Part shown: piece after piece, positions 1 to 64,000 of the stretch
How positions within the stretch are numbered: the stretch's first letter is position 1
Layout of the letters: each line of letters starts with the position of its first letter
DNA from: Solimonas sp. K1W22B-7
GTDB taxonomy: Bacteria; Pseudomonadota; Gammaproteobacteria; Nevskiales; Nevskiaceae
DNA length: 64,000 nucleotides
Direction of reading: 5' to 3'
NCBI RefSeq assembly: GCF_003428335.1
Contig: NZ_CP031704.1
Location: forward strand, 4,538,071 to 4,602,070
The notes under the pieces: generated by a model
Databases searched by the model: none
Told to the model about the DNA's origin: nothing
The model's input: the letters and a program-made list of their open reading frames with translations, nothing else
Made by a program: the position numbers and the translations under genes

Positions 1-120
1 GGCGCCTTCGCGCCCGGCTACGGCGAAGAACGCCGCACGGGCCGCTTCCTGCGCGTGGGCGAACCGCGCGGCAGCGTCGATGCGCCGCCGGCGGCGGCGC
101 GCTACAGCGAGGCCGCATGA
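1..120 (+). CDS. C-terminal fragment of an unidentified protein
   Basis: An open frame enters from the left edge in frame 1 and gives 39 residues before a TGA at the end. The piece is rich in Gly, Arg, Pro and Ala and shows no motif I recognise. Its stop overlaps the ATG of the following TetR gene in an ATGA, so the two are probably translationally coupled. TetR genes coupled this way often regulate the neighbour, but the function of this one cannot be judged from the fragment. Confidence 0.6.
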   Translation, partial: GAFAPGYGEERRTGRFLRVGEPRGSVDAPPAAARYSEAA

Positions 121-740
121 GCGAATCCGTTTCCGCCGCGCAGCCGGCGCGGCGCACGCAGCGCGAGCGCCGCGAGTCCACCATCGCGCGGCTGGTGGAC
201 GCCACGATCGAGTCGATCCTGGAAGTCGGCTACGCCCGCACCTCGGTCAAGGAGATCTGCCAGCGCTCCGGCGTCTCCCACGGCGGCCTGTTCCGCCATT
301 TCGGATCGCTGCTGGAACTGGTGATGACGGCCGCCGAGGAAGTGGCGCGGCGCCAGCTGGCGAACATCGAAGCCGGCCTCTCGCACGACGCCCAGGGCCG
401 CGACCCGCTGGTCCACGCCCTGTACCAGATCCGCGCTGCCTGCCGCGCGCCGATCAACGCCGTGTTCTATGAACTGGTGGTGGCGGCGCGCACCGACCCG
501 GAACTGCGCCAGGCGATGGCCGCCTTCGGGGCACGCTATGTCGCCGCCATCGCCGACGCCGCGAACCGCACGCGCGTGGCGCAGCAGTTCCCGCCGGAAC
601 TGCTGCCGGTGCTGGTGTCCTCGGTGCTGCACCTGTTCGACGGCGAAGCCCTGACCCGCGAGGTGATGCCCCTGCACGAGCTGGAGGAGCAGCGCATGGC
701 GATGCTGGTGCGCCTGGCCCAGGCTTTGGCGAAGAAATAG
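117..740 (+). CDS. TetR/AcrR family transcriptional regulator
   Basis: The protein has 207 residues, the usual size for a TetR repressor. The N-terminal part (about residues 17-65) has the TetR helix-turn-helix pattern: VDATIESILEVGYARTSVK followed by ICQRSGVSHGGLFRHFGS. The rest is all-helical, as expected for a ligand-binding and dimer domain. The C-terminal domain is too variable to predict the ligand. The start ATG overlaps the stop of the upstream gene, which suggests one operon. A hairpin with a T-run follows directly. Family assignment is secure; the target genes are unknown. Confidence 0.9.
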   Translation: MSESVSAAQPARRTQRERRESTIARLVDATIESILEVGYARTSVKEICQRSGVSHGGLFRHFGSLLELVMTAAEEVARRQLANIEAGLSHDAQGRDPLVHALYQIRAACRAPINAVFYELVVAARTDPELRQAMAAFGARYVAAIADAANRTRVAQQFPPELLPVLVSSVLHLFDGEALTREVMPLHELEEQRMAMLVRLAQALAKK

Positions 741-744
741 CCAG

Positions 745-782
745 ACCCGTCATGCCGGCTTTCGCCGGCATGACGGGTTTTG
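745..782 (+). terminator. Terminator made from a GTCATGCCGGC palindrome
   Basis: The arm ACCCGTCATGCCGGC, a tttc loop and the matching arm are followed by TTTT, just after the TetR stop. The core GTCATGCCGGC/GCCGGCATGAC occurs again at 26196-26225, so this terminator is also a member of a short dispersed palindrome family. Confidence 0.75.
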
Positions 783-804
783 CAATTTGGCCAATCGAAA
801 CTGC

Positions 805-1650
805 TCAGGCGTCGTCCGCCCGCCCCGCCCTCACCGCATTGACGTAACCCGGCCTCAGGGTCTTCATCGGATGCGAGGCCGTGACATGCCCCATGAACGG
901 GGGGTGGATGTTGTAGCCCAGCAGGTCCTGCAGGCGCGGCGACATCGCCGCCGCCCGCTCCGGCGGCACGCCGAGGAAATAGTTCTCCTGCGTGCGCGCC
1001 CAGGGCTCGCAGTACTGGTTGGAGAATGCCAGGCGCGGCGCCGTGCTGCGGTTGGCACCGCCACGGTGCAGCAGGGTGCCGAGGAACACCACGCAGGCGC
1101 CCGCCGGCATCTCGGTGGCGCGCAGCTGCCGCACCAGTTCCTCTTTCGGCGGCGCATCGGCATCGAAGCCGTCGTAGCTGCCGGCGATGACCGCGTCGCT
1201 CCAGTCGTGGCTGCCGCGGATGATCTCGGTGCCGCCGTTCCCGGCGGTGAAGGCATCCACCGCCACGATCGTGCTCAGGCTGATCGCCGGTCGCGGTCGC
1301 GGCACCGGATAGAAGCTGTCGTCGCTGTGGATCGGCTGCGGCGTTTCGCCGGGGTGGATGCAGATTGCCTGGCTCGCCGTCAGCAGGAAGCCCGGCATCA
1401 GGAAGCGCTCGCAGATCGCCATGATGCGGGCGTCCTCGGTGATGCGCTCGAACACCGCGCCGCGCGCGACCAGGGTGTAGACCCGCTCGGTGCGATAACC
1501 CTCAAAATTGTTGCGGCCCTGGTGACTGCCGAGAAAGGGCGCCAGGCCCTCGCGCACCGCGCGCAGGGTTTCGGCGTCGAGGAAGTCCGGGATTATGCAA
1601 TAGCCGTCGCGCCGCAGCGCCTGTTCGTGTGCATCGACGTCGAAGCGCAT
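805..1650 (-). CDS. Phytanoyl-CoA dioxygenase (PhyH) family protein
   Basis: The 281-residue protein matches the PhyH fold, a group of non-haem Fe(II)/2-oxoglutarate oxygenases. The HxD iron ligands are visible at His108 and Asp110 (IHSDD), the distal ligand is probably His195 (LLHRGG), and Arg201 is placed to bind 2-oxoglutarate. Members hydroxylate many small molecules and lipids, so the substrate cannot be read from sequence. A strong AGGAGG-type site precedes the ATG. The gene follows the Nudix gene by 9 bases and is likely co-transcribed with rlmJ and the Nudix hydrolase. Confidence 0.85.
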   Translation of the reverse strand: MRFDVDAHEQALRRDGYCIIPDFLDAETLRAVREGLAPFLGSHQGRNNFEGYRTERVYTLVARGAVFERITEDARIMAICERFLMPGFLLTASQAICIHPGETPQPIHSDDSFYPVPRPRPAISLSTIVAVDAFTAGNGGTEIIRGSHDWSDAVIAGSYDGFDADAPPKEELVRQLRATEMPAGACVVFLGTLLHRGGANRSTAPRLAFSNQYCEPWARTQENYFLGVPPERAAAMSPRLQDLLGYNIHPPFMGHVTASHPMKTLRPGYVNAVRAGRADDA

Positions 1651-1659
1651 CGCCCCCTC

Positions 1660-2187
1660 CTATCCCCGGAGCTGGAAATACAGTGCCGCGTAGATGCGCG
1701 GCTCGATCTGCAGGCCCTCGGCGCGCTTGCGCTCCAGCCAGTCGTGTACCTGCGCCAGCGGCACGCGATGCACGGTGATGTCCTCGCCTTCCACGCCGCC
1801 GCCGTCATGCACGCGCTCGAGCCCGGTGATCTGCACCAGGTGCAGCTGCTCCGAGGTCATGCCCGCCGCGACGGGGCCGCTGGCGAGGATGCGCGCGGCG
1901 CGGCCGCGGTAGCCGGTCTCCTCTTCCAGCTCGCGCAGTGCCGAGGCCTCGATCGCCTCGTCCTTGAAGCCTTCGTCGTCGCCGATCATGCCGGCCGGCA
2001 GCTCGATGGTCCGCGCATGCAGCGGCAGGCGGTACTGCTCCACCAGCAGCAGTTCATCCTCGGGCGTTACCGCGAGGATGAAGCCGGCGCCGCTGGAGTT
2101 GGTGCGCTCGGTGTATTCCCAGTGCCTGTCCCGCACCAGCCGCAGGAAGCGGCCCTCGTACAGCGTCTCGATTTTCATCTCACTCAT
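1660..2187 (-). CDS. Nudix hydrolase (ADP-ribose pyrophosphatase type)
   Basis: The protein has 175 residues when started at the ATG whose ATGA overlaps the rlmJ stop; a longer in-frame start would lie inside rlmJ. The Nudix box is present around residues 66-93, ending ALRELEEETGY, so the catalytic REUxEE glutamates are intact. The gap between the leading glycine and the first glutamate is about five residues longer than in the classic GX5EX7REUXEEXGU box. The fold and the ELPAG lead-in resemble ADP-sugar pyrophosphatases such as NudF. It probably clears ADP-ribose or a related nucleotide sugar. Confidence 0.85.
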   Translation of the reverse strand: MSEMKIETLYEGRFLRLVRDRHWEYTERTNSSGAGFILAVTPEDELLLVEQYRLPLHARTIELPAGMIGDDEGFKDEAIEASALRELEEETGYRGRAARILASGPVAAGMTSEQLHLVQITGLERVHDGGGVEGEDITVHRVPLAQVHDWLERKRAEGLQIEPRIYAALYFQLRG

Positions 2188-3005
2188 GCGGTAGCTTCCC
2201 AAGGTTCGATCACAGCCTCGGCGCGCGATCCCTGTGCCAGCTCGCGCGACAGCCATTGCAGCGCGGGGGTCATCTCCGCCGCCCAGCCGTAAGGCGGATT
2301 CAGCACGCAGAGCCCACAGGCGCGCATCTGGCCCTCCGCCTCCGCGCCATTGTGCAACTGCAGGTCCACGCCGGAGCGCGGGTGCTCACGCATCAGGCGG
2401 CGGCGGAAGCGGTCGGCCTCGTGTCGGTTCTTCACCGGGTACCAGGCAGCATAGACACCGCCGGCGAAGCGCGCCGTGGCCTTCTTCAGGTACGTCGAGA
2501 TCGCATCGAATTCGTCGGGCCGCTCGAAGGCCGGGTCGATCAGCACCAGGCCGCGCTTCTCCGGCGGCGGCAGCAGGGCATGGCTTTCGTAGCCGTCGCG
2601 CTGGTGCAGCTGCATCCGGCCGTCGGCGCCGGCCTGCAGGCGCAGCTGCTCGAACACCGCCGGCGCCTTCTCGCAGGCGACGACCCGGTCCTGCTCGCGG
2701 GCACAGGCCAGGGCCAGCAGCGGCGAGCCGGGGTAGCGGCCGCCGAAGCTGGCCGCCAGGTCCAGGTAGTCGCGCACCGGGGCCGGCATCGACGCTGCCG
2801 GCCTGAGCCGTGCGATGCCGTCGCGGAATTCCCCGGTGCGCTCGGCCGCCTCGTCGTCCAGTGCATAAAGCCCGGCGCCGGCATGGGTGTCCAGCATCCG
2901 CCAGGGCTTGTCCTTGCGGCTCAGGGCGCGCAGCAGGCCGCAGAGCAGGACGTGCTTGAAGACATCGGCGAAGTTGCCCGCGTGGTAACGATGTTGGTAA
3001 TGCAT
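2184..3005 (-). CDS. rlmJ: 23S rRNA (adenine(2030)-N6)-methyltransferase RlmJ
   Basis: The 273-residue protein begins MHYQHRYHAGNFADVFKH, the N-terminal signature of RlmJ. It continues with DTHAGAGLY (SAM-binding loop) and LIDPAFE, the family form of the DPPY catalytic motif, here with Ala in place of the second Pro. RlmJ uses S-adenosylmethionine to methylate A2030 of 23S rRNA. Length is close to the E. coli enzyme (280). It is the first gene of a three-gene minus-strand operon and diverges from the cyclase gene. Confidence 0.95.
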   Translation of the reverse strand: MHYQHRYHAGNFADVFKHVLLCGLLRALSRKDKPWRMLDTHAGAGLYALDDEAAERTGEFRDGIARLRPAASMPAPVRDYLDLAASFGGRYPGSPLLALACAREQDRVVACEKAPAVFEQLRLQAGADGRMQLHQRDGYESHALLPPPEKRGLVLIDPAFERPDEFDAISTYLKKATARFAGGVYAAWYPVKNRHEADRFRRRLMREHPRSGVDLQLHNGAEAEGQMRACGLCVLNPPYGWAAEMTPALQWLSRELAQGSRAEAVIEPWEATA

Positions 3006-3088
3006 GACGGGATTTTACGGACTTGTCGCACAAACGGGCGCCTTCGGGGGGTGGTATCGTCCTTCGCGCCATCTGCCTCCACGAGACC

Positions 3089-6000
3089 ATGCAGACCAGC
3101 GCCGAACCGAGCCTCAGTGCAAGGGGACTGACCGCCGGCATCGAACCGGAGGTCTGCGCGCGCTATGTGCCGGCCATCGTCTCCGAGCACCTGCTGCTGC
3201 ATGCGGGAGCCAGCCCCGCCCCCGGCCTGCAGCCGCTGCAGGGGGCGATCCTGTTCGCCGACATCTCCGGCTTCACCGCCCTGACCGAGCGCTATGCCCA
3301 GGCCGGCGCCGACACCGGCGCCGAAACGCTGACGGTGATCCTCAACACCTATTTCGGCCGCCTGCTCAGCGTCATCCAGGCCCATGGCGGCGACGTGGTG
3401 AAGTTCGCCGGCGACGCCCTGCTGGCGCTGTGGCGCAGCCAGGGCGAGGCCGACCTGGACGAGGCCACCGCCCGCGCCGCCGCCGGTGCGATGGCGGTGC
3501 AGGAGGCGATGCTCGGCTACAGCCCCGGCGACGGCGTGCAGCTGACCCTGCGTGCCGCGGTCGGCGCGGGGCCGATCGTGCTGGCGCATATCGGCGGCAC
3601 GCGCGAGCGCTGGGAATTCCTGGTCGCCGGCTCGCCGCTGGCCCAGGTCGGCGCGATCTCCGGCGAAGCCGCTCCGGGCGAGGTGCTGCTGTCGCAGGAA
3701 GCCGCCCGGCTGCTGCCCTCGGCCGAGGGCGAGCGCCTGGCCTCCGGCGCCCTGCGCCTGCGCGCCCTGAACGCGCCGGTCCCGCGGGCCGCGAGCACGC
3801 CGCCATGGCCCGCCGGCTTCGCCGAGACCCTGCGCCGCTACATCCCCTACGCCATCCTGCATCGCCTGGCCGCCGGCCAGACGCAATGGCTGGGCGAGCT
3901 GCGCCGCCTGACCGTGCTGTTCGTCAATCTTCCCGAACTGCGCCACGACCTGCCGCTGGCGCGCATGCAGCAGGTGATGCTGGCGCTGCAGCAGGCGCTG
4001 TACCGCTACGAGGGCAGCATCAACAAGCTCAGCGTCGACGACAAGGGCGCTACCCTGGTGGCCGCGCTGGGCCTGCCGCCGCTGGCGCACGAGGACGACC
4101 CGGCGCGCGGCGTGCAGGCGGCGCTGGCGATGCACGGCGCACTGGAGGCGCTGGGCATGCGCTGCTCCATCGGCGTCACCACCGGCCGGGTCTACTGCGG
4201 ATCGGTGGGCGGCGAGCAGCGCCGCGAGTACACCATCATGGGCGACGTGGTGAACCTCAGCGCGCGCCTGATGCAGAAGGCCGACGGCGGTGTGCTGTGC
4301 TGCGCCGCCACGCAGGCCGCATCGGGCGAACTGCTGGCCTACGACGAGGGCACGGCCCTGCAGCTCAAGGGCAAGAGCCAGCCGGTGATGGCGTTCCGCC
4401 CGCGCCTGCACGAGCGCCGCAGCGGCCCGCGCGCGGCGGAGGACCGCGGCATCATCGGCCGGCGCCGCGAGCGCGGGATCCTGCGCGCGCAGCTGGCACG
4501 ACTGGTCGGTGGCGGCAGCGGTGGCGTCGTGCTGGTGGAAGGCGAGGCTGGCATCGGCAAGTCCAAGCTGCTGGCGGACTTCCGCGCCCAGCTCGACGCA
4601 CAGCCGGTGGAGTCGCTGTTCGGTGCCGGCGACGCGGTGGAGCGTTCCCTGCCCTACTTCGCCTGGCAGCAGATCTGCGCCGACTGCCTGGGCCTGTCCG
4701 AACGCGACGATCCCGCGCAGCGCCGCGAGCGCGTGCAGCGCCTGCTGGAACCGCAGCCGGCGCTGCTGCGGCTGGCGCCGTTGCTCAACAGCCTGCTGCC
4801 GCTGGAATTTCCGGAGACGGCGCTGACGCGCGACATGAGCGGCGAGGTGCGCGCCGCCAACACCCAGCACCTGGTCGCCGGCCTGCTGCAGCTGCGCGCC
4901 GCGCAGCAGCCGCTGGTGCTGGTGATCGAAGACGTGCACTGGCTGGACTCCGCCTCCTGGGCGCTGTGCCTGCGCGTGGCGCAGCAGGTGCGCCCGCTGC
5001 TGATGGTGCTGGCGACGCGCCCGCCCGGTGAACAGGCGCCGGGCGAGTACCGGCAGCTGCTGCAGATGCCCGCCACCACCTTGCTGCGCCTGGAAGTGAT
5101 GTCGCCGGAGGAAAGCGTCGAGCTGGTCGAACGTCGTCTCGGCATCGCGCAGCTTCCGGAGGCCGCCGCCGCACTGATCCGCGAGCGCGCCGAGGGCCAT
5201 CCCTTCTTCAGCGAGGAACTGGGCTACGCGCTGCGCGATGCCGGCTGGATCGTGATCGAGGACGGGGTCTGCAGCCTTTCGGCTGCGGCGCAGCAGGGCG
5301 GCGAGGTCGATCTGCCGGACACGGTGGAGGGGCTCATCATGAGCCGCATCGACCGCCTGACGCCGCAGCAGCAGCTGACGCTGAAAGTGGCCAGCGTCAT
5401 CGGCCGCGCCTTCGCTGCCGCCGTGCTCAAGGCGGTCTACCCGCTGGCGCAGGACCAGGGACAGATCTTCGACCACCTGGAGACACTGGAGTCGCTGGAC
5501 CTGACGCGCCAGGACGAGCCCGATCCCGAGCCGGCGTACTTCTTCAAGCACGTCATCACCCAGGAAGTCGCCTACGACCTGATGCTCAACTCCCAGCGCC
5601 AGCAGCTGCACGCGGTGCTGGCCGAGTGGTACGAGCGCAACTACCAGCAGGACCTGTCGCGCCACCACCCGCTGCTGGCGCATCACTGGCGCCGCGCCGG
5701 CAACGCCGCCAAGGCCCTGCAGCACCTGGAGCTGGCCTCCGAGCAGGCGCTGCGCAACCACGCCAACGAGGAGGTCGTGCGTTTCCTGCACGAGGCCAAG
5801 GACCTGGATGCCGCAGCCGCCGAAGCGTCCACGCCGCTGCGGCGCGCGCGCTGGGAACGCCTGCTGGGCGAGGCCGAGCGCGCGCTGGGGCATGCGCCGG
5901 AGGCGCGCGCGCACCTCGAAGCCGCGATCGCCCTGCTCGGCTGGCCGATGCCGGCCGGCAGCGGCGGCGTCGCCTGGCGGATCGTCAGGGAAACGCTGCG

Positions 6001-7162
6001 CCAGTTCTGGCACCGCCTGCGCCCGGGCGACGGCCACGAAGCGCCGGCGGCGCAGCGCGAGTTGCTGCTGGAAGCGGCGGTCGCGCATGAGCGCCTGGTG
6101 ATGATCTATTACTTCGACGCCGACGTCGGCCGCCTGTGCTGCGCCACGCTCGGTGCCGTCAACCTGGCCGAGAACGCCGGCGGCCAGCACCCGGTGCTGC
6201 CGATGAGCTACGGCAGCATGGCGACGATGGCCGCCGCGGTGCCCTGGGGTTCGCAGGGCCGTCACTACAGCCGCCGTGCCCTGGAGGGTGCCAGCGCCCT
6301 GGCGCAAACCCCGGTCACCACCTGGTGCCTGGTCACGGTGGGCACCTTCAATGCGGGCAACGGCAACTGGGCCGAAGCCGAGGCCCATCATCGGCAGGGC
6401 ATGGAACTGTCCGAGCGTCTCGGCGACCGCCGTCGCTGGGAGGAGCATGCCGGCAGCCTCGGCGCCATCACCGACATCCGCGGCCACCTGGCCGAGGCCA
6501 TCGACCTGGGTCATCGCCTCGAGGAATCCGCCGGCCGCCGCGGCGACGCCCAGACCCACGGCTGGGGCCTGGCCTGCCGCGTGCGCGCGGCACATTCCGC
6601 GCTGCGCCCCGCGGACATCGCCGCACCGCTGGCGGAAGCCCAGGCCCTGCTGGCCGCGCACCCGCAGCACATCGACCTGATGACGCGCATGGACATCGCC
6701 GCCGCCGCCGCGCAGCTGCATCTGCACCGCGGCGAGCGCGAGGCCGCCGCGCAACAGGTCGCCGAGGGCCTGCGCCTGGTCGGACTGGTCGGCCGGCCCA
6801 ACCAGTACCACATCCTCTCCGCCTACACCGAACTGGCCGAAGCCGCCGTGGAACTGCGCCGGGCGCCGGCCCTGGTCAGCGCGCGCGACGCGGCAAGGCT
6901 GGTGGGCGTGCTCAGGACCTTCGCCGCGATTTACCCGATCGGCGAACCGCGCTACCGGCGCCTGCGCGCGCAGCAGGCGGAACTGGCCGGCCGCAAGGCC
7001 CGCGCGATCGCCGCCTGGCACCGCTGCCTGGATGCCGCCGTGCGCTGGAAGATGCCGCTGGACGAGGCGCGCGCCTGCCTGGCGCTGGCGCGGCTGTCGC
7101 AGGACGCCGCCCTTGCCGCCCGCGGGCGCGAACTGCTGCTGGCCCTGGAGATCGCGCCGTAG
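3089..7162 (+). CDS. Soluble-adenylyl-cyclase-like protein: two cyclase domains, ATPase, helical repeats
   Basis: The protein has 1357 residues from the ATG at 3089; an upstream TTG at 3023 is possible but less likely. Two class III cyclase homology domains lie at about residues 50-195 and 270-400. The first keeps both metal aspartates (FADISGF, Asp58; KFAGDALLALW, Asp109) but lacks the Asn/Arg pair. The second has lost the first aspartate (LFVNLPEL) but keeps GDVVNLSARL (Asn389, Arg393) and an INKLSVDDKG stretch like the second domain of mammalian sAC. A P-loop (GEAGIGKS, about 486) and Walker B (VLVIEDVHW) follow, then some 700 residues of helical, TPR-like sequence. It probably makes cAMP in the cytoplasm. 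Domain calls are strong; the activating signal is unknown. Confidence 0.9.
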   Translation: MQTSAEPSLSARGLTAGIEPEVCARYVPAIVSEHLLLHAGASPAPGLQPLQGAILFADISGFTALTERYAQAGADTGAETLTVILNTYFGRLLSVIQAHGGDVVKFAGDALLALWRSQGEADLDEATARAAAGAMAVQEAMLGYSPGDGVQLTLRAAVGAGPIVLAHIGGTRERWEFLVAGSPLAQVGAISGEAAPGEVLLSQEAARLLPSAEGERLASGALRLRALNAPVPRAASTPPWPAGFAETLRRYIPYAILHRLAAGQTQWLGELRRLTVLFVNLPELRHDLPLARMQQVMLALQQALYRYEGSINKLSVDDKGATLVAALGLPPLAHEDDPARGVQAALAMHGALEALGMRCSIGVTTGRVYCGSVGGEQRREYTIMGDVVNLSARLMQKADGGVLCCAATQAASGELLAYDEGTALQLKGKSQPVMAFRPRLHERRSGPRAAEDRGIIGRRRERGILRAQLARLVGGGSGGVVLVEGEAGIGKSKLLADFRAQLDAQPVESLFGAGDAVERSLPYFAWQQICADCLGLSERDDPAQRRERVQRLLEPQPALLRLAPLLNSLLPLEFPETALTRDMSGEVRAANTQHLVAGLLQLRAAQQPLVLVIEDVHWLDSASWALCLRVAQQVRPLLMVLATRPPGEQAPGEYRQLLQMPATTLLRLEVMSPEESVELVERRLGIAQLPEAAAALIRERAEGHPFFSEELGYALRDAGWIVIEDGVCSLSAAAQQGGEVDLPDTVEGLIMSRIDRLTPQQQLTLKVASVIGRAFAAAVLKAVYPLAQDQGQIFDHLETLESLDLTRQDEPDPEPAYFFKHVITQEVAYDLMLNSQRQQLHAVLAEWYERNYQQDLSRHHPLLAHHWRRAGNAAKALQHLELASEQALRNHANEEVVRFLHEAKDLDAAAAEASTPLRRARWERLLGEAERALGHAPEARAHLEAAIALLGWPMPAGSGGVAWRIVRETLRQFWHRLRPGDGHEAPAAQRELLLEAAVAHERLVMIYYFDADVGRLCCATLGAVNLAENAGGQHPVLPMSYGSMATMAAAVPWGSQGRHYSRRALEGASALAQTPVTTWCLVTVGTFNAGNGNWAEAEAHHRQGMELSERLGDRRRWEEHAGSLGAITDIRGHLAEAIDLGHRLEESAGRRGDAQTHGWGLACRVRAAHSALRPADIAAPLAEAQALLAAHPQHIDLMTRMDIAAAAAQLHLHRGEREAAAQQVAEGLRLVGLVGRPNQYHILSAYTELAEAAVELRRAPALVSARDAARLVGVLRTFAAIYPIGEPRYRRLRAQQAELAGRKARAIAAWHRCLDAAVRWKMPLDEARACLALARLSQDAALAARGRELLLALEIAP

Positions 7163-7177
7163 CCGCGAACGCGCTCC

Positions 7178-7251
7178 GCGCATGCAGGAATGTCGGTCGC
7201 CATCGAGAAGTTCCCTCCCCGGAACGGGGAGGGAACAAGGATCGCATGCGC
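7178..7251. repeat. Nested hairpin between convergent genes
   Basis: An outer pair GCGCATGC / GCATGCGC (7178-7185, 7244-7251) encloses a perfect 11-bp stem GTTCCCTCCCC / GGGGAGGGAAC (7210-7236). There is no T-run. It lies between the ends of the cyclase and cholesterol oxidase genes and may stop or shield both transcripts. Confidence 0.5.
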
Positions 7252-7267
7252 TGCCGCGCCGATCAGC

Positions 7268-9061
7268 CTAGGGCAGCAAGGCATCCAGCAAGGGCGCCGA
7301 GAACAGGCGGAAGGGATCGAGCTGGTTGAGCGCGATCCTGGCCGTGTCGTAGTTGTTGCCGACGGGCTGGCCGCTGCGCAGGCTGTTGGGCACCGTGGTC
7401 CCGATCACGGTCGCATCTGCCCAGGCCGCGCTGTTGCTGTAGCCCCAGCCCTTGGACCACTCCACCCGCACTGCCGCGTAGCTGGCATAGTTCGAGTACA
7501 TCCACTGCTCGACCTCGCGGTAGAACGCGTTGGCGTGCTGTGTCCCCGGAATGGTCAGGATGTCGAACCACACCGCCGTGTCCCATTCCGGGTGATCCGG
7601 CCGCGGACGCAGCGCCGACAGCTGCGGCGAGGTCGCGCCGCTGATGCCGATGACGTCGCCGGGCCGGTCCAGGCCGGTGACACGGATTTCCACCGGCCCG
7701 TTCATCGGGTACTTGCCTGCGGCCTGGTACGCGGCGAGCTTGGCCGAGTACATCACGTAGAACTCGTTGATCGCGCGCTGGACGTTGGCACGACTCAGCA
7801 GCACCGCGTAGCCGTTGGCGGTGACCCGCAGCGTGGTCGGCTTGATGTACAGCATCAGGTTCTTCGACCATCCCCACAGGTCCCAGGTCCCGGTCAGCAC
7901 CAGTCCCGCGGCGACCACGTTGTACTGGTTCAGGCCGAAATCGGGGGTCGAGGCCGGATCGTTCAACACCGCCTGCGCCTGGGCGTCGATGATCGCCTGG
8001 TCGATGCCGTCGCTGAACGGATAGTTGTAGGGCGCCGTCACTTCCTTCGAGGTCCAGGGCTTGCTGGGCTGCACGTTCCACACCTTGATCCAGGGCTTGG
8101 GCGTGAACGGGAACCAGATCGCCTCGAAGCGGCCGGCACTGTTGAGATAGCTGTTCACGGTGTTGCCGGAGGAGCCCGCCGGCGCGAACAGCTCGGCGGC
8201 GGTCTTGTCGAACCAGCTGCGGCAGCGCAGGCGCTGGTTGGCACCGACTTGCAGCTGCACCTCGGTGATGAAAGCGCGGCCGACGTGGGTCAGCAATGCC
8301 GCGCAGTCCGGATCGCTGCGCTGGAACGTGCGCAGCGCGTACTGGCTGCTGGAGGCATCCCAGACCACGGCCGTCAGCGAGCGGATCAGATTGCTGAGCG
8401 AGCCCCAGGTATTGCCGGAGACCAGGCTCTCGCCACTCTTCGGAACCCCCGTGCCGTGGCCATCGATGGCCAGCGCGCCGCCGAGCGTGAGATCGCCGGG
8501 CGCGGGACAGGCGTTGACGCCGAGGGTGTAGCTTTCCAGCGTGGCCAGCAGGGCTTCCATCAGGATGCCGGTCTGCGCCGTGACCGTGCGGGGCGTGGTG
8601 GCGGTGTTGACCGACACCGCCTTGAGGTTCTGCCGGGTATTGACCAGGATCACGTTGGGACAGCTCGCCCCCTGGGCCACCGTGAGCGGCGACCAGTTGT
8701 GCATCGAGCCCAGCGCGCGGACCCTGTAGCCCTGGACGCGGGCCCAGTTGCAGATCGTCACGACATCGGCCGGCGTCGCCGGCGCACAGGTCCACATCGG
8801 ATCCACGGCGATGTCGCGGGCCCAGTTGATGTAGGCCTGCTGGTACAGCGTGATTCCGGCCGGGAAGGCCGGTGGAACGCTGCAGGTTGCGGCTTCGGCC
8901 GAACCGATGCGAAAGGCCGGGAGCCATCCGGTCAATGCGCCTGCGGCAGCGAGCTTGACGGCACCGCCGACGAACCGGCGCCGCGACAGGCCGCCGACTT
9001 CCGTGTTGTCTCCGGAGACCGCAGCAGTTTCTCCTTGAGCGCCTTTTCCATATTCCTTCAT
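7268..9061 (-). CDS. Cholesterol oxidase, class II (covalent FAD), Tat-exported
   Basis: The protein has 597 residues from the ATG that sits 7 bases after GGAG. A twin-arginine signal (SRRRFVGG, about residues 25-57, ending near AEA) indicates export in folded form. The body resembles the covalent-FAD cholesterol oxidase of Brevibacterium sterolicum: GSMHNWSPLTV holds the histidine expected to bind FAD (His121), and APGDLTLGGALAIDGHGTG, KEVTAPYNYPFSD and NGPVEIR (Glu457, Arg459) match its active-site segments. Such enzymes oxidise cholesterol to cholest-4-en-3-one using O2. The C-terminus (PFRLFSAPLLDALLP) is also typical. No other steroid catabolism gene is adjacent. Activity on sterols is inferred from family similarity. 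Confidence 0.85.
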   Translation of the reverse strand: MKEYGKGAQGETAAVSGDNTEVGGLSRRRFVGGAVKLAAAGALTGWLPAFRIGSAEAATCSVPPAFPAGITLYQQAYINWARDIAVDPMWTCAPATPADVVTICNWARVQGYRVRALGSMHNWSPLTVAQGASCPNVILVNTRQNLKAVSVNTATTPRTVTAQTGILMEALLATLESYTLGVNACPAPGDLTLGGALAIDGHGTGVPKSGESLVSGNTWGSLSNLIRSLTAVVWDASSSQYALRTFQRSDPDCAALLTHVGRAFITEVQLQVGANQRLRCRSWFDKTAAELFAPAGSSGNTVNSYLNSAGRFEAIWFPFTPKPWIKVWNVQPSKPWTSKEVTAPYNYPFSDGIDQAIIDAQAQAVLNDPASTPDFGLNQYNVVAAGLVLTGTWDLWGWSKNLMLYIKPTTLRVTANGYAVLLSRANVQRAINEFYVMYSAKLAAYQAAGKYPMNGPVEIRVTGLDRPGDVIGISGATSPQLSALRPRPDHPEWDTAVWFDILTIPGTQHANAFYREVEQWMYSNYASYAAVRVEWSKGWGYSNSAAWADATVIGTTVPNSLRSGQPVGNNYDTARIALNQLDPFRLFSAPLLDALLP

Positions 9062-9327
9062 GGACATTCTCCAGTCAGTTGATAGGTTGCTTACGCGTGA
9101 TAAGTCCCACTTTCCAACTCGCCAGGCTGCCTGTGCCATCGATCGGGAACCCGACCTCCGGGCACGGCAATCTCGTTCTGTCCGATGAACCGCTACCGCT
9201 CGGATCGACTTGTTATTTCAGTTTTCCCCAAAGCCCCGTTTTTGACGACGACCGAGCCTATGCGCGCGTCAGGGCCAGCACTTAGTCCGATCGCACTAAT
9301 GCGATCCGGTTGGGTGAGGCGGGAACA

Positions 9328-9384
9328 GATGGATGTCCGGTGGACATCCATCCCGCCAAACGCCCGGCCATGGATTGGCCGGGC
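9328..9384. repeat. Two adjacent palindromes, GCCCGGCCA type
   Basis: The first is an 11-bp perfect inverted repeat around a ggt spacer (9328-9352). The second is GCCCGGCCA / TGGCCGGGC with a 5-base loop (9362-9384). The second closely matches the hairpin at 52023-52044 downstream of metF, so it belongs to a dispersed family. Confidence 0.6.
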
Positions 9385-9456
9385 TGGGGGTGCTCTGGTC
9401 GCTGCGGTCCCGCCATGGATGGCCTTCCTGCTCGACGCAAATCGGAGAAGGGCCAA

Positions 9457-9481
9457 GAAAAAGCCGCGATCACCTTGCGGC
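9457..9481 (-). terminator. Terminator of the porin gene
   Basis: On the minus strand a GCCGC stem, a 9-base loop and GCGGC are followed by TTTTTC, about 57 bases past the porin stop. Confidence 0.6.
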
Positions 9482-9537
9482 GACCGCGGCGGAGAATGCC
9501 GGCGCCAGGGAGGGCGCCGGCGCTGGGGGACGGTTCC

Positions 9538-10695
9538 CTAGAACGCGTACTTGGCGGCGAACTGCAGGCGGTCGAGGCTGCCGTCGGCACCGCTTTCGAC
9601 CTCGCGCTCGGCATGGCGGTACTCCGCGCCGAGCGTGATCTTCGGCACCGGCGAGTACAGCAGGTTGATGCTGGCGCTGTTGACCTCCTTGGTGACGGTG
9701 TCGCCGGTCAGCGCGACGTCATGGTCGGCACGCAGCATCGACACGGTAGCGGTGCTGCGCCAGCGGTCGCTCCAGACGTGGCGATAGGCGACGTAGGCGG
9801 CGTAGGCCGAGAACGCCTCGAGATCGCCGTCGGCCGCCACCGCGGCGTCGTTGACGGTGTTGATGGCGAGGTAGCGGCCGATGCCGTCGCCGCCGCTGAC
9901 GGTGAAGCGGATGTCGTCGCGCCCCACCGGAATCTTGCCGGCGAAGCTCAGGCCATACCCCATGTCGGTGCCGGCGCCGTCCTGCTTGAGCTGGCGCGCG
10001 AGGCCCGCCAGCGAGAACTGGCCCGCGCCCAGGGCGAAGCGGTAGCGCAGGGCGGCGTCCGGCGCGGTGTTCTCGTCGGTGGTCACCTGCGCACCGGCGG
10101 CGCTGGTCAGCGTGGTCTCGGGATTTTCCAGCGACACGTCGAAGCCGCCGAGCGTGTAGCGGACCAGCGGCTGGCGCACGAAGGGCGTGCCGTCGGTGGG
10201 GAAGGCAACGAAGTCCAGCGTCTCCGGCAGCGCCACCAGGTTCTGGAAGGTCGACCAGTCCTGGCCGATCAGCCAGTTGTCGATCGTCAGGTAGGCGCGG
10301 CGCAGGCCGATGTTGTAGGCATTGGTGACGCGCTCGTTGCCGGCACCGGGATTGACGATGAAGTCCATCTCCACGTAGCTGCCCAGCTTGTAGCCCTCGA
10401 CCTCGGTGGCGGTCTTCAGGAACAGGCGCGTCTCCTTCGCATGCATGTCGAAGTACGCAGTGCTGTCACCGCTGCCGGCCGACACCGGGATCGCGCCGGG
10501 CACGTAGAAATCGCGCGCCGAGCCCTGCGCGACCTTGCCGTCGCTGTAGCGCGAGTAGAGCGCGTCGACCTTGATGTACCCGCCCCAGCTCAGCGTCGTG
10601 TCGCCCAGCTTCACGTCGCCGGCCTGGGCCATGGGGGAATGCGCCATGGGGATCGTTGCCGCGGCGGCCAGCGCCGCGATTGCCGTCTTGTTCAT
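9538..10695 (-). CDS. DcaP-like outer-membrane porin
   Basis: The 385-residue protein starts at the ATG after GAGGAGCGAGGAG and has a Sec signal peptide (cleavage near AQAGD). After the signal it reads LSWGGYIKVDALYSRYSDG, then alternating strands, and it ends with the aromatic terminal Phe (KYAF) needed for outer-membrane insertion. DSTAYFDMHAKETRLF and EMDFIVN are typical of the DcaP family, trimeric porins that take up dicarboxylates and similar acids. A sigma54-like promoter lies about 70-85 bases upstream, so expression may depend on an activator such as the neighbouring CbrB. Substrate is not predictable from the sequence alone. Confidence 0.85.
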   Translation of the reverse strand: MNKTAIAALAAAATIPMAHSPMAQAGDVKLGDTTLSWGGYIKVDALYSRYSDGKVAQGSARDFYVPGAIPVSAGSGDSTAYFDMHAKETRLFLKTATEVEGYKLGSYVEMDFIVNPGAGNERVTNAYNIGLRRAYLTIDNWLIGQDWSTFQNLVALPETLDFVAFPTDGTPFVRQPLVRYTLGGFDVSLENPETTLTSAAGAQVTTDENTAPDAALRYRFALGAGQFSLAGLARQLKQDGAGTDMGYGLSFAGKIPVGRDDIRFTVSGGDGIGRYLAINTVNDAAVAADGDLEAFSAYAAYVAYRHVWSDRWRSTATVSMLRADHDVALTGDTVTKEVNSASINLLYSPVPKITLGAEYRHAEREVESGADGSLDRLQFAAKYAF

Positions 10696-10765
10696 CTCCT
10701 CGCTCCTCGTTTGCACCGGGATGGCTTTTCTTCGGCAGGCATGCCGCCTGCGTTGAAATGACAGG

Positions 10766-10781
10766 GGCAACCGCCATGCCA
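10766..10781 (-). promoter_or_regulatory. Putative sigma54 (-24/-12) promoter of the porin
   Basis: On the minus strand the site reads TGGCATGGCGGTTGCC, with GG and GC exactly ten bases apart and close to the consensus TGGCAYRNNNNTTGCW. Transcription would start near 10755 and leave a leader of about 60 bases before the porin ATG. Confidence 0.6.
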
Positions 10782-10858
10782 TGCGCCCCGCGACAGCAAA
10801 ACTCCAGCGGGGACAAACGCTTGGAGCGATAGCGGCGGGATTCGGGGAAGCGCCGATG

Positions 10859-10895
10859 TGTCACTGAAGGTGACAACGGCGTTACCGTCGGTAAC
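10859..10895. promoter_or_regulatory. Two palindromic candidate operators upstream of cbrX-cbrA
   Basis: TGTCAC-tgaag-GTGACA (10859-10875) is followed by GTTACCG-t-CGGTAAC (10881-10895), both perfect. The second overlaps a possible -35 (TTACCG) spaced 17 bases from GATACT at 10905-10910. They could bind a regulator of the cbr operon or of the divergent porin. Confidence 0.45.
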
Positions 10896-10946
10896 AAACT
10901 GCGCGATACTGCGGACCAGAAAAGTCGCGCGCCTGGAGGAGAGAAC

Positions 10947-11135
10947 ATGCGCAGACCCGAGGGTGACGACGGTAACGGCGACCACACCGTGGTGCTGTTC
11001 CTGCTGGCGGCCGGCGCCCTGCTGTCGCCGGCGCTGCAGCTGTGGGTGGCGCCCGGCATGCCCTGGTGGACGCTGTACGCGGTCTGGGGCGCGATCATCG
11101 CCGCCGCGGCGTTGCTGCAGCGCCGCGCGCCATGA
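10947..11135 (+). CDS. Small membrane protein coupled to cbrA (CbrX-like)
   Basis: This 62-residue protein has two hydrophobic segments (about residues 15-35 and 39-57) and a basic end. It is preceded by GGAGGAG and its stop overlaps the ATG of cbrA in an ATGA. In pseudomonads a small gene called cbrX occupies the same position and is translationally coupled to cbrA. The position and size match; sequence similarity to CbrX was not tested. It may tune the amount of CbrA or sit beside its transporter-like domain. Confidence 0.7.
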   Translation: MRRPEGDDGNGDHTVVLFLLAAGALLSPALQLWVAPGMPWWTLYAVWGAIIAAAALLQRRAP

Positions 11136-14029
11136 CACCGGAACTCTGGCAGCTGTTCCTCGCCGCGCTGGTCTACCTCGGCGCGCTGTTCCTGGTGGCC
11201 TACGCCGCCGAGAACGGCTGGATTCCCGCCGGCATCGCGCGCCACCCGCTGACCTACACCCTGTCGCTGGGCGTCTACGCCACCACCTGGAGCTTCTACG
11301 GCAGCGTCGGCTTCGCGCAGGCCCAGGGCTACCTGTTCCTGACGATCTACGTCGGCGTGACCCTGGCCTTCCTGCTGGCACCCGTGCTGCTGCAACCGCT
11401 GCTGCGGCTGGTGCGCGACTACCAGCTGACCTCGCTGGCCGACCTGTTCGCCTTCCGCTATCCCGGCCGCTGGACCGGCACGCTGGTCACGGTGTTCATG
11501 CTGGTCGGCATCCTTCCCTACATCTCGCTGCAGATCCAGGCGGTGGTGACCTCGGCGCAGGTGCTGACGCAGGAGGTGCCGCCCGGCGTGTTGGCCCTGG
11601 TGTTCTGCGTCACCGTGACCTTGTTCGCGGTGCTGTTCGGCGCGCGCCAGGTGACGCCGCGCGAGAAACACGAGGGCCTGGTGGTGGCCATCGCCTTCGA
11701 GTCGCTGATCAAGCTGGTCGCGCTGCTGGCGGCAGCGGCCTTCGCGGTGTTCGGCGTGTTCGACGGCCCGGCCGGGCTGAGCCAGTGGCTGGCCGAACAT
11801 CCCGAGGCGGTGGAACAGTTGCAGGCCCCGCTGCGCGACGGCGCCTGGAGCACGCTGCTGCTGCTGGCCTTCTCCGCGGCCTTCCTGCTGCCGCGCCAGT
11901 TCCACATGATCTTCACCGAGAACATCGAGCCCTCGGCGCTGCGCACGGCGAGCTGGGCCTTTCCGCTGTTCCTGCTGCTGCTGAACCTGGCGATCCCGGT
12001 GGTGCTGTGGTCGGGCCAGAAGCTGGCGCTGGACGGCACCGCCGACTACTACGCGCTGCGCCTGGCCCTGCAGGAACCCAGCGGCTGGCTCACCTACCTG
12101 ACCTTCATCGGCGGCATCTCCGCGGCCAGCGCCATGATCATCGTCGAAAGCCTCGCGCTGGCGGCGATGTGCCTCAACCACCTGGTGCTGCCGCTATGGC
12201 TGCGCAGCGGCAGCGATTTCTACGGCCGGCTGCTGTGGTGGCGGCGCCTGCTGATCGGCCTGGTGATCTTCACCGGCTACGGCGCCTACCTGGCGGTGCG
12301 CGACACCCGCGGCCTGGTGCAGCTGGGCCTGATCTCCTTCGTCGCGGTCACGCAGTTCCTGCCGGCGGTGGTGGCGATGCTGGCCTGGCCGCGCGCCACG
12401 CGCAGCGGTTTCATCGCCGGTGTCAGCGGCGGCATGACGGTGTGGTTCCTGCTGCTGATGCTGCCGCTGATCAGCGGCCGGCCCTCGCCGCTGGCGCAGT
12501 GGCCGCTGCACGAACTCGGCACCTGGCCCTTCGTCACCTTCTGGTCCCTGTCGATCAACCTGCTGCTGTTCGTCGGCGGCTCGCTGCTGACGCGGCCGAC
12601 GCCCAAGGAACGCGCCGCCGACCGTGCCTGCCGGCTCGACGCGGTGCTGCTGCTCAGCGAGCAGCCGCGCACCGCCAGTGTGCCGGCCCTGCGCGAGCGG
12701 CTCGAGCAGGCGCTGGGCCGCGATACCGCGGAGGCCGAGATCGCGCGCGCGCTGGGCGACCTGCGGCTCGACATCGACGAGCGCCGGCCGCGCCAGCTGC
12801 ACTTCCTGCAGGAGCGCCTGCAACGCAATCTCTCGGGCCTGGTCGGCCCACAGCTGGCGCGCGGCCTGATCGGCGGCGGCCAGCCCGCCGCGGGCACCAG
12901 CCCGCTGGTGGAGGAGGAACTGGAACATTCGCAGGACCGCCTGCGCGGACTGGCGGCGGAGCTGAACCAGCTGCGCCGCTTCCACCGGCAGATCCTGCAG
13001 GACCTTCCCGTGGGCGTCTGCTCGCTGGGCCTGAACCTGGAAGTGACGATCTGGAACGAGCGCATGGCCGGGCTGTCCGGGCTGCGCGCCGACGGCGTGC
13101 TCGGCAGCCGCGTGGACCAGCTGCCGGCGCCGTGGAACAGCCTGTTCGGCGACTTCCTCGACAGTGCGCAGCAGCACCGCTACAAGCTGCAGGTGACCCT
13201 CGACGGACGGCGCCGCTGGCTCAACCTGCACAAGGAGGACATCGGCTCCGGCGACGACGCGGCCGCGGCCGGCCTGGTGCTGCTGGTGGAGGATCTCACC
13301 GAGCAGCAGCAGCTGGAGGCGGAGCTGGCGCACAGCGCGCGCCTGGCCTCGATCGGCACGCTGGCCTCCGGCGTCGCCCATGAGATCGGCAACCCGCTGA
13401 CCGGCATCACCTGCGTGGCGCAGAACCTGCGCGAAGAGGACGACCCCGGCGAGCGCCTGTACGGCATCGAGGAAATCCTCAAGCAGTCGCGGCGCATCAG
13501 CGACATCGTGCAATCACTGCTGACGTTCGCAAGGCCGGCATCGCAGGAATCGCGGCCGCTGCTGCGCCTGGACCTGTCGGCGCTGGTGCTGGAGGCGACC
13601 CGCCTGGTGCGCCTGGCGCCGACCGCGCGCGACATCGTCTTCGACAGCCGGCTGGCGCCGGAGCTGTGGATCGAGGGCGACCCGGCGCGGCTGACGCAGG
13701 TGCTGCTGAACCTGCTGGGCAACGCCGCCGACGCCTCGCCTCCCGGCGGGCGCGTCGAGATCCGCGCGGCGCGCGGTGCCGGCTCGGTGACGCTGGAAGT
13801 GCAGGACTGGGGCAGCGGCATTCCCGAGGCGCTGCGCGAACGCGTGTTCGAGCCTTTCTTCACCACCAAGGATCCGGGCCGCGGCACCGGCCTGGGCCTG
13901 CCGCTGGCCTACCGCATCGTCAGCGACCACGGCGGCAGCATCGGTGTCGACAGCCGCGACGGCGTCGGCACCACCTTCACCGTGCGGCTGCCCGCCGCGC
14001 CCGATTCCCTGAACACGGTACTGACCTGA
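11132..14029 (+). CDS. cbrA: Sensor histidine kinase CbrA with SLC5 transporter-like domain
   Basis: The protein has 965 residues. The first 480 or so form about 13 membrane segments of the sodium:solute symporter (SLC5) family (VYATTWSFYGSVGFAQAQGY, PREKHEGLVVAIAFESLIKL). A cytosolic linker, a PAS domain (about 630-730), a dimerisation domain with the phospho-acceptor His750 (GVAHEIGNPLTGI) and an HATPase domain (NLLGNAADASPPGG; EPFFTTKDPGRGTGLGL) follow. CbrA senses carbon/nitrogen state or takes up histidine in pseudomonads and phosphorylates CbrB. The cognate regulator follows 7 bases downstream. Architecture is clear; the signal in this organism is unknown. Confidence 0.9.
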   Translation: MTPELWQLFLAALVYLGALFLVAYAAENGWIPAGIARHPLTYTLSLGVYATTWSFYGSVGFAQAQGYLFLTIYVGVTLAFLLAPVLLQPLLRLVRDYQLTSLADLFAFRYPGRWTGTLVTVFMLVGILPYISLQIQAVVTSAQVLTQEVPPGVLALVFCVTVTLFAVLFGARQVTPREKHEGLVVAIAFESLIKLVALLAAAAFAVFGVFDGPAGLSQWLAEHPEAVEQLQAPLRDGAWSTLLLLAFSAAFLLPRQFHMIFTENIEPSALRTASWAFPLFLLLLNLAIPVVLWSGQKLALDGTADYYALRLALQEPSGWLTYLTFIGGISAASAMIIVESLALAAMCLNHLVLPLWLRSGSDFYGRLLWWRRLLIGLVIFTGYGAYLAVRDTRGLVQLGLISFVAVTQFLPAVVAMLAWPRATRSGFIAGVSGGMTVWFLLLMLPLISGRPSPLAQWPLHELGTWPFVTFWSLSINLLLFVGGSLLTRPTPKERAADRACRLDAVLLLSEQPRTASVPALRERLEQALGRDTAEAEIARALGDLRLDIDERRPRQLHFLQERLQRNLSGLVGPQLARGLIGGGQPAAGTSPLVEEELEHSQDRLRGLAAELNQLRRFHRQILQDLPVGVCSLGLNLEVTIWNERMAGLSGLRADGVLGSRVDQLPAPWNSLFGDFLDSAQQHRYKLQVTLDGRRRWLNLHKEDIGSGDDAAAAGLVLLVEDLTEQQQLEAELAHSARLASIGTLASGVAHEIGNPLTGITCVAQNLREEDDPGERLYGIEEILKQSRRISDIVQSLLTFARPASQESRPLLRLDLSALVLEATRLVRLAPTARDIVFDSRLAPELWIEGDPARLTQVLLNLLGNAADASPPGGRVEIRAARGAGSVTLEVQDWGSGIPEALRERVFEPFFTTKDPGRGTGLGLPLAYRIVSDHGGSIGVDSRDGVGTTFTVRLPAAPDSLNTVLT

Positions 14030-14036
14030 GAGCGCC

Positions 14037-15371
<1,335 letters not shown>

Positions 15372-15480
15372 GCCTCCGGTCCGGCTGGCGGCCGCCGGCA
15401 ACCGCAGGCGCGGCACAGCGAATGCATGCCCGGCCGCAGCGGGCACAGAATCGCGGCATCGCTCCGCGCAGGACCTTCGC

Positions 15481-16272
15481 ATGCCGCTGTACCGCCTGAT
15501 CGCCTGCCTGCTGGCCCTGGCCGCCCTGCCGGCGCTGGCGGCCCCCGACAGCGCGCGCTGGGACTGCCGCACGCGTGACGCCGCCGGCGACTGCGTCGGC
15601 CTGTCCACCTACACCGAGCCCGATGGCACGCGCCTGTCGGGCCTGCGCAGCAAGCTCGGCGGCGCGCCCGGCTGGCATGGCCTGCTGGTGCGCTACCACC
15701 CCAACGGCGAGCGCAGCGAATGCATGGCCGACGCCGGAGGCGCCTGCCAGGGCGCCGCCTCGCTCTATCACCGCAACGGCCTGCGCGAAAGCGGCACCCT
15801 GGTGCAGCGCGACGGCAAGGCCACCTGGACCGGGCGCAGCAGCACGCGCTTTCCCAACGGCGACACCCTGGAGTGCAAGGTCAACGCCCGCGGCGACTGC
15901 GACGGCGAGGCGACACTGCGCTGGCAGTCCGGCGGGCGCCTGCAAGGCCGCATCGCCCAGGGCCGCAACGGGCCGGAATGGCGCGGCCGCATCGCGCACT
16001 ACTACCGCAGCGGCGACCGCGAGGAATGCGAGGCCGCCTCGCCCGCCGGCCTGTGCCAGGGCAACACCACCTATACCTTTGTCGACGGTACCCGCCTGAT
16101 CGGCCGCAAGCAGCTGCGCGGCGAACAGGCGGTCTGGACCGGCGAGGTGCAGCAGGTCTTCGCCAGCGGCAAGCGCATGCGCTGCGATGCCGCGCGCAAA
16201 CTGCTCTGCGAGGAGGACACGCAGATTCCGGTGGACGGCCATGGACGGCCATTGGGACGCATCCCTCGATAA
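15481..16272 (+). CDS. Secreted protein of five Cys-pair repeats (MORN-like)
   Basis: This 263-residue protein has a Sec signal peptide (cleavage near LAAPD). The mature part contains five units of 51-52 residues. Each has a cysteine pair eight to nine residues apart: Cys29/38, 81/89, 132/140, 183/192 and 235/243. Tryptophans at 65, 116, 167 and 219 keep the same period within WxG. The F/Y-x-x-G motifs and the Gly spacing recall MORN repeats, but the conserved pairs suggest disulfides in the periplasm. I do not recognise a named family. It follows cbrB after about 110 bases. Confidence 0.8.
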   Translation: MPLYRLIACLLALAALPALAAPDSARWDCRTRDAAGDCVGLSTYTEPDGTRLSGLRSKLGGAPGWHGLLVRYHPNGERSECMADAGGACQGAASLYHRNGLRESGTLVQRDGKATWTGRSSTRFPNGDTLECKVNARGDCDGEATLRWQSGGRLQGRIAQGRNGPEWRGRIAHYYRSGDREECEAASPAGLCQGNTTYTFVDGTRLIGRKQLRGEQAVWTGEVQQVFASGKRMRCDAARKLLCEEDTQIPVDGHGRPLGRIPR

Positions 16273-16367
16273 GCGCCCCGCCGATGCGGCAGAATCGTGG
16301 GATATAGCGCGAACCGGAGCAGCCAAAGGCGGCGCATCCGGTCCCTCAGCCCAAGCCCGGGAGCATC

Positions 16368-16859
16368 ATGAAAGCCATCATCAGCGCCAGCCTCGCCATC
16401 CTCTGCCTGCTCGGCACGGGCTGCCGCAGCACCGGCCCGCAGAAGCCGGCCGGCAAGCCCGCGCACAACCTCAGCATCTCGCCCGGCACGGCAGCCAACC
16501 TGTTCTTCTGCTTCCCCGGCAATCCGCAGTGGCAGTACGTCGGCTCGGCCGATCCCAGGGCCGGCCGCAGTGCCAGGACCGCCACCGGCGCGCCGATCAT
16601 GCCCACCCTGGATTTCGACGTGACCACCGCCAGCGTGGTCTACCTGCGCATGGACCTGGGCGACGTGCTCGGCGAGCCCGAGGCGGCGACCGCCACCGGC
16701 GCGCGCCATGCCGTCGCCATCCGCCTCACCGCCGCGCGCCAGTACCGCCTGGACTGGCAGGTCAGCGCCGACCTGAAGACCACCAAGGGTCGCCTGCTCG
16801 ACCTGGGCAACCAGGTGGTGACCGAGGCCGTGCCCATCACCCGCAACATCTGCCGCTGA
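16368..16859 (+). CDS. Probable lipoprotein of unknown function
   Basis: The 163-residue protein starts with ATG after GGGAG. Its N-terminus is a signal peptide ending in LLGTGC, a loose lipobox whose cysteine (Cys19) is the likely lipid-modified residue. The mature part is small and beta-rich (FCFPGNPQWQYVGSADP) and has no motif I know. It follows the repeat protein in the same direction, so both may be exported together. A strong terminator follows. Confidence 0.7.
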   Translation: MKAIISASLAILCLLGTGCRSTGPQKPAGKPAHNLSISPGTAANLFFCFPGNPQWQYVGSADPRAGRSARTATGAPIMPTLDFDVTTASVVYLRMDLGDVLGEPEAATATGARHAVAIRLTAARQYRLDWQVSADLKTTKGRLLDLGNQVVTEAVPITRNICR

Positions 16860-16877
16860 AACGGCGCCGCAAATGAA

Positions 16878-16905
16878 GAGGGCCTGCGCGAGCAGGCCCT
16901 CTTGG
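16878..16905. terminator. Bidirectional terminator
   Basis: The stem GAGGGCCTGC-gcga-GCAGGCCCTC is perfect. TTGGCTTT follows it on the plus strand, and the gene on its other side converges on it. Confidence 0.7.
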
Positions 16906-16923
16906 CTTTCATCCCTCGCGCCA

Positions 16924-17223
16924 TCAGGCGTAAGCGTAGTCCGGCGCGGTCAGCGGACGGCGCGAACGCTTGCGGTCCTGCGCCTGTTCGCGGCGCGCGG
17001 CGCGCATCGCCCGGGCCAGCTTGCGCGGGGTGGCGGCGCGGCGGCGCGGCATGCGCGGCGCGGCCATCACCGGCGCCGGCCGGACCGCGACCACCGCCAC
17101 CGTCTCCGGCTCATCGCGCAGCAGCCAGGCCAGCCAGGCGGCGCAGGCCAGCGTCAGCAGGGAAACCGGAGCCCAGATCCAGACGGCGTACTGGGCCGGC
17201 AGCGTGATTAAAGAACTATCCAT
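16924..17223 (-). CDS. Small single-pass membrane protein with basic tail
   Basis: The 99-residue protein starts at an ATG seven bases after GGGGGA; a longer frame upstream has no good start. One membrane segment (about residues 10-32, WIWAPVSLLTLACAAWLAWL) is followed by an Arg/Ala-rich tail of about 50 residues likely to lie in the cytoplasm. No family is recognised. It stands alone and converges on the preceding lipoprotein gene. Confidence 0.6.
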   Translation of the reverse strand: MDSSLITLPAQYAVWIWAPVSLLTLACAAWLAWLLRDEPETVAVVAVRPAPVMAAPRMPRRRAATPRKLARAMRAARREQAQDRKRSRRPLTAPDYAYA

Positions 17224-17566
17224 GACATCCCCCATCCATCTATGTGTGAGTGCCGAACCATCGGCGTGACTGCAACTTAGGCAGCCGCCGGAAACGCAAC
17301 ATTGATGCAGGTCGCAACTCCATCCGGCCTGGCGCCAGATGCATGCACAGCCCTGTTTTCCAAGCAAATCCGATAGCGCCACCGAAACGGCATGGCAAGC
17401 GCGGCGGGGCCTGCGTCACAAAGCCGCTGTGACGCAGGTCCGGACTGCGCCGCGCCGCGGTGGCGGACGGTCCCCCGTACAGGTGACTGCGCGCGGCAGG
17501 CGCCGGAATAAGGTAGGCGCACGCTGACCGGATTCCGGCAGCCCTGTTCTATCGGAAGCCCCCGCC
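17224..17566. other. Gene-free stretch with one strong palindrome
   Basis: This 343-base gap separates two divergent genes. It holds the inverted repeat at 17410-17438 and presumably both promoters. No gene is supported here. Confidence 0.5.
17410..17438. repeat. Perfect palindrome CCTGCGTCACA-N7-TGTGACGCAGG
   Basis: Eleven-base arms flank a 7-base spacer. There is no T-run, so it looks more like an operator or a transcript hairpin than a terminator. It lies 129 bases before the unknown gene starting at 17567. Confidence 0.55.
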
Positions 17567-18214
17567 ATGAACCAAAACGCCGCAGCATCCCGTTCCTCAG
17601 TCAAGTACGCCAACGACGAATATTTCGCTTTCGTCGAGTCCGCCGACTCGCTCGACATCCTGGCGCGTGACCGCAAGCAGGCGCTGCCGGCGGAGTGGGA
17701 TCCGCTGCTGATCAACCGCTGGGTGCAGGGCTACGGCCTGCCCACGCGCATCCTCTGGCTGGACTGTGTCCACGCCAGCTACTTCAACGACCTGGGATGG
17801 CGCGGCGAAACCTGCGACCTGCGCGACCCGACCCAGGTCGCAAGGCGCCGCCGCCGGCTGGCCGAAATCGAACCGCGCCGCGTGGCCAATGTGCTGCTGC
17901 TGGTGAATACCGAGGGTGAATCGGAGCGCGCCATCGGTCTGCGTCTGGCCGCCGGCTCCTGGCACCGCGTCTGCCTCGACGCGGAGCAGGGCCTGCCGGT
18001 ACTGGCCAGCAGCTGGGGCGCCGCCGACCTGCGGCAGCAAAGCTTGCGGTATCTCAAGGCCTGCTCGCCGGAAGAGCGCGCCAACCTGGAAACCGTGTTC
18101 AATCCCGCGTTGATGACCGCGACGCTGCCCTTGCCGAAGACCGCAGCCAACAACGCGCTGCGCGTGCCGGCCGGCCGCGGCGTGCAGGACCTGCGGCTCA
18201 GCGCTTCCCGCTAG
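17567..18214 (+). CDS. Hypothetical protein, 215 residues
   Basis: This protein is soluble, with no signal peptide or membrane segment. It contains a DPLLINRWVQGYG stretch, an acidic/basic middle (VARRRRRLAEIEPRR) and a C-terminal part rich in Leu and Ala. I do not recognise a family. It converges on the DUF1508 gene, and their stop codons overlap within CTAG. Codon use matches its neighbours, so it is likely a real gene. Confidence 0.65.
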   Translation: MNQNAAASRSSVKYANDEYFAFVESADSLDILARDRKQALPAEWDPLLINRWVQGYGLPTRILWLDCVHASYFNDLGWRGETCDLRDPTQVARRRRRLAEIEPRRVANVLLLVNTEGESERAIGLRLAAGSWHRVCLDAEQGLPVLASSWGAADLRQQSLRYLKACSPEERANLETVFNPALMTATLPLPKTAANNALRVPAGRGVQDLRLSASR

Positions 18215-18435
18215 GCCGCAGCGTCGGGCGCGACCACCTTGGCCGTGCCGGCCTCGGTCATGTCGAAGATGCGGCACTTGGGACTCAGGGTACGTACCAG
18301 GCTGATCGCGTGAATGCATTCCACCCGGTGCGCATAGGTCTCCGCGCCGCGGGCAATGGTCTGGTTGTCGCCGGCCTGGAAGGTCCAGTACCACCGGCCT
18401 TCCGTGTCACGGTGTATCTCGAAATCTGCCGCCAT
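18211..18435 (-). CDS. DUF1508 (YegP-like) family protein
   Basis: The 74-residue protein has the YegP/DUF1508 pattern: FEIHRDTEGRWYWTFQAGDNQ followed by SYAHRxEC-like text (YAHRVECIHAISLVR). Such proteins are small beta-alpha folds, usually in tandem pairs; here there is one unit. Function in the family is unsettled. The gene converges on the preceding hypothetical, their stops overlapping. Confidence 0.75.
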   Translation of the reverse strand: MAADFEIHRDTEGRWYWTFQAGDNQTIARGAETYAHRVECIHAISLVRTLSPKCRIFDMTEAGTAKVVAPDAAA

Positions 18436-18586
18436 AGTCGTATCAGCCTGGGTAGTCGTCCTGGAGCGCTACGTCGGCGCCCCGGCTCAGTTCGCGATTA
18501 TTGTGTCTGGACGCCGCCGCCGCCACCTCGTCCAGACCGATCAGGGTGAACCCGTTCTCAGGCGCGCGGCACGCTTCGTGACATGA

Positions 18587-18605
18587 GTGCTACGCAACGT
18601 AACAC
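18587..18605. promoter_or_regulatory. Candidate activator site upstream of the DUF485-actP promoter
   Basis: GTGCTACG-caa-CGTAACAC is a near-perfect palindrome with one mismatch. It lies about 50-70 bases upstream of the sigma54-like promoter, a usual distance for an NtrC-type activator. It shares the GTAAC half-site with the palindrome in front of cbrX. Confidence 0.4.
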
Positions 18606-18656
18606 CCTCATTGCAGCGCCTGTATGCATGTCCCTGTTTTTGCAGGAAACAGACCC

Positions 18657-18672
18657 TGGCATCCTAACTGCT
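18657..18672 (+). promoter_or_regulatory. Putative sigma54 (-24/-12) promoter of DUF485-actP
   Basis: The site TGGCATCCTAACTGCT has GG and GC exactly ten bases apart and keeps TGGCA and TGCT of the consensus. Transcription would begin near 18683, 40 bases before the first gene. Confidence 0.55.
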
Positions 18673-18722
18673 CCTGAAAAGCCACAAGCAGCAGCCAGCT
18701 GCCGTGCACCGGAGGAGAAACG

Positions 18723-19031
18723 ATGCCTACAGAATTGCTGGAACGGATCAGCCGCGATCCGCACTACCTGGAACTGACCCGCAAGCGCTCGCGCCTGGCC
18801 TGGGTGCTCACCGCGATCATGCTGGCGGTGTACTACGGGTTCATCCTGCTGGTCGCCTTCGCCCCCGACCTGCTCAAGCAGCGCATCGGCGACGGCGCCA
18901 CCACACTGGGCTTCCCGCTGGGCATCGGCGTGATCCTTACCGCGATCCTGCTGACCGGCATCTACGTCTGGAAGGCCAACGGCGAGTACGACCGCCTCAC
19001 CGCCCGCATCCACCAGGGGAACGCCTCGTGA
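18723..19031 (+). CDS. yjcH: DUF485 membrane protein (YjcH-like)
   Basis: This 102-residue protein starts after a strong GGAGGAG. It has two membrane segments (about residues 25-47 and 59-82), and [20 protein letters not shown] is the usual DUF485 lead-in. In many proteobacteria this gene sits before actP and is thought to accompany the acetate permease. Its stop overlaps the actP GTG start, so the two are coupled. Confidence 0.9.
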
Positions 19032-20695
19032 AGCTCCGCACATCCTGTGGCGCCGCCCTGGCGGCCATGCTGGCCTTTGCCGGCCCCGCCTTCGCCGCCG
19101 GTGCCCTCGAGGGCCAGGCGGTCAAGTCGGAAATCAACGTCATCGCCATCGCCATGTTCCTGGTGTTCGTCGGCCTGACGCTGTTCATCACCAAGTGGGC
19201 CGCCAGCCGCACCAAGTCGCGCTCCGACTTCTACGCCGCCGGCGGCGGCATCACCGGCTTCCAGAACGGCCTGGCGATCGCCGGCGACTACATGTCGGCA
19301 GCCTCCTTCCTCGGCATCTCGGCCCTGGTGTTCGGCTCCGGCTTCGACGGCCTGATCTACTCGATCGGCTTTCTCGTCGGCTGGCCGATCATCATGTTCC
19401 TGATCGCCGAGCGGCTGCGCAACCTCGGCAAGTTCACCTTCGTCGACGTCGCCGCCTACCGCCTGCAGCAGACACCGATCCGCACGCTCGCCGCCTCCAG
19501 CACGCTGGTGGTGGTGGCCTTCTACCTGATCGCGCAGATGGTCGGCGCCGGCCAGCTGATCAAGCTGCTGTTCGGGCTGGACTACTCCACCGCCGTGGTC
19601 ATCGTCGGCGTGCTGATGGTGGTCTACGTCACCTTCGGCGGCATGCTCGCCACCACCTGGGTGCAGATCATCAAGGCGGTACTGCTGCTCGGCGGCGCCA
19701 GCTTCATCGCCTTCATGGTCATGCGCCACGTCGGCTTCTCCTTCGACCGCATGTTCACCGAGGCGATCAAGGTACATGCCAAGGGCGAGGCGATCATGGG
19801 CCCCGGCGCGCTGGTGAAGGACCCGGTGTCCGCGATCTCGCTGGGCCTGGCGCTGATGTTCGGCACTGCCGGCCTGCCGCACATCCTGATGCGCTTCTTC
19901 ACCGTCAAGGATGCCCGGGAAGCGCGCAAGAGCGTGTTCTACGCCACCGGCTTCATCGGCTACTTCTACATCCTGACCTTCATCATCGGCTTCGGCGCCA
20001 TCATCCTGGTCGGCTCCAACAGCGCCTATCTCGACGGCAAGGGCGGCCTGCTGGGCGGCAACAACATGGCCGCCGTGCACCTGGCGCACGCGGTCGGCGG
20101 CGAAGTGCTGCTGGGCTTCATCTCGGCGGTGGCCTTCGCCACGATTCTCGCCGTGGTCGCCGGCCTGACGCTGTCCGGCGCCGCCGCGGTATCGCACGAC
20201 CTCTACGCCAGCGTCTTCGCCCGCGGCAAGGTCGACGACAAGAAGGAGCTCAAGGTCTCGCGCATCGCCACGCTGTGCCTGGGGGTGGTCGCGATCCTGC
20301 TCGGCATCGTGTTCGAAAAGCAGAACGTCGCCTTCATGGTCGGCCTGGCCTTCGCGGTGGCGGCCAGCACCAACTTCCCGATCCTGATCCTGTCGATGTT
20401 CTGGAAGGGCCTGACCACGCGCGGTGCGGTGGTCGGCGGCGGCCTGGGCCTGGCCACGGCGGTGACGCTGACCGTGCTGGGGCCCGCGGTCTGGGTCAAG
20501 GTCTTCGGCTATGCCGAGCCGATCTTCCCCTACGACGCGCCGGGCCTGTTCTCGATGAGCGCCGCCTTCCTCGGCTGCTGGCTGTTCTCGGTGACCGACC
20601 GCTCGGCCCAGGCCAGCCGCGAGGCCACGCTGTTCGACAGCCAGCTGGTGCGCTCGCAGACCGGCATCGGCGCCAGCACGGCCGCATCGCATTGA
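19028..20695 (+). CDS. actP: Cation/acetate symporter ActP
   Basis: The protein has 555 residues starting at a GTG that overlaps the previous stop. An N-terminal signal-like helix is followed by about 13 membrane segments of the SLC5 family. Signature stretches are [21 protein letters not shown] and [18 protein letters not shown]. ActP imports acetate and other short acids with sodium or protons. It lies between its DUF485 partner and acs, matching the usual yjcH-actP-acs set, although here a strong terminator separates actP from acs. Confidence 0.95.
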
Positions 20696-20727
20696 CCAGA
20701 ACGCAGCCACACGGGCGATAGACTTGA

Positions 20728-20766
20728 GGGGGCCTTCATGCCATAAGGAGGCCCCCCGGTTTTTTT
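20728..20766 (+). terminator. Rho-independent terminator after actP
   Basis: GGGGGCCT / AGGCCCCC with a 13-base loop is followed by TTTTTTT. It implies that acs has its own promoter downstream of 20766 or is reached by read-through. Confidence 0.85.
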
Positions 20767-20813
20767 CGCCGGACACGACAAACCCGATTGAAAACAGCTC
20801 TGCGGAGACAGGC

Positions 20814-22778
<1,965 letters not shown>

Positions 22779-22797
22779 CGGAAGTCTTTGCAACCCA

Positions 22798-22867
22798 TGT
22801 GGGAGCGGCTTTAGCCGCGATCTTCAAATGAGCCTGCCAAAAGATCGCGGCTGAAGCCGCTCCCACA
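22798..22867. repeat. REP-like hairpin, GTGGGAGCGGCTTTAGCCGCGAT family
   Basis: Two 27-base arms (22798-22824, 22841-22867) differ at one position. The same unit occurs at 51038-51091, and a variant occurs at 63603-63661. It lies just after acs. Confidence 0.85.
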
Positions 22868-22877
22868 AAGCCTCCGG

Positions 22878-22994
22878 GGATGTGAAGAAACCGTAGCGAG
22901 TGGCCCGAGCTTGCATCGAGGAGCGGAGACGTACTGAAGTACGGCGAGCACCGGACATGCAAGATCGGGGCACGCAGCAGGTTTATTCACATCC
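22878..22994. repeat. Nested palindromic element with GTACT-AGTAC apex (copy 1)
   Basis: Three pairs of arms are nested: GGATGTGAAGAAACC / GGTTTATTCACATCC (22878-22892, 22980-22994; one mismatch), GTGGCCCGAGCTTGCAT / ATGCAAGATCGGGGCAC (22900-22916, 22957-22973; two mismatches), and CGTACT-ga-AGTACG (22930-22943). The architecture is shared with 24682-24771. It fills the space between acs and the FecR-domain gene. Confidence 0.75.
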
Positions 22995-22998
22995 TCGC

Positions 22999-23733
22999 TC
23001 AGTACTCGCGCCGTGGTCCCTTGTACCCCATCCCCTCCAGCCTGAACGGCACCTCGCGCCCCACCAGCGCCTCCAGCGTCATCAGTTCCAGGTCGGTATG
23101 CCACTGGAAGGCCGCCGGCACGATGCGCCGGCCGTTCTGCGGTCTGGCCAGCACATAGCGCGGCGCGTCGTGGTGCTGCGCCACGATCTCCTCGCTGGCG
23201 GAGGGGTCGCCCGCGGCCGCCAGCTGCACGCGGCCGTAGCAGGTGCAGACGTAGGTCTTCTCCGGGTCCGCCTCGAAGTACACGCCGGTGCCGCGGATGC
23301 CGATCGTCGCGGTGCCGGTCTGCACCGCCAGCTCGCGGTCGCGCTGGCCGAACACCGTCAGCATCGCGCCGCTGACCAGGCGGAAGAACTGGCGCGTGCT
23401 GCGGCCCAGGTCCAGCTGCAGCTCGGTGTCGCCGCGCAGGATCAGGGCATCCTGCCCCACCACCGCCACCAGGCTGGCACCCTTGCCGGTACGCACGTGG
23501 TCCTGCGGCCCGATCAGGGTGTCGCGCGTGGCGCGCTGGCCGTTGACCCGCACCTCGCCCTGCAGCGAGAAGACCGAGCGCCCGGCCGGCAGCCTGCCCG
23601 GCAGTTCGCCGAACACGCCGGCCAGCGCCTCCAGCTGCCAGCCGCTGCCCCCGGCCAGCAGGCCCAGCGACAGCGCGCGGACCAGGAACTCGCGGCGGGA
23701 ATCGTCGGCTTCTTCGTGGGAGCGGTCGTGCAT
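22999..23733 (-). CDS. FecR-domain protein with Tat-like signal
   Basis: The protein has 244 residues. The N-terminus (SRREFLVRALSLGLLAGG) is a twin-arginine-type export signal. The next part carries the FecR fold: VRTGKGASLVAVVGQDALILRGDTEL, then GIRGTGVYFE. Here it is not attached to a FecI/FecA iron system; such free FecR domains are common in secreted or envelope proteins. It diverges from a beta-barrel gene across an 80-base gap, suggesting a joint role at the envelope (inference). Confidence 0.8.
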   Translation of the reverse strand: MHDRSHEEADDSRREFLVRALSLGLLAGGSGWQLEALAGVFGELPGRLPAGRSVFSLQGEVRVNGQRATRDTLIGPQDHVRTGKGASLVAVVGQDALILRGDTELQLDLGRSTRQFFRLVSGAMLTVFGQRDRELAVQTGTATIGIRGTGVYFEADPEKTYVCTCYGRVQLAAAGDPSASEEIVAQHHDAPRYVLARPQNGRRIVPAAFQWHTDLELMTLEALVGREVPFRLEGMGYKGPRREY

Positions 23734-23813
23734 GGCGCGCAGTTCAGCACGACCGCGCCGCCGCGGCCAGTATCTGGTTCACAATGCGGGCATCGGACCG
23801 GGCCGGGGGACTC

Positions 23814-24638
23814 ATGGAACAGCGGTGGAGAGCCATGCTGGGCGTCGCGCTGTACGCCGCCCTGCCGGCGCAGGCGGGCGACTGGTCGGGCGAGGCCACG
23901 CTGGGCTACGACAGCAACGTTGCCAACGTCCGCGAGGGTGCCGACGAACGCAGCGACCGCTTCGCGCAGCTGGCCATCGGCATCGATCGCCCCTGGCGCC
24001 TGAGCCCGGCCAGCCTGCTGCTGTGGCGCCCGCAGCTGGAGGCGCAGCAGTTCGACGATTTCCAGGGCCTGTCGAACCTGCAGGCCGGCCTGCAGGCACG
24101 CTGGCTCTATCGCCCCGCCCCGGGCTTCTACGCACCGATGCTGGAGCTGCTGGCCGGCGCCGCCTGGTGGGAGTTCGACAGCGCCCTGCGCGACAGCAGG
24201 CAAACCCGCTATGGCCTGTTCTTCACCGAACAGCTCAGCACGCGCATCGGCCTGCGCGCCGGCTGGCAGCTGCGCCAGCGCCGCGCGCAGGCGACGGTGT
24301 TCGACAACAGTGTGCGCAGCTGGATCGCCGACCTCGACTGGGAACTGCAGCCCGGCACGACGCTGACCCTCGGCTACCAGCACATGGACGGCGACCTGGT
24401 CTCTTCCGCCGCCGCGGCGCCGCCGGCCGCGCGGGCGAGCGCTGCCGACGACGTCTTCGCCGGCGCCACCGCCTTCCGGCTGCCCGCGCGCGCGCATGTC
24501 GGCAGCCTGGGACTCAACCACGCCCTGTCGCCGCAGCTGGCGCTGGACGTCCAGGCCCGCGAAGTGCGCGCGCAGGCCGACACCGGCGTGCGCTACGGGC
24601 GCAGCCAGCTGCTCGCCAGCCTGCTGTGGCGCTGGTAG
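23814..24638 (+). CDS. Predicted outer-membrane beta-barrel protein
   Basis: The 274-residue protein starts at an ATG just after GGGGGA. A short signal peptide (cleavage near AQAGD) is followed by GYDSNVANV and many amphipathic strands with aromatic girdle residues, and the chain ends in RW. This is the pattern of a barrel of roughly 12-14 strands. The GYDSNV opening is seen in several proteobacterial surface proteins with no assigned role. It is divergent to the FecR-domain gene. Confidence 0.7.
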   Translation: MEQRWRAMLGVALYAALPAQAGDWSGEATLGYDSNVANVREGADERSDRFAQLAIGIDRPWRLSPASLLLWRPQLEAQQFDDFQGLSNLQAGLQARWLYRPAPGFYAPMLELLAGAAWWEFDSALRDSRQTRYGLFFTEQLSTRIGLRAGWQLRQRRAQATVFDNSVRSWIADLDWELQPGTTLTLGYQHMDGDLVSSAAAAPPAARASAADDVFAGATAFRLPARAHVGSLGLNHALSPQLALDVQAREVRAQADTGVRYGRSQLLASLLWRW

Positions 24639-24645
24639 CAGCCCC

Positions 24646-24911
24646 AGGGCCTGTTAACGCTACGGCAGTCGCTGCGACGGAGGCCGCCTGGGTGCAGGGC
24701 TATGCCCCGAGGCGCGCCGTGTACTCGAAGTACATCAGCGACTCGGGGCGACGCCCTGCGCCCAGGCGGCCCCGCCCTTCGGGTGCCCCCGTCTTTGCCG
24801 CCATGCTGTGTTGCTCGTCAGTCTCTTATTCCCGATAAGCCACCTCCTCGCGCCTTGCCTGGCGGCAAATACGGGGGCATCGCAGCGACTGCCGTAGCGT
24901 TAACAGGCCCT
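24646..24911. repeat. Composite element: 32-bp perfect inverted arms around a nested palindrome
   Basis: The outer arms (24646-24677 and 24880-24911) are perfect 32-base inverted repeats starting AGGGCCTGTTAACGCTAC. Inside lie GGCCGCCTGGGTGCAGGGC / GCCCTGCGCCCAGGCGGCC (24682-24700, 24753-24771), CCCCGAGGCGC / GCGACTCGGGG, and the apex TGTACT-cga-AGTACA (24720-24734). The rest, 24772-24879, has no gene. The arms recur as a solo hairpin at 47206-47260. Confidence 0.8.
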
Positions 24912-25032
24912 AGCTGCCAATTTTCCAGTGCCGGCAGGCACTTGCGCAGTGCCCTCATTGACATGTGATGGGCATCGCATTTACCTTCAGTGAGCGTTGT
25001 TCATTTACAACGACTCACGGAGGGAACCTTTC

Positions 25033-25725
25033 ATGCCGAGCCTTTTCTACCGCATCCGCAGCCTGGTCACGGCCCAGGCGCATCACCAGATCGACGAGAT
25101 CGAGAATCCGCAGGTCATGGCCCACCAGGTCCTGCGCGAACTCGGTGACGACCTGCAGCAGGCCAACCAGGCGCTGGTGATTTCGCTGGGCGCCGAGAAG
25201 CAGCTGCAGCGCCAGCGCGAGGCCGCCGGCAGCGAGGCCGCCGACTGGGAACTGAAGGCCGAGCGCCTGCTCAAGGCCGGCGACGAAGACAAGACCCGCA
25301 GCGCGCTGGAACGCGCGGTGCAGATGCGCAGCCGCGCGCAGGCCCTGGAAACGCCGCTGGCCGCGGCGCAGCGCGCCACCGTGCGCCTGCGCGAGCAGGT
25401 GCAGCGCCTCAAGTCCGAGCTGGAGACGGCGCGCGGCCGCGCCGCCATCATCAGCGCCAACCAGACCGCCGCCAATGCCCTGGGCAGCGCCGCCCGCGCC
25501 AGCGACAGCTATACCCGCGCGATGGATCGTGCGCAGCAGATGGACCGCCTGTCGCAGAAAGCCGCGCGCTTCGAGTCCGAGGCCGAAGCCGCGGCCGAAC
25601 TGCTCAACGAGGACGGCCGCTTCGAGCGCGAGGTGGCGCAGGTCGACCTGGGCGTGGAAGTGGCGGCGCGCATGGCGGAGCTGAAGGCGCGCCTCGCGGG
25701 CGACTCTGTGCCGCCGTCTAATTGA
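25033..25725 (+). CDS. pspA: PspA/IM30 family membrane-stress protein
   Basis: The 230-residue protein begins MPSLFYRIRSLVTAQAH after GGAGGGA. The N-terminal amphipathic helix and the long coiled coil (about residues 30-190, rich in Leu, Gln, Glu and Arg) are typical of PspA/IM30, which binds and stabilises damaged inner membrane and remodels it as an ESCRT-III relative. No pspF, pspB or pspC is nearby. Two small membrane proteins follow in the same direction. Confidence 0.9.
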   Translation: MPSLFYRIRSLVTAQAHHQIDEIENPQVMAHQVLRELGDDLQQANQALVISLGAEKQLQRQREAAGSEAADWELKAERLLKAGDEDKTRSALERAVQMRSRAQALETPLAAAQRATVRLREQVQRLKSELETARGRAAIISANQTAANALGSAARASDSYTRAMDRAQQMDRLSQKAARFESEAEAAAELLNEDGRFEREVAQVDLGVEVAARMAELKARLAGDSVPPSN

Positions 25726-25736
25726 TCGATGTTCAT

Positions 25737-25868
25737 ATGAACCACGATCACGCCGCGCCAGAGGGCTTTTCGCCGGCCCGCGCCGCCCGCCTGCTGCTGG
25801 CGACCGCGGCGATGGCCTTCGTCTTCGCCCTGCCCGCCAGCCTGCACCTGCTGCTCAACCTCTGCTGA
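25737..25868 (+). CDS. Small membrane protein, 43 residues
   Basis: A short frame beginning MNHDHAAPEGFSPARAARLL has one membrane segment (about residues 19-40) and ends LLNLC. It lies 11 bases after pspA and 9 bases before the YiaA-like gene, so the three look like an operon. The ribosome site is weak. Its place and hydrophobicity argue that it is real; no family is recognised. Confidence 0.55.
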   Translation: MNHDHAAPEGFSPARAARLLLATAAMAFVFALPASLHLLLNLC

Positions 25869-25877
25869 GAACCTGAC

Positions 25878-26168
25878 ATGGAAACTTCCGACAACTTCGA
25901 CACGCTGCGCCTCGACTCTCCCGGCTGGATCTTCTTCGTCAAGACCTCCTTCGCCTGCGCGCTCGGCGGCATGGTCTTCGGCGTCACCGTCATGCCGGTG
26001 GAAATCTGGATGCGCGGCTACATGATCCTCGGCACGCTGTTCCTGACCGGCTCCACCTTCACGCTGGCCAAGACGCTGCGCGACCAGTTCGAGGCCAACA
26101 AGCTGATCAACAAGGTGGCCCAGGCGCGCACCGAGAAGCTGCTCAAGGAATACGGCATCCAGAACTGA
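25878..26168 (+). CDS. YiaA/YiaB-type inner-membrane protein
   Basis: The 96-residue protein has two membrane helices (about 17-38 and 46-63) in the pattern of the YiaAB two-helix domain: GWIFFVKTSFACALGG and RGYMILGTLFLTGSTFTL. The C-terminus is a charged helix (LRDQFEANKLINKVAQA). YiaA-like proteins often lie beside pspA in proteobacteria, and a role in membrane stress is likely by association. Confidence 0.8.
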   Translation: METSDNFDTLRLDSPGWIFFVKTSFACALGGMVFGVTVMPVEIWMRGYMILGTLFLTGSTFTLAKTLRDQFEANKLINKVAQARTEKLLKEYGIQN

Positions 26169-26195
26169 GGGCCGCGTCGCATCCGGGAAACCGCC

Positions 26196-26225
26196 CCGTC
26201 ATGCCGGCGCAAGCCGGCATGACGG
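26196..26225. repeat. GTCATGCCGGC palindrome, second copy
   Basis: CCGTCATGCCGGC-gcaa-GCCGGCATGACGG is perfect and matches the stem of the terminator at 745-782. Here it has no T-run and precedes the YiiX-like gene by 41 bases. Confidence 0.7.
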
Positions 26226-26266
26226 CAGCCATGAAAACTCTCCATGACAAGAAGGAACCCCCACCA

Positions 26267-26917
26267 ATGAACCACAAGCTTCAGGCCGCCGAAGCGACCG
26301 CCCTGCTCGAGCCCTCCCTGGCGGAAGGCGACCTGGTGTTCACACGCCTGCGTACCCCCTTCGGCCGCTACATCGCCGACGCCTCGGCCAGCTGGACCTC
26401 GCACGTGGGCATCGTCTTCCGCGACCCGCAGGGAAGCTGGCGCGTGGCTGAGAGCCGCATCCCGCGCGCCTGCTACAGCAGCCTGGAATCCTTCCTGGGG
26501 CGCAGCGAGGACTGCGGCGTGGTGGTACGCCGCCCGCGCCTGGCCCTGGCACCCACGGACGTCGCGGCGCTGCGTGCGCAGGCCGAGCGTCGCTTCGGGC
26601 AGTGGTACGACACCGGCTTCAAGTACGACCGGCCGCAGCGCGCCTTCTGCTCCAAGTTCACCTACGACGTCTACCGCGAGGCGCTGGGCCTGGAGATTGG
26701 CCGAAGGGAAAATTTCCGCGAGCTGCTGGCGCGCAACCCGGAACCGCGCCTGGGCTTCTGGAGATTATGGTATTTCGGACGCATCCCCTGGGATCGGGTG
26801 ACGGTAACGCCGGCCAGCCAGCTGGAATCGCCGCTGCTGGTCGACGTCTACGACCGGCGCCGCGATTTCGCCGGCCCGAAGAAGGCCGCGATCATCTCCT
26901 CGCAGTACAGCGCGTAG
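26267..26917 (+). CDS. YiiX/YaeF-like permuted papain-type amidase
   Basis: The protein has 216 residues from the ATG that follows AAGGAA; ATGs at 26201 and 26234 are also in frame. The family has a circularly permuted NlpC/P60 fold. The histidine lies in SWTSHVGIVFRD (after GDLVF), and the cysteine follows in RAFCSKFTYDVYREALG. It probably cleaves an amide bond in the envelope or on lipids; no signal peptide is clear. Its last 70 bases overlap the convergent TetR gene. Confidence 0.75.
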   Translation: MNHKLQAAEATALLEPSLAEGDLVFTRLRTPFGRYIADASASWTSHVGIVFRDPQGSWRVAESRIPRACYSSLESFLGRSEDCGVVVRRPRLALAPTDVAALRAQAERRFGQWYDTGFKYDRPQRAFCSKFTYDVYREALGLEIGRRENFRELLARNPEPRLGFWRLWYFGRIPWDRVTVTPASQLESPLLVDVYDRRRDFAGPKKAAIISSQYSA

Positions 26918-27462
26918 TCGCCGCTGCGCCCACCCCAGCTGAGCTTGCCGCTGACCGCCAGGGAACAGATGCCATGCACACCGCTCCAGTACGTGGTCGC
27001 ACGCAGGCGCCGGGCTTCCGGCTTCTGCCGCGGCTCCAGCAGCGCCAGCGTCGCCTCCACCAGTTCGAACAGGCGGCGGATGCGGGCGTCGGCAGTGGGG
27101 CGCGGCTTCATTTCTTCCGGCAGGCGGTGCTCGAACATCAGGCGCCAGCGGTGCGGGTTGCGGATGGCGAACTCGATGTAGCCGCGCGCCATCGCGCCGA
27201 GTTTGTCGCGCGGGTCCTGCAGCGGCTCGATGGCATCGCGCAGATACAGGTAGATCGCGTCGGCGGTGCGCTCGTTGAGCGCGGCCAGCAGGTCGTCCTG
27301 GTTCTGGAACAGCAGGTAGAGATTGCCGACGGTGTAGCCGATGGCCTGCGCCACCTTGCGCATGCTCAGGTCGTCGATGCCTTCGCGGACCAGGATCAGC
27401 TCGGCCGCGGCGATGGCCATGTCGCGCTGCTGCTCGCGGGTGTGGAGATTGCGTCGTCCCAT
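26848..27462 (-). CDS. TetR/AcrR family transcriptional regulator
   Basis: The 204-residue protein starts at MGRRNLHTREQQRD. The helix-turn-helix is LILVREGIDDLSMRKVAQAIGYTVGNLYLLFQNQDD. The C-terminal domain resembles the TetR_C group that includes IEFAIRNPHRWRLMFEH. It diverges from the sterol desaturase-family gene with only 53 bases between starts, so it may control that gene. Its 3' end overlaps the YiiX-like gene by 70 bases. Confidence 0.88.
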   Translation of the reverse strand: MGRRNLHTREQQRDMAIAAAELILVREGIDDLSMRKVAQAIGYTVGNLYLLFQNQDDLLAALNERTADAIYLYLRDAIEPLQDPRDKLGAMARGYIEFAIRNPHRWRLMFEHRLPEEMKPRPTADARIRRLFELVEATLALLEPRQKPEARRLRATTYWSGVHGICSLAVSGKLSWGGRSGDYALYCEEMIAAFFGPAKSRRRS

Positions 27463-27515
27463 GGCGGGGCATTTTGCGCGACACAACTGATCGCTGTCCA
27501 TTTCAGGCCCTAGCC

Positions 27516-28235
27516 ATGCTGCCCTGGCTCTTCCTGCTGGCGGCCTGCTGCTTCCTGCTGGAGCGCGCCATCCCCGGCTGGGCGCTGCCGCGGGTGCGCG
27601 GCTGGCCGTTGCGCGTGGTGCTGGTCAACCTTGCCCAGCTGGGGGTGGTGCTGCTGGCCGGCCTGAGCTGGGAGCGCTGGCTCTCGTCCTGGTCGCTGTT
27701 CCACCTGTCCGACCATGTCGCGCCCGTGGCCGGCGGCCTGATCGCCTACTTCATCGCCACTTTCGTCTTCTACTGGTGGCACCGCTGGCGCCACGAAAAC
27801 GACTGGCTGTGGCGCCTGTTCCACCAGATCCATCACAGCCCGCAACGCATCGAGGTCATCACCTCGTTCTACAAGCACCCCGGCGAGATGATCGTCAATT
27901 CGCTGATCGGCAGCCTGCTGGTCTATACCCTGCTGGGGCTGTCGCCCGCGGCAGGAGCGGCATATACCGCCTGCACGGCGATCGGCGAGTTCTTCTACCA
28001 CACCAATGTCCGCACGCCGCGCTGGGTCGGCTGGTTCTTCCAGCGCCCGGAGATGCACCGCGTCCACCACCAGCACGGACGCCACCGCAACAACTACGGC
28101 GACATCGTCTGGTGGGACATGCTGTTCGGCACCTACGAGAACCCCGAGCGCTTCGACGGCCGCTGCGGCTTCGACGACGCGCGGGAGCAGCGCCTGCTGG
28201 ACATGCTGCGCTACCGCGACGTGCATCGCCCGTGA
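27516..28235 (+). CDS. Sterol desaturase / fatty acid hydroxylase family protein
   Basis: The 239-residue membrane protein has four or five membrane segments and the histidine clusters of this diiron family: HRWRHE, HQIHHS and HRVHHQHG. These enzymes insert oxygen or a double bond into lipids or sterols at the membrane. It starts at MLPWLFLL in the gap opposite the TetR gene. Lipid substrate is not predictable; a link to the cholesterol oxidase is tempting but unproven. Confidence 0.88.
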   Translation: MLPWLFLLAACCFLLERAIPGWALPRVRGWPLRVVLVNLAQLGVVLLAGLSWERWLSSWSLFHLSDHVAPVAGGLIAYFIATFVFYWWHRWRHENDWLWRLFHQIHHSPQRIEVITSFYKHPGEMIVNSLIGSLLVYTLLGLSPAAGAAYTACTAIGEFFYHTNVRTPRWVGWFFQRPEMHRVHHQHGRHRNNYGDIVWWDMLFGTYENPERFDGRCGFDDAREQRLLDMLRYRDVHRP

Positions 28236-28287
28236 GCGGCGGCTCCGCTGCATTTATAGTGACGACCGGGAAACAGGGAGAACATCG

Positions 28288-28935
28288 ATGACGACACAGG
28301 CGCTGCCCGCGGGCCGCATTCCGATGGCGGTCAAGCTCGGCTACACCGCCTTCATGGCGATCCTGGTGCCGGTCTACTGGCACCACTACGGGCCGACCAA
28401 TTTCCTGTATTTCTGCGACGTCGCCCTGTTCCTGACCCTGGCCGGCGTCTGGCTGGAGACCCCGCTGCTGATCTCGCTGCCGGCCGTGGGCATCCTCGCC
28501 TCGCAGGCACTGTGGCTGCTCGATTTCGTCTTCGAACTGGCCGGCGGACAGCTCACCGGCATGACCGCCTACATGTTCGACGAGGCCCGCCCGCTGTACC
28601 TGCGCGGGCTGTCGCTGTTCCACGGCTGGCTGCCGATCCTGCTGGTCTACCTGGTGATGCGCAGCGGCTACGACCGCCGCGCGCTGTGGCTGTGGACGGC
28701 CATCGCCTGGGTACTGGTGTGGATCAGCTTCCTGTTCCTGCCCGCACCCTCGGCGAACCACGGCATCGCGCCGGTCAACGTCAACTACGTCTGGGGCTTC
28801 AGCGACGTGGCGCCGCAGTCCTGGATGCCGCCGCTGGCCTGGGTGGCCACCGAGATGATCGCGCTGCTGGTGGTGCTGTACCTGCCGGTGCACCTGCTGC
28901 TGCGGCGCTACGCTCCGGCCGCCCCGGCGCGCTGA
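28288..28935 (+). CDS. Polytopic membrane protein of unknown function
   Basis: The 215-residue protein follows CAGGGAG by seven bases. It has six or seven hydrophobic segments. Conserved-looking stretches are YWHHYGPTNFLYFCDVALF and FLPAPSANHGIAPVNVNYVWG, the latter in a periplasmic-type loop. I do not recognise a named family. It lies about 50 bases after the hydroxylase gene and is probably co-transcribed with it. Confidence 0.7.
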   Translation: MTTQALPAGRIPMAVKLGYTAFMAILVPVYWHHYGPTNFLYFCDVALFLTLAGVWLETPLLISLPAVGILASQALWLLDFVFELAGGQLTGMTAYMFDEARPLYLRGLSLFHGWLPILLVYLVMRSGYDRRALWLWTAIAWVLVWISFLFLPAPSANHGIAPVNVNYVWGFSDVAPQSWMPPLAWVATEMIALLVVLYLPVHLLLRRYAPAAPAR

Positions 28936-28947
28936 GACTGCGCTGAG

Positions 28948-30831
28948 TCAGGGGTGCGCGCCGCGTAGCTCGCGCACGCGCCGCTCGAGGTCGGCGGCGC
29001 TGACCTCGGCCGGCGGTACCGCCGGCGCCACGCTCATGCCGATCCGCGCGCGCAGGCGCCGCGGCAGGCGCATGCGGCGCAGACGGCTGTCGCGGCGCGA
29101 CCACATGCCCTCCCACAGGCCGCTCAGCGCCATCGGCACCACCGGCACCGGCGTGCGCTCGACGATGCGCTCGATGCCGGCGCGGAAGCCCTGGATGTCG
29201 CCGTCGGGCGTCAGGCCGCCCTCGGGAAAGAGGCCGACCACGTCTCCGGCCTGCAGCGCCGCGGCGATGTCCTCGAAGGCCTTGTGCATCAGGGCCTCGT
29301 CTTCCTTGGCCGGCGCGATCGGGATCGCGCGGGCGGTGCGGAAGATGAAGTTCAGCACCGGGATGCGGAAGATCTTGTGATACATCACGAAGCGCACCGG
29401 CCGGCGGATGTTGCCGCCTAGGATCAGCGCGTCGACGAAACTGACGTGGTTGCAGACCAGCACCGCCGGCCCTTCCTCGGGGATGTTCTCCATGCCGCGC
29501 TGTTCGATGCGGTAGAGGCTGCGCGTCAGCAACCACACCAGGAAGCGCATCAGGAACTCGGGCACCAGCGAGTAGATGAACACCGCCACCGCCGCGTTCA
29601 TCAGTGCCACCACCAGCAGCAGCTCCGGGATCGTCAGGCCGGCCTTGAACAGGACCACGGCCAGGCCACCGGCCACGACCATGAACAGGGCGTTGAGGAT
29701 GTTGTTGCCGGCGATGATGCGCGAGCGGTGCCCCGGGTCCGAGCGGGTCTGGATCAGGGCGTAGAGCGGCACGATGTAGAAGCCGCCGAACACGCCGATC
29801 AGTACCAGGTCGATCACCACGCGCCAGCTGCCCGCCTGCTGCAGGAAGGCGCCCGCGGACAGGCCGGTGACCTGCGCCGCTGCCGGATGCGCCAGGTACA
29901 GGTCGATGCCGAACAGCGTCAGGCCGATGGAGCCCAGCGGCACCAGGCCGATTTCCACCTTGTGCCCGGACAGGCGCTCGCACAGCAGCGAGCCAGCGCC
30001 GATGCCCAGCGAGAACAGCGTCAGCAGCAGCGTTGCCACCGAGGGGTCGCCACCGAGGATCTGCTGCGCGTAGGTCGGCATCTGCGACAGGAAGGCGGCA
30101 CCGAAGAACCAGAACCAGGAGATACCCATCACGGAGAGGAATACCGTGCGGTTGGTCTGCATGAAGCGCAGGTTGCGCCAGGTCTCCGTCAGCGGGTTCC
30201 AGTTGATGCGCAGTTCCGGCGCCGCCGGCGGCGCCACCGGGATCGCGCGGCAGGCGAGATAGCCGAGCAGCGCCAGCCCGACCACCACGGCGCTGACCCA
30301 GTGCGCGCCACCGGGCTGCGCGATCAGCCAGCCGCCCAGCACCGTGCCCAGCAGGATCGCCAGGAAGGTGCCGGCCTCGACCCAGGCGTTGCCTCCGATC
30401 AGTTCCTCCTCGCGCAGGTGCTGCGGCAGGATGGCGTACTTCACCGGCCCGAACAGGGCGGCCTGGAAGCCCAGCAGGAACAGCACGCCGAGCAGCACCG
30501 GGATGCTGGACAGCCACAGGCCAAAGGCGCCCAGGGCCATGATCCCGATCTCCAGCAGCTTGATCGCGCGGATCAGGCGCGATTTCTCGTATTTCTCGGC
30601 CAGCTGGCCGGCCGTGGCGGAAAACAGGAAGAACGGCAGGATGAACAGCACCGCCGCCAGGTTGACGTAGAAGTTGACCTGCTCCTGCGCCAGCCCGGCG
30701 ATGCCGAAGGCCACCAGGATGACCAGGGCGTTCTTGAAGACGTTGTCGTTGAAGGCGCCCAGGGCCTGGGTCAGGAAAAACGGACCGAAGCGGCGCTGCC
30801 GCAACAGGCTGAACTGGCTGTCCTGACTCAT
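28948..30831 (-). CDS. MFS transporter fused to a lysophospholipid acyltransferase
   Basis: The 627-residue protein has an N-terminal major facilitator domain of about 420 residues like the lysophospholipid flippase LplT (QALGAFNDNVFKNALV). A C-terminal PlsC-type domain follows, with the HX4D motif NHVSFVDALIL and FPEGG. It should flip lysophospholipid inward and re-acylate it, as in Aas but without the acyl-ACP synthetase part. Start is an ATG behind GGGGA. The gene faces the hydroxylase pair, which hints at a local membrane-lipid cluster. Confidence 0.88.
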   Translation of the reverse strand: MSQDSQFSLLRQRRFGPFFLTQALGAFNDNVFKNALVILVAFGIAGLAQEQVNFYVNLAAVLFILPFFLFSATAGQLAEKYEKSRLIRAIKLLEIGIMALGAFGLWLSSIPVLLGVLFLLGFQAALFGPVKYAILPQHLREEELIGGNAWVEAGTFLAILLGTVLGGWLIAQPGGAHWVSAVVVGLALLGYLACRAIPVAPPAAPELRINWNPLTETWRNLRFMQTNRTVFLSVMGISWFWFFGAAFLSQMPTYAQQILGGDPSVATLLLTLFSLGIGAGSLLCERLSGHKVEIGLVPLGSIGLTLFGIDLYLAHPAAAQVTGLSAGAFLQQAGSWRVVIDLVLIGVFGGFYIVPLYALIQTRSDPGHRSRIIAGNNILNALFMVVAGGLAVVLFKAGLTIPELLLVVALMNAAVAVFIYSLVPEFLMRFLVWLLTRSLYRIEQRGMENIPEEGPAVLVCNHVSFVDALILGGNIRRPVRFVMYHKIFRIPVLNFIFRTARAIPIAPAKEDEALMHKAFEDIAAALQAGDVVGLFPEGGLTPDGDIQGFRAGIERIVERTPVPVVPMALSGLWEGMWSRRDSRLRRMRLPRRLRARIGMSVAPAVPPAEVSAADLERRVRELRGAHP

Positions 30832-30943
30832 TGCTTCCCCATGCTCTTTGTCGCGGCAGTTTACCCCGTCCCCCGAACAAGTCTTTACCGGCATGCCCGC
30901 GGCAAGGACAATAGCCACCCAACGCAGGAAAACCTTCAGGGTC

Positions 30944-31921
30944 ATGGCGAAGATTGTCAGAAGCACCCGGAACGGGCCGGAGGAGATCGAACTGGGCTCG
31001 TTCCAGTTGACCATCGGACGTCGCCCGGACAACAACATCGTCATCGACAACGCCTATACCGCGCCGCTGCATGCCGTGGTCGGCTTCGCCGACGGCCGCC
31101 ACTACATCCAGGACCTGAAGACCTCCCAGGGCACCCGCGTCAACGGCTCCGCCGTGCAGCAGGCGGCGCTGCGCCATGGCGACACCATCCTGATCGGCCT
31201 GCAGCGCCTGGAGTTCATCGATCCGGCGCCGGCGCGGCCGGCAGCTCCCATCCCCGCCAAGCCGGCGGCCCCGGCAGCCAAGCCGGCCAGCACCCGCCCG
31301 CCGCTGGTGGTGCCCCCGGTGGTGGTCACCCCGGTCGTGGTTCCGCCCAGGGCGGCGGCACCGCCGGCCACCCCGCCCCCGGTCGCAGCCCCGCCGGCAC
31401 CGCGGCCGGCCGTAGCGCTCCCACCGCTGCCGACAGCGGCGACACCGGCGGCACCGATAGACGGGCTGGACCGGTTCACGGCCCTGCCCGACGCCCCGGC
31501 GGAGTCCCTGGGCCTGGCTCCCGATCCCACCCCCACCCACATGCTCGACCAGCTGGTGGGGTCGATCCGCTCGCACCGGGAGCGCGAGCAGAGCGAGCGC
31601 GAGCAGGTGCAGGAGCGCCTGCGCGGCGAGTGGAACCTGGCGGTGACCTACGCCGAGCAGCTGAAGCTGAAGCTGGACGGCGACCCGCGGGTGCACTACT
31701 TCACGATCTCGCGCCGCAACAACGACCTCATCATCCGCTCCCAGCGCTCCCCGGACAGCCCGATCCAGTTCACCCAGCTGTCGATGGATCACCCCGAGGA
31801 CAAGGGCCATGCCCTGACCGGCCTCTGGCTGCGGCGCAGCGGCCAGCATGACCGCTGCTACGAAACCGCCCGTGAAGCGCTTTCCGAGCTGATCCGGGAA
31901 CTGGCCTTCCTGCTCGCCTGA
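30944..31921 (+). CDS. FHA-domain protein 1
   Basis: The 325-residue protein starts at MAKIVRS. An FHA domain (about residues 18-92, LTIGRRPDNNIVIDN ... HAVVGF ... TRVNG) binds phosphothreonine peptides. It is followed by a 100-residue Pro/Ala/Val-rich linker and a conserved C-terminal domain of about 100 residues (EWNLAVTYAEQLKLKLDGDP, SRRNNDLIIRSQ). The partner at 32188 has the same three parts. No kinase is present nearby. Confidence 0.85.
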   Translation: MAKIVRSTRNGPEEIELGSFQLTIGRRPDNNIVIDNAYTAPLHAVVGFADGRHYIQDLKTSQGTRVNGSAVQQAALRHGDTILIGLQRLEFIDPAPARPAAPIPAKPAAPAAKPASTRPPLVVPPVVVTPVVVPPRAAAPPATPPPVAAPPAPRPAVALPPLPTAATPAAPIDGLDRFTALPDAPAESLGLAPDPTPTHMLDQLVGSIRSHREREQSEREQVQERLRGEWNLAVTYAEQLKLKLDGDPRVHYFTISRRNNDLIIRSQRSPDSPIQFTQLSMDHPEDKGHALTGLWLRRSGQHDRCYETAREALSELIRELAFLLA

Positions 31922-32187
31922 GCGCCGCCGCCGCTGCGGCAGGGCAGGGCCTTCGAGGGGGCACAAGCTGACCAATTTTGTCAGTTTGCAAGCCCCATCC
32001 AGGGTTTTGCCCCCGGCCGGCGGAAGGCGCGAATCTTGCACACCCGGACGACAGTGTCGGCCCGGTCACGGGCCCGGGTTTCGGCTTCGCGGTGGGGGCG
32101 GGCCGATCCATCCATTTGCATGTACCCCCGGGCCTGCCGACAATGTCGCAACGAGGATTCGCTTCCATATCAGGACTTAGAACCGAG

Positions 32188-33162
32188 ATGGCAAAGATCA
32201 TCCGCAAGTCGGGGGCCTCGACCGAGGAATGGCCGCTGGGCCAGACGTCGCTCTCGATCGGTCGCCGGCCGGACAACCACATCGTGCTGCCTGACACTTT
32301 CGCGTCGGGTCGACATGCCATGATCGGCTTCGTCAACGGCCGCTATTTCGTCGAGGACCTCAAGAGCAGCAACGGCACGATCCTCAACGGCCAGCGCATC
32401 AGCCGCGCGCCGCTGAAGAACGGCGATGTCATCTACATCGGCGCCCAACGTCTGGAGTTCCACGACCAGATCATCCCGCCCGACAGCATGGCCACGACGA
32501 TCATGACGGTGCCGCTGGGGCAGCATCCGCTGCCGCCGCCCGATGCGACGATACCGCTGGCCAACCCGCCGGATGACCCGATCATCCCGGCTCCGCCGCC
32601 TGGCCGGGTCGCAGCCCCTGCTCCGCCTCCGGTAGCACCGCCGCTCGCGCCACCCGCGCCGGTTGCACCGCCGCCGGCCGCCGCGCTGCCGTCGTCGCCG
32701 ATCGCCGGTTTCAATTTCATCATGCCGGACCTGGAGCCGCCCAAGCCGGTCGAAACGACCCGCGCCGGCAGCGACGCCGATCCGCTGGAAGGCATGGCCC
32801 GCTCGATCCGGGCACACCGCGACCGCGAGCAGCAGGACCGGCAGGATCACGAGATGCGCATGCGCGCGGAGTGGGAAAAGATCTTGGTGTACTGCGAAGG
32901 CCTGCAGCAGAAGCTGAAGAACGACCCTCGGGTGCGCTACTTCAACGTGTCGCGCCGCAGCGGCGAGGTGTCGATGCGCGTGCAGATCGACCCCAAGACG
33001 CCGCAGCTGTCGATCTCCCTGAGCCAGGAGCACCCGAGCCACAAGACCGGTAACGCGACCGGCGTATGGCTGCGCATCAGCGGCATGCAGGACCGCTGCC
33101 ACACCAGCGCCGATGCCGCGATCGCCGAACTGGTACGGACGGTGGCTTTCCTGTTCGTCTGA
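32188..33162 (+). CDS. FHA-domain protein 2, tandem paralogue
   Basis: The 324-residue protein starts at MAKIIRKSG; an in-frame ATG at 32143 is also possible. It carries an FHA domain (LSIGRRPDNHIVLPD, SSNGTILNG), a Pro-rich linker and a C-terminal domain matching its neighbour (EWEKILVYCEGLQQKLKNDP, YFNVSRRSGEVSMRVQ). FHA2 keeps the canonical SSNG; FHA1 has SQGT. They arose by duplication. A strong terminator follows. Confidence 0.85.
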   Translation: MAKIIRKSGASTEEWPLGQTSLSIGRRPDNHIVLPDTFASGRHAMIGFVNGRYFVEDLKSSNGTILNGQRISRAPLKNGDVIYIGAQRLEFHDQIIPPDSMATTIMTVPLGQHPLPPPDATIPLANPPDDPIIPAPPPGRVAAPAPPPVAPPLAPPAPVAPPPAAALPSSPIAGFNFIMPDLEPPKPVETTRAGSDADPLEGMARSIRAHRDREQQDRQDHEMRMRAEWEKILVYCEGLQQKLKNDPRVRYFNVSRRSGEVSMRVQIDPKTPQLSISLSQEHPSHKTGNATGVWLRISGMQDRCHTSADAAIAELVRTVAFLFV

Positions 33163-33173
33163 TCGACGACCCC

Positions 33174-33208
33174 AACGAAAACGGCGCCTTCGGGCGCCGT
33201 TTTTCGTT
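33174..33208. terminator. Bidirectional terminator after FHA protein 2
   Basis: AACGAAAACGGCGCC-ttcg-GGCGCCGTTTTTCGTT: a perfect GC stem with A-run on one side and T-run on the other. It can serve both the FHA genes and the converging moxR. Confidence 0.9.
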
Positions 33209-33218
33209 GCAGATGGCC

Positions 33219-33363
33219 TTACGAACGCCGCGCCATGAAGGCAACGCGTTCAAACAGATGCATCCTTCGATACATCCGCGCCAGGGCGCGGACACTCAGG
33301 ACAGGCTCGATGAGGACTGTTATGAACGCCTTGCCATGAAGGCAACGCGTTCAAACAGATGCA
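33219..33363. repeat. Direct repeat of the moxR 3' end around a small repeat element
   Basis: Copies at 33219-33262 and 33320-33363 (44 bases, offset 101) differ at three positions. Read on the minus strand both give HLFERVAFMARRS and a TAA stop; all three differences are synonymous. The 57 bases between them contain CCGCGCC-ag-GGCGCGG, flanked by TCCTTCGA and TCGATGAGGA. Confidence 0.85.
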
Positions 33364-34159
33364 CGTCGGCTTCATTCTTCAGCAGGGCGCCGTAGAGCGG
33401 CGGCAGGCTCTTCTTGGTCGAGGCGTCGTGCAGCACGGACGGATCGATGTCCTCGGCCAGCAGCAGCTTGAGCCAATCCAGCAACTCGGAGGTGGAGGGC
33501 TTCTTCTTCAGGCCGGGAATGTCGCGCAGGCCGAAGAACACTTCCATCGCTTCCTTGATCAGGTGCTTCTTCAGGCCCGGGAAATGGACGTCGACGATCT
33601 GCTGCATCGTGTCCTTGTCCGGGAAGCGGATGTAGTGGAAGAAGCAGCGGCGCAGGAAGGCGTCCGGCAGTTCCTTCTCGTTGTTGGAGGTGATGATGAT
33701 GATCGGGCGATGGCGCGCTTTCACCGTCTCGCGCGTCTCGTAGACATAGAACTCCATCTGGTCGAGTTCGCGCAGCAGGTCGTTGGGAAACTCGATGTCG
33801 GCCTTGTCGATCTCGTCGATCAGCAGCACCGGCGCGACGTCGCTGTCGAAGGCCTCCCAGAGCTTGCCCTTGACGATGTAGTTGCGGATGTCCTTGACCG
33901 ACTCGTGGCCCAGCTGCGAGTCGCGCAGGCGCGACACCGCGTCGTACTCGTAGAGTCCGTGCTGCGCCTTGGTGGTGGACTTGATCGCCCAGTCGATGAA
34001 GGGACGGCCGAGCGCGGCGGAAATCTCGCGCGCCAGCTGCGTCTTGCCGGTGCCGGGCTCGCCCTTGACCAGCAGCGGGCGCTGCAGCGTCACGGCGGCG
34101 TTGACGGCCATCATCAGGTCGTTGGTGGCGACGTAGGTATCGGTACCCTGGAAGCGCAC
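33320..34159 (-). CDS. MoxR-type AAA ATPase
   Basis: The 279-residue protein starts at a GTG seven bases after GAGGA. It has Walker A (GEPGTGKTQLA), Walker B (APVLLIDEIDKAD) and the arginine-finger region (DAFLRRCFFHYIRFPD). MoxR ATPases act as chaperones that help insert metals or cofactors and mature proteins together with von Willebrand domain partners; no such partner is adjacent. Its last 44 bases are duplicated just downstream. Confidence 0.9.
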   Translation of the reverse strand: MRFQGTDTYVATNDLMMAVNAAVTLQRPLLVKGEPGTGKTQLAREISAALGRPFIDWAIKSTTKAQHGLYEYDAVSRLRDSQLGHESVKDIRNYIVKGKLWEAFDSDVAPVLLIDEIDKADIEFPNDLLRELDQMEFYVYETRETVKARHRPIIIITSNNEKELPDAFLRRCFFHYIRFPDKDTMQQIVDVHFPGLKKHLIKEAMEVFFGLRDIPGLKKKPSTSELLDWLKLLLAEDIDPSVLHDASTKKSLPPLYGALLKNEADVHLFERVAFMARRS

Positions 34160-34234
34160 GGGGCGGTCCTCGAAAATTTCAGTGTGTCCGCCAGTTTAAA
34201 GGATGGCGGCCCTCAGGGCACCACGAACCTCCGT

Positions 34235-34891
34235 TCAGGGGGCGGAATCGCCCCGCAGCAGCAGCTTGAAGGCATGCCCGGACTCGTGGCGCAGGAACAC
34301 CGGGATGCACCAGAGCATGCTGAGCGGCTCGATCGCCCGGGCCGCCTCGGCATGGCCCATGTCGGCGGCCTCCCAGCCGAACCGGTCCAGCACGCCGGTG
34401 ACGCAGCGCCGGGCACCCTCGTCGTTGCCGCAGATGAACATGGTCGGCCGGCCCTCGCGAAAGACCGGGTTGACCATCGCGGCGGTGCCCACCGAGTTGA
34501 AGGCTTTGACCAGCCGCGCCGCCGGGAATTCGCGCTGCAGGCGCTCCAGCAGGGAATCGTCGAGAGTGGTGAAGAAGCGCAGCACGCCATGCTGCGGCGG
34601 TGCGTCGGCGATGGGATTGGTCGTATCGATCAGGATCTTGCCGGCCAGGTTCCCGCCACCCGCCAGGCGCAGGGCATCCAGCGCCGCCGTGCCCTTGACC
34701 GCCAGCACCAGCAGCTCGCCCCAGGCGGCGGTCGCGGCAAGATCGCCGGACAGGGCCTGCGGGTGCTGCGCCAGCCACCCAGCGGGCTTGCCGGCCTGGC
34801 GCGAGCCCAGCATGACTTCGTAGCGATGGCGAAGGAAGCCGGCCGCAAGGGTCTGCGCCACGATACCGGACCCCAGTATGCCGACTTTCAT
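34235..34891 (-). CDS. F420-dependent/NADP oxidoreductase family protein
   Basis: The 218-residue protein opens with the dinucleotide-binding MKVGILGSGIVAQTLAAGF and continues LVLAVKG and LIDTTNPIAD, typical of the coenzyme F420-dependent NADP oxidoreductase family. In bacteria without F420, such proteins are NADPH-dependent reductases of unknown substrate. It precedes moxR in the same direction after about 75 bases. Confidence 0.82.
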   Translation of the reverse strand: MKVGILGSGIVAQTLAAGFLRHRYEVMLGSRQAGKPAGWLAQHPQALSGDLAATAAWGELLVLAVKGTAALDALRLAGGGNLAGKILIDTTNPIADAPPQHGVLRFFTTLDDSLLERLQREFPAARLVKAFNSVGTAAMVNPVFREGRPTMFICGNDEGARRCVTGVLDRFGWEAADMGHAEAARAIEPLSMLWCIPVFLRHESGHAFKLLLRGDSAP

Positions 34892-34955
34892 GGTCGAACC
34901 CCGGTCGCCAAACCCGGCTTCACCTTACACCCCTGCCAGGGCCGCGGGTACCGCT

Positions 34956-37166
<2,211 letters not shown>

Positions 37167-37185
37167 GGTCGCGAGCGGAGCGGGC

Positions 37186-38364
37186 TTAACCCTTGGCGCG
37201 CTGTTCCAGGATCTCGACCGCCGGCAGCTTCTTGCCCTCGAGGAACTCGAGGAACGCGCCGCCGCCGGTGGAGATGTAGTTGATGCGGTCCGCGACCTTG
37301 AACTTGTCGATCGCCGCCAGGGTGTCGCCGCCGCCGGCCAGGGAGAAGCCCTCCGCCGCGGCGATGGCCTCGGCGATGGCCTTGGTGCCGCCGGCGAAGC
37401 TGTCGTACTCGAACACGCCGACCGGGCCGTTCCAGACGATGGTGCCGCAGGACTTCAGCAGCGCGGCCAGCTTCTTGCGCGTCTTGGGACCGATGTCGAG
37501 GATCATCTCGTCGGACTCCACCTCGTCGGCGCTGCGCACCTCGGCATGCGCCTCGGCGGAGAATTCGGAGGCCACCACCACGTCTTCCGGCAGCGGGATG
37601 TCGCCGCCGCGGGCCTGGATCTTGGCCAGGATCGAGCGCGCCTTGTCGAGCATGTCGGGCTCGTGCAGCGACTTGCCCACCGGCTTGCCCATGGCGGCCA
37701 GGAAAGTGTTGGCGATGCCGCCACCGATGATCAGCTGGTCGGCGACGTCGGCGAGGTTCTCCAGCAGGTCCAGCTTGGTCGACACCTTGCTGCCGCCGAC
37801 GATCACCGCCAGCGGCTTCTTCGGATGCGCCAGGGCCTTGCCCAGCGCATCCAGCTCGTCGGCCAGCAGCGGGCCGGCGCATGCGATCGGCGCGAACTTC
37901 GCCACGCCATGGGTCGAGGCCTCGGCGCGGTGCGCGGTGCCGAAGGCATCCATCACGTAGACGTCGCAGAGCGCCGCCATCTTCTTCGACAGCGCCTCGT
38001 CGTTGTCCTTCTCGCCCTTGAGGAAGCGGGTGTTCTCGCCCAGCGCGATCTGCCCCGGCTCCATGGCAATGCCGTCGATCCAGTTGGTCACCAGCGGCAC
38101 GGTGCGCTCGAGCTTCTCCGACAGCCAGGCGGCGACCAGGGTCAGCGACGCCTCCGGATCGAAGCGGCCGGCCTTGGGACGGCCCAGGTGCGACACCACC
38201 AGCACCGAGGCGCCTTTCTCCAGCGCCAGCTTCAGCGTCGGCAGCGAGGCGCGCAGGCGCGCGTCGGAGGTGATGCGGCCGTTGGAGATCGGCACGTTGA
38301 GATCCTGGCGGATCAGCACGCGCTTGCCGGTCAGGTCGAGGTCGGACATGCGAAGGACGGTCAT
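37186..38364 (-). CDS. pgk: Phosphoglycerate kinase
   Basis: The 392-residue enzyme starts after ACGGAG. It transfers phosphate between 1,3-bisphosphoglycerate and ADP. Visible motifs are [17 protein letters not shown], the [12 protein letters not shown] stretch and [12 protein letters not shown] near the C-terminal nucleotide loop. It lies with gapA and tkt, the classic glycolysis/Calvin-type cluster order tkt-gapA-pgk. Confidence 0.97.
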
Positions 38365-38410
38365 TTTTTACTCCGTGAAACGAGAGAAAGGCGACGGGGG
38401 ACGCAAGAAA

Positions 38411-38442
38411 GGGGAGAGGGAGATTGCGTCTCCCGTCTCCCC
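38411..38442 (-). terminator. Hairpin between gapA and pgk
   Basis: GGGGAGACGGGAGA and TCTCCCTCTCCCC pair on the minus strand around a cgcaa loop and are followed by TTTCTT. It may be a partial terminator or a processing hairpin that sets different levels for gapA and pgk. Confidence 0.55.
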
Positions 38443-38460
38443 TTCACGGTCCTCTGCTGG

Positions 38461-39480
<1,020 letters not shown>

Positions 39481-39512
39481 TCAAAGACTGCGGCTCATCC
39501 GCAGCATCAGGT

Positions 39513-39540
39513 GAAAACAAAAGGGCGCCTCGCGGCGCCC
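39513..39540 (-). terminator. Terminator after tkt
   Basis: On the minus strand GGGCGCC-gcga-GGCGCCC is followed by TTTTGTTTTC. It separates tkt from gapA, so gapA probably also has its own promoter. Confidence 0.75.
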
Positions 39541-39546
39541 CTCCAA

Positions 39547-41553
39547 TCATTTGCCCAGCAGCGCGGCGACTTTGGCCACGACGTTGTCGACGGTGAAGCC
39601 GAAGTGCTTCATGACCGCCGCCAGCGGCGCGGATTCGCCGTAGGTGTCCACGCCGAGGACCTCGCCCTCGTCGCCGACGAAGCCCAGCCAGTACTGCGAC
39701 ACGCCGGCCTCGATGGCGTAGCGCTTGCGCAGCGCCTTCGGCAGCACGGATTCGCGGTAGGCGGCATCCTGGCGGCGGAAGATCTCGGCGCAGGGCATCG
39801 ACACCACGCGCACGTCGATCCCCTGCTCGGCCAGCTTCTTCGCCGAATCCACCGCCAGCTGCACTTCCGAACCCGTGGCGATGATGATGCCCTGGGCGGC
39901 GGCGGCCGGCTCCCACAGCACGTAGCCACCGCGACGGGCGTCCACGAAGTGCTGCTCGGAATGCGCCTGCGGCACCAGGTTCTGGCGCGTCAGCGCCAGC
40001 GCCGAGGGACCGTCCTTGCGCTCGATCGCGTCCTGCCAGGCGATCGCGGTCTCGAACTGGTCGCCGGGGCGCCACATGTTCAGGTTCGGGATCAGGCGCA
40101 GCGACGAGACATGCTCCACCGACTGGTGAGTGGGGCCGTCTTCGCCCAGGCCGATGGAGTCGTGGGTGTAGACGAAGATGCTGCGGATCTTCATCAGCGC
40201 TGCCATGCGGACTGCGTTCCTGGCGTAGTCACTGAAGGTCAGGAACGTGCCGCCGAAGGGAATCAGGCCACCATGCAGGGCGACGCCGTTCATGATCGCG
40301 GACATGCCGAACTCGCGCACGCCGTAGTTGACGTAGTTGCCGTCGAGGCTGCCGTGGCGCAGCGGCTTGTAGCCCTTGAAGTCGGTGCAGTTGGATTCGG
40401 TCAGGTCGGCAGAGCCGCCGAACAGTTCCGGCAGCTTGGGCGCCAGCGCGTCCAGCGCGTTCTTGGAAGCCTTGCGCGTGGCCACCGGCTTGTCGAACTT
40501 CGCGGCATCGGCCAGCGCGGCGGCGGCGTGCTCGGCCCAGCCGGCCGGCAGCTCACCGCGCATGCGGCGCTCGAACTCGGCGGCATCCTCGGGGAACTTG
40601 TCGGCATAGGCGCGGAAGGCGGTGGTCCAGGCCTGCTGGCGGGCCTTGCCCTTTTCCAGCGCACTCCAGCCGGCGCGGACATGCTCGGGAATCTCGAAGG
40701 GCGCGTGCGCCCAGCCCAGCTTCTCGCGGGCCAGCTTGATCTCGGCCTCGCCCAGCGGCGCGCCATGGCTCTTTTCCTTGCCCTGCAGGTTCGGCGCGCC
40801 GAAACCGATGATGGTCTTGCAGCAGACCAGGGTCGGCTTGTCCTGGGTGGCGCGGGCGGTCTCGATCGCCTTCTTGATCTCGGCCGGGTTGTGGCCGTCG
40901 ACGTTGCGGATCACCTGCCAGCCATAGGCCTCGAAGCGGCCCGGCGTATCGTCGCGGAACCAGCCCTCGACCTCGCCGTCGATGGAGATGTTGTTGTCGT
41001 CGTAGAACACCACCAGCTTGCCCAGGCCCAGCGTGCCGGCCAGCGAGGAGGCTTCGTGGCTGATGCCCTCCATCAGGCAGCCGTCGCCGGTGAAGACATA
41101 GGTGTAGTGATCGACCACGCTGTGGCCGTCGCGGTTGTAGCGCGCGGCGAGCACGCGCTCGGCCAGCGCCATGCCCACGGCATTGGCCAGGCCCTGGCCC
41201 AGCGGGCCGGTGGTGGTTTCCACGCCCGGGGTGATGCCGTACTCGGGGTGGCCGGCCGTCCTGGAATGCAGCTGGCGGAAGTTCTTCAGCTCTTCGATCG
41301 GCAGCGGGTAGCCGGTCAGGTGCAGCAGCGAGTACAGCAGCATCGAGCCGTGGCCGTTGGACACCACGAAACGGTCGCGGTTGGCCCAGGTCGTGTCCGC
41401 CGGGTTGTGGCTCAGGTAGTCGTTCCAGAGCACCTCGGCGATGTCCGCCATGCCCATCGGCATGCCCGGGTGGCCGGAATTGGCTTTCTGCACGGCGTCC
41501 ATCGACAGGGCGCGGATGGCGTTGGCAAGTTCGAAGCGGTTCGTCGCGGGCAT
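39547..41553 (-). CDS. tkt: Transketolase
   Basis: The 668-residue enzyme needs thiamine diphosphate: [30 protein letters not shown] is the N-terminal signature (cofactor-binding His in SGHPG), then the cofactor motif [18 protein letters not shown] and the catalytic region [16 protein letters not shown]. It moves two-carbon units in the pentose phosphate pathway. Gene order fits the glycolytic cluster. Confidence 0.97.
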
Positions 41554-41640
41554 GGGAGCGGCGGCCTGGAGGGGAACAAAAAAGGGTGCGTATTTTCAGG
41601 GTTTGCGGGCGCCGGGGCAAGAAATGGTTAAAAAAAGAGC

Positions 41641-41666
41641 AAAAAAAACCCGGCACAAGGCCGGGC
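41641..41666 (-). terminator. Terminator of the beta-helix/cytochrome gene
   Basis: On the minus strand CCCGGC-cttgt-GCCGGG is followed by eight T, 23 bases past the stop. Confidence 0.9.
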
Positions 41667-41688
41667 TGGACTATTTCAGGCTGTTTTC

Positions 41689-44634
41689 TCAGCCGAATGG
41701 CGCTTTCTGGGCCTTCGGCGCCTGCTTGGAAGTCGCCGAAGCCGGGGCCGCACGGCTGCCGCAATAATTCGCCTCCGGGTCGGCATGGCCGGCCACCACG
41801 CCGTTGACCCAGCGGTTGAGCAGGTCCACCGCTTCCACCTGCATCACCGAACGCGCCAGCGGCGGCATCTTGGAGCCGGCCTGGGTCGAGGCGACGCGGT
41901 TGGGCAGGATCGATTCGGCCGCGCTGCCCGGCTGGATGTCGTAGGTGCCGAAGTCGGCGGCCTTGCCGGCGGCGATCGGCACCTTGCAGACGCCATTGCC
42001 CTGCCCCATCGGCTCGGTGAAGGACTCCAGGTGCAGGCCCGAGTTCTGCGCATTGCCGGCCGGGTTGTGGCAATGCATGCAGTTGACCTCCAGGTAGGCG
42101 CGCGCACGCTGGTGGATGTCCTCCGGCGAGTCGGCGGTGGCGCCGGAGCTGCCCGGCACGTCGAAGCGCGCCATCTTCTCCAGGCTGGCCGGCTCGCCCG
42201 GCAGGTCCAGGTAGCCCTTCATCTTCATGTAGGCCAGCTGGTTCATCGGCCCTGCCACGTCGGGGAAGACGTTGTCGCGATTGAGGTTGCGCACCTTCGG
42301 CCCGATCGGCGGCGAGCCGGCCTCCAGGTCGTCGCCGCTGTGGCAGACCAGGCAGGCGCCGGCGTTGGGGATGGCGTACTTCTCGACGCTGCCGGTGTAA
42401 TGCCGGCGCTCGCCGGCGGCGGTCACCGCGCCCGGATCGGGGTCGTCGTAGTCGTAGCTCACCGCCTTGGTGTCGCCCTCGATCTTCAGCACCGCCACGC
42501 GCCGGCCGTCGCTGCCGGTGGTCCAGAGGTAGGGCAGGCCCACCCAGTACACCGTGCCGTCCGGCTTCTGGCGCTTGATCAGCAGGCGCGTCTCGACCAC
42601 GTCCTCCTGCTCGCCCGACTTGAAGGAGAAGGTCTTGGCGAACACCGTGCCCACCGGGAACTTCAGGGTCTGGGTGTAGCAGCTGTAGATGTTCAGCGTC
42701 TCGCAGTTCCCGTGGTCCTGGTAGATCGCCTTCTGCGGGCGCCCGCCGCTGTCGTCGGGCAGGAACATGAAGCGGTACTTGGAGGCGTAGTCCGAGAACA
42801 GGATCGTGTTGAGCGTGAACGGCATGCCGTTGCCGTTGGGCCCGGCGGTGGGATCCTGCGGATCGGCGAACAGCCCGTACTGCTCCAGCCGCGGGCAGTT
42901 GTACTTGAGGACGGCCTCCATGTTCAGCTTGCCGGACTGCGCCTTGCCGCAGGCCGCGGTCACGGCCGCATCGCTGGGCCGCGGATCATTGGCCGGGTTG
43001 GGCTTGTAGCTGCCGAGGATGGGCACGTAGCGCGGCAGCAGCGAAGGCGCCACCGTCGGACAGTCCTTGGGCTGCGTGCGCACGGCCGACATCAGGATCT
43101 CGCCGAAATCGGCGGTGCGCATCTTGAAGTTGACGAAGTCGTCGACCAGCAGGCCCGACAGCTGCGTGTTCTCGAACTGGTTGTTCTCGATGCACATGCC
43201 GTTGGCCGGCTTCTTCAGCGCGCCGGCCTCGTTGAACTTCCAGGCGTTGTACTTGCACTCCGGGATCGGGTCGTACTGGTACAGGTTGGGCCGCCCGCGC
43301 TCGTCGGTGCGCGCTTCGCCGCGCGCGGTGTCGTGCGGGTTGGGCTGGTTCAGCGGAATGCCGTCGGCATCCACCGGTACCTTGGTACAGTCGTTGGGGG
43401 TGTCTTCGGCGCCATCCCAGACGATGTGGGCGGACTTGCCGAGATTCTTCACCAGGATGATCGCCGGCAGCAGCGTGGCGTTGTCAGCCAGGCAATCCGG
43501 CGAATCGCCGGGGCCGGGCAGACCCGCGGGAATACCCGGGCCGCCCTTGCAGTTGGAGCGGGACAGATCGGGTAACGCCGGAGCGTAGCCGTTGTTGCGG
43601 AACTTGTTGTTGTAAATGTGGATTCCTTCGGGGAAGAAATCGTAGTTGGTGGCCGGCTCGCCCGCGTCGGCCAGGCCGTAGTTCACGATGGCGAGGCCGA
43701 TGGTCTTGTTGTCGTAGATCTCGTTGTCGTAGAACTCGACCTGGTCGGCGGCGGCCACCAGCATGCCGGTGCCCGGCGGGATCACCGCGACGATGGCGCC
43801 GTGCGGCGCGAACTGCGGCAGGTTGTTGCTGTAGCTCTTGTTGCGGTGGACCAGGTTCTTCTCGCCGAACTGCACGCGGCCCGGCAGGTCGAACACCAGG
43901 AAGCCGCCGACGTTGTCGTGGGCGATGTTGTCGACGAACTCGGCGCGATAGGTGTTCTCGAACTCGAAGCCGGCGACGTTGTGGAAGGCCTCGGTGCGCC
44001 GCACCAGGATGTCGCTGGACTGGCCGACGTAGACGCCGGCGTCGGAGGAGCCGATCGACACCGAGTCCTCGATCAGGATGTGCTGCGACACCACCGGATA
44101 GAAGGCATAGGCGCCGTTGTCCGGCCAGCTTTCGCGGCTGGCGTCGTAGTTCGGCGAGGCCGGGTCGGCATTGCTCCAGCCCACCTTCACACCACGGATG
44201 GTGATGTACTTCGAACGGAAGATGCGCAGGCCGTTGCCCGGCGCGTCGTAGATCGTCAGGTCCTGGACCGTGATGCCCTCGACCTGGTTGATGTTGACGC
44301 CGTCCTGGGCACTGCTGTCCTTGAACGACAGGATCGTCTTCTCGCGGCCGGCACCCTTGATCGTGATGCCCTTCTTGCCGGTCATGATCAGGCCGGTGTC
44401 GAAGTCGAACTGGCCCGCGCAGTACTCGATGGTGTCACCCTCGTGCGCGTCGAAGAAGGCGATCAGGCTCTCCTTCTGCGCATCGGGGCCCGGACAGATG
44501 CGGAAGGTCCTGGGCTTGGCCGAACCCGCCGGCGTGCTGCCGCCGCCGCTCACCGGGCTGCTGCGGCTGCAGCCGGCCAGGGCCAGCGTCGCGGCCAGCA
44601 GCACCGCCCCGAACCGGATCGTCGTCTTGTCCAT
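41689..44634 (-). CDS. Lipoprotein fusing a parallel beta-helix to an SO2930-type diheme cytochrome c
   Basis: The protein has 981 residues behind a strong AGGAGGGA. The lipobox LALAGC puts it on the outer membrane or periplasmic face. Residues about 50-480 form a right-handed beta-helix (repeated short strands such as [19 protein letters not shown]). The C-terminal 500 residues match the SO2930 family diheme cytochrome: CLVCH (Cys761-Cys764-His765) and CMHCH (Cys852-Cys855-His856) bind haem. These parts are usually two adjacent genes. It probably passes electrons in the periplasm; the donor is unknown. The DUF6351 lipoprotein gene lies 17 bases upstream. Confidence 0.85.
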
Positions 44635-44651
44635 GGTTCCCTCCTGCCGGC

Positions 44652-47114
44652 TCAGTGCACCGGCGTCGAGCGTGCCACCCAATACTTCAGCGAATGCGGC
44701 GCCACCTGGCGCTCGCCCCCCAGCGACGGATACAGCAGGCTGTGCGCCACGTCTTCCGCGGCCGGCTTGCTGAAATCGCAGACGCCTTCGGGGAAGATCG
44801 CGCGCATGTCCGCGACCTGCGCCTCGCTGAGCTTGCCGGCATAGTCGGCCGCGTCCACCGGCCGCAGCTGGCAGCGGATGATGTCGTCGGTCATCGGCAT
44901 GCCGGCGACCATGCGCGGCGTGCGCGTGACCGGCAGCGCCAGGGAGCAGACACCCAGGCCGCTGCCGTCCTCGTTGTAGAACTCCGGCAGGTCGACGCGC
45001 AGCGGGATGTTGACGTCGAACTCCGGGATCAGGTCGTGCAGCGGCCCCAGCTGCGGCAGCAGCGGCAGCTGCGCCAGGCCCAGCGGCAGCAGGATCGCGT
45101 CCGGCAGTTCCAGGCGCCCGCCGATGGTGCCGAAGGTGCAGCGGTCGGCCGCCGCGCCCGGCTTGGCCGCGGTCACCGCCGCGGTGTGGTCGCCGCCATA
45201 CTCCGGCTGCTGCGACTCCAGCGCTTCGAGCCACTGCTCCATCACCGGGTAGCCGTCGGCCTGCGTCACCACGCCGCGCCACAGTCCCTGCGTGGCGATC
45301 TGGCCGCTGTACTTGGCCAGGCGCGCGCGGATCGTGAACGGCCGCACCGCCTCGTGGATGTTCGCCACCGGGATCAGGTCCAGGTAGGGCGCATGATCGA
45401 GAACCGGCGTCTCGTGCAGGGCACCGCGACCGATCACGCCGCCAAGCAGGTAGGCGGTGCGCGCCATCTGCGCGTTCATGCGCATGCGCTCCGCGACCGG
45501 CTTGCCGTCGATGTTGAAGCCGCCGATGTTGCGGTTGACGTCGAGGAACTCCTCGGCGCTGATCGCGCCGTCGAGCAGGGCCTGCAGGCCGTACTGCACC
45601 CCGGTGTTGTCCAGCGGCCGGTTGGCGTAGCCGGTGGCCGGATCGCGGCCGAAGATGTTGACGTTGGCGTCCTGCACCGTGCAGCGCACGCCCTTGAGGT
45701 TGGGGCCGGCGGGGTTGTCCGGGCCGCGATAGCGGTCGGCCTCGGGCACCGGGCCGCAGCCGGTTTCCGGATTCAACAGGTCGAGGAAGGCATCGACCCA
45801 GGACTGGCAGATGGCATTCAACTGGTTGCCCACCAGCAGGTTGTGGCCGTTGACCGCTGCCTGCTTGGGTACGCTCCAGCCCTGCGAACTGGTTGCGTAG
45901 TAGTGCTGCAGCAGGCCGCAGTCGGCCACCGTCATCGCGGTGCTGAGGATGTCGGCGAAGCTGGCCGTGGGCATGGCGCCGTCGAGGATGCCAGGCGAGC
46001 TGTTGGCCAGGTTGTACTGCTGCAGTGCCGCGCCCGAGCCGTTGGTGCCGATCATGAAGCGCACCGGGCCGTAGCGCTCGATGATGTGCTCCTTCATCAG
46101 CATCGAGGTCTCGGCGCTGATCAGCGGATTGCAGTGGTTGCCGAAGGCACTGAGCGTGTTGTGCACGACCAGGTCGCCCTTGGCCAGGCGGTCGGCGATG
46201 CCCACCAGGTTGATCAGCAGGTTGTCGGCGGAGAACTCGGTCAGCGCCAGCGCGCCCAGTACCAGGTTCGGATCGCTATGCCCCTGCTGGTAGCCGACGC
46301 CGCAGGACTCGCCGAAGACGTAGTAGACGTGGCCGTCCCAGAGCGCGGCATCGAAGGGCGCGTCGGGGCCGCGTGCGGCCGGATCGTCCAGCACCGACAG
46401 GCGCGCGATGCCACGGTTGATCGTGGAGGTCTCCAGGCGCACGACGAAGGGCACGGCGCGGCCGTCCTTGGTCTCGGTCATGATCACGTCGCCCGGGTAC
46501 GGCGCATAGGGATCGGCCAGTTCCGTGAAGCCCTGGTTGACGACCGAGCGGTAGTACCACTTGTACTGCGTCACGATCGAGCAGTTGGCGTCGATCGAAG
46601 CCCCCAGGCCATTGTCCTCGGTGCGGCAGATGAAGGGCTTCTGGTGGGGGCCGGAGATCACCGGCCCGGTGATCGGATGGTTGATCACGCTCAGCTCGGC
46701 ACGGCGGGTCCCGGTCGCGCCCTCGACGGTCGCCGCCAGGCGATTGCTGCCCTTCTTCAGCCCGGTCACCAGGCCGCGCACTTCCCCGCCCTCGGTGCGC
46801 GCAAAGGCAGCGCTGACGTCGACGCCGTTGCGCATCACCTTGTACGTATCGCCCGCGGCCAGGCCGCGCAGCCCCAGCAGCACGTCGCCGTCGGTCACCG
46901 CCTCGGGCAGCGTCGACAGCGTGATGATCTCGAACTGCCCGGCGGCCAGCGGCGGGGTCTTGCGGGTGTGGTAGTCGGCCTCGACCAGGTTGGTGCCGCC
47001 GTTGCCGCCGCCCCCGCCGGACTCGCCGTCCACCGGCTCCGAACGACCGCTGCAGCCGGCCAGCACCAACAGCAAAGCCGCGCACAGCGTCGTGCGCCTC
47101 ACCAAGGCCTTCAT
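44652..47114 (-). CDS. DUF6351 family lipoprotein (possible hydrolase)
   Basis: The 820-residue protein has a signal peptide and the lipobox VLAGC, then a Gly-rich linker. The body resembles DUF6351 proteins. A segment IGTNGSGAALQQY looks like a serine-hydrolase nucleophile elbow, and the length and folds recall oligomer hydrolases such as those acting on 3-hydroxybutyrate (inference, not shown). It is first in a two-gene operon with the beta-helix/cytochrome lipoprotein, which suggests that the two work on the same substrate at the envelope. Confidence 0.7.
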   Translation of the reverse strand: MKALVRRTTLCAALLLVLAGCSGRSEPVDGESGGGGGNGGTNLVEADYHTRKTPPLAAGQFEIITLSTLPEAVTDGDVLLGLRGLAAGDTYKVMRNGVDVSAAFARTEGGEVRGLVTGLKKGSNRLAATVEGATGTRRAELSVINHPITGPVISGPHQKPFICRTEDNGLGASIDANCSIVTQYKWYYRSVVNQGFTELADPYAPYPGDVIMTETKDGRAVPFVVRLETSTINRGIARLSVLDDPAARGPDAPFDAALWDGHVYYVFGESCGVGYQQGHSDPNLVLGALALTEFSADNLLINLVGIADRLAKGDLVVHNTLSAFGNHCNPLISAETSMLMKEHIIERYGPVRFMIGTNGSGAALQQYNLANSSPGILDGAMPTASFADILSTAMTVADCGLLQHYYATSSQGWSVPKQAAVNGHNLLVGNQLNAICQSWVDAFLDLLNPETGCGPVPEADRYRGPDNPAGPNLKGVRCTVQDANVNIFGRDPATGYANRPLDNTGVQYGLQALLDGAISAEEFLDVNRNIGGFNIDGKPVAERMRMNAQMARTAYLLGGVIGRGALHETPVLDHAPYLDLIPVANIHEAVRPFTIRARLAKYSGQIATQGLWRGVVTQADGYPVMEQWLEALESQQPEYGGDHTAAVTAAKPGAAADRCTFGTIGGRLELPDAILLPLGLAQLPLLPQLGPLHDLIPEFDVNIPLRVDLPEFYNEDGSGLGVCSLALPVTRTPRMVAGMPMTDDIIRCQLRPVDAADYAGKLSEAQVADMRAIFPEGVCDFSKPAAEDVAHSLLYPSLGGERQVAPHSLKYWVARSTPVH

Positions 47115-47205
47115 GGGTTCTCCTCCCCGCGTCTGAATATGAAGCTTTCGTTATGCCGCCAACATAAACCCTGGGCGACAGGACGGGAAGGAGTGGAAAT
47201 TACCT

Positions 47206-47260
47206 AGGGCCTGTTATCGCTACCGCGATCGCTGCGATCGCGGTAGCGTTAACAGACCCT
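47206..47260. repeat. Solo hairpin of the AGGGCCTGTTAACGCTAC family
   Basis: AGGGCCTGTTATCGCTAC... pairs with ...GTAGCGTTAACAGACCCT around GATCGCTGCGATC. The arms match those of the 24646-24911 element but nothing lies between them. The last two bases belong to the stop of the next gene. Confidence 0.8.
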
Positions 47261-47582
47261 ACGGCGGCGCGGGCTTCACCGCCGGCGGATGCATGGCACG
47301 GAACACCAGGTAGACCATCCAGGGAAAGGCATAGCTCCACCAGCCGATGGCCTCGGCCAGCGGGAATTCCGCCAGCTGCGGATCGCCCAGGTAGCGCTGC
47401 TGGCGCACCCAGGCGTAGAGCAGCACGAACAGCCAGCACAACTGCGTCGCCAGCGCCCACAGCAGCCGCGACCACCAGCGGGCCCGGTGGTCGGCCAGCA
47501 GCAGCAGCGGCGGCAGGAACATCAGCAGGGCATGGAGCAGGCCGCGGGCAGTGGCCGGAAACAGCTGTGACAGCAGTTCCAT
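47259..47582 (-). CDS. Small polytopic membrane protein
   Basis: The 107-residue protein starts one base after the redoxin stop (TGAcATG), so it is translated with it. It has three membrane segments (about residues 13-27, 36-55 and 75-93) and a Pro-rich tail. It resembles short membrane proteins of unknown role found in proteobacteria. Its stop overlaps a dispersed palindrome. Confidence 0.65.
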   Translation of the reverse strand: MELLSQLFPATARGLLHALLMFLPPLLLLADHRARWWSRLLWALATQLCWLFVLLYAWVRQQRYLGDPQLAEFPLAEAIGWWSYAFPWMVYLVFRAMHPPAVKPAPP

Positions 47583-47583
47583 G

Positions 47584-48147
47584 TCAGGAGCCCTTCCGGA
47601 ACTTGATGCTGCAGCCCAGGCTCGGCTGCTGGCGCTCGTCGACGGCGCGCCCGGACAGCAGCGCGTCCAGCGCCGCCCGCAGGTCGGCACCGGTGACCGG
47701 CAGGCCGTTGCCCGGCGTGGAGCCGTCGAGCCGACCGCGGTAGGCCAGCCTCAGGCCGGCGTCGAACAGGAAGAAGTCCGGGGTGCAGGCGGCGCTGTAG
47801 GCCCGCGCCACGTCCTGGGACGGGTCATGCAGATAAGGAAAGGGATAGCCCAGTTCACGGCCGGTCCGGGTCATCTGCTCCGGGCCGTCCTCCGGGTAGG
47901 CGGTGGCGTCGTTGGAGGAAATGGCGACCAGGGCCACCCCGCGGCGCTGGTAGTCCTGCGCCAGCCGGACCAGTTCGGCGTTGACGTGCTTCACGTAAGG
48001 GCAATGATTGCAGATGAACATGACCAGCGTGGCGCATTCCGCCTGGAGGTCGGCCAGGCCCAGCATCCGTCCGCTGAGGGTGTCGGGCAGGCTGAAAGCC
48101 GGCGCGGGCGTGCCCAGGGCGAGCATGCTGGAAGGGGTCGGGGGCAT
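47584..48147 (-). CDS. Redoxin/AhpC-TSA-type thioredoxin-fold protein
   Basis: The 187-residue protein starts at MPPTPSSM; a TTG 14 codons upstream is less likely. [12 protein letters not shown] and [16 protein letters not shown] place it in a thioredoxin-like group with a CxxC (CNHC) active site, seen in many proteobacteria. Without a signal peptide it probably acts in the cytoplasm on peroxides or disulfides. It is the first gene of a pair with the small membrane protein. Confidence 0.82.
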
Positions 48148-48244
48148 TCTTGGGGCGGTTTCGGGCAGGTGGAACGGCTTTTTGTGCAAGATTAGCCGCC
48201 CGTCGCCCGGGATTCACCCCCTATGGCGGCCTCCGCCCGCAGGC

Positions 48245-48273
48245 TTTACAATATCCGCTCATCCGCATAAACG
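48245..48273 (+). promoter_or_regulatory. Possible sigma70 promoter of metK
   Basis: TTTACA and TAAACG are spaced by 17 bases, 39 bases before the metK ATG. The -10 is weak. A small hairpin CTCATCCG / CGGATTGAG overlaps it. No SAM or SAH riboswitch is visible in this leader. Confidence 0.3.
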
Positions 48274-48311
48274 GATTGAGCTTCCCGTTTTCCATTTCGA
48301 GGGCTGCATCG

Positions 48312-49529
48312 ATGTCCGAATACCTGTTTACCTCCGAGTCCGTTTCCGAAGGCCATCCGGACAAGATGGCGGACCAGATCTCCGATGCCATCCTCGACGC
48401 CATCCTGGCGCAGGACCCGCGTGCCCGCGTGGCCTGCGAGACCCTGGTGAAGACGGGCGTCGCCGTGCTGGCCGGCGAAGTCACCACCACCGCCAACATC
48501 GACGTCGACGCCATCACGCGCGGCGTGATCAACGGCATCGGCTACAGCAACACCGAGGTCGGCTTCGACGGCCACACCTGCGGCGTGCTCAACATCATCG
48601 GCAAGCAGTCGCCCGACATCGCCATGGGCGTGGACGGCACCTCCAGGAAGGTGAAGGCCGCCGAAGACATCGGCGCCGGCGACCAGGGCCTGATGTTCGG
48701 CTACGCCTGCAACGAGACCAGTGCGCTGATGCCGGCGCCGATCTTCTACGCCCACCGCCTGGTGGAGCAGCAGGCCAAGATCCGCAAGGCCAAGAAGGGC
48801 GGCCTGTCCTGGCTGCGCCCGGACGCCAAGAGCCAGATCACCCTGCGCTACAAGGACGACCAGGTCGCCGGTATCGACGCCGTGGTGCTGTCCACCCAGC
48901 ATGATCCGAGCATCAAGCTCAAGGACCTGCGCGAAGCGGTGCTGGAAGAGATCATCAAGCCGGTGCTGCCGGCCAAGTGGCTGACCAAGGCCACCAAGTT
49001 CCACATCAACCCGACCGGCAACTTCGTGATCGGCGGCCCGGTGGGCGACTGCGGCCTGACCGGCCGCAAGATCATCGTCGACTCCTACGGCGGCTGGGCA
49101 CGCCACGGCGGCGGCGCCTTCTCCGGCAAGGACCCGTCCAAGGTCGACCGCTCGGCCGCGTACGCCGCGCGCTACGTCGCCAAGAACATCGTCGCCTCGG
49201 GCCTGGCCGACCGCTGCGAGGTGCAGGTGAGCTACGCCATCGGCGTGGCCGAGCCGACCTCGATCATGCTCACCACCTTCGGCACCGGCAAGGTCTCCGA
49301 CCAGTCCCTGGAGAAGCTGGTGCGCCGTCACTTCGACCTGCGCCCGGGCGGCATCATCAAGATGCTCGACCTGATCCACCCGATGTACCAGATGACGGCC
49401 TCCTACGGTCACTTCGGCCGCAAGCCGATCGAGATCAAGGGCGCCGATGGCAAGACCTACTCCGCCTTCTCCTGGGAGAAGACGGACAAGGCCGAGGCCC
49501 TGGCGGCCGATGCCAAGAAGCTGAAGTAA
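48312..49529 (+). CDS. metK: S-adenosylmethionine synthetase
   Basis: The 405-residue enzyme joins ATP and methionine to make [39 protein letters not shown] and [24 protein letters not shown] are family signatures including the P-loop-like GGGAFSGKD. It heads a plus-strand cluster with ahcY and metF, the activated-methyl cycle. Confidence 0.98.
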
Positions 49530-49536
49530 GCCGTAC

Positions 49537-49565
49537 GGGAAGGCGGCGCCCGCCGCCTTCCCTTT
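49537..49565 (+). terminator. Hairpin between metK and ahcY
   Basis: GGGAAGGCGGC-gccc-GCCGCCTTCCC followed by TTT, 8 bases after the metK stop. The T-run is short, so it may be a partial terminator or attenuator. Confidence 0.6.
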
Positions 49566-49586
49566 CACCGAATTCCGGAGTACCCG

Positions 49587-51026
<1,440 letters not shown>

Positions 51027-51037
51027 TGCCGCTTTCG

Positions 51038-51091
51038 TGGGAGCGGCTTTAGCCGCGATGACCTTTCATCGCGGCTAAAGCCGCTCCCACA
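51038..51091. repeat. REP-like hairpin in the ahcY-metF gap
   Basis: Perfect 25-bp arms GTGGGAGCGGCTTTAGCC... around a cctt loop, 12 bases before the metF ATG. Same family as 22798-22867 and 63603-63661. Confidence 0.85.
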
Positions 51092-51103
51092 GGGATCCTC
51101 ACC

Positions 51104-51967
51104 ATGGCACAGGAAATCCATTTCTCCTTCGAGCTGTTCCCGCCGCGCACGCCCGAGGGCTGGCAGAAGCTGCCGAACCTCGTGCAGAAGCTCGCGTCGG
51201 TGCGCCCGGCGTTCTTCTCGGTCACCCACGGCGCCGGCGGTTCCGACCAGCACGGCACCTACGAGGCGATCATGCAGGTGGTGGAGCACAGCGGCATCGA
51301 AGCCGCTCCGCACCTGACCTGCGTCGGCTCGACGCGGGCCAACGTGGCGGCGCTGCTGGCGCGCTATCGCGAGGCCGGCGTGCGCCGTATCGTGGCGCTG
51401 CGTGGCGACCTGCCGCCGGGACATGACAGCGCTGGCGCGCCGGGCGAGTTCCACTACGCCAACGAGCTGGTCAGCTTCATCCGCGAGCAGCACGGCGAGC
51501 ACTTCCGCATCGAGGTGGCGGCCTACCCGGAGATGCACCCCCAGGGCGCTTCCCCGGCGGCGGACTTCGAGAACTTCCGGCGCAAGGCCGAGGCCGGCGC
51601 GCACGCGGCGATCACTCAGTATTTCTTCAATGCCGACGCCTACTTCGACTTCGTCAACCGCTGCGAGCAGGCCGGCCTGAACATCCCGGTGATCGCCGGC
51701 ATCATGCCGATCACCAATTTCGCGCAGCTGGCACGCTTCTCCGCCGTCTGCGGCGCCGAGATCCCGCGCTGGATCCGCCTGCGCCTGGAACAGCTGCAGG
51801 ACGACAAGCCGGCGCTGCTGGACTTCGGCCTGGACGTGATCACGCAGCTGTCGCGCACCCTGCTCGACAACGGCGCCCCCGGCCTGCACTTCTACACGCT
51901 GAACCAGTCGGAGCCAACGCTGCGGCTGTGGAAGAACCTGGCTCTTCCCGTACCCTTGGCTGCCTGA
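51104..51967 (+). CDS. metF: Methylenetetrahydrofolate reductase
   Basis: The 287-residue FAD enzyme supplies 5-methyl-THF for methionine synthesis. FSFELFPPRTPEG, SVTHGAGGS, LRGDLPPG, TQYFFNADAYFDFVNRC and GIMPITNF are the family motifs. It closes the SAM cycle set with metK and ahcY; the ribosome site lies just after the REP-like hairpin. Confidence 0.97.
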   Translation: MAQEIHFSFELFPPRTPEGWQKLPNLVQKLASVRPAFFSVTHGAGGSDQHGTYEAIMQVVEHSGIEAAPHLTCVGSTRANVAALLARYREAGVRRIVALRGDLPPGHDSAGAPGEFHYANELVSFIREQHGEHFRIEVAAYPEMHPQGASPAADFENFRRKAEAGAHAAITQYFFNADAYFDFVNRCEQAGLNIPVIAGIMPITNFAQLARFSAVCGAEIPRWIRLRLEQLQDDKPALLDFGLDVITQLSRTLLDNGAPGLHFYTLNQSEPTLRLWKNLALPVPLAA

Positions 51968-51982
51968 ATCCTGTTCGGGATC

Positions 51983-52090
51983 GCCGTCCATGGCGCGACG
52001 GCCGCTACTTGAATTATCCCCAGCCCGGCCATCCATGGCCGGGCGTTCGGCAACGCAGGCAATGCCGTTTAGGCATTGCCAAAGCGCGTT
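51983..52090. repeat. Three hairpins downstream of metF
   Basis: GCCGTC-N8-GACGGC (51983-52002), GCCCGGCCAT-cc-ATGGCCGGGC (52023-52044) and GGCAATGCC-gttta-GGCATTGCC (52058-52080) with outer AACGC/GCGTT. The second matches 9362-9384. No T-run follows. The rest of the gap to 52140 shows nothing. Confidence 0.65.
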
Positions 52091-52140
52091 GCCTCACCCG
52101 TTAGCCGCGTAAGTCCTCGTCCGCGAGGGCCCGGGGCTCT

Positions 52141-52791
52141 CTATCGGTCGGCGGCAGCCCGTCGCAGCTTCTCGATCATGTCGTGCCCCAGCACGCTCTG
52201 CAGCCGCGTCCACAGCTGCGGCTGGCGCTGGCGGATCTGCTGCAGCTGTGCCATCGGCCATGCCCGCAGCCGTACCCGCCCCAGGGCATCGACGTCGGCG
52301 CTGGTCGGCTCTCCGGTCAGCAGGCTCATCTCGCCGGCGAAGCTGCCTTCCGGCAGCTCGGCCACGTCGTGGCCCTGGCGCCGCACCCGTGCATGGCCCT
52401 CGACCAGGTAGACCAGTTCCGGCGGGTGGGTGCCGTTATCGATCAGCCTGCCCTGCGCCTCGCGCGCCTGCCCCTGGCTCCAGAAACGCAGGAACTCCTT
52501 GGCGCCGAGCGCGGCGAAATGCTGCCGGTGGATCGGCTCCAGTTCCGGCGGCAGCCGCACCGCGCGGCGCTCCTGCAGGATGCGCAGCACCCAGATCGCG
52601 TTGATCGCCACGAACAGGCTGTTCCAGACCGTCATGCCGAGCAGACCATGGGTCCAGGCATACAGCGCCAGGTTGGACTGGGCGCAGACCAGCACCCCGC
52701 GCAGCCACAGGATGTCGCGCGCCAGCAGCGCCACCAGCATCAGCGTGTAACCGATGTGGACGAACAGGTCCGGCGTCCAGTGCGGATTCAT
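52141..52791 (-). CDS. Popeye-like membrane protein with cyclic-nucleotide-binding domain
   Basis: The 216-residue protein has three N-terminal membrane segments (about residues 11-30, 33-50 and 53-71) followed by a cNMP-binding beta-roll (about 95-190; ELPEGSFAGEMSLLTG). This is the layout of Popeye-domain proteins, known as cAMP effectors in animals and present in bacteria. The usual phosphate-binding Arg after Pro162 is replaced by Thr-Ser, as in divergent cyclic nucleotide pockets, so binding is uncertain. Its ATG overlaps the stop of the beta-propeller gene. Confidence 0.75.
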   Translation of the reverse strand: MNPHWTPDLFVHIGYTLMLVALLARDILWLRGVLVCAQSNLALYAWTHGLLGMTVWNSLFVAINAIWVLRILQERRAVRLPPELEPIHRQHFAALGAKEFLRFWSQGQAREAQGRLIDNGTHPPELVYLVEGHARVRRQGHDVAELPEGSFAGEMSLLTGEPTSADVDALGRVRLRAWPMAQLQQIRQRQPQLWTRLQSVLGHDMIEKLRRAAADR

Positions 52792-53735
52792 GGGGCAAGG
52801 ATACGCCGGGCGCGGTAGACCGGCGCCGGCAGGCCTTCGGGTGCCACCACCACGCTGACACCATCGGGCTCGATCGCCATGGCCTCCAGGCCGCCCGCAC
52901 GCGGCAGGCGCCAGCTGCGTGGCGGCCGTGCCACTGCCTGGGCCCAGGATTCGCCGGCGGCGCGGTCGAAGCAGAACAGCCAGCCATAGCTGATCATCGC
53001 CAGATGCCGCCCGTCGCGGTCCAGGTCCATCGCCGTCAGCGAGACCCGGTTGCGCGCCGCGGACAGCGGCTCGGCGGGGGCGGCGGCCTTCGCAAACGCG
53101 AGGTTCAGGCTGGCGACGCGCTCGGCCGTCTGCACACCCTCCCCCGCGTCCAGCGGCAGGCTGTAGAGGCCAGCGGGGGCAAAACCCTTTTCGGCCACCA
53201 GGATGCGGCCGCCCTCCCCGTCCACCGCCAGGCCCTCGGCGTCGCGCGGTCCCCCGGGGTAGCGGAACTCGATGCGCCGCTGCACGGCCACCCGGCTGGC
53301 ATCCAGTTCCGGCTCGGGCACGAGGTAGACCGTGACCGTGGAGCGCCAGGCGAGGTTGTCGCCGATGTCGCCGATCGCCAGCCAGCTGCGGCCGTCGCGC
53401 TCGTACAGGGCGATGTCCTCCCAGTCGATGGCCTCCGCGCCCTCGACATCCACCCGCGCGATGACCTCGCCCCGGCGGTTGAAGGCGAACAGCCGCGGTG
53501 CCCCACCACTGTCGTTGTGGGCCCAGTAGATGCCGGGCCAGCGACGCGAGGCCGCCAGGCCGGACAGCTCCGGCAACTCGACATCCCCGATGCGGGTCAG
53601 CAACTCGAAAGACCCTGCGGGGTCGGCAGCGCGGGCGGCAGCCAGGGCACCGCCAAGCAGCAGCAAGCCCGCCAGGGCGTGTGCCAATTTATTGCATGAA
53701 TTGCATACGGCAAACCACTTGTTACTTGAATTCAT
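52788..53735 (-). CDS. Secreted beta-propeller-like protein
   Basis: The 315-residue protein has a signal peptide (cleavage near ARAAD). The mature part has repeated four-strand patterns with WAHNDSGGAPRLFAFNRRGEV, DWEDIALYERDG, RDAEGLAVDGEGG and LEAMAIEPDG, as in SMP-30/esterase-like propellers. Activity is unknown. It is first in a two-gene operon with the Popeye-like gene. Confidence 0.65.
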   Translation of the reverse strand: MNSSNKWFAVCNSCNKLAHALAGLLLLGGALAAARAADPAGSFELLTRIGDVELPELSGLAASRRWPGIYWAHNDSGGAPRLFAFNRRGEVIARVDVEGAEAIDWEDIALYERDGRSWLAIGDIGDNLAWRSTVTVYLVPEPELDASRVAVQRRIEFRYPGGPRDAEGLAVDGEGGRILVAEKGFAPAGLYSLPLDAGEGVQTAERVASLNLAFAKAAAPAEPLSAARNRVSLTAMDLDRDGRHLAMISYGWLFCFDRAAGESWAQAVARPPRSWRLPRAGGLEAMAIEPDGVSVVVAPEGLPAPVYRARRILAP

Positions 53736-53773
53736 GACCGCAAGTCGCTGCTGAGACTAGGTTTTATCGAAAC

Positions 53774-53794
53774 ATCCACAAAATCTGTGGATAA
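53774..53794. promoter_or_regulatory. DnaA box in an inverted repeat
   Basis: ATCCACA-aaatc-TGTGGAT is perfect; its right half extends to TGTGGATAA, the complement of the DnaA box TTATCCACA (53786-53794). Several looser copies (TTTGTGGGC, TGTATCCACT) lie within 90 bases. Confidence 0.5.
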
Positions 53795-54020
53795 GTTTGT
53801 GGGCAATATTCTGGCCATTGCCCTAAGTGGCCAAGCGTGCTGGCATTTTTGCCCCTGGAACAGTTTGTATCCACTCCGCATCCCATTTTGCAATCAACCA
53901 CTTACGTGATTCTTACAGCATTCTTGCAGAAAAATGTCGCTATCCCGGGCCTCGTGGGCCGCCTGCCCTGCTGCTGTGCATAAGGGCCAGCGGCGAGGCC
54001 GAAACCACCACGCGAGCCGC

Positions 54021-54026
54021 TACACT
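54021..54026 (+). promoter_or_regulatory. Possible -10 element giving a leaderless thiD transcript
   Basis: TACACT ends 7 bases before the thiD ATG, so a start at the usual distance would fall on or next to the A of ATG. No ribosome site is present upstream. The -35 is not clear. Confidence 0.35.
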
Positions 54027-54033
54027 TTGTCGC

Positions 54034-54798
54034 ATGACTTCCGCAATACCCTGCGTACTCTGCCTGTCCGGCCACGATCCCACCGGCGGCGCCGGCCTGG
54101 CGGCCGACATCGGGGCCATCACCGCCCTGGGCGGCCATGCCCTGGGCGTGATCACCGCCAATACCGTCCAGGACACCTCCGACGTGCGGCGGGTGGCGGC
54201 AGTGCCGCCGATCCTGATCGCCGCCCAGCTCGAAGCCCTGGTGCAGGACTGCCGCATCGACGCGGTCAAGATCGGCCTGCTCGGCGACGCCGCCCAGGTG
54301 GACCCCATTCTCGACTGCATCCGGCGCCTGCGGGTTCCGGTGGTGCTGGACCCGGTGCTGCGCGCCGGGGGCGGCGCCCAGCTGGTCAACAGCGGCTTGC
54401 TGGCCGCGCTGCGCGAGCGGCTGCTGCCGGCGGTGACCGTGCTGACCCCCAACGCCGCCGAGGCACGGGTGCTCTGCGGCGGCGAGGACATGGCCGGGCT
54501 GCTGGCCCTGGGGGTCGCCAACGTCCTGGTGACCCGCGGCGACGAGCCGGGCGGCAAGGTCGTCAACACCTGGTACCGCGCCGGACAGCCGCCGCGCCAC
54601 TTCGAATGGCCGCGGCTGGCGCAGCGCTTCCACGGCGCCGGCTGCACCCTGGCCTCCGCCATCGCCGCGCTGCTGGCGGCTGGCCGGCCGCTGGACCAGG
54701 CCCTGGAGCAGGCCCAGGCCTACACCCACGGCGCGCTGAGCCGTGCCTACCCGGTCGGTGCCGGCCGGCTGATCCCCGGACGATCGATTCCCGCGTGA
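54034..54798 (+). CDS. thiD: Hydroxymethylpyrimidine (phospho)kinase ThiD
   Basis: The 254-residue ribokinase-fold enzyme phosphorylates HMP and HMP-P for thiamine synthesis. SGHDPTGGAGLAADIGAIT, TANTVQDT and GAGCTLASAIAALLA (anion hole) are typical. Its stop overlaps the GTG of thiE, so the two are coupled. A leaderless start is likely. Confidence 0.93.
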   Translation: MTSAIPCVLCLSGHDPTGGAGLAADIGAITALGGHALGVITANTVQDTSDVRRVAAVPPILIAAQLEALVQDCRIDAVKIGLLGDAAQVDPILDCIRRLRVPVVLDPVLRAGGGAQLVNSGLLAALRERLLPAVTVLTPNAAEARVLCGGEDMAGLLALGVANVLVTRGDEPGGKVVNTWYRAGQPPRHFEWPRLAQRFHGAGCTLASAIAALLAAGRPLDQALEQAQAYTHGALSRAYPVGAGRLIPGRSIPA

Positions 54799-55442
54799 AA
54801 CACCTCCCTCCCCTGGCCGGCGCCACGCTGCGCGGCCTGTACGCCATCACCTCCGAGTCGGTCTGCCGCTCGCCGGACCGGCTGGTGGCCGCAGCCGCCG
54901 AGGCCCTGGCCGGCGGCGCCCGGCTGATCCAGTACCGCGACAAGTGGAACCATGGCGCCGTCCGCGAGCGCAATGCCCATGCGCTGCGCGGCCTCTGCCA
55001 CGAATTCCAGGCGCTGATGATCGTCAACGACGACCCGGTGCTGGCCGAGGCGGTGGATGCCGACGGCGTGCACCTCGGCGCCGCCGACGCACCGCTGGCC
55101 GAGGCGCGCCGGCGCCTGGGGCCGCGCGCGATCATCGGCGTGAGTTGCGCCAATTCGCTGGAGCGGGCGCGGGCGGCACAGGCTGCCGGCGCCAGCTACG
55201 TCGCCTTCGGCCGCTTCTTCGACTCCGGAACCAAGCCCGACGCGCCGCAGGCCGACCTGGCGCTGCTGCAGGCGGCGCGCGCCGAGATCCGCCTGCCGAT
55301 CTGCGTCATCGGCGGCCTGCTGCCGTCCAATGCCGGACCGCTGGTGGCCGCCGGGGCCGACATGGCGGCGGCGATCGAGGGGGTTTTCGGCGCTCCCGAC
55401 ATCGAGGCCGCGGCGCGGGAGTATTCACGCCTGTTCGGCTAG
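54795..55442 (+). CDS. thiE: Thiamine-phosphate synthase ThiE
   Basis: The 215-residue TIM-barrel enzyme joins HMP-PP and thiazole phosphate. [28 protein letters not shown] and [17 protein letters not shown] are family motifs. It uses a GTG overlapping the thiD stop. hemL follows after 64 bases, an arrangement also found in pseudomonads. Confidence 0.92.
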
Positions 55443-55465
55443 ACTCTCGCTCCCCCGTTTTCGCA

Positions 55466-55492
55466 GGGCCTGCACCGTTTTGCAGCAGGCCC
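55466..55492 (+). other. Hairpin in the thiE-hemL gap
   Basis: GGGCCTGC and GCAGGCCC pair around an 11-base loop with GTTTT inside. It lies 14 bases before hemL and may affect its translation or mark a weak stop. Confidence 0.4.
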
Positions 55493-55506
55493 CAAAGACC
55501 GCCGCC

Positions 55507-56790
<1,284 letters not shown>

Positions 56791-56793
56791 GCG

Positions 56794-58764
56794 ATGAGCG
56801 AATACGTCCAGCTGTTGTACGACTGGATCAACGCCCATCCTGGCTGGGCGCAGGTGCTGCTGTTCGTGGTGGCGATGGTCGACGCGATCTTCATCCTCGG
56901 CGCCTTCATCCCGGCCGGCATCGTGCTGTTCGCGATGGGCGCGCTGGTGGCCCTGGGTTCGCTGGACCTGTGGCCGGTCGTACTGATCGCGGCTGCCGGC
57001 GCGCTGGCCGGCGACGCGCTGTCGTTCTGGCTGGGGCGCCGCTACGGCAACCGCCTGTTCGAGGGCAAGCTGATGCAGCGCTACCCCGACATCCTCAACA
57101 ATGCGCGCCGCTTCTTCGAGCGCCACGGCGGCAAGGGCGTGATGCTGGCGCGCTTCCTCGGGCCGGTGCGTTCGGTCACGCCGGCCCTGGCCGGCGCCGC
57201 CAGCATGCCGGCCTGGCTGTTCCTGCTCACCGACGGCGCCGCCGCCCTGGCCTGGGCGCTGGCCTATGTGCTGCCGGGCGTGGTGTTCGGCGCCTCGCTG
57301 GGCCTGGCGGCCGAGGTCGCCGGGCGGCTGGCGCTGCTGATCCTGCTGCTGGCCTTGTTCGTATGGCTGGTGATCGCTCTGACCGGCGTGGTCATCGGCC
57401 AGCTGCAGAAGCGCGCCGAGGACTGGATCGGTGCCCTGCTCGACTGGAGCCGGCGCCACCGCCGCCTGGGCCGCTTCGGCGCCGCGCTGGCCGACCCCGA
57501 CCAGCCGGAAACGCCGGTGCTGGCGCTGATGGCACTGGCCCTGCTGCTGCTCGGCGGCCTGTTCCTGTACTTCTGGGCCGCCCCCGGCGTCAGCCCGGAT
57601 CCCCGGTCGCTGGACGCGGCCGTGTTCCAGGCGCTGCGCGAACTGCACACGCCCTGGGGCATCGCGCTGGCGCAGGCGCTGCTGCAGCTGGGCGAATGGC
57701 CGGTCTACCTGCCGGTGGCGGTGACCGTGTTCCTGTCGCTGCTGCTGTCGCGCAAGGCCCACGCCACCGCGCACTGGCTGGGTGCGCTGGGCTTTGCCGC
57801 GCTGCTGTCGGTCGGCCTGTACCTGGTACCGACGATCCCGCCGCCCTATGTGCAGTTCGCCAGCTTCGCGCCCTCCGGCTACCACGCCGTGGACCTGGTG
57901 CTGGCCACGGTGATCTATTCCTTCATCCCGGTGCTGCTGGCCACCGAGCGCCGCGCCGGGCTGCGCGTGCTGATCTACGGCGCCAGCGTCGCGCTGGTGC
58001 TGCTGATCCTGCTGGCGCGCCTGTACCTGGGGGCCCAGTGGTGGAGCATCGCGGTGTTCTCCATGCTGATCGGCGTGGCCTGGACCGCGCTGCTGGGCCT
58101 GGGTTACCGGCGCCACCAGCCGGAGAAGGTCAGCGGGCGACACTTCGTGCTGCCGCTGCTGGCGGTGTTCTTCCTGGCCGCCGCACTGCAGTGGTCGGAC
58201 GACCGCGCCCTGGCCTATGAACCGCTGCCGCAGCGCACGCTGAAGATCGTGCAGATCGACGACTGGGCACGCTCCGGCTACCAGAAGCTGCGCGCGCAGC
58301 GCCAGAACCTGTTCGGCCGTGCGCGCCAGCCGTTCAACCTGCAGTGGGCCGGCGAACTCGATGAGATCGAGGCGCAGCTGGCGGCGCAGGGCTGGCAGGA
58401 GACCGCGCCGCTGAACCTGCAGAACGTGCTGCGCTGGCTGGCGCCGTCGACGCCGGTGCAGGAACTGCCGGTGCTGCCGCAGGTCAACGCCGGCCGCCAC
58501 CAGGCGCTGGTGCTGCGCTACCCGCTGGCCGGCACCGACAGCCAGCAATACCTGATCCGCCTGTGGCCCACCGGCTACCGCACCACCGATGGCCAGCCGA
58601 TCTGGATCGGCTACATCGCCCTGCAGCAGGCGCGCAGCGTCTTCCGCCTGCTGCGTTACCCTGTCTACCTGCGCACCCCCGCGCCGCTGCCGCAACTGGT
58701 CGGCGCGCTGCCGGACACCCAGGTGCTGGGCGCCGGCGCGGTGTGGCGCCTGAAAACCGATTGA
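56794..58764 (+). CDS. DedA - PAP2-like - LssY C-terminal fusion membrane protein
   Basis: The 656-residue protein has an N-terminal DedA/VTT domain (about residues 15-180, IPAGIVLFAMGALVAL, ARFLGPVRSVTPALAG), a central PAP2-type membrane domain (about 240-440) and an LssY C-terminal domain (about 480-656, LVLRYPLAGTDSQQYLIRLW). In the PAP2 part the usual catalytic SRxxxxxHxxxD reads ARLYLGAQWWSI (His to Gln415, Asp to Ile) and PSGH reads PSGYH, so phosphatase activity is doubtful. DedA proteins flip polyprenyl phosphate or phospholipids. Three base pairs separate it from hemL. Confidence 0.85.
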   Translation: MSEYVQLLYDWINAHPGWAQVLLFVVAMVDAIFILGAFIPAGIVLFAMGALVALGSLDLWPVVLIAAAGALAGDALSFWLGRRYGNRLFEGKLMQRYPDILNNARRFFERHGGKGVMLARFLGPVRSVTPALAGAASMPAWLFLLTDGAAALAWALAYVLPGVVFGASLGLAAEVAGRLALLILLLALFVWLVIALTGVVIGQLQKRAEDWIGALLDWSRRHRRLGRFGAALADPDQPETPVLALMALALLLLGGLFLYFWAAPGVSPDPRSLDAAVFQALRELHTPWGIALAQALLQLGEWPVYLPVAVTVFLSLLLSRKAHATAHWLGALGFAALLSVGLYLVPTIPPPYVQFASFAPSGYHAVDLVLATVIYSFIPVLLATERRAGLRVLIYGASVALVLLILLARLYLGAQWWSIAVFSMLIGVAWTALLGLGYRRHQPEKVSGRHFVLPLLAVFFLAAALQWSDDRALAYEPLPQRTLKIVQIDDWARSGYQKLRAQRQNLFGRARQPFNLQWAGELDEIEAQLAAQGWQETAPLNLQNVLRWLAPSTPVQELPVLPQVNAGRHQALVLRYPLAGTDSQQYLIRLWPTGYRTTDGQPIWIGYIALQQARSVFRLLRYPVYLRTPAPLPQLVGALPDTQVLGAGAVWRLKTD

Positions 58765-58778
58765 TTGCCCGAGTCCCC

Positions 58779-59702
58779 ATGTCCAACGAATCCGCCATCG
58801 GCCGCTTCCGCGCACGCCTCAACAAGGGCGACTCCTGGCTGACGCGCGACATCGGCAGCCTGTTCAAGGCCGACGCCCTGACGCCGGACGCGCTGGAAGA
58901 ACTGGAGACGCGCCTGCTGATGGCCGACGCCGGCGTCGAGGCCACGCAGTGGCTGCTGGAACGCCTGCAGGTCGACATCAACCTCGGCCGCATCAAGAAC
59001 GCCAAACAGCTGCGCGCCTCGCTGAAAGCGGCCCTGGTGGAGCTGCTGGCGCCCATCGCCAAGCCGCTGCAGGTCCCGCCCTTCATCAAGCCCTACATCC
59101 TGTTCGTGGCCGGCGTGAACGGCGTCGGCAAGACCACCACCATCGGCAAGCTGGCGCTGCGCTTCAAGAACGAGGGCAAGAGCGTGATGCTGGCCGCGGG
59201 CGACACCTTCCGCGCCGCCGCGGTGCAGCAGCTCGAGACCTGGGCGAAGCGCGTGGACGTGCCGATCCTGTCGCAGGGCGAGGGCGCCGACTCGGCCAGC
59301 GTGATCTTCGACGCCGTGCAGTCGGCCAAGGCCAGGGGGATCGACGTGGTGATCGCCGACACCGCCGGGCGCCTGCACACGCAGAGCCACCTGATGGAGG
59401 AGCTGCGCAAGATCAAGCGCGTGCTGCAGAAGCACGACCCCTACGCCCCGCACGAAGTGCTGCTGGTGGTGGACGCCACCACCGGCGGCAACGCCCTGAC
59501 CCAGGCGATCCAGTTCCACGAGGCGATCGGCCTGACCGGCATCGCGATCACCAAGTTGGACGGCACCGCGAAGGGCGGTATCCTGCTGGCGATCGCGCGG
59601 CGCATGGCCCTGCCGGTCCGCTTCGTCGGCCTCGGCGAGGCGGCCGAGGACCTGGAGCCCTTCGACGCCGAGGCTTACGCGGAAGCCCTGATCGGCGAGT
59701 AA
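58779..59702 (+). CDS. ftsY: Signal recognition particle receptor FtsY
   Basis: The 307-residue GTPase docks ribosome-SRP complexes at the membrane. It has a short N domain and the G motifs GVNGVGKTTTIGKLA, DTFRAAAVQQL, DTAGRLHT and TKLDGTAKGG. The long acidic A domain of E. coli FtsY is absent, as in many other bacteria. It heads the ftsY-ftsE-ftsX-rpoH order conserved in gammaproteobacteria. Confidence 0.95.
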   Translation: MSNESAIGRFRARLNKGDSWLTRDIGSLFKADALTPDALEELETRLLMADAGVEATQWLLERLQVDINLGRIKNAKQLRASLKAALVELLAPIAKPLQVPPFIKPYILFVAGVNGVGKTTTIGKLALRFKNEGKSVMLAAGDTFRAAAVQQLETWAKRVDVPILSQGEGADSASVIFDAVQSAKARGIDVVIADTAGRLHTQSHLMEELRKIKRVLQKHDPYAPHEVLLVVDATTGGNALTQAIQFHEAIGLTGIAITKLDGTAKGGILLAIARRMALPVRFVGLGEAAEDLEPFDAEAYAEALIGE

Positions 59703-59739
59703 ACGCCTAAACGCCGCCTCACCACAACGACATGCCGGC

Positions 59740-60457
<718 letters not shown>

Positions 60458-60468
<11 letters not shown>

Positions 60469-61411
60469 AGAGAGCCTGCAGGTGCAGCCGCTGCCGCTGA
60501 TGCAGCGGCTCAGCCAGGAACACGCCCGCGTGTTCTTCTTTTCCCTGGGCAAGCTCGGCAAGAACCCGGTGGGCACCCTGCTGACGGCACTGGTGATCGG
60601 CGTAGCGCTGGCGCTGCCGGCCGGCATGCACGTGCTGACGCGCAACCTCAGCAAGATCTCCTACAGCTGGCAGGACTCGCTGCAGCTGTCGCTGTTCCTG
60701 AAGGACTCGGTCAGCGCCGAGCGCGGCGCCGCGCTGGCGCGCGAGGTCCGCGACCGTCCCGGCGTGCACGCCACCAGCTACATCTCGCGCGACCAGTCGC
60801 TGGAGGAGTTCCGCGCCCAGTCCGGCTTCGGCGAGGCGCTGGACATCCTCAAGGACAACCCGCTGCCGGCGGTGATCGCGGTGACGCCGGAGCGCGGCCG
60901 CAACAAGCTGCAGGTGGAAGTGCTGCTGGGCGAGCTGACGCGCCTGCCCGAGGTGGACCTGGCCAAGCTCGACCAGAAATGGCTGGAACGGCTCTACGCC
61001 ATCCTCGGCATCATCGACCGCGCGGTGTTCATCATCGGCCTGCTGCTCGGCATCGCGGTGGTGGTGACCGTGGGCAACACCATCCGCCTGGACATCGAGG
61101 CTCGGCGCGAGGAGATCAGCGTGATGAAGCTGATCGGCGCCCCGGACAGCTTCATCCGCCGCCCCTTCCTCTACACCGGCTTCTGGTACGGCCTGGGCGG
61201 CGGCGTGCTGGCGCTGATGCTGGTGCTGGTCGGCACCCTGGCCCTGTCCGGCCCCAGCCATACCCTGGCGGCCCTGTACGACAGCACTTTCACACTCTCA
61301 GGCCTGTCCTTCGGTGCCAGCCTGCTGCTGCTGCTGACCGGCATCGTGCTGGGCTGGCTCGGCGCCTTCATCACCGTGTGGCGCCACTTGTCTGGCATCC
61401 AGCCGCAGTAG
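60458..61411 (+). CDS. ftsX: Cell-division membrane protein FtsX
   Basis: The 317-residue permease has four membrane segments: one near residue 45, then three near 185-215, 238-260 and 285-307. The large periplasmic loop in between binds EnvC-type activators. It starts at a GTG inside ftsE. A GC hairpin follows its stop. Confidence 0.93.
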
Positions 61412-61412
61412 C

Positions 61413-61440
61413 CTTGAAAATCAGTGACTTGCGCCCCACT
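61413..61440 (+). promoter_or_regulatory. Possible sigma32 (heat-shock) promoter of rpoH
   Basis: CTTGAAA and CCCCACT are 14 bases apart, near the consensus CTTGAAA-N13-17-CCCCATNT. The -10 also forms the left arm of GCGCCCC-actg-GGGGCGC (61431-61448, then TTT), so the same bases may act as the ftsX terminator stem. Confidence 0.5.
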
Positions 61441-61469
61441 GGGGGCGCTTTGCGGAACTTCCAGAGGGC

Positions 61470-61496
61470 TTAGCACTCCAATCGGCCGAGTGCTAA
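61470..61496 (+). promoter_or_regulatory. CIRCE operator in the rpoH leader
   Basis: TTAGCACTC-N9-GAGTGCTAA, exactly the HrcA-binding CIRCE consensus with the standard 9-base spacer. It lies 28 bases upstream of the rpoH ATG and downstream of the possible sigma32 promoter. Confidence 0.95.
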
Positions 61497-61524
61497 CATG
61501 GCCTTCGTACAGGGAGTAGAACGC

Positions 61525-62397
<873 letters not shown>

Positions 62398-62419
62398 AGC
62401 GGGCCGCTGCGAACCGACA

Positions 62420-62446
62420 GGCCCGCGCCATCACGCGGGCCTTTTT
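62420..62446 (+). terminator. Terminator after rpoH
   Basis: GGCCCGCG-ccatca-CGCGGGCC followed by TTTTT, 22 bases past the rpoH stop. Confidence 0.9.
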
Positions 62447-62468
62447 CATGGTGCCGACGGAGAAGATC

Positions 62469-63146
62469 GTGAAGGACCACGACCATCAGCTACGCCTGCA
62501 GGACAGCTGGACCCGCAATGCCGGCGGCTGGATCGAGGCGGTGCGCGAGGGCCGCATCGAGAGCCGCCGCCTGGTCACCGACGCCGCGATCCTCGCCGCG
62601 ATCCGCGCGCGGCAGCCGGCGCGCCTGCTCGACATCGGCTGCGGCGAAGGCTGGCTGTGCCGCACGCTGGCGCAGGAAGGCGTGGAGGCCGTGGGCGTCG
62701 ATGCCTCGGCACCGCTGGTCGATGCCGCACGCGCCGCCGGCGGCGGGCGCTATGAGTTGATGGACTACGAGGACCTGGGCAAGGACGCGGTGGCGACGCT
62801 GGGCCGCTTCGACCTGCTGGTCTGCAACTTCGCCCTGCTCGACGACCGCCTGGTGCCGCTGCTGCTGCGGCTGCACGAACTGCGCAAGGCGGATGGGCGC
62901 CTGCTGATCCAGACCTTGCACCCGGGCACCGAGCCGGGCGAGGGCTGGCGCGAGGAACGCTTCGAGGGCTTCGGTTCCGGCTTCCCGGCCACCATGCCCT
63001 GGTACTTCCGTTCGATGGAAGCCTGGCGGGAGGCGCTGCGCGCCGGCGGCTGGGGCGATATCGTCATCAGCGAACCCCGACACCCTCGCAGCGGCGCAGC
63101 CGCCTCGCTGCTGATCGACGCCGCGGCCCTGGAGAGCACCGCATGA
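62469..63146 (+). CDS. Class I SAM-dependent methyltransferase
   Basis: The 225-residue protein is read from the GTG six bases after GGAG; an in-frame ATG at 62448 sits against the rpoH terminator and is less likely. LLDIGCGEGWLCRTLA is the SAM-binding motif I, and VGVDASAPLVDAAR and FDLLVCNFALLDD follow, as in UbiE/Methyltransf_11-type enzymes. Substrate unknown. Its stop overlaps the next ATG. Confidence 0.85.
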   Translation: MKDHDHQLRLQDSWTRNAGGWIEAVREGRIESRRLVTDAAILAAIRARQPARLLDIGCGEGWLCRTLAQEGVEAVGVDASAPLVDAARAAGGGRYELMDYEDLGKDAVATLGRFDLLVCNFALLDDRLVPLLLRLHELRKADGRLLIQTLHPGTEPGEGWREERFEGFGSGFPATMPWYFRSMEAWREALRAGGWGDIVISEPRHPRSGAAASLLIDAAALESTA

Positions 63147-63586
63147 ACTGGCAAGATCACCTGCTCACCACACCCGCGCAGATCGGGGGCCTGCTGGCCC
63201 GCCTGCGCCGTGTCGCCGTGCTGGGCATGCGCAGCGAGCGCTACGCCGACCGGCCGGCACATTACGTGCCGCTGGCACTCAAGGAAATGGGACTGGAGAT
63301 CGTGCCGGTGGACCTGCATGAGCCGGAACTCAAAACCATCCTGGGCGAGCCGGTGTACCGGCGCCTGGCCGACATCCCCGGCCCGCTGGACCTGGTCGAC
63401 GTGTTCCGCCGGCCGGCCGATGTCCCCGGCCACCTCGACGAAATCCTCGCCAAACGCCCGGCGGCGGTGTGGCTGCAGACCGGCATCCGCCACGACGCCG
63501 TCGCGGAGCAGCTCGCCCGCGAGGGCATCGACGTGGTGCAGGACCGCTGTCTGATGGTGGAGTACCGGCGCTACAGGAGCGGTTGA
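63143..63586 (+). CDS. CoA-binding domain protein (YccU-like)
   Basis: The 147-residue Rossmann-fold protein matches the CoA_binding domain family: RVAVLGMRSERYADRPAHYVP, VDVFRRPADVPGHLDEIL and VWLQTGIRHDAVAEQL. It resembles small stand-alone CoA-binding proteins such as YccU. It is coupled by an ATGA to the methyltransferase gene. Confidence 0.88.
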   Translation: MNWQDHLLTTPAQIGGLLARLRRVAVLGMRSERYADRPAHYVPLALKEMGLEIVPVDLHEPELKTILGEPVYRRLADIPGPLDLVDVFRRPADVPGHLDEILAKRPAAVWLQTGIRHDAVAEQLAREGIDVVQDRCLMVEYRRYRSG

Positions 63587-63602
63587 ATCCTGCTATCTGG
63601 AT

Positions 63603-63661
63603 GTGGGAGCGACGCAAGTCGCGATCTTCTGGAGAAAGATCGCGACTTGCGTCGCTCCCAC
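63603..63661. repeat. REP-like hairpin, variant arms
   Basis: GTGGGAGCGACGCAAGTCGCGATCTT and its complement flank a 7-base loop. The outer GTGGGAGCG and the GCGATCTT parts match the 22798 copy; the middle differs (ACGCAAGT instead of GCTTTAGC). Confidence 0.85.
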
Positions 63662-63691
63662 GTGCGAACGGCTCGCAGGAGCGGCCAAGCG

Positions 63692-64000
63692 TTAACGTCC
63701 CGCCGCCAGCTGCAACAGGTCGTAACCCTGCAGCGTCGCGTCGAAGTTGCGCGCGATCAGGCCGTAGGGGTTGCGATCACGCCCGCTCAGCGTCTCCATG
63801 TCGGGCCAGGTGTGCCCGGCGTTCTCCACGCGCAGCAGGTAGCCGCGGCGCCCGCCGACGCAGCCGTCGCCGTAGCGGATGTCCACCGGCGTGAGGGGGC
63901 TTTCCAGCCGCGCCGCCTTGGCGCCGGCATCCACGCAATCCATGTTGCGGCGCATGCGTGCGTAGACCTGCTCGGCACTGGCGAACCAGAGATTGCCGCG
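63692..64000 (-). CDS. PHB-depolymerase/LpqC-type esterase, C-terminal part
   Basis: The frame enters from the right edge and gives 102 residues. LLRVENAGHTWPDMETL resembles the histidine loop of the polyhydroxybutyrate depolymerase/feruloyl esterase group (GGGHTWPGG). The ending AATLQG-like FDATLQGYDLL fits that family. The nucleophile serine lies outside the window. Identity is moderate because only the tail is seen. Confidence 0.6.
   Translation of the reverse strand, partial: RGNLWFASAEQVYARMRRNMDCVDAGAKAARLESPLTPVDIRYGDGCVGGRRGYLLRVENAGHTWPDMETLSGRDRNPYGLIARNFDATLQGYDLLQLAAGR

Follow-up and report, generated by a model that had tools for sequence, protein, structure and literature searches.

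The leader of rpoH in this genome carries an exact copy of CIRCE, the operator of HrcA, embedded in what appears from its sequence to be a sigmaE (RpoE)-type promoter, and the two elements recur at a fixed spacing before rpoH in many gammaproteobacteria. We consider it probable that this leader is a composite operator-promoter, at which HrcA would block RNA polymerase and occupancy of GroEL would relieve the block. The window, i.e., the whole stretch of 64,000 nucleotides that was analysed, corresponds to C1:4538071-4602070 of a single-contig genome of 5.37 Mb. Around the leader the genes are ordered ftsE-ftsX-rpoH: ftsE (59740-60468) lies 5' of ftsX (60458..61411, + strand; open reading frame list and profile search), which is followed by rpoH, encoding sigma32 (61525..62397, + strand, 290 aa; open reading frame list). 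A sequence-only reading of this DNA had already named the gene rpoH, and the profile TIGR02392 agrees, scoring the product at 398 bits (cut-off 323); the closest named RpoH relatives, among the matches listed in one collection, belong to a Nevskiaceae metagenome bin (78%) and to Fontimonas thermophila (74%). A stretch of 113 nt separates the ftsX stop (61411) from the rpoH ATG (61525) and contains, from 5' to 3', CTTGAAA, an inverted repeat that includes CCCCACT, GGAACTT, the exact CIRCE and GGGAG, the last one being read from the sequence as the Shine-Dalgarno (61512..61516, + strand), 8 nt 5' of the ATG. A second ATG in frame with rpoH, at 61498, lies against CIRCE and has no visible ribosome site.

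The operator itself, on the + strand at 61470..61496 and 28 nt from the rpoH ATG, reads TTAGCACTC-CAATCGGCC-GAGTGCTAA, that is CIRCE (TTAGCACTC-N9-GAGTGCTAA) with no mismatch and a 9-nt loop, CAATCGGCC, as the sequence-only reading had claimed when it described a match at every base. That reading had also proposed to look for CIRCE elsewhere in the genome: a whole-genome scan found the rpoH site to be the sole exact copy and, with up to three mismatches, only two CIRCE-like sites, the second of which precedes groES and has 2 mismatches. Assuming independent bases at the composition of the window, chance would give 9e-6 exact CIRCEs over 5.37 Mb, and in a control with scrambled palindromes of the same composition, matches with up to five mismatches occurred in 56 of 6600 leader-scans. 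The repressor gene, on whose presence the earlier claim was made to depend, was found in the same genome (PF01628, E 3e-58; TIGR00331, 317 bits with a cut-off of 197), where hrcA is followed by grpE. Conservation in close relatives, the other point on which that claim had been staked, was observed as well, since CIRCE with up to four mismatches is kept before rpoH in 21 of 29 relatives. This relatives set comprises 31 genomes, from which 30 leaders were used (the window's own and 29), as one genome (G019) was without a fetched rpoH locus. Two leaders cut by contig ends (L023 and L082) were counted as lacking CIRCE in the conservation count, as was L017, whose CIRCE-like site before rpoH has an 8-nt loop. 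The comparison was extended to a named set, consisting of the best 80 of 586 confirmed matches and thus not a random draw, in which CIRCE was called with up to five mismatches within 300 nt before rpoH; L046, with five mismatches, and L089, with four, were counted as CIRCE-bearing.

Besides CIRCE, the most constant feature in the leaders of the 29 relatives and of the window is GGAACTT, which mostly ends 9 nt 5' of CIRCE. Here it occupies 61454..61460 on the + strand, ending 9 nt before the operator, and leader comparison and promoter scan mark it as a sigmaE-type -35. The corresponding -10, TCCAA (61477..61481, + strand), proposed from leader comparison and loop-position counts, is made up of the final TC of the CIRCE left arm and of CAA from the loop, and lies at a spacer of 16. 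The whole element, GGAACTT-N16-TCCAA at 61454-61481, fits the form GGAACTT, 16-17 nt, TCNNA, which we take to be the consensus of sigmaE (RpoE) promoters, and rpoE is present in the genome (TIGR02939, 296.6 bits, cut-off 236). Each leader was then scanned against 100 first-order resampled sequences, with a call at p 0.05 or less, after dropping the two leaders cut by contig ends (L023 and L082), which left 29 in the relatives set, the window's own included, and 79 named leaders. A sigmaE-type promoter stood above resampled sequence in 26/29 and, for the named leaders from the best 80 of 586, in 52/79, the scan being no better than resampled sequence in the remaining 27/79. The sequence-only reading had missed this element and had given the key place to a sigma32-like promoter further upstream; judged from these sequences, the widely conserved promoter of the rpoH leader is of the sigmaE type and is not the sigma32-like box, both being present in the four leaders of the genus.

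The position of GGAACTT relative to the operator was examined in the 56 CIRCE-bearing rpoH leaders, 22 from the 30 of the relatives set with its own and 34 from the 80 named ones (best 80 of 586). GAACTT, with at most one mismatch, lies at offset 9 before CIRCE in 40 of the 56 (15/22 and 25/34, respectively) and at offset 10 in 3/22 and 2/34, while 16 of the 56 have no GAACTT at offset 9; none of 26 groES CIRCEs has it at offset 9 or 10. Moreover, among the 40 rpoH CIRCEs that have GAACTT at offset 9, 33 carry A at loop position 2 and 36 at position 3, and in the 16 others each of these positions is A in 10, whereas among the groES loops A is found at position 2 in 1/26 and at position 3 in 4/26. 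The loop A's are kept at rpoH and not at groES, as a sigmaE -10 would require. Across the class, GAACTT-N9-CIRCE with up to three mismatches occurs in at least 188 of 369 genomes, the window's own included, although not every match precedes rpoH: among the matches listed, 26 of the 30 loci read were rpoH. The exact pattern GAACTT-N(0-30)-CIRCE was found at 60 places in 59/369 class genomes (own included), with an offset of 9 in 39, 10 in 6, 8 in 2, 24-25 in 7 and other values in 6; all the 30 places out of 60 that were fetched as loci are rpoH, and the reversed pattern gave no match in the class genomes. In 6 of the 7 places with an offset of 24-25, CIRCE lies, by eye, just 3' of a TCNNA and not on it.

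A further putative promoter element enters the operator from the other side. The right arm of CIRCE, together with the following CAT, forms TGCTAACAT (61491..61499, + strand), a candidate sigma70 extended -10, for which TTAGCA of the left arm (61470-61475, + strand) is a possible -35 at a spacer of 18. The base counts after CIRCE point in this direction, with T at +3 in 52/56 rpoH leaders vs 0/26 groES leaders and AT at +2 and +3 in 40/56 vs 0/26, and the conserved TGCTAAnAT is likely a sigma70 extended -10. Nevertheless, this evidence is weaker than that for sigmaE, because the composition just 3' of an operator could be skewed by unrelated causes. Three rpoH leaders from one family of the order, f6, in which no hrcA was found (L032-L034), show by eye the boxes TTGCTATAAT, TTGCTAGACT and TTGCTAAAAT; lying at about the distance of the CIRCE right arm from the start codon, these could possibly be a seed or a remnant of the composite site.

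The presence of CIRCE before rpoH follows that of hrcA. In the named genomes (best 80 of 586), the operator was found in 32/34 with hrcA vs 2/46 without it, so that a site which the sequence-only reading had regarded as unusual in gammaproteobacteria is the common state among the hrcA-bearing genomes of this set. Fisher's test gives p 1.3e-17 with genomes counted as independent and kinship ignored, although relatives are not independent. On the RpoH tree, hrcA and the rpoH CIRCE change 9 times each, and the kinship-corrected comparison yielded 6 well-supported independent pairs, about 4.5 concordant, 0.5 opposite and 1.1 with no difference (median p 0.125), so the tree-corrected association is only suggestive. 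One family of the order has three genomes (G023, G026 and G029) with neither hrcA nor the rpoH CIRCE, and another has three (G020, G027 and G030) that keep hrcA with the rpoH CIRCE absent. The exceptions in the named set are L038 (an Abyssibacter bin) and L060, with hrcA and no rpoH CIRCE, and L065 and L108, both drafts, with the CIRCE and no hrcA detected; similarly, G009, a genome 79% complete, has an exact rpoH CIRCE and no hrcA was found in it. In Pseudoalteromonas sp. FUC4 (L103) the rpoH CIRCE is exact, yet the genome gave a single, weak match to HrcA (E 6e-9); its HrcA may have diverged, or CIRCE may be read by a different factor.

The leaders of groES and hrcA were compared with that of rpoH in the same relatives. 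CIRCE before rpoH has 0-1 mismatches in 19/30 leaders of the set, groES leaders carry it with 2-3 mismatches in 23/30 (up to three in 26/30), and hrcA leaders have none in 25/26, with one site in the remaining leader. The rpoH site is thus the closest to consensus in the set. Before hrcA of this genome, a CIRCE was sought and discarded, the best match having 7 mismatches.

In the mechanism that we favour, E-sigmaE would start rpoH from GGAACTT-N16-TCCAA, with a predicted start at about 61487-61489, and sigma70 polymerase would probably also start the gene from the overlapping TGCTAACAT. With HrcA on CIRCE (61470-61496), the start region, the sigmaE -10 and most of the sigma70 -10 would be masked, so that rpoH would stay shut as long as free chaperonin holds HrcA active. 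Once GroEL is engaged by unfolded proteins, HrcA would release the site, allowing the envelope-stress or the housekeeping polymerase to make rpoH mRNA; sigma32 would then raise the chaperones and HrcA would be restored. If HrcA blocks the polymerase in this way, chaperonin status would gate sigma32 synthesis. From the letters of the leader we infer HrcA binding, the start sites and repression, and the GroEL step also by analogy with reports on HrcA in other bacteria: in H. pylori, as in other bacteria, GroE raises HrcA binding, according to the excerpted text of PMC6032397, and by extension heat, which engages GroEL, would open the rpoH promoter. Against simple derepression, which would predict a rise, 10 min at 42 °C brought no significant change in the rpoH mRNA of S. 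maltophilia, and rpoE was up 5.9-fold in the same heat shift (PMC6479208, excerpted text). In three congeners of that species (L057, L065 and L106) the rpoH CIRCE has 2-3 mismatches, and GAACTT lies at offset 9 before it.

The circuit proposed in the sequence-only reading was a different one, in which RpoH would activate its own gene from CTTGAAA-N14-CCCCACT and HrcA would repress it; on the present map, HrcA would do so as a roadblock downstream, inside the leader. The letters and the spacing given for this box are correct (61413..61440, + strand; CTTGAAA at 61413-61419, 14 nt, CCCCACT at 61434-61440), and it matches 12/14 letters of CTTGAAA-N12-15-CCCCATnT, presumably the sigma32 promoter consensus. 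It stands above resampled sequence in 4/4 genus leaders, at p 0.03 or less, and CIRCE would begin about 23 nt into a sigma32 transcript. Beyond the genus, conservation was not found: at p 0.05 or less the box was called in 9/29 relatives-set leaders with the own included, i.e., 5 of the 25 outside the genus, three of the nine (L025, L027 and L030) being without CIRCE, and in 5/79 named leaders from the best 80 of 586, leaving 20/29 and 74/79 not above chance. On these counts the box was rejected as the main promoter for the family, whereas in the genus it may still act as one. Moreover, within the genus its -35 varies at its A's and the neighbouring sequence is, by eye, about equally conserved, while its -10 belongs to an inverted repeat, GCGCCCC-ACTG-GGGGCGC (61431..61448), read from the sequence 3' of the ftsX stop. 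Autoactivation thus appears unlikely, although it could coexist with the sigmaE/HrcA composite promoter; of the earlier circuit, the HrcA half stood, with hrcA present and the operator conserved and tracking it, and the RpoH half proved weak. The same repeat was considered as an ftsX terminator and set aside, as it is followed here by only three T's and no real T-run was seen by eye after it in the four genus leaders.

The other readings bear on the operator and on the promoter that overlaps it. Sigma70 acting from TGCTAACAT might be the sole promoter that matters, repressed by HrcA, with GAACTT a minor or silent relic; the bases conserved after CIRCE at rpoH and lacking at groES, as well as the similar boxes in the three genomes without hrcA, speak for it, but GAACTT and the loop A's at a fixed spacing class-wide would be unexpected for a silent relic, and we regard it as rather improbable. 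CIRCE might instead be a relic or a chance site unused by HrcA, in agreement with the mobile-element-like insertion in the hrcA leader of this strain; against a chance expectation as low as that given above, the retention of the site in most relatives and its association with hrcA, this is very improbable. Finally, CIRCE might work as an RNA hairpin affecting mRNA stability or translation of rpoH and not as a DNA operator, because transcripts beginning further upstream, for instance at the sigma32-like box, would include the inverted repeat. A sigmaE-type transcript, however, would carry the right arm only, which would make CIRCE a DNA element; each arm agrees with the operator in every letter, beyond mere pairing, and the predicted sigmaE transcript is less stably folded than 199/200 shuffles, which makes the hairpin hardly credible. 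An RNA thermometer or other known RNA was likewise discarded, as the single Rfam match is far below the gathering score and the fold is worse than that of shuffles.

In E. coli, rpoH is driven by a sigmaE promoter (P3). The leaders of enterobacterial rpoH genes resemble the present one in showing GAACTT and a TCNNA-like -10 (e.g., L072), and differ from it in that the enterobacterial genomes examined have neither hrcA nor CIRCE. Repression by HrcA and activation by sigma32 are commonly presented as two parallel systems, and the recurring layout before rpoH in many gammaproteobacteria suggests that the two heat-shock systems are wired together. With the control of groESL and dnaK operons by HrcA and CIRCE in H. 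pylori and others, this leader shares the type of operator and its place near or over -35 and -10 (PMC6032397, excerpted text); here, by contrast, the target is a sigma factor gene and the operator letters would double as the sigmaE -10. The nearest precedent is Geobacter sulfurreducens, in which CIRCE was predicted before rpoH (Rodionov et al. 2004, Table 8; PMC545781). As here, the site is exact (position -51) and hrcA is in the genome, which also has sites at groESL and hrcA-grpE-dnaK-dnaJ (PMC545781). On the other hand, this is a deltaproteobacterium, the sole species of that study with rpoH in the excerpted table text, the site is a prediction, and the excerpted text names no sigmaE promoter or overlap for rpoH (PMC545781). 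In the literature passages searched, no report of CIRCE before rpoH other than PMC545781 was met. What appears new is that CIRCE is embedded in a sigmaE-type rpoH promoter at a constant distance and that this arrangement is widespread in Gammaproteobacteria, neither of which was met in the literature passages searched. A study by Permina and Gelfand (2003/2004; doi 10.1159/000077248) deals, to judge by its title, with the regulons of sigma32 and HrcA in beta-, gamma- and epsilon-proteobacteria, and may already list rpoH.

We propose tentatively, as a conjecture held with less than even confidence, that in HrcA-keeping gammaproteobacteria rpoH, and not groESL, is the strongest conserved HrcA target, that operator and core promoter form a single unit in which the sigmaE -10 and the extended sigma70 -10 are both provided by the CIRCE arms, that HrcA serves as a chaperonin-sensing brake on sigma32 synthesis and that loss of HrcA in enterics left a bare sigmaE promoter. 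If so, this brake would be a transcriptional counterpart to known E. coli controls, less than 50 bp would receive three stress inputs (envelope, chaperonin load and heat sigma factor), and the control of rpoH would be explained in those gammaproteobacteria that, unlike E. coli, keep HrcA.

Some minor observations concern the operators and the hrcA leader. In the groES leaders (L004 and L170-L198), the left arm is asymmetric and ends in GCAGCC in 21 of 26 CIRCEs, 16 of which have exactly TTAGCAGCC as this arm, and this shared departure from consensus may tune HrcA binding at groES. A symmetric variant with both arms altered, TTAGCAGTC-N9-GACTGCTAA, is found in the rpoH leaders L039, L057, L106 and L108, whose hosts are Pseudoxanthomonas, Stenotrophomonas and a Lysobacterales bin, and also in L028, from the family of the window; such arms may represent a matched shift in HrcA specificity. 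Before hrcA of this strain, L003:901-1174 (G000:C1:2516580-2516853) is taken up by an element of about 275 bp, which is bounded by 33-nt terminal inverted repeats (97%) and separates a genus-conserved stretch from the hrcA ATG (L003:1177). It looks like a MITE-type insertion, which could alter hrcA expression in this strain; it is absent before hrcA in three genus-mates, and three further near-full copies, at 88-91%, are present in the genome.
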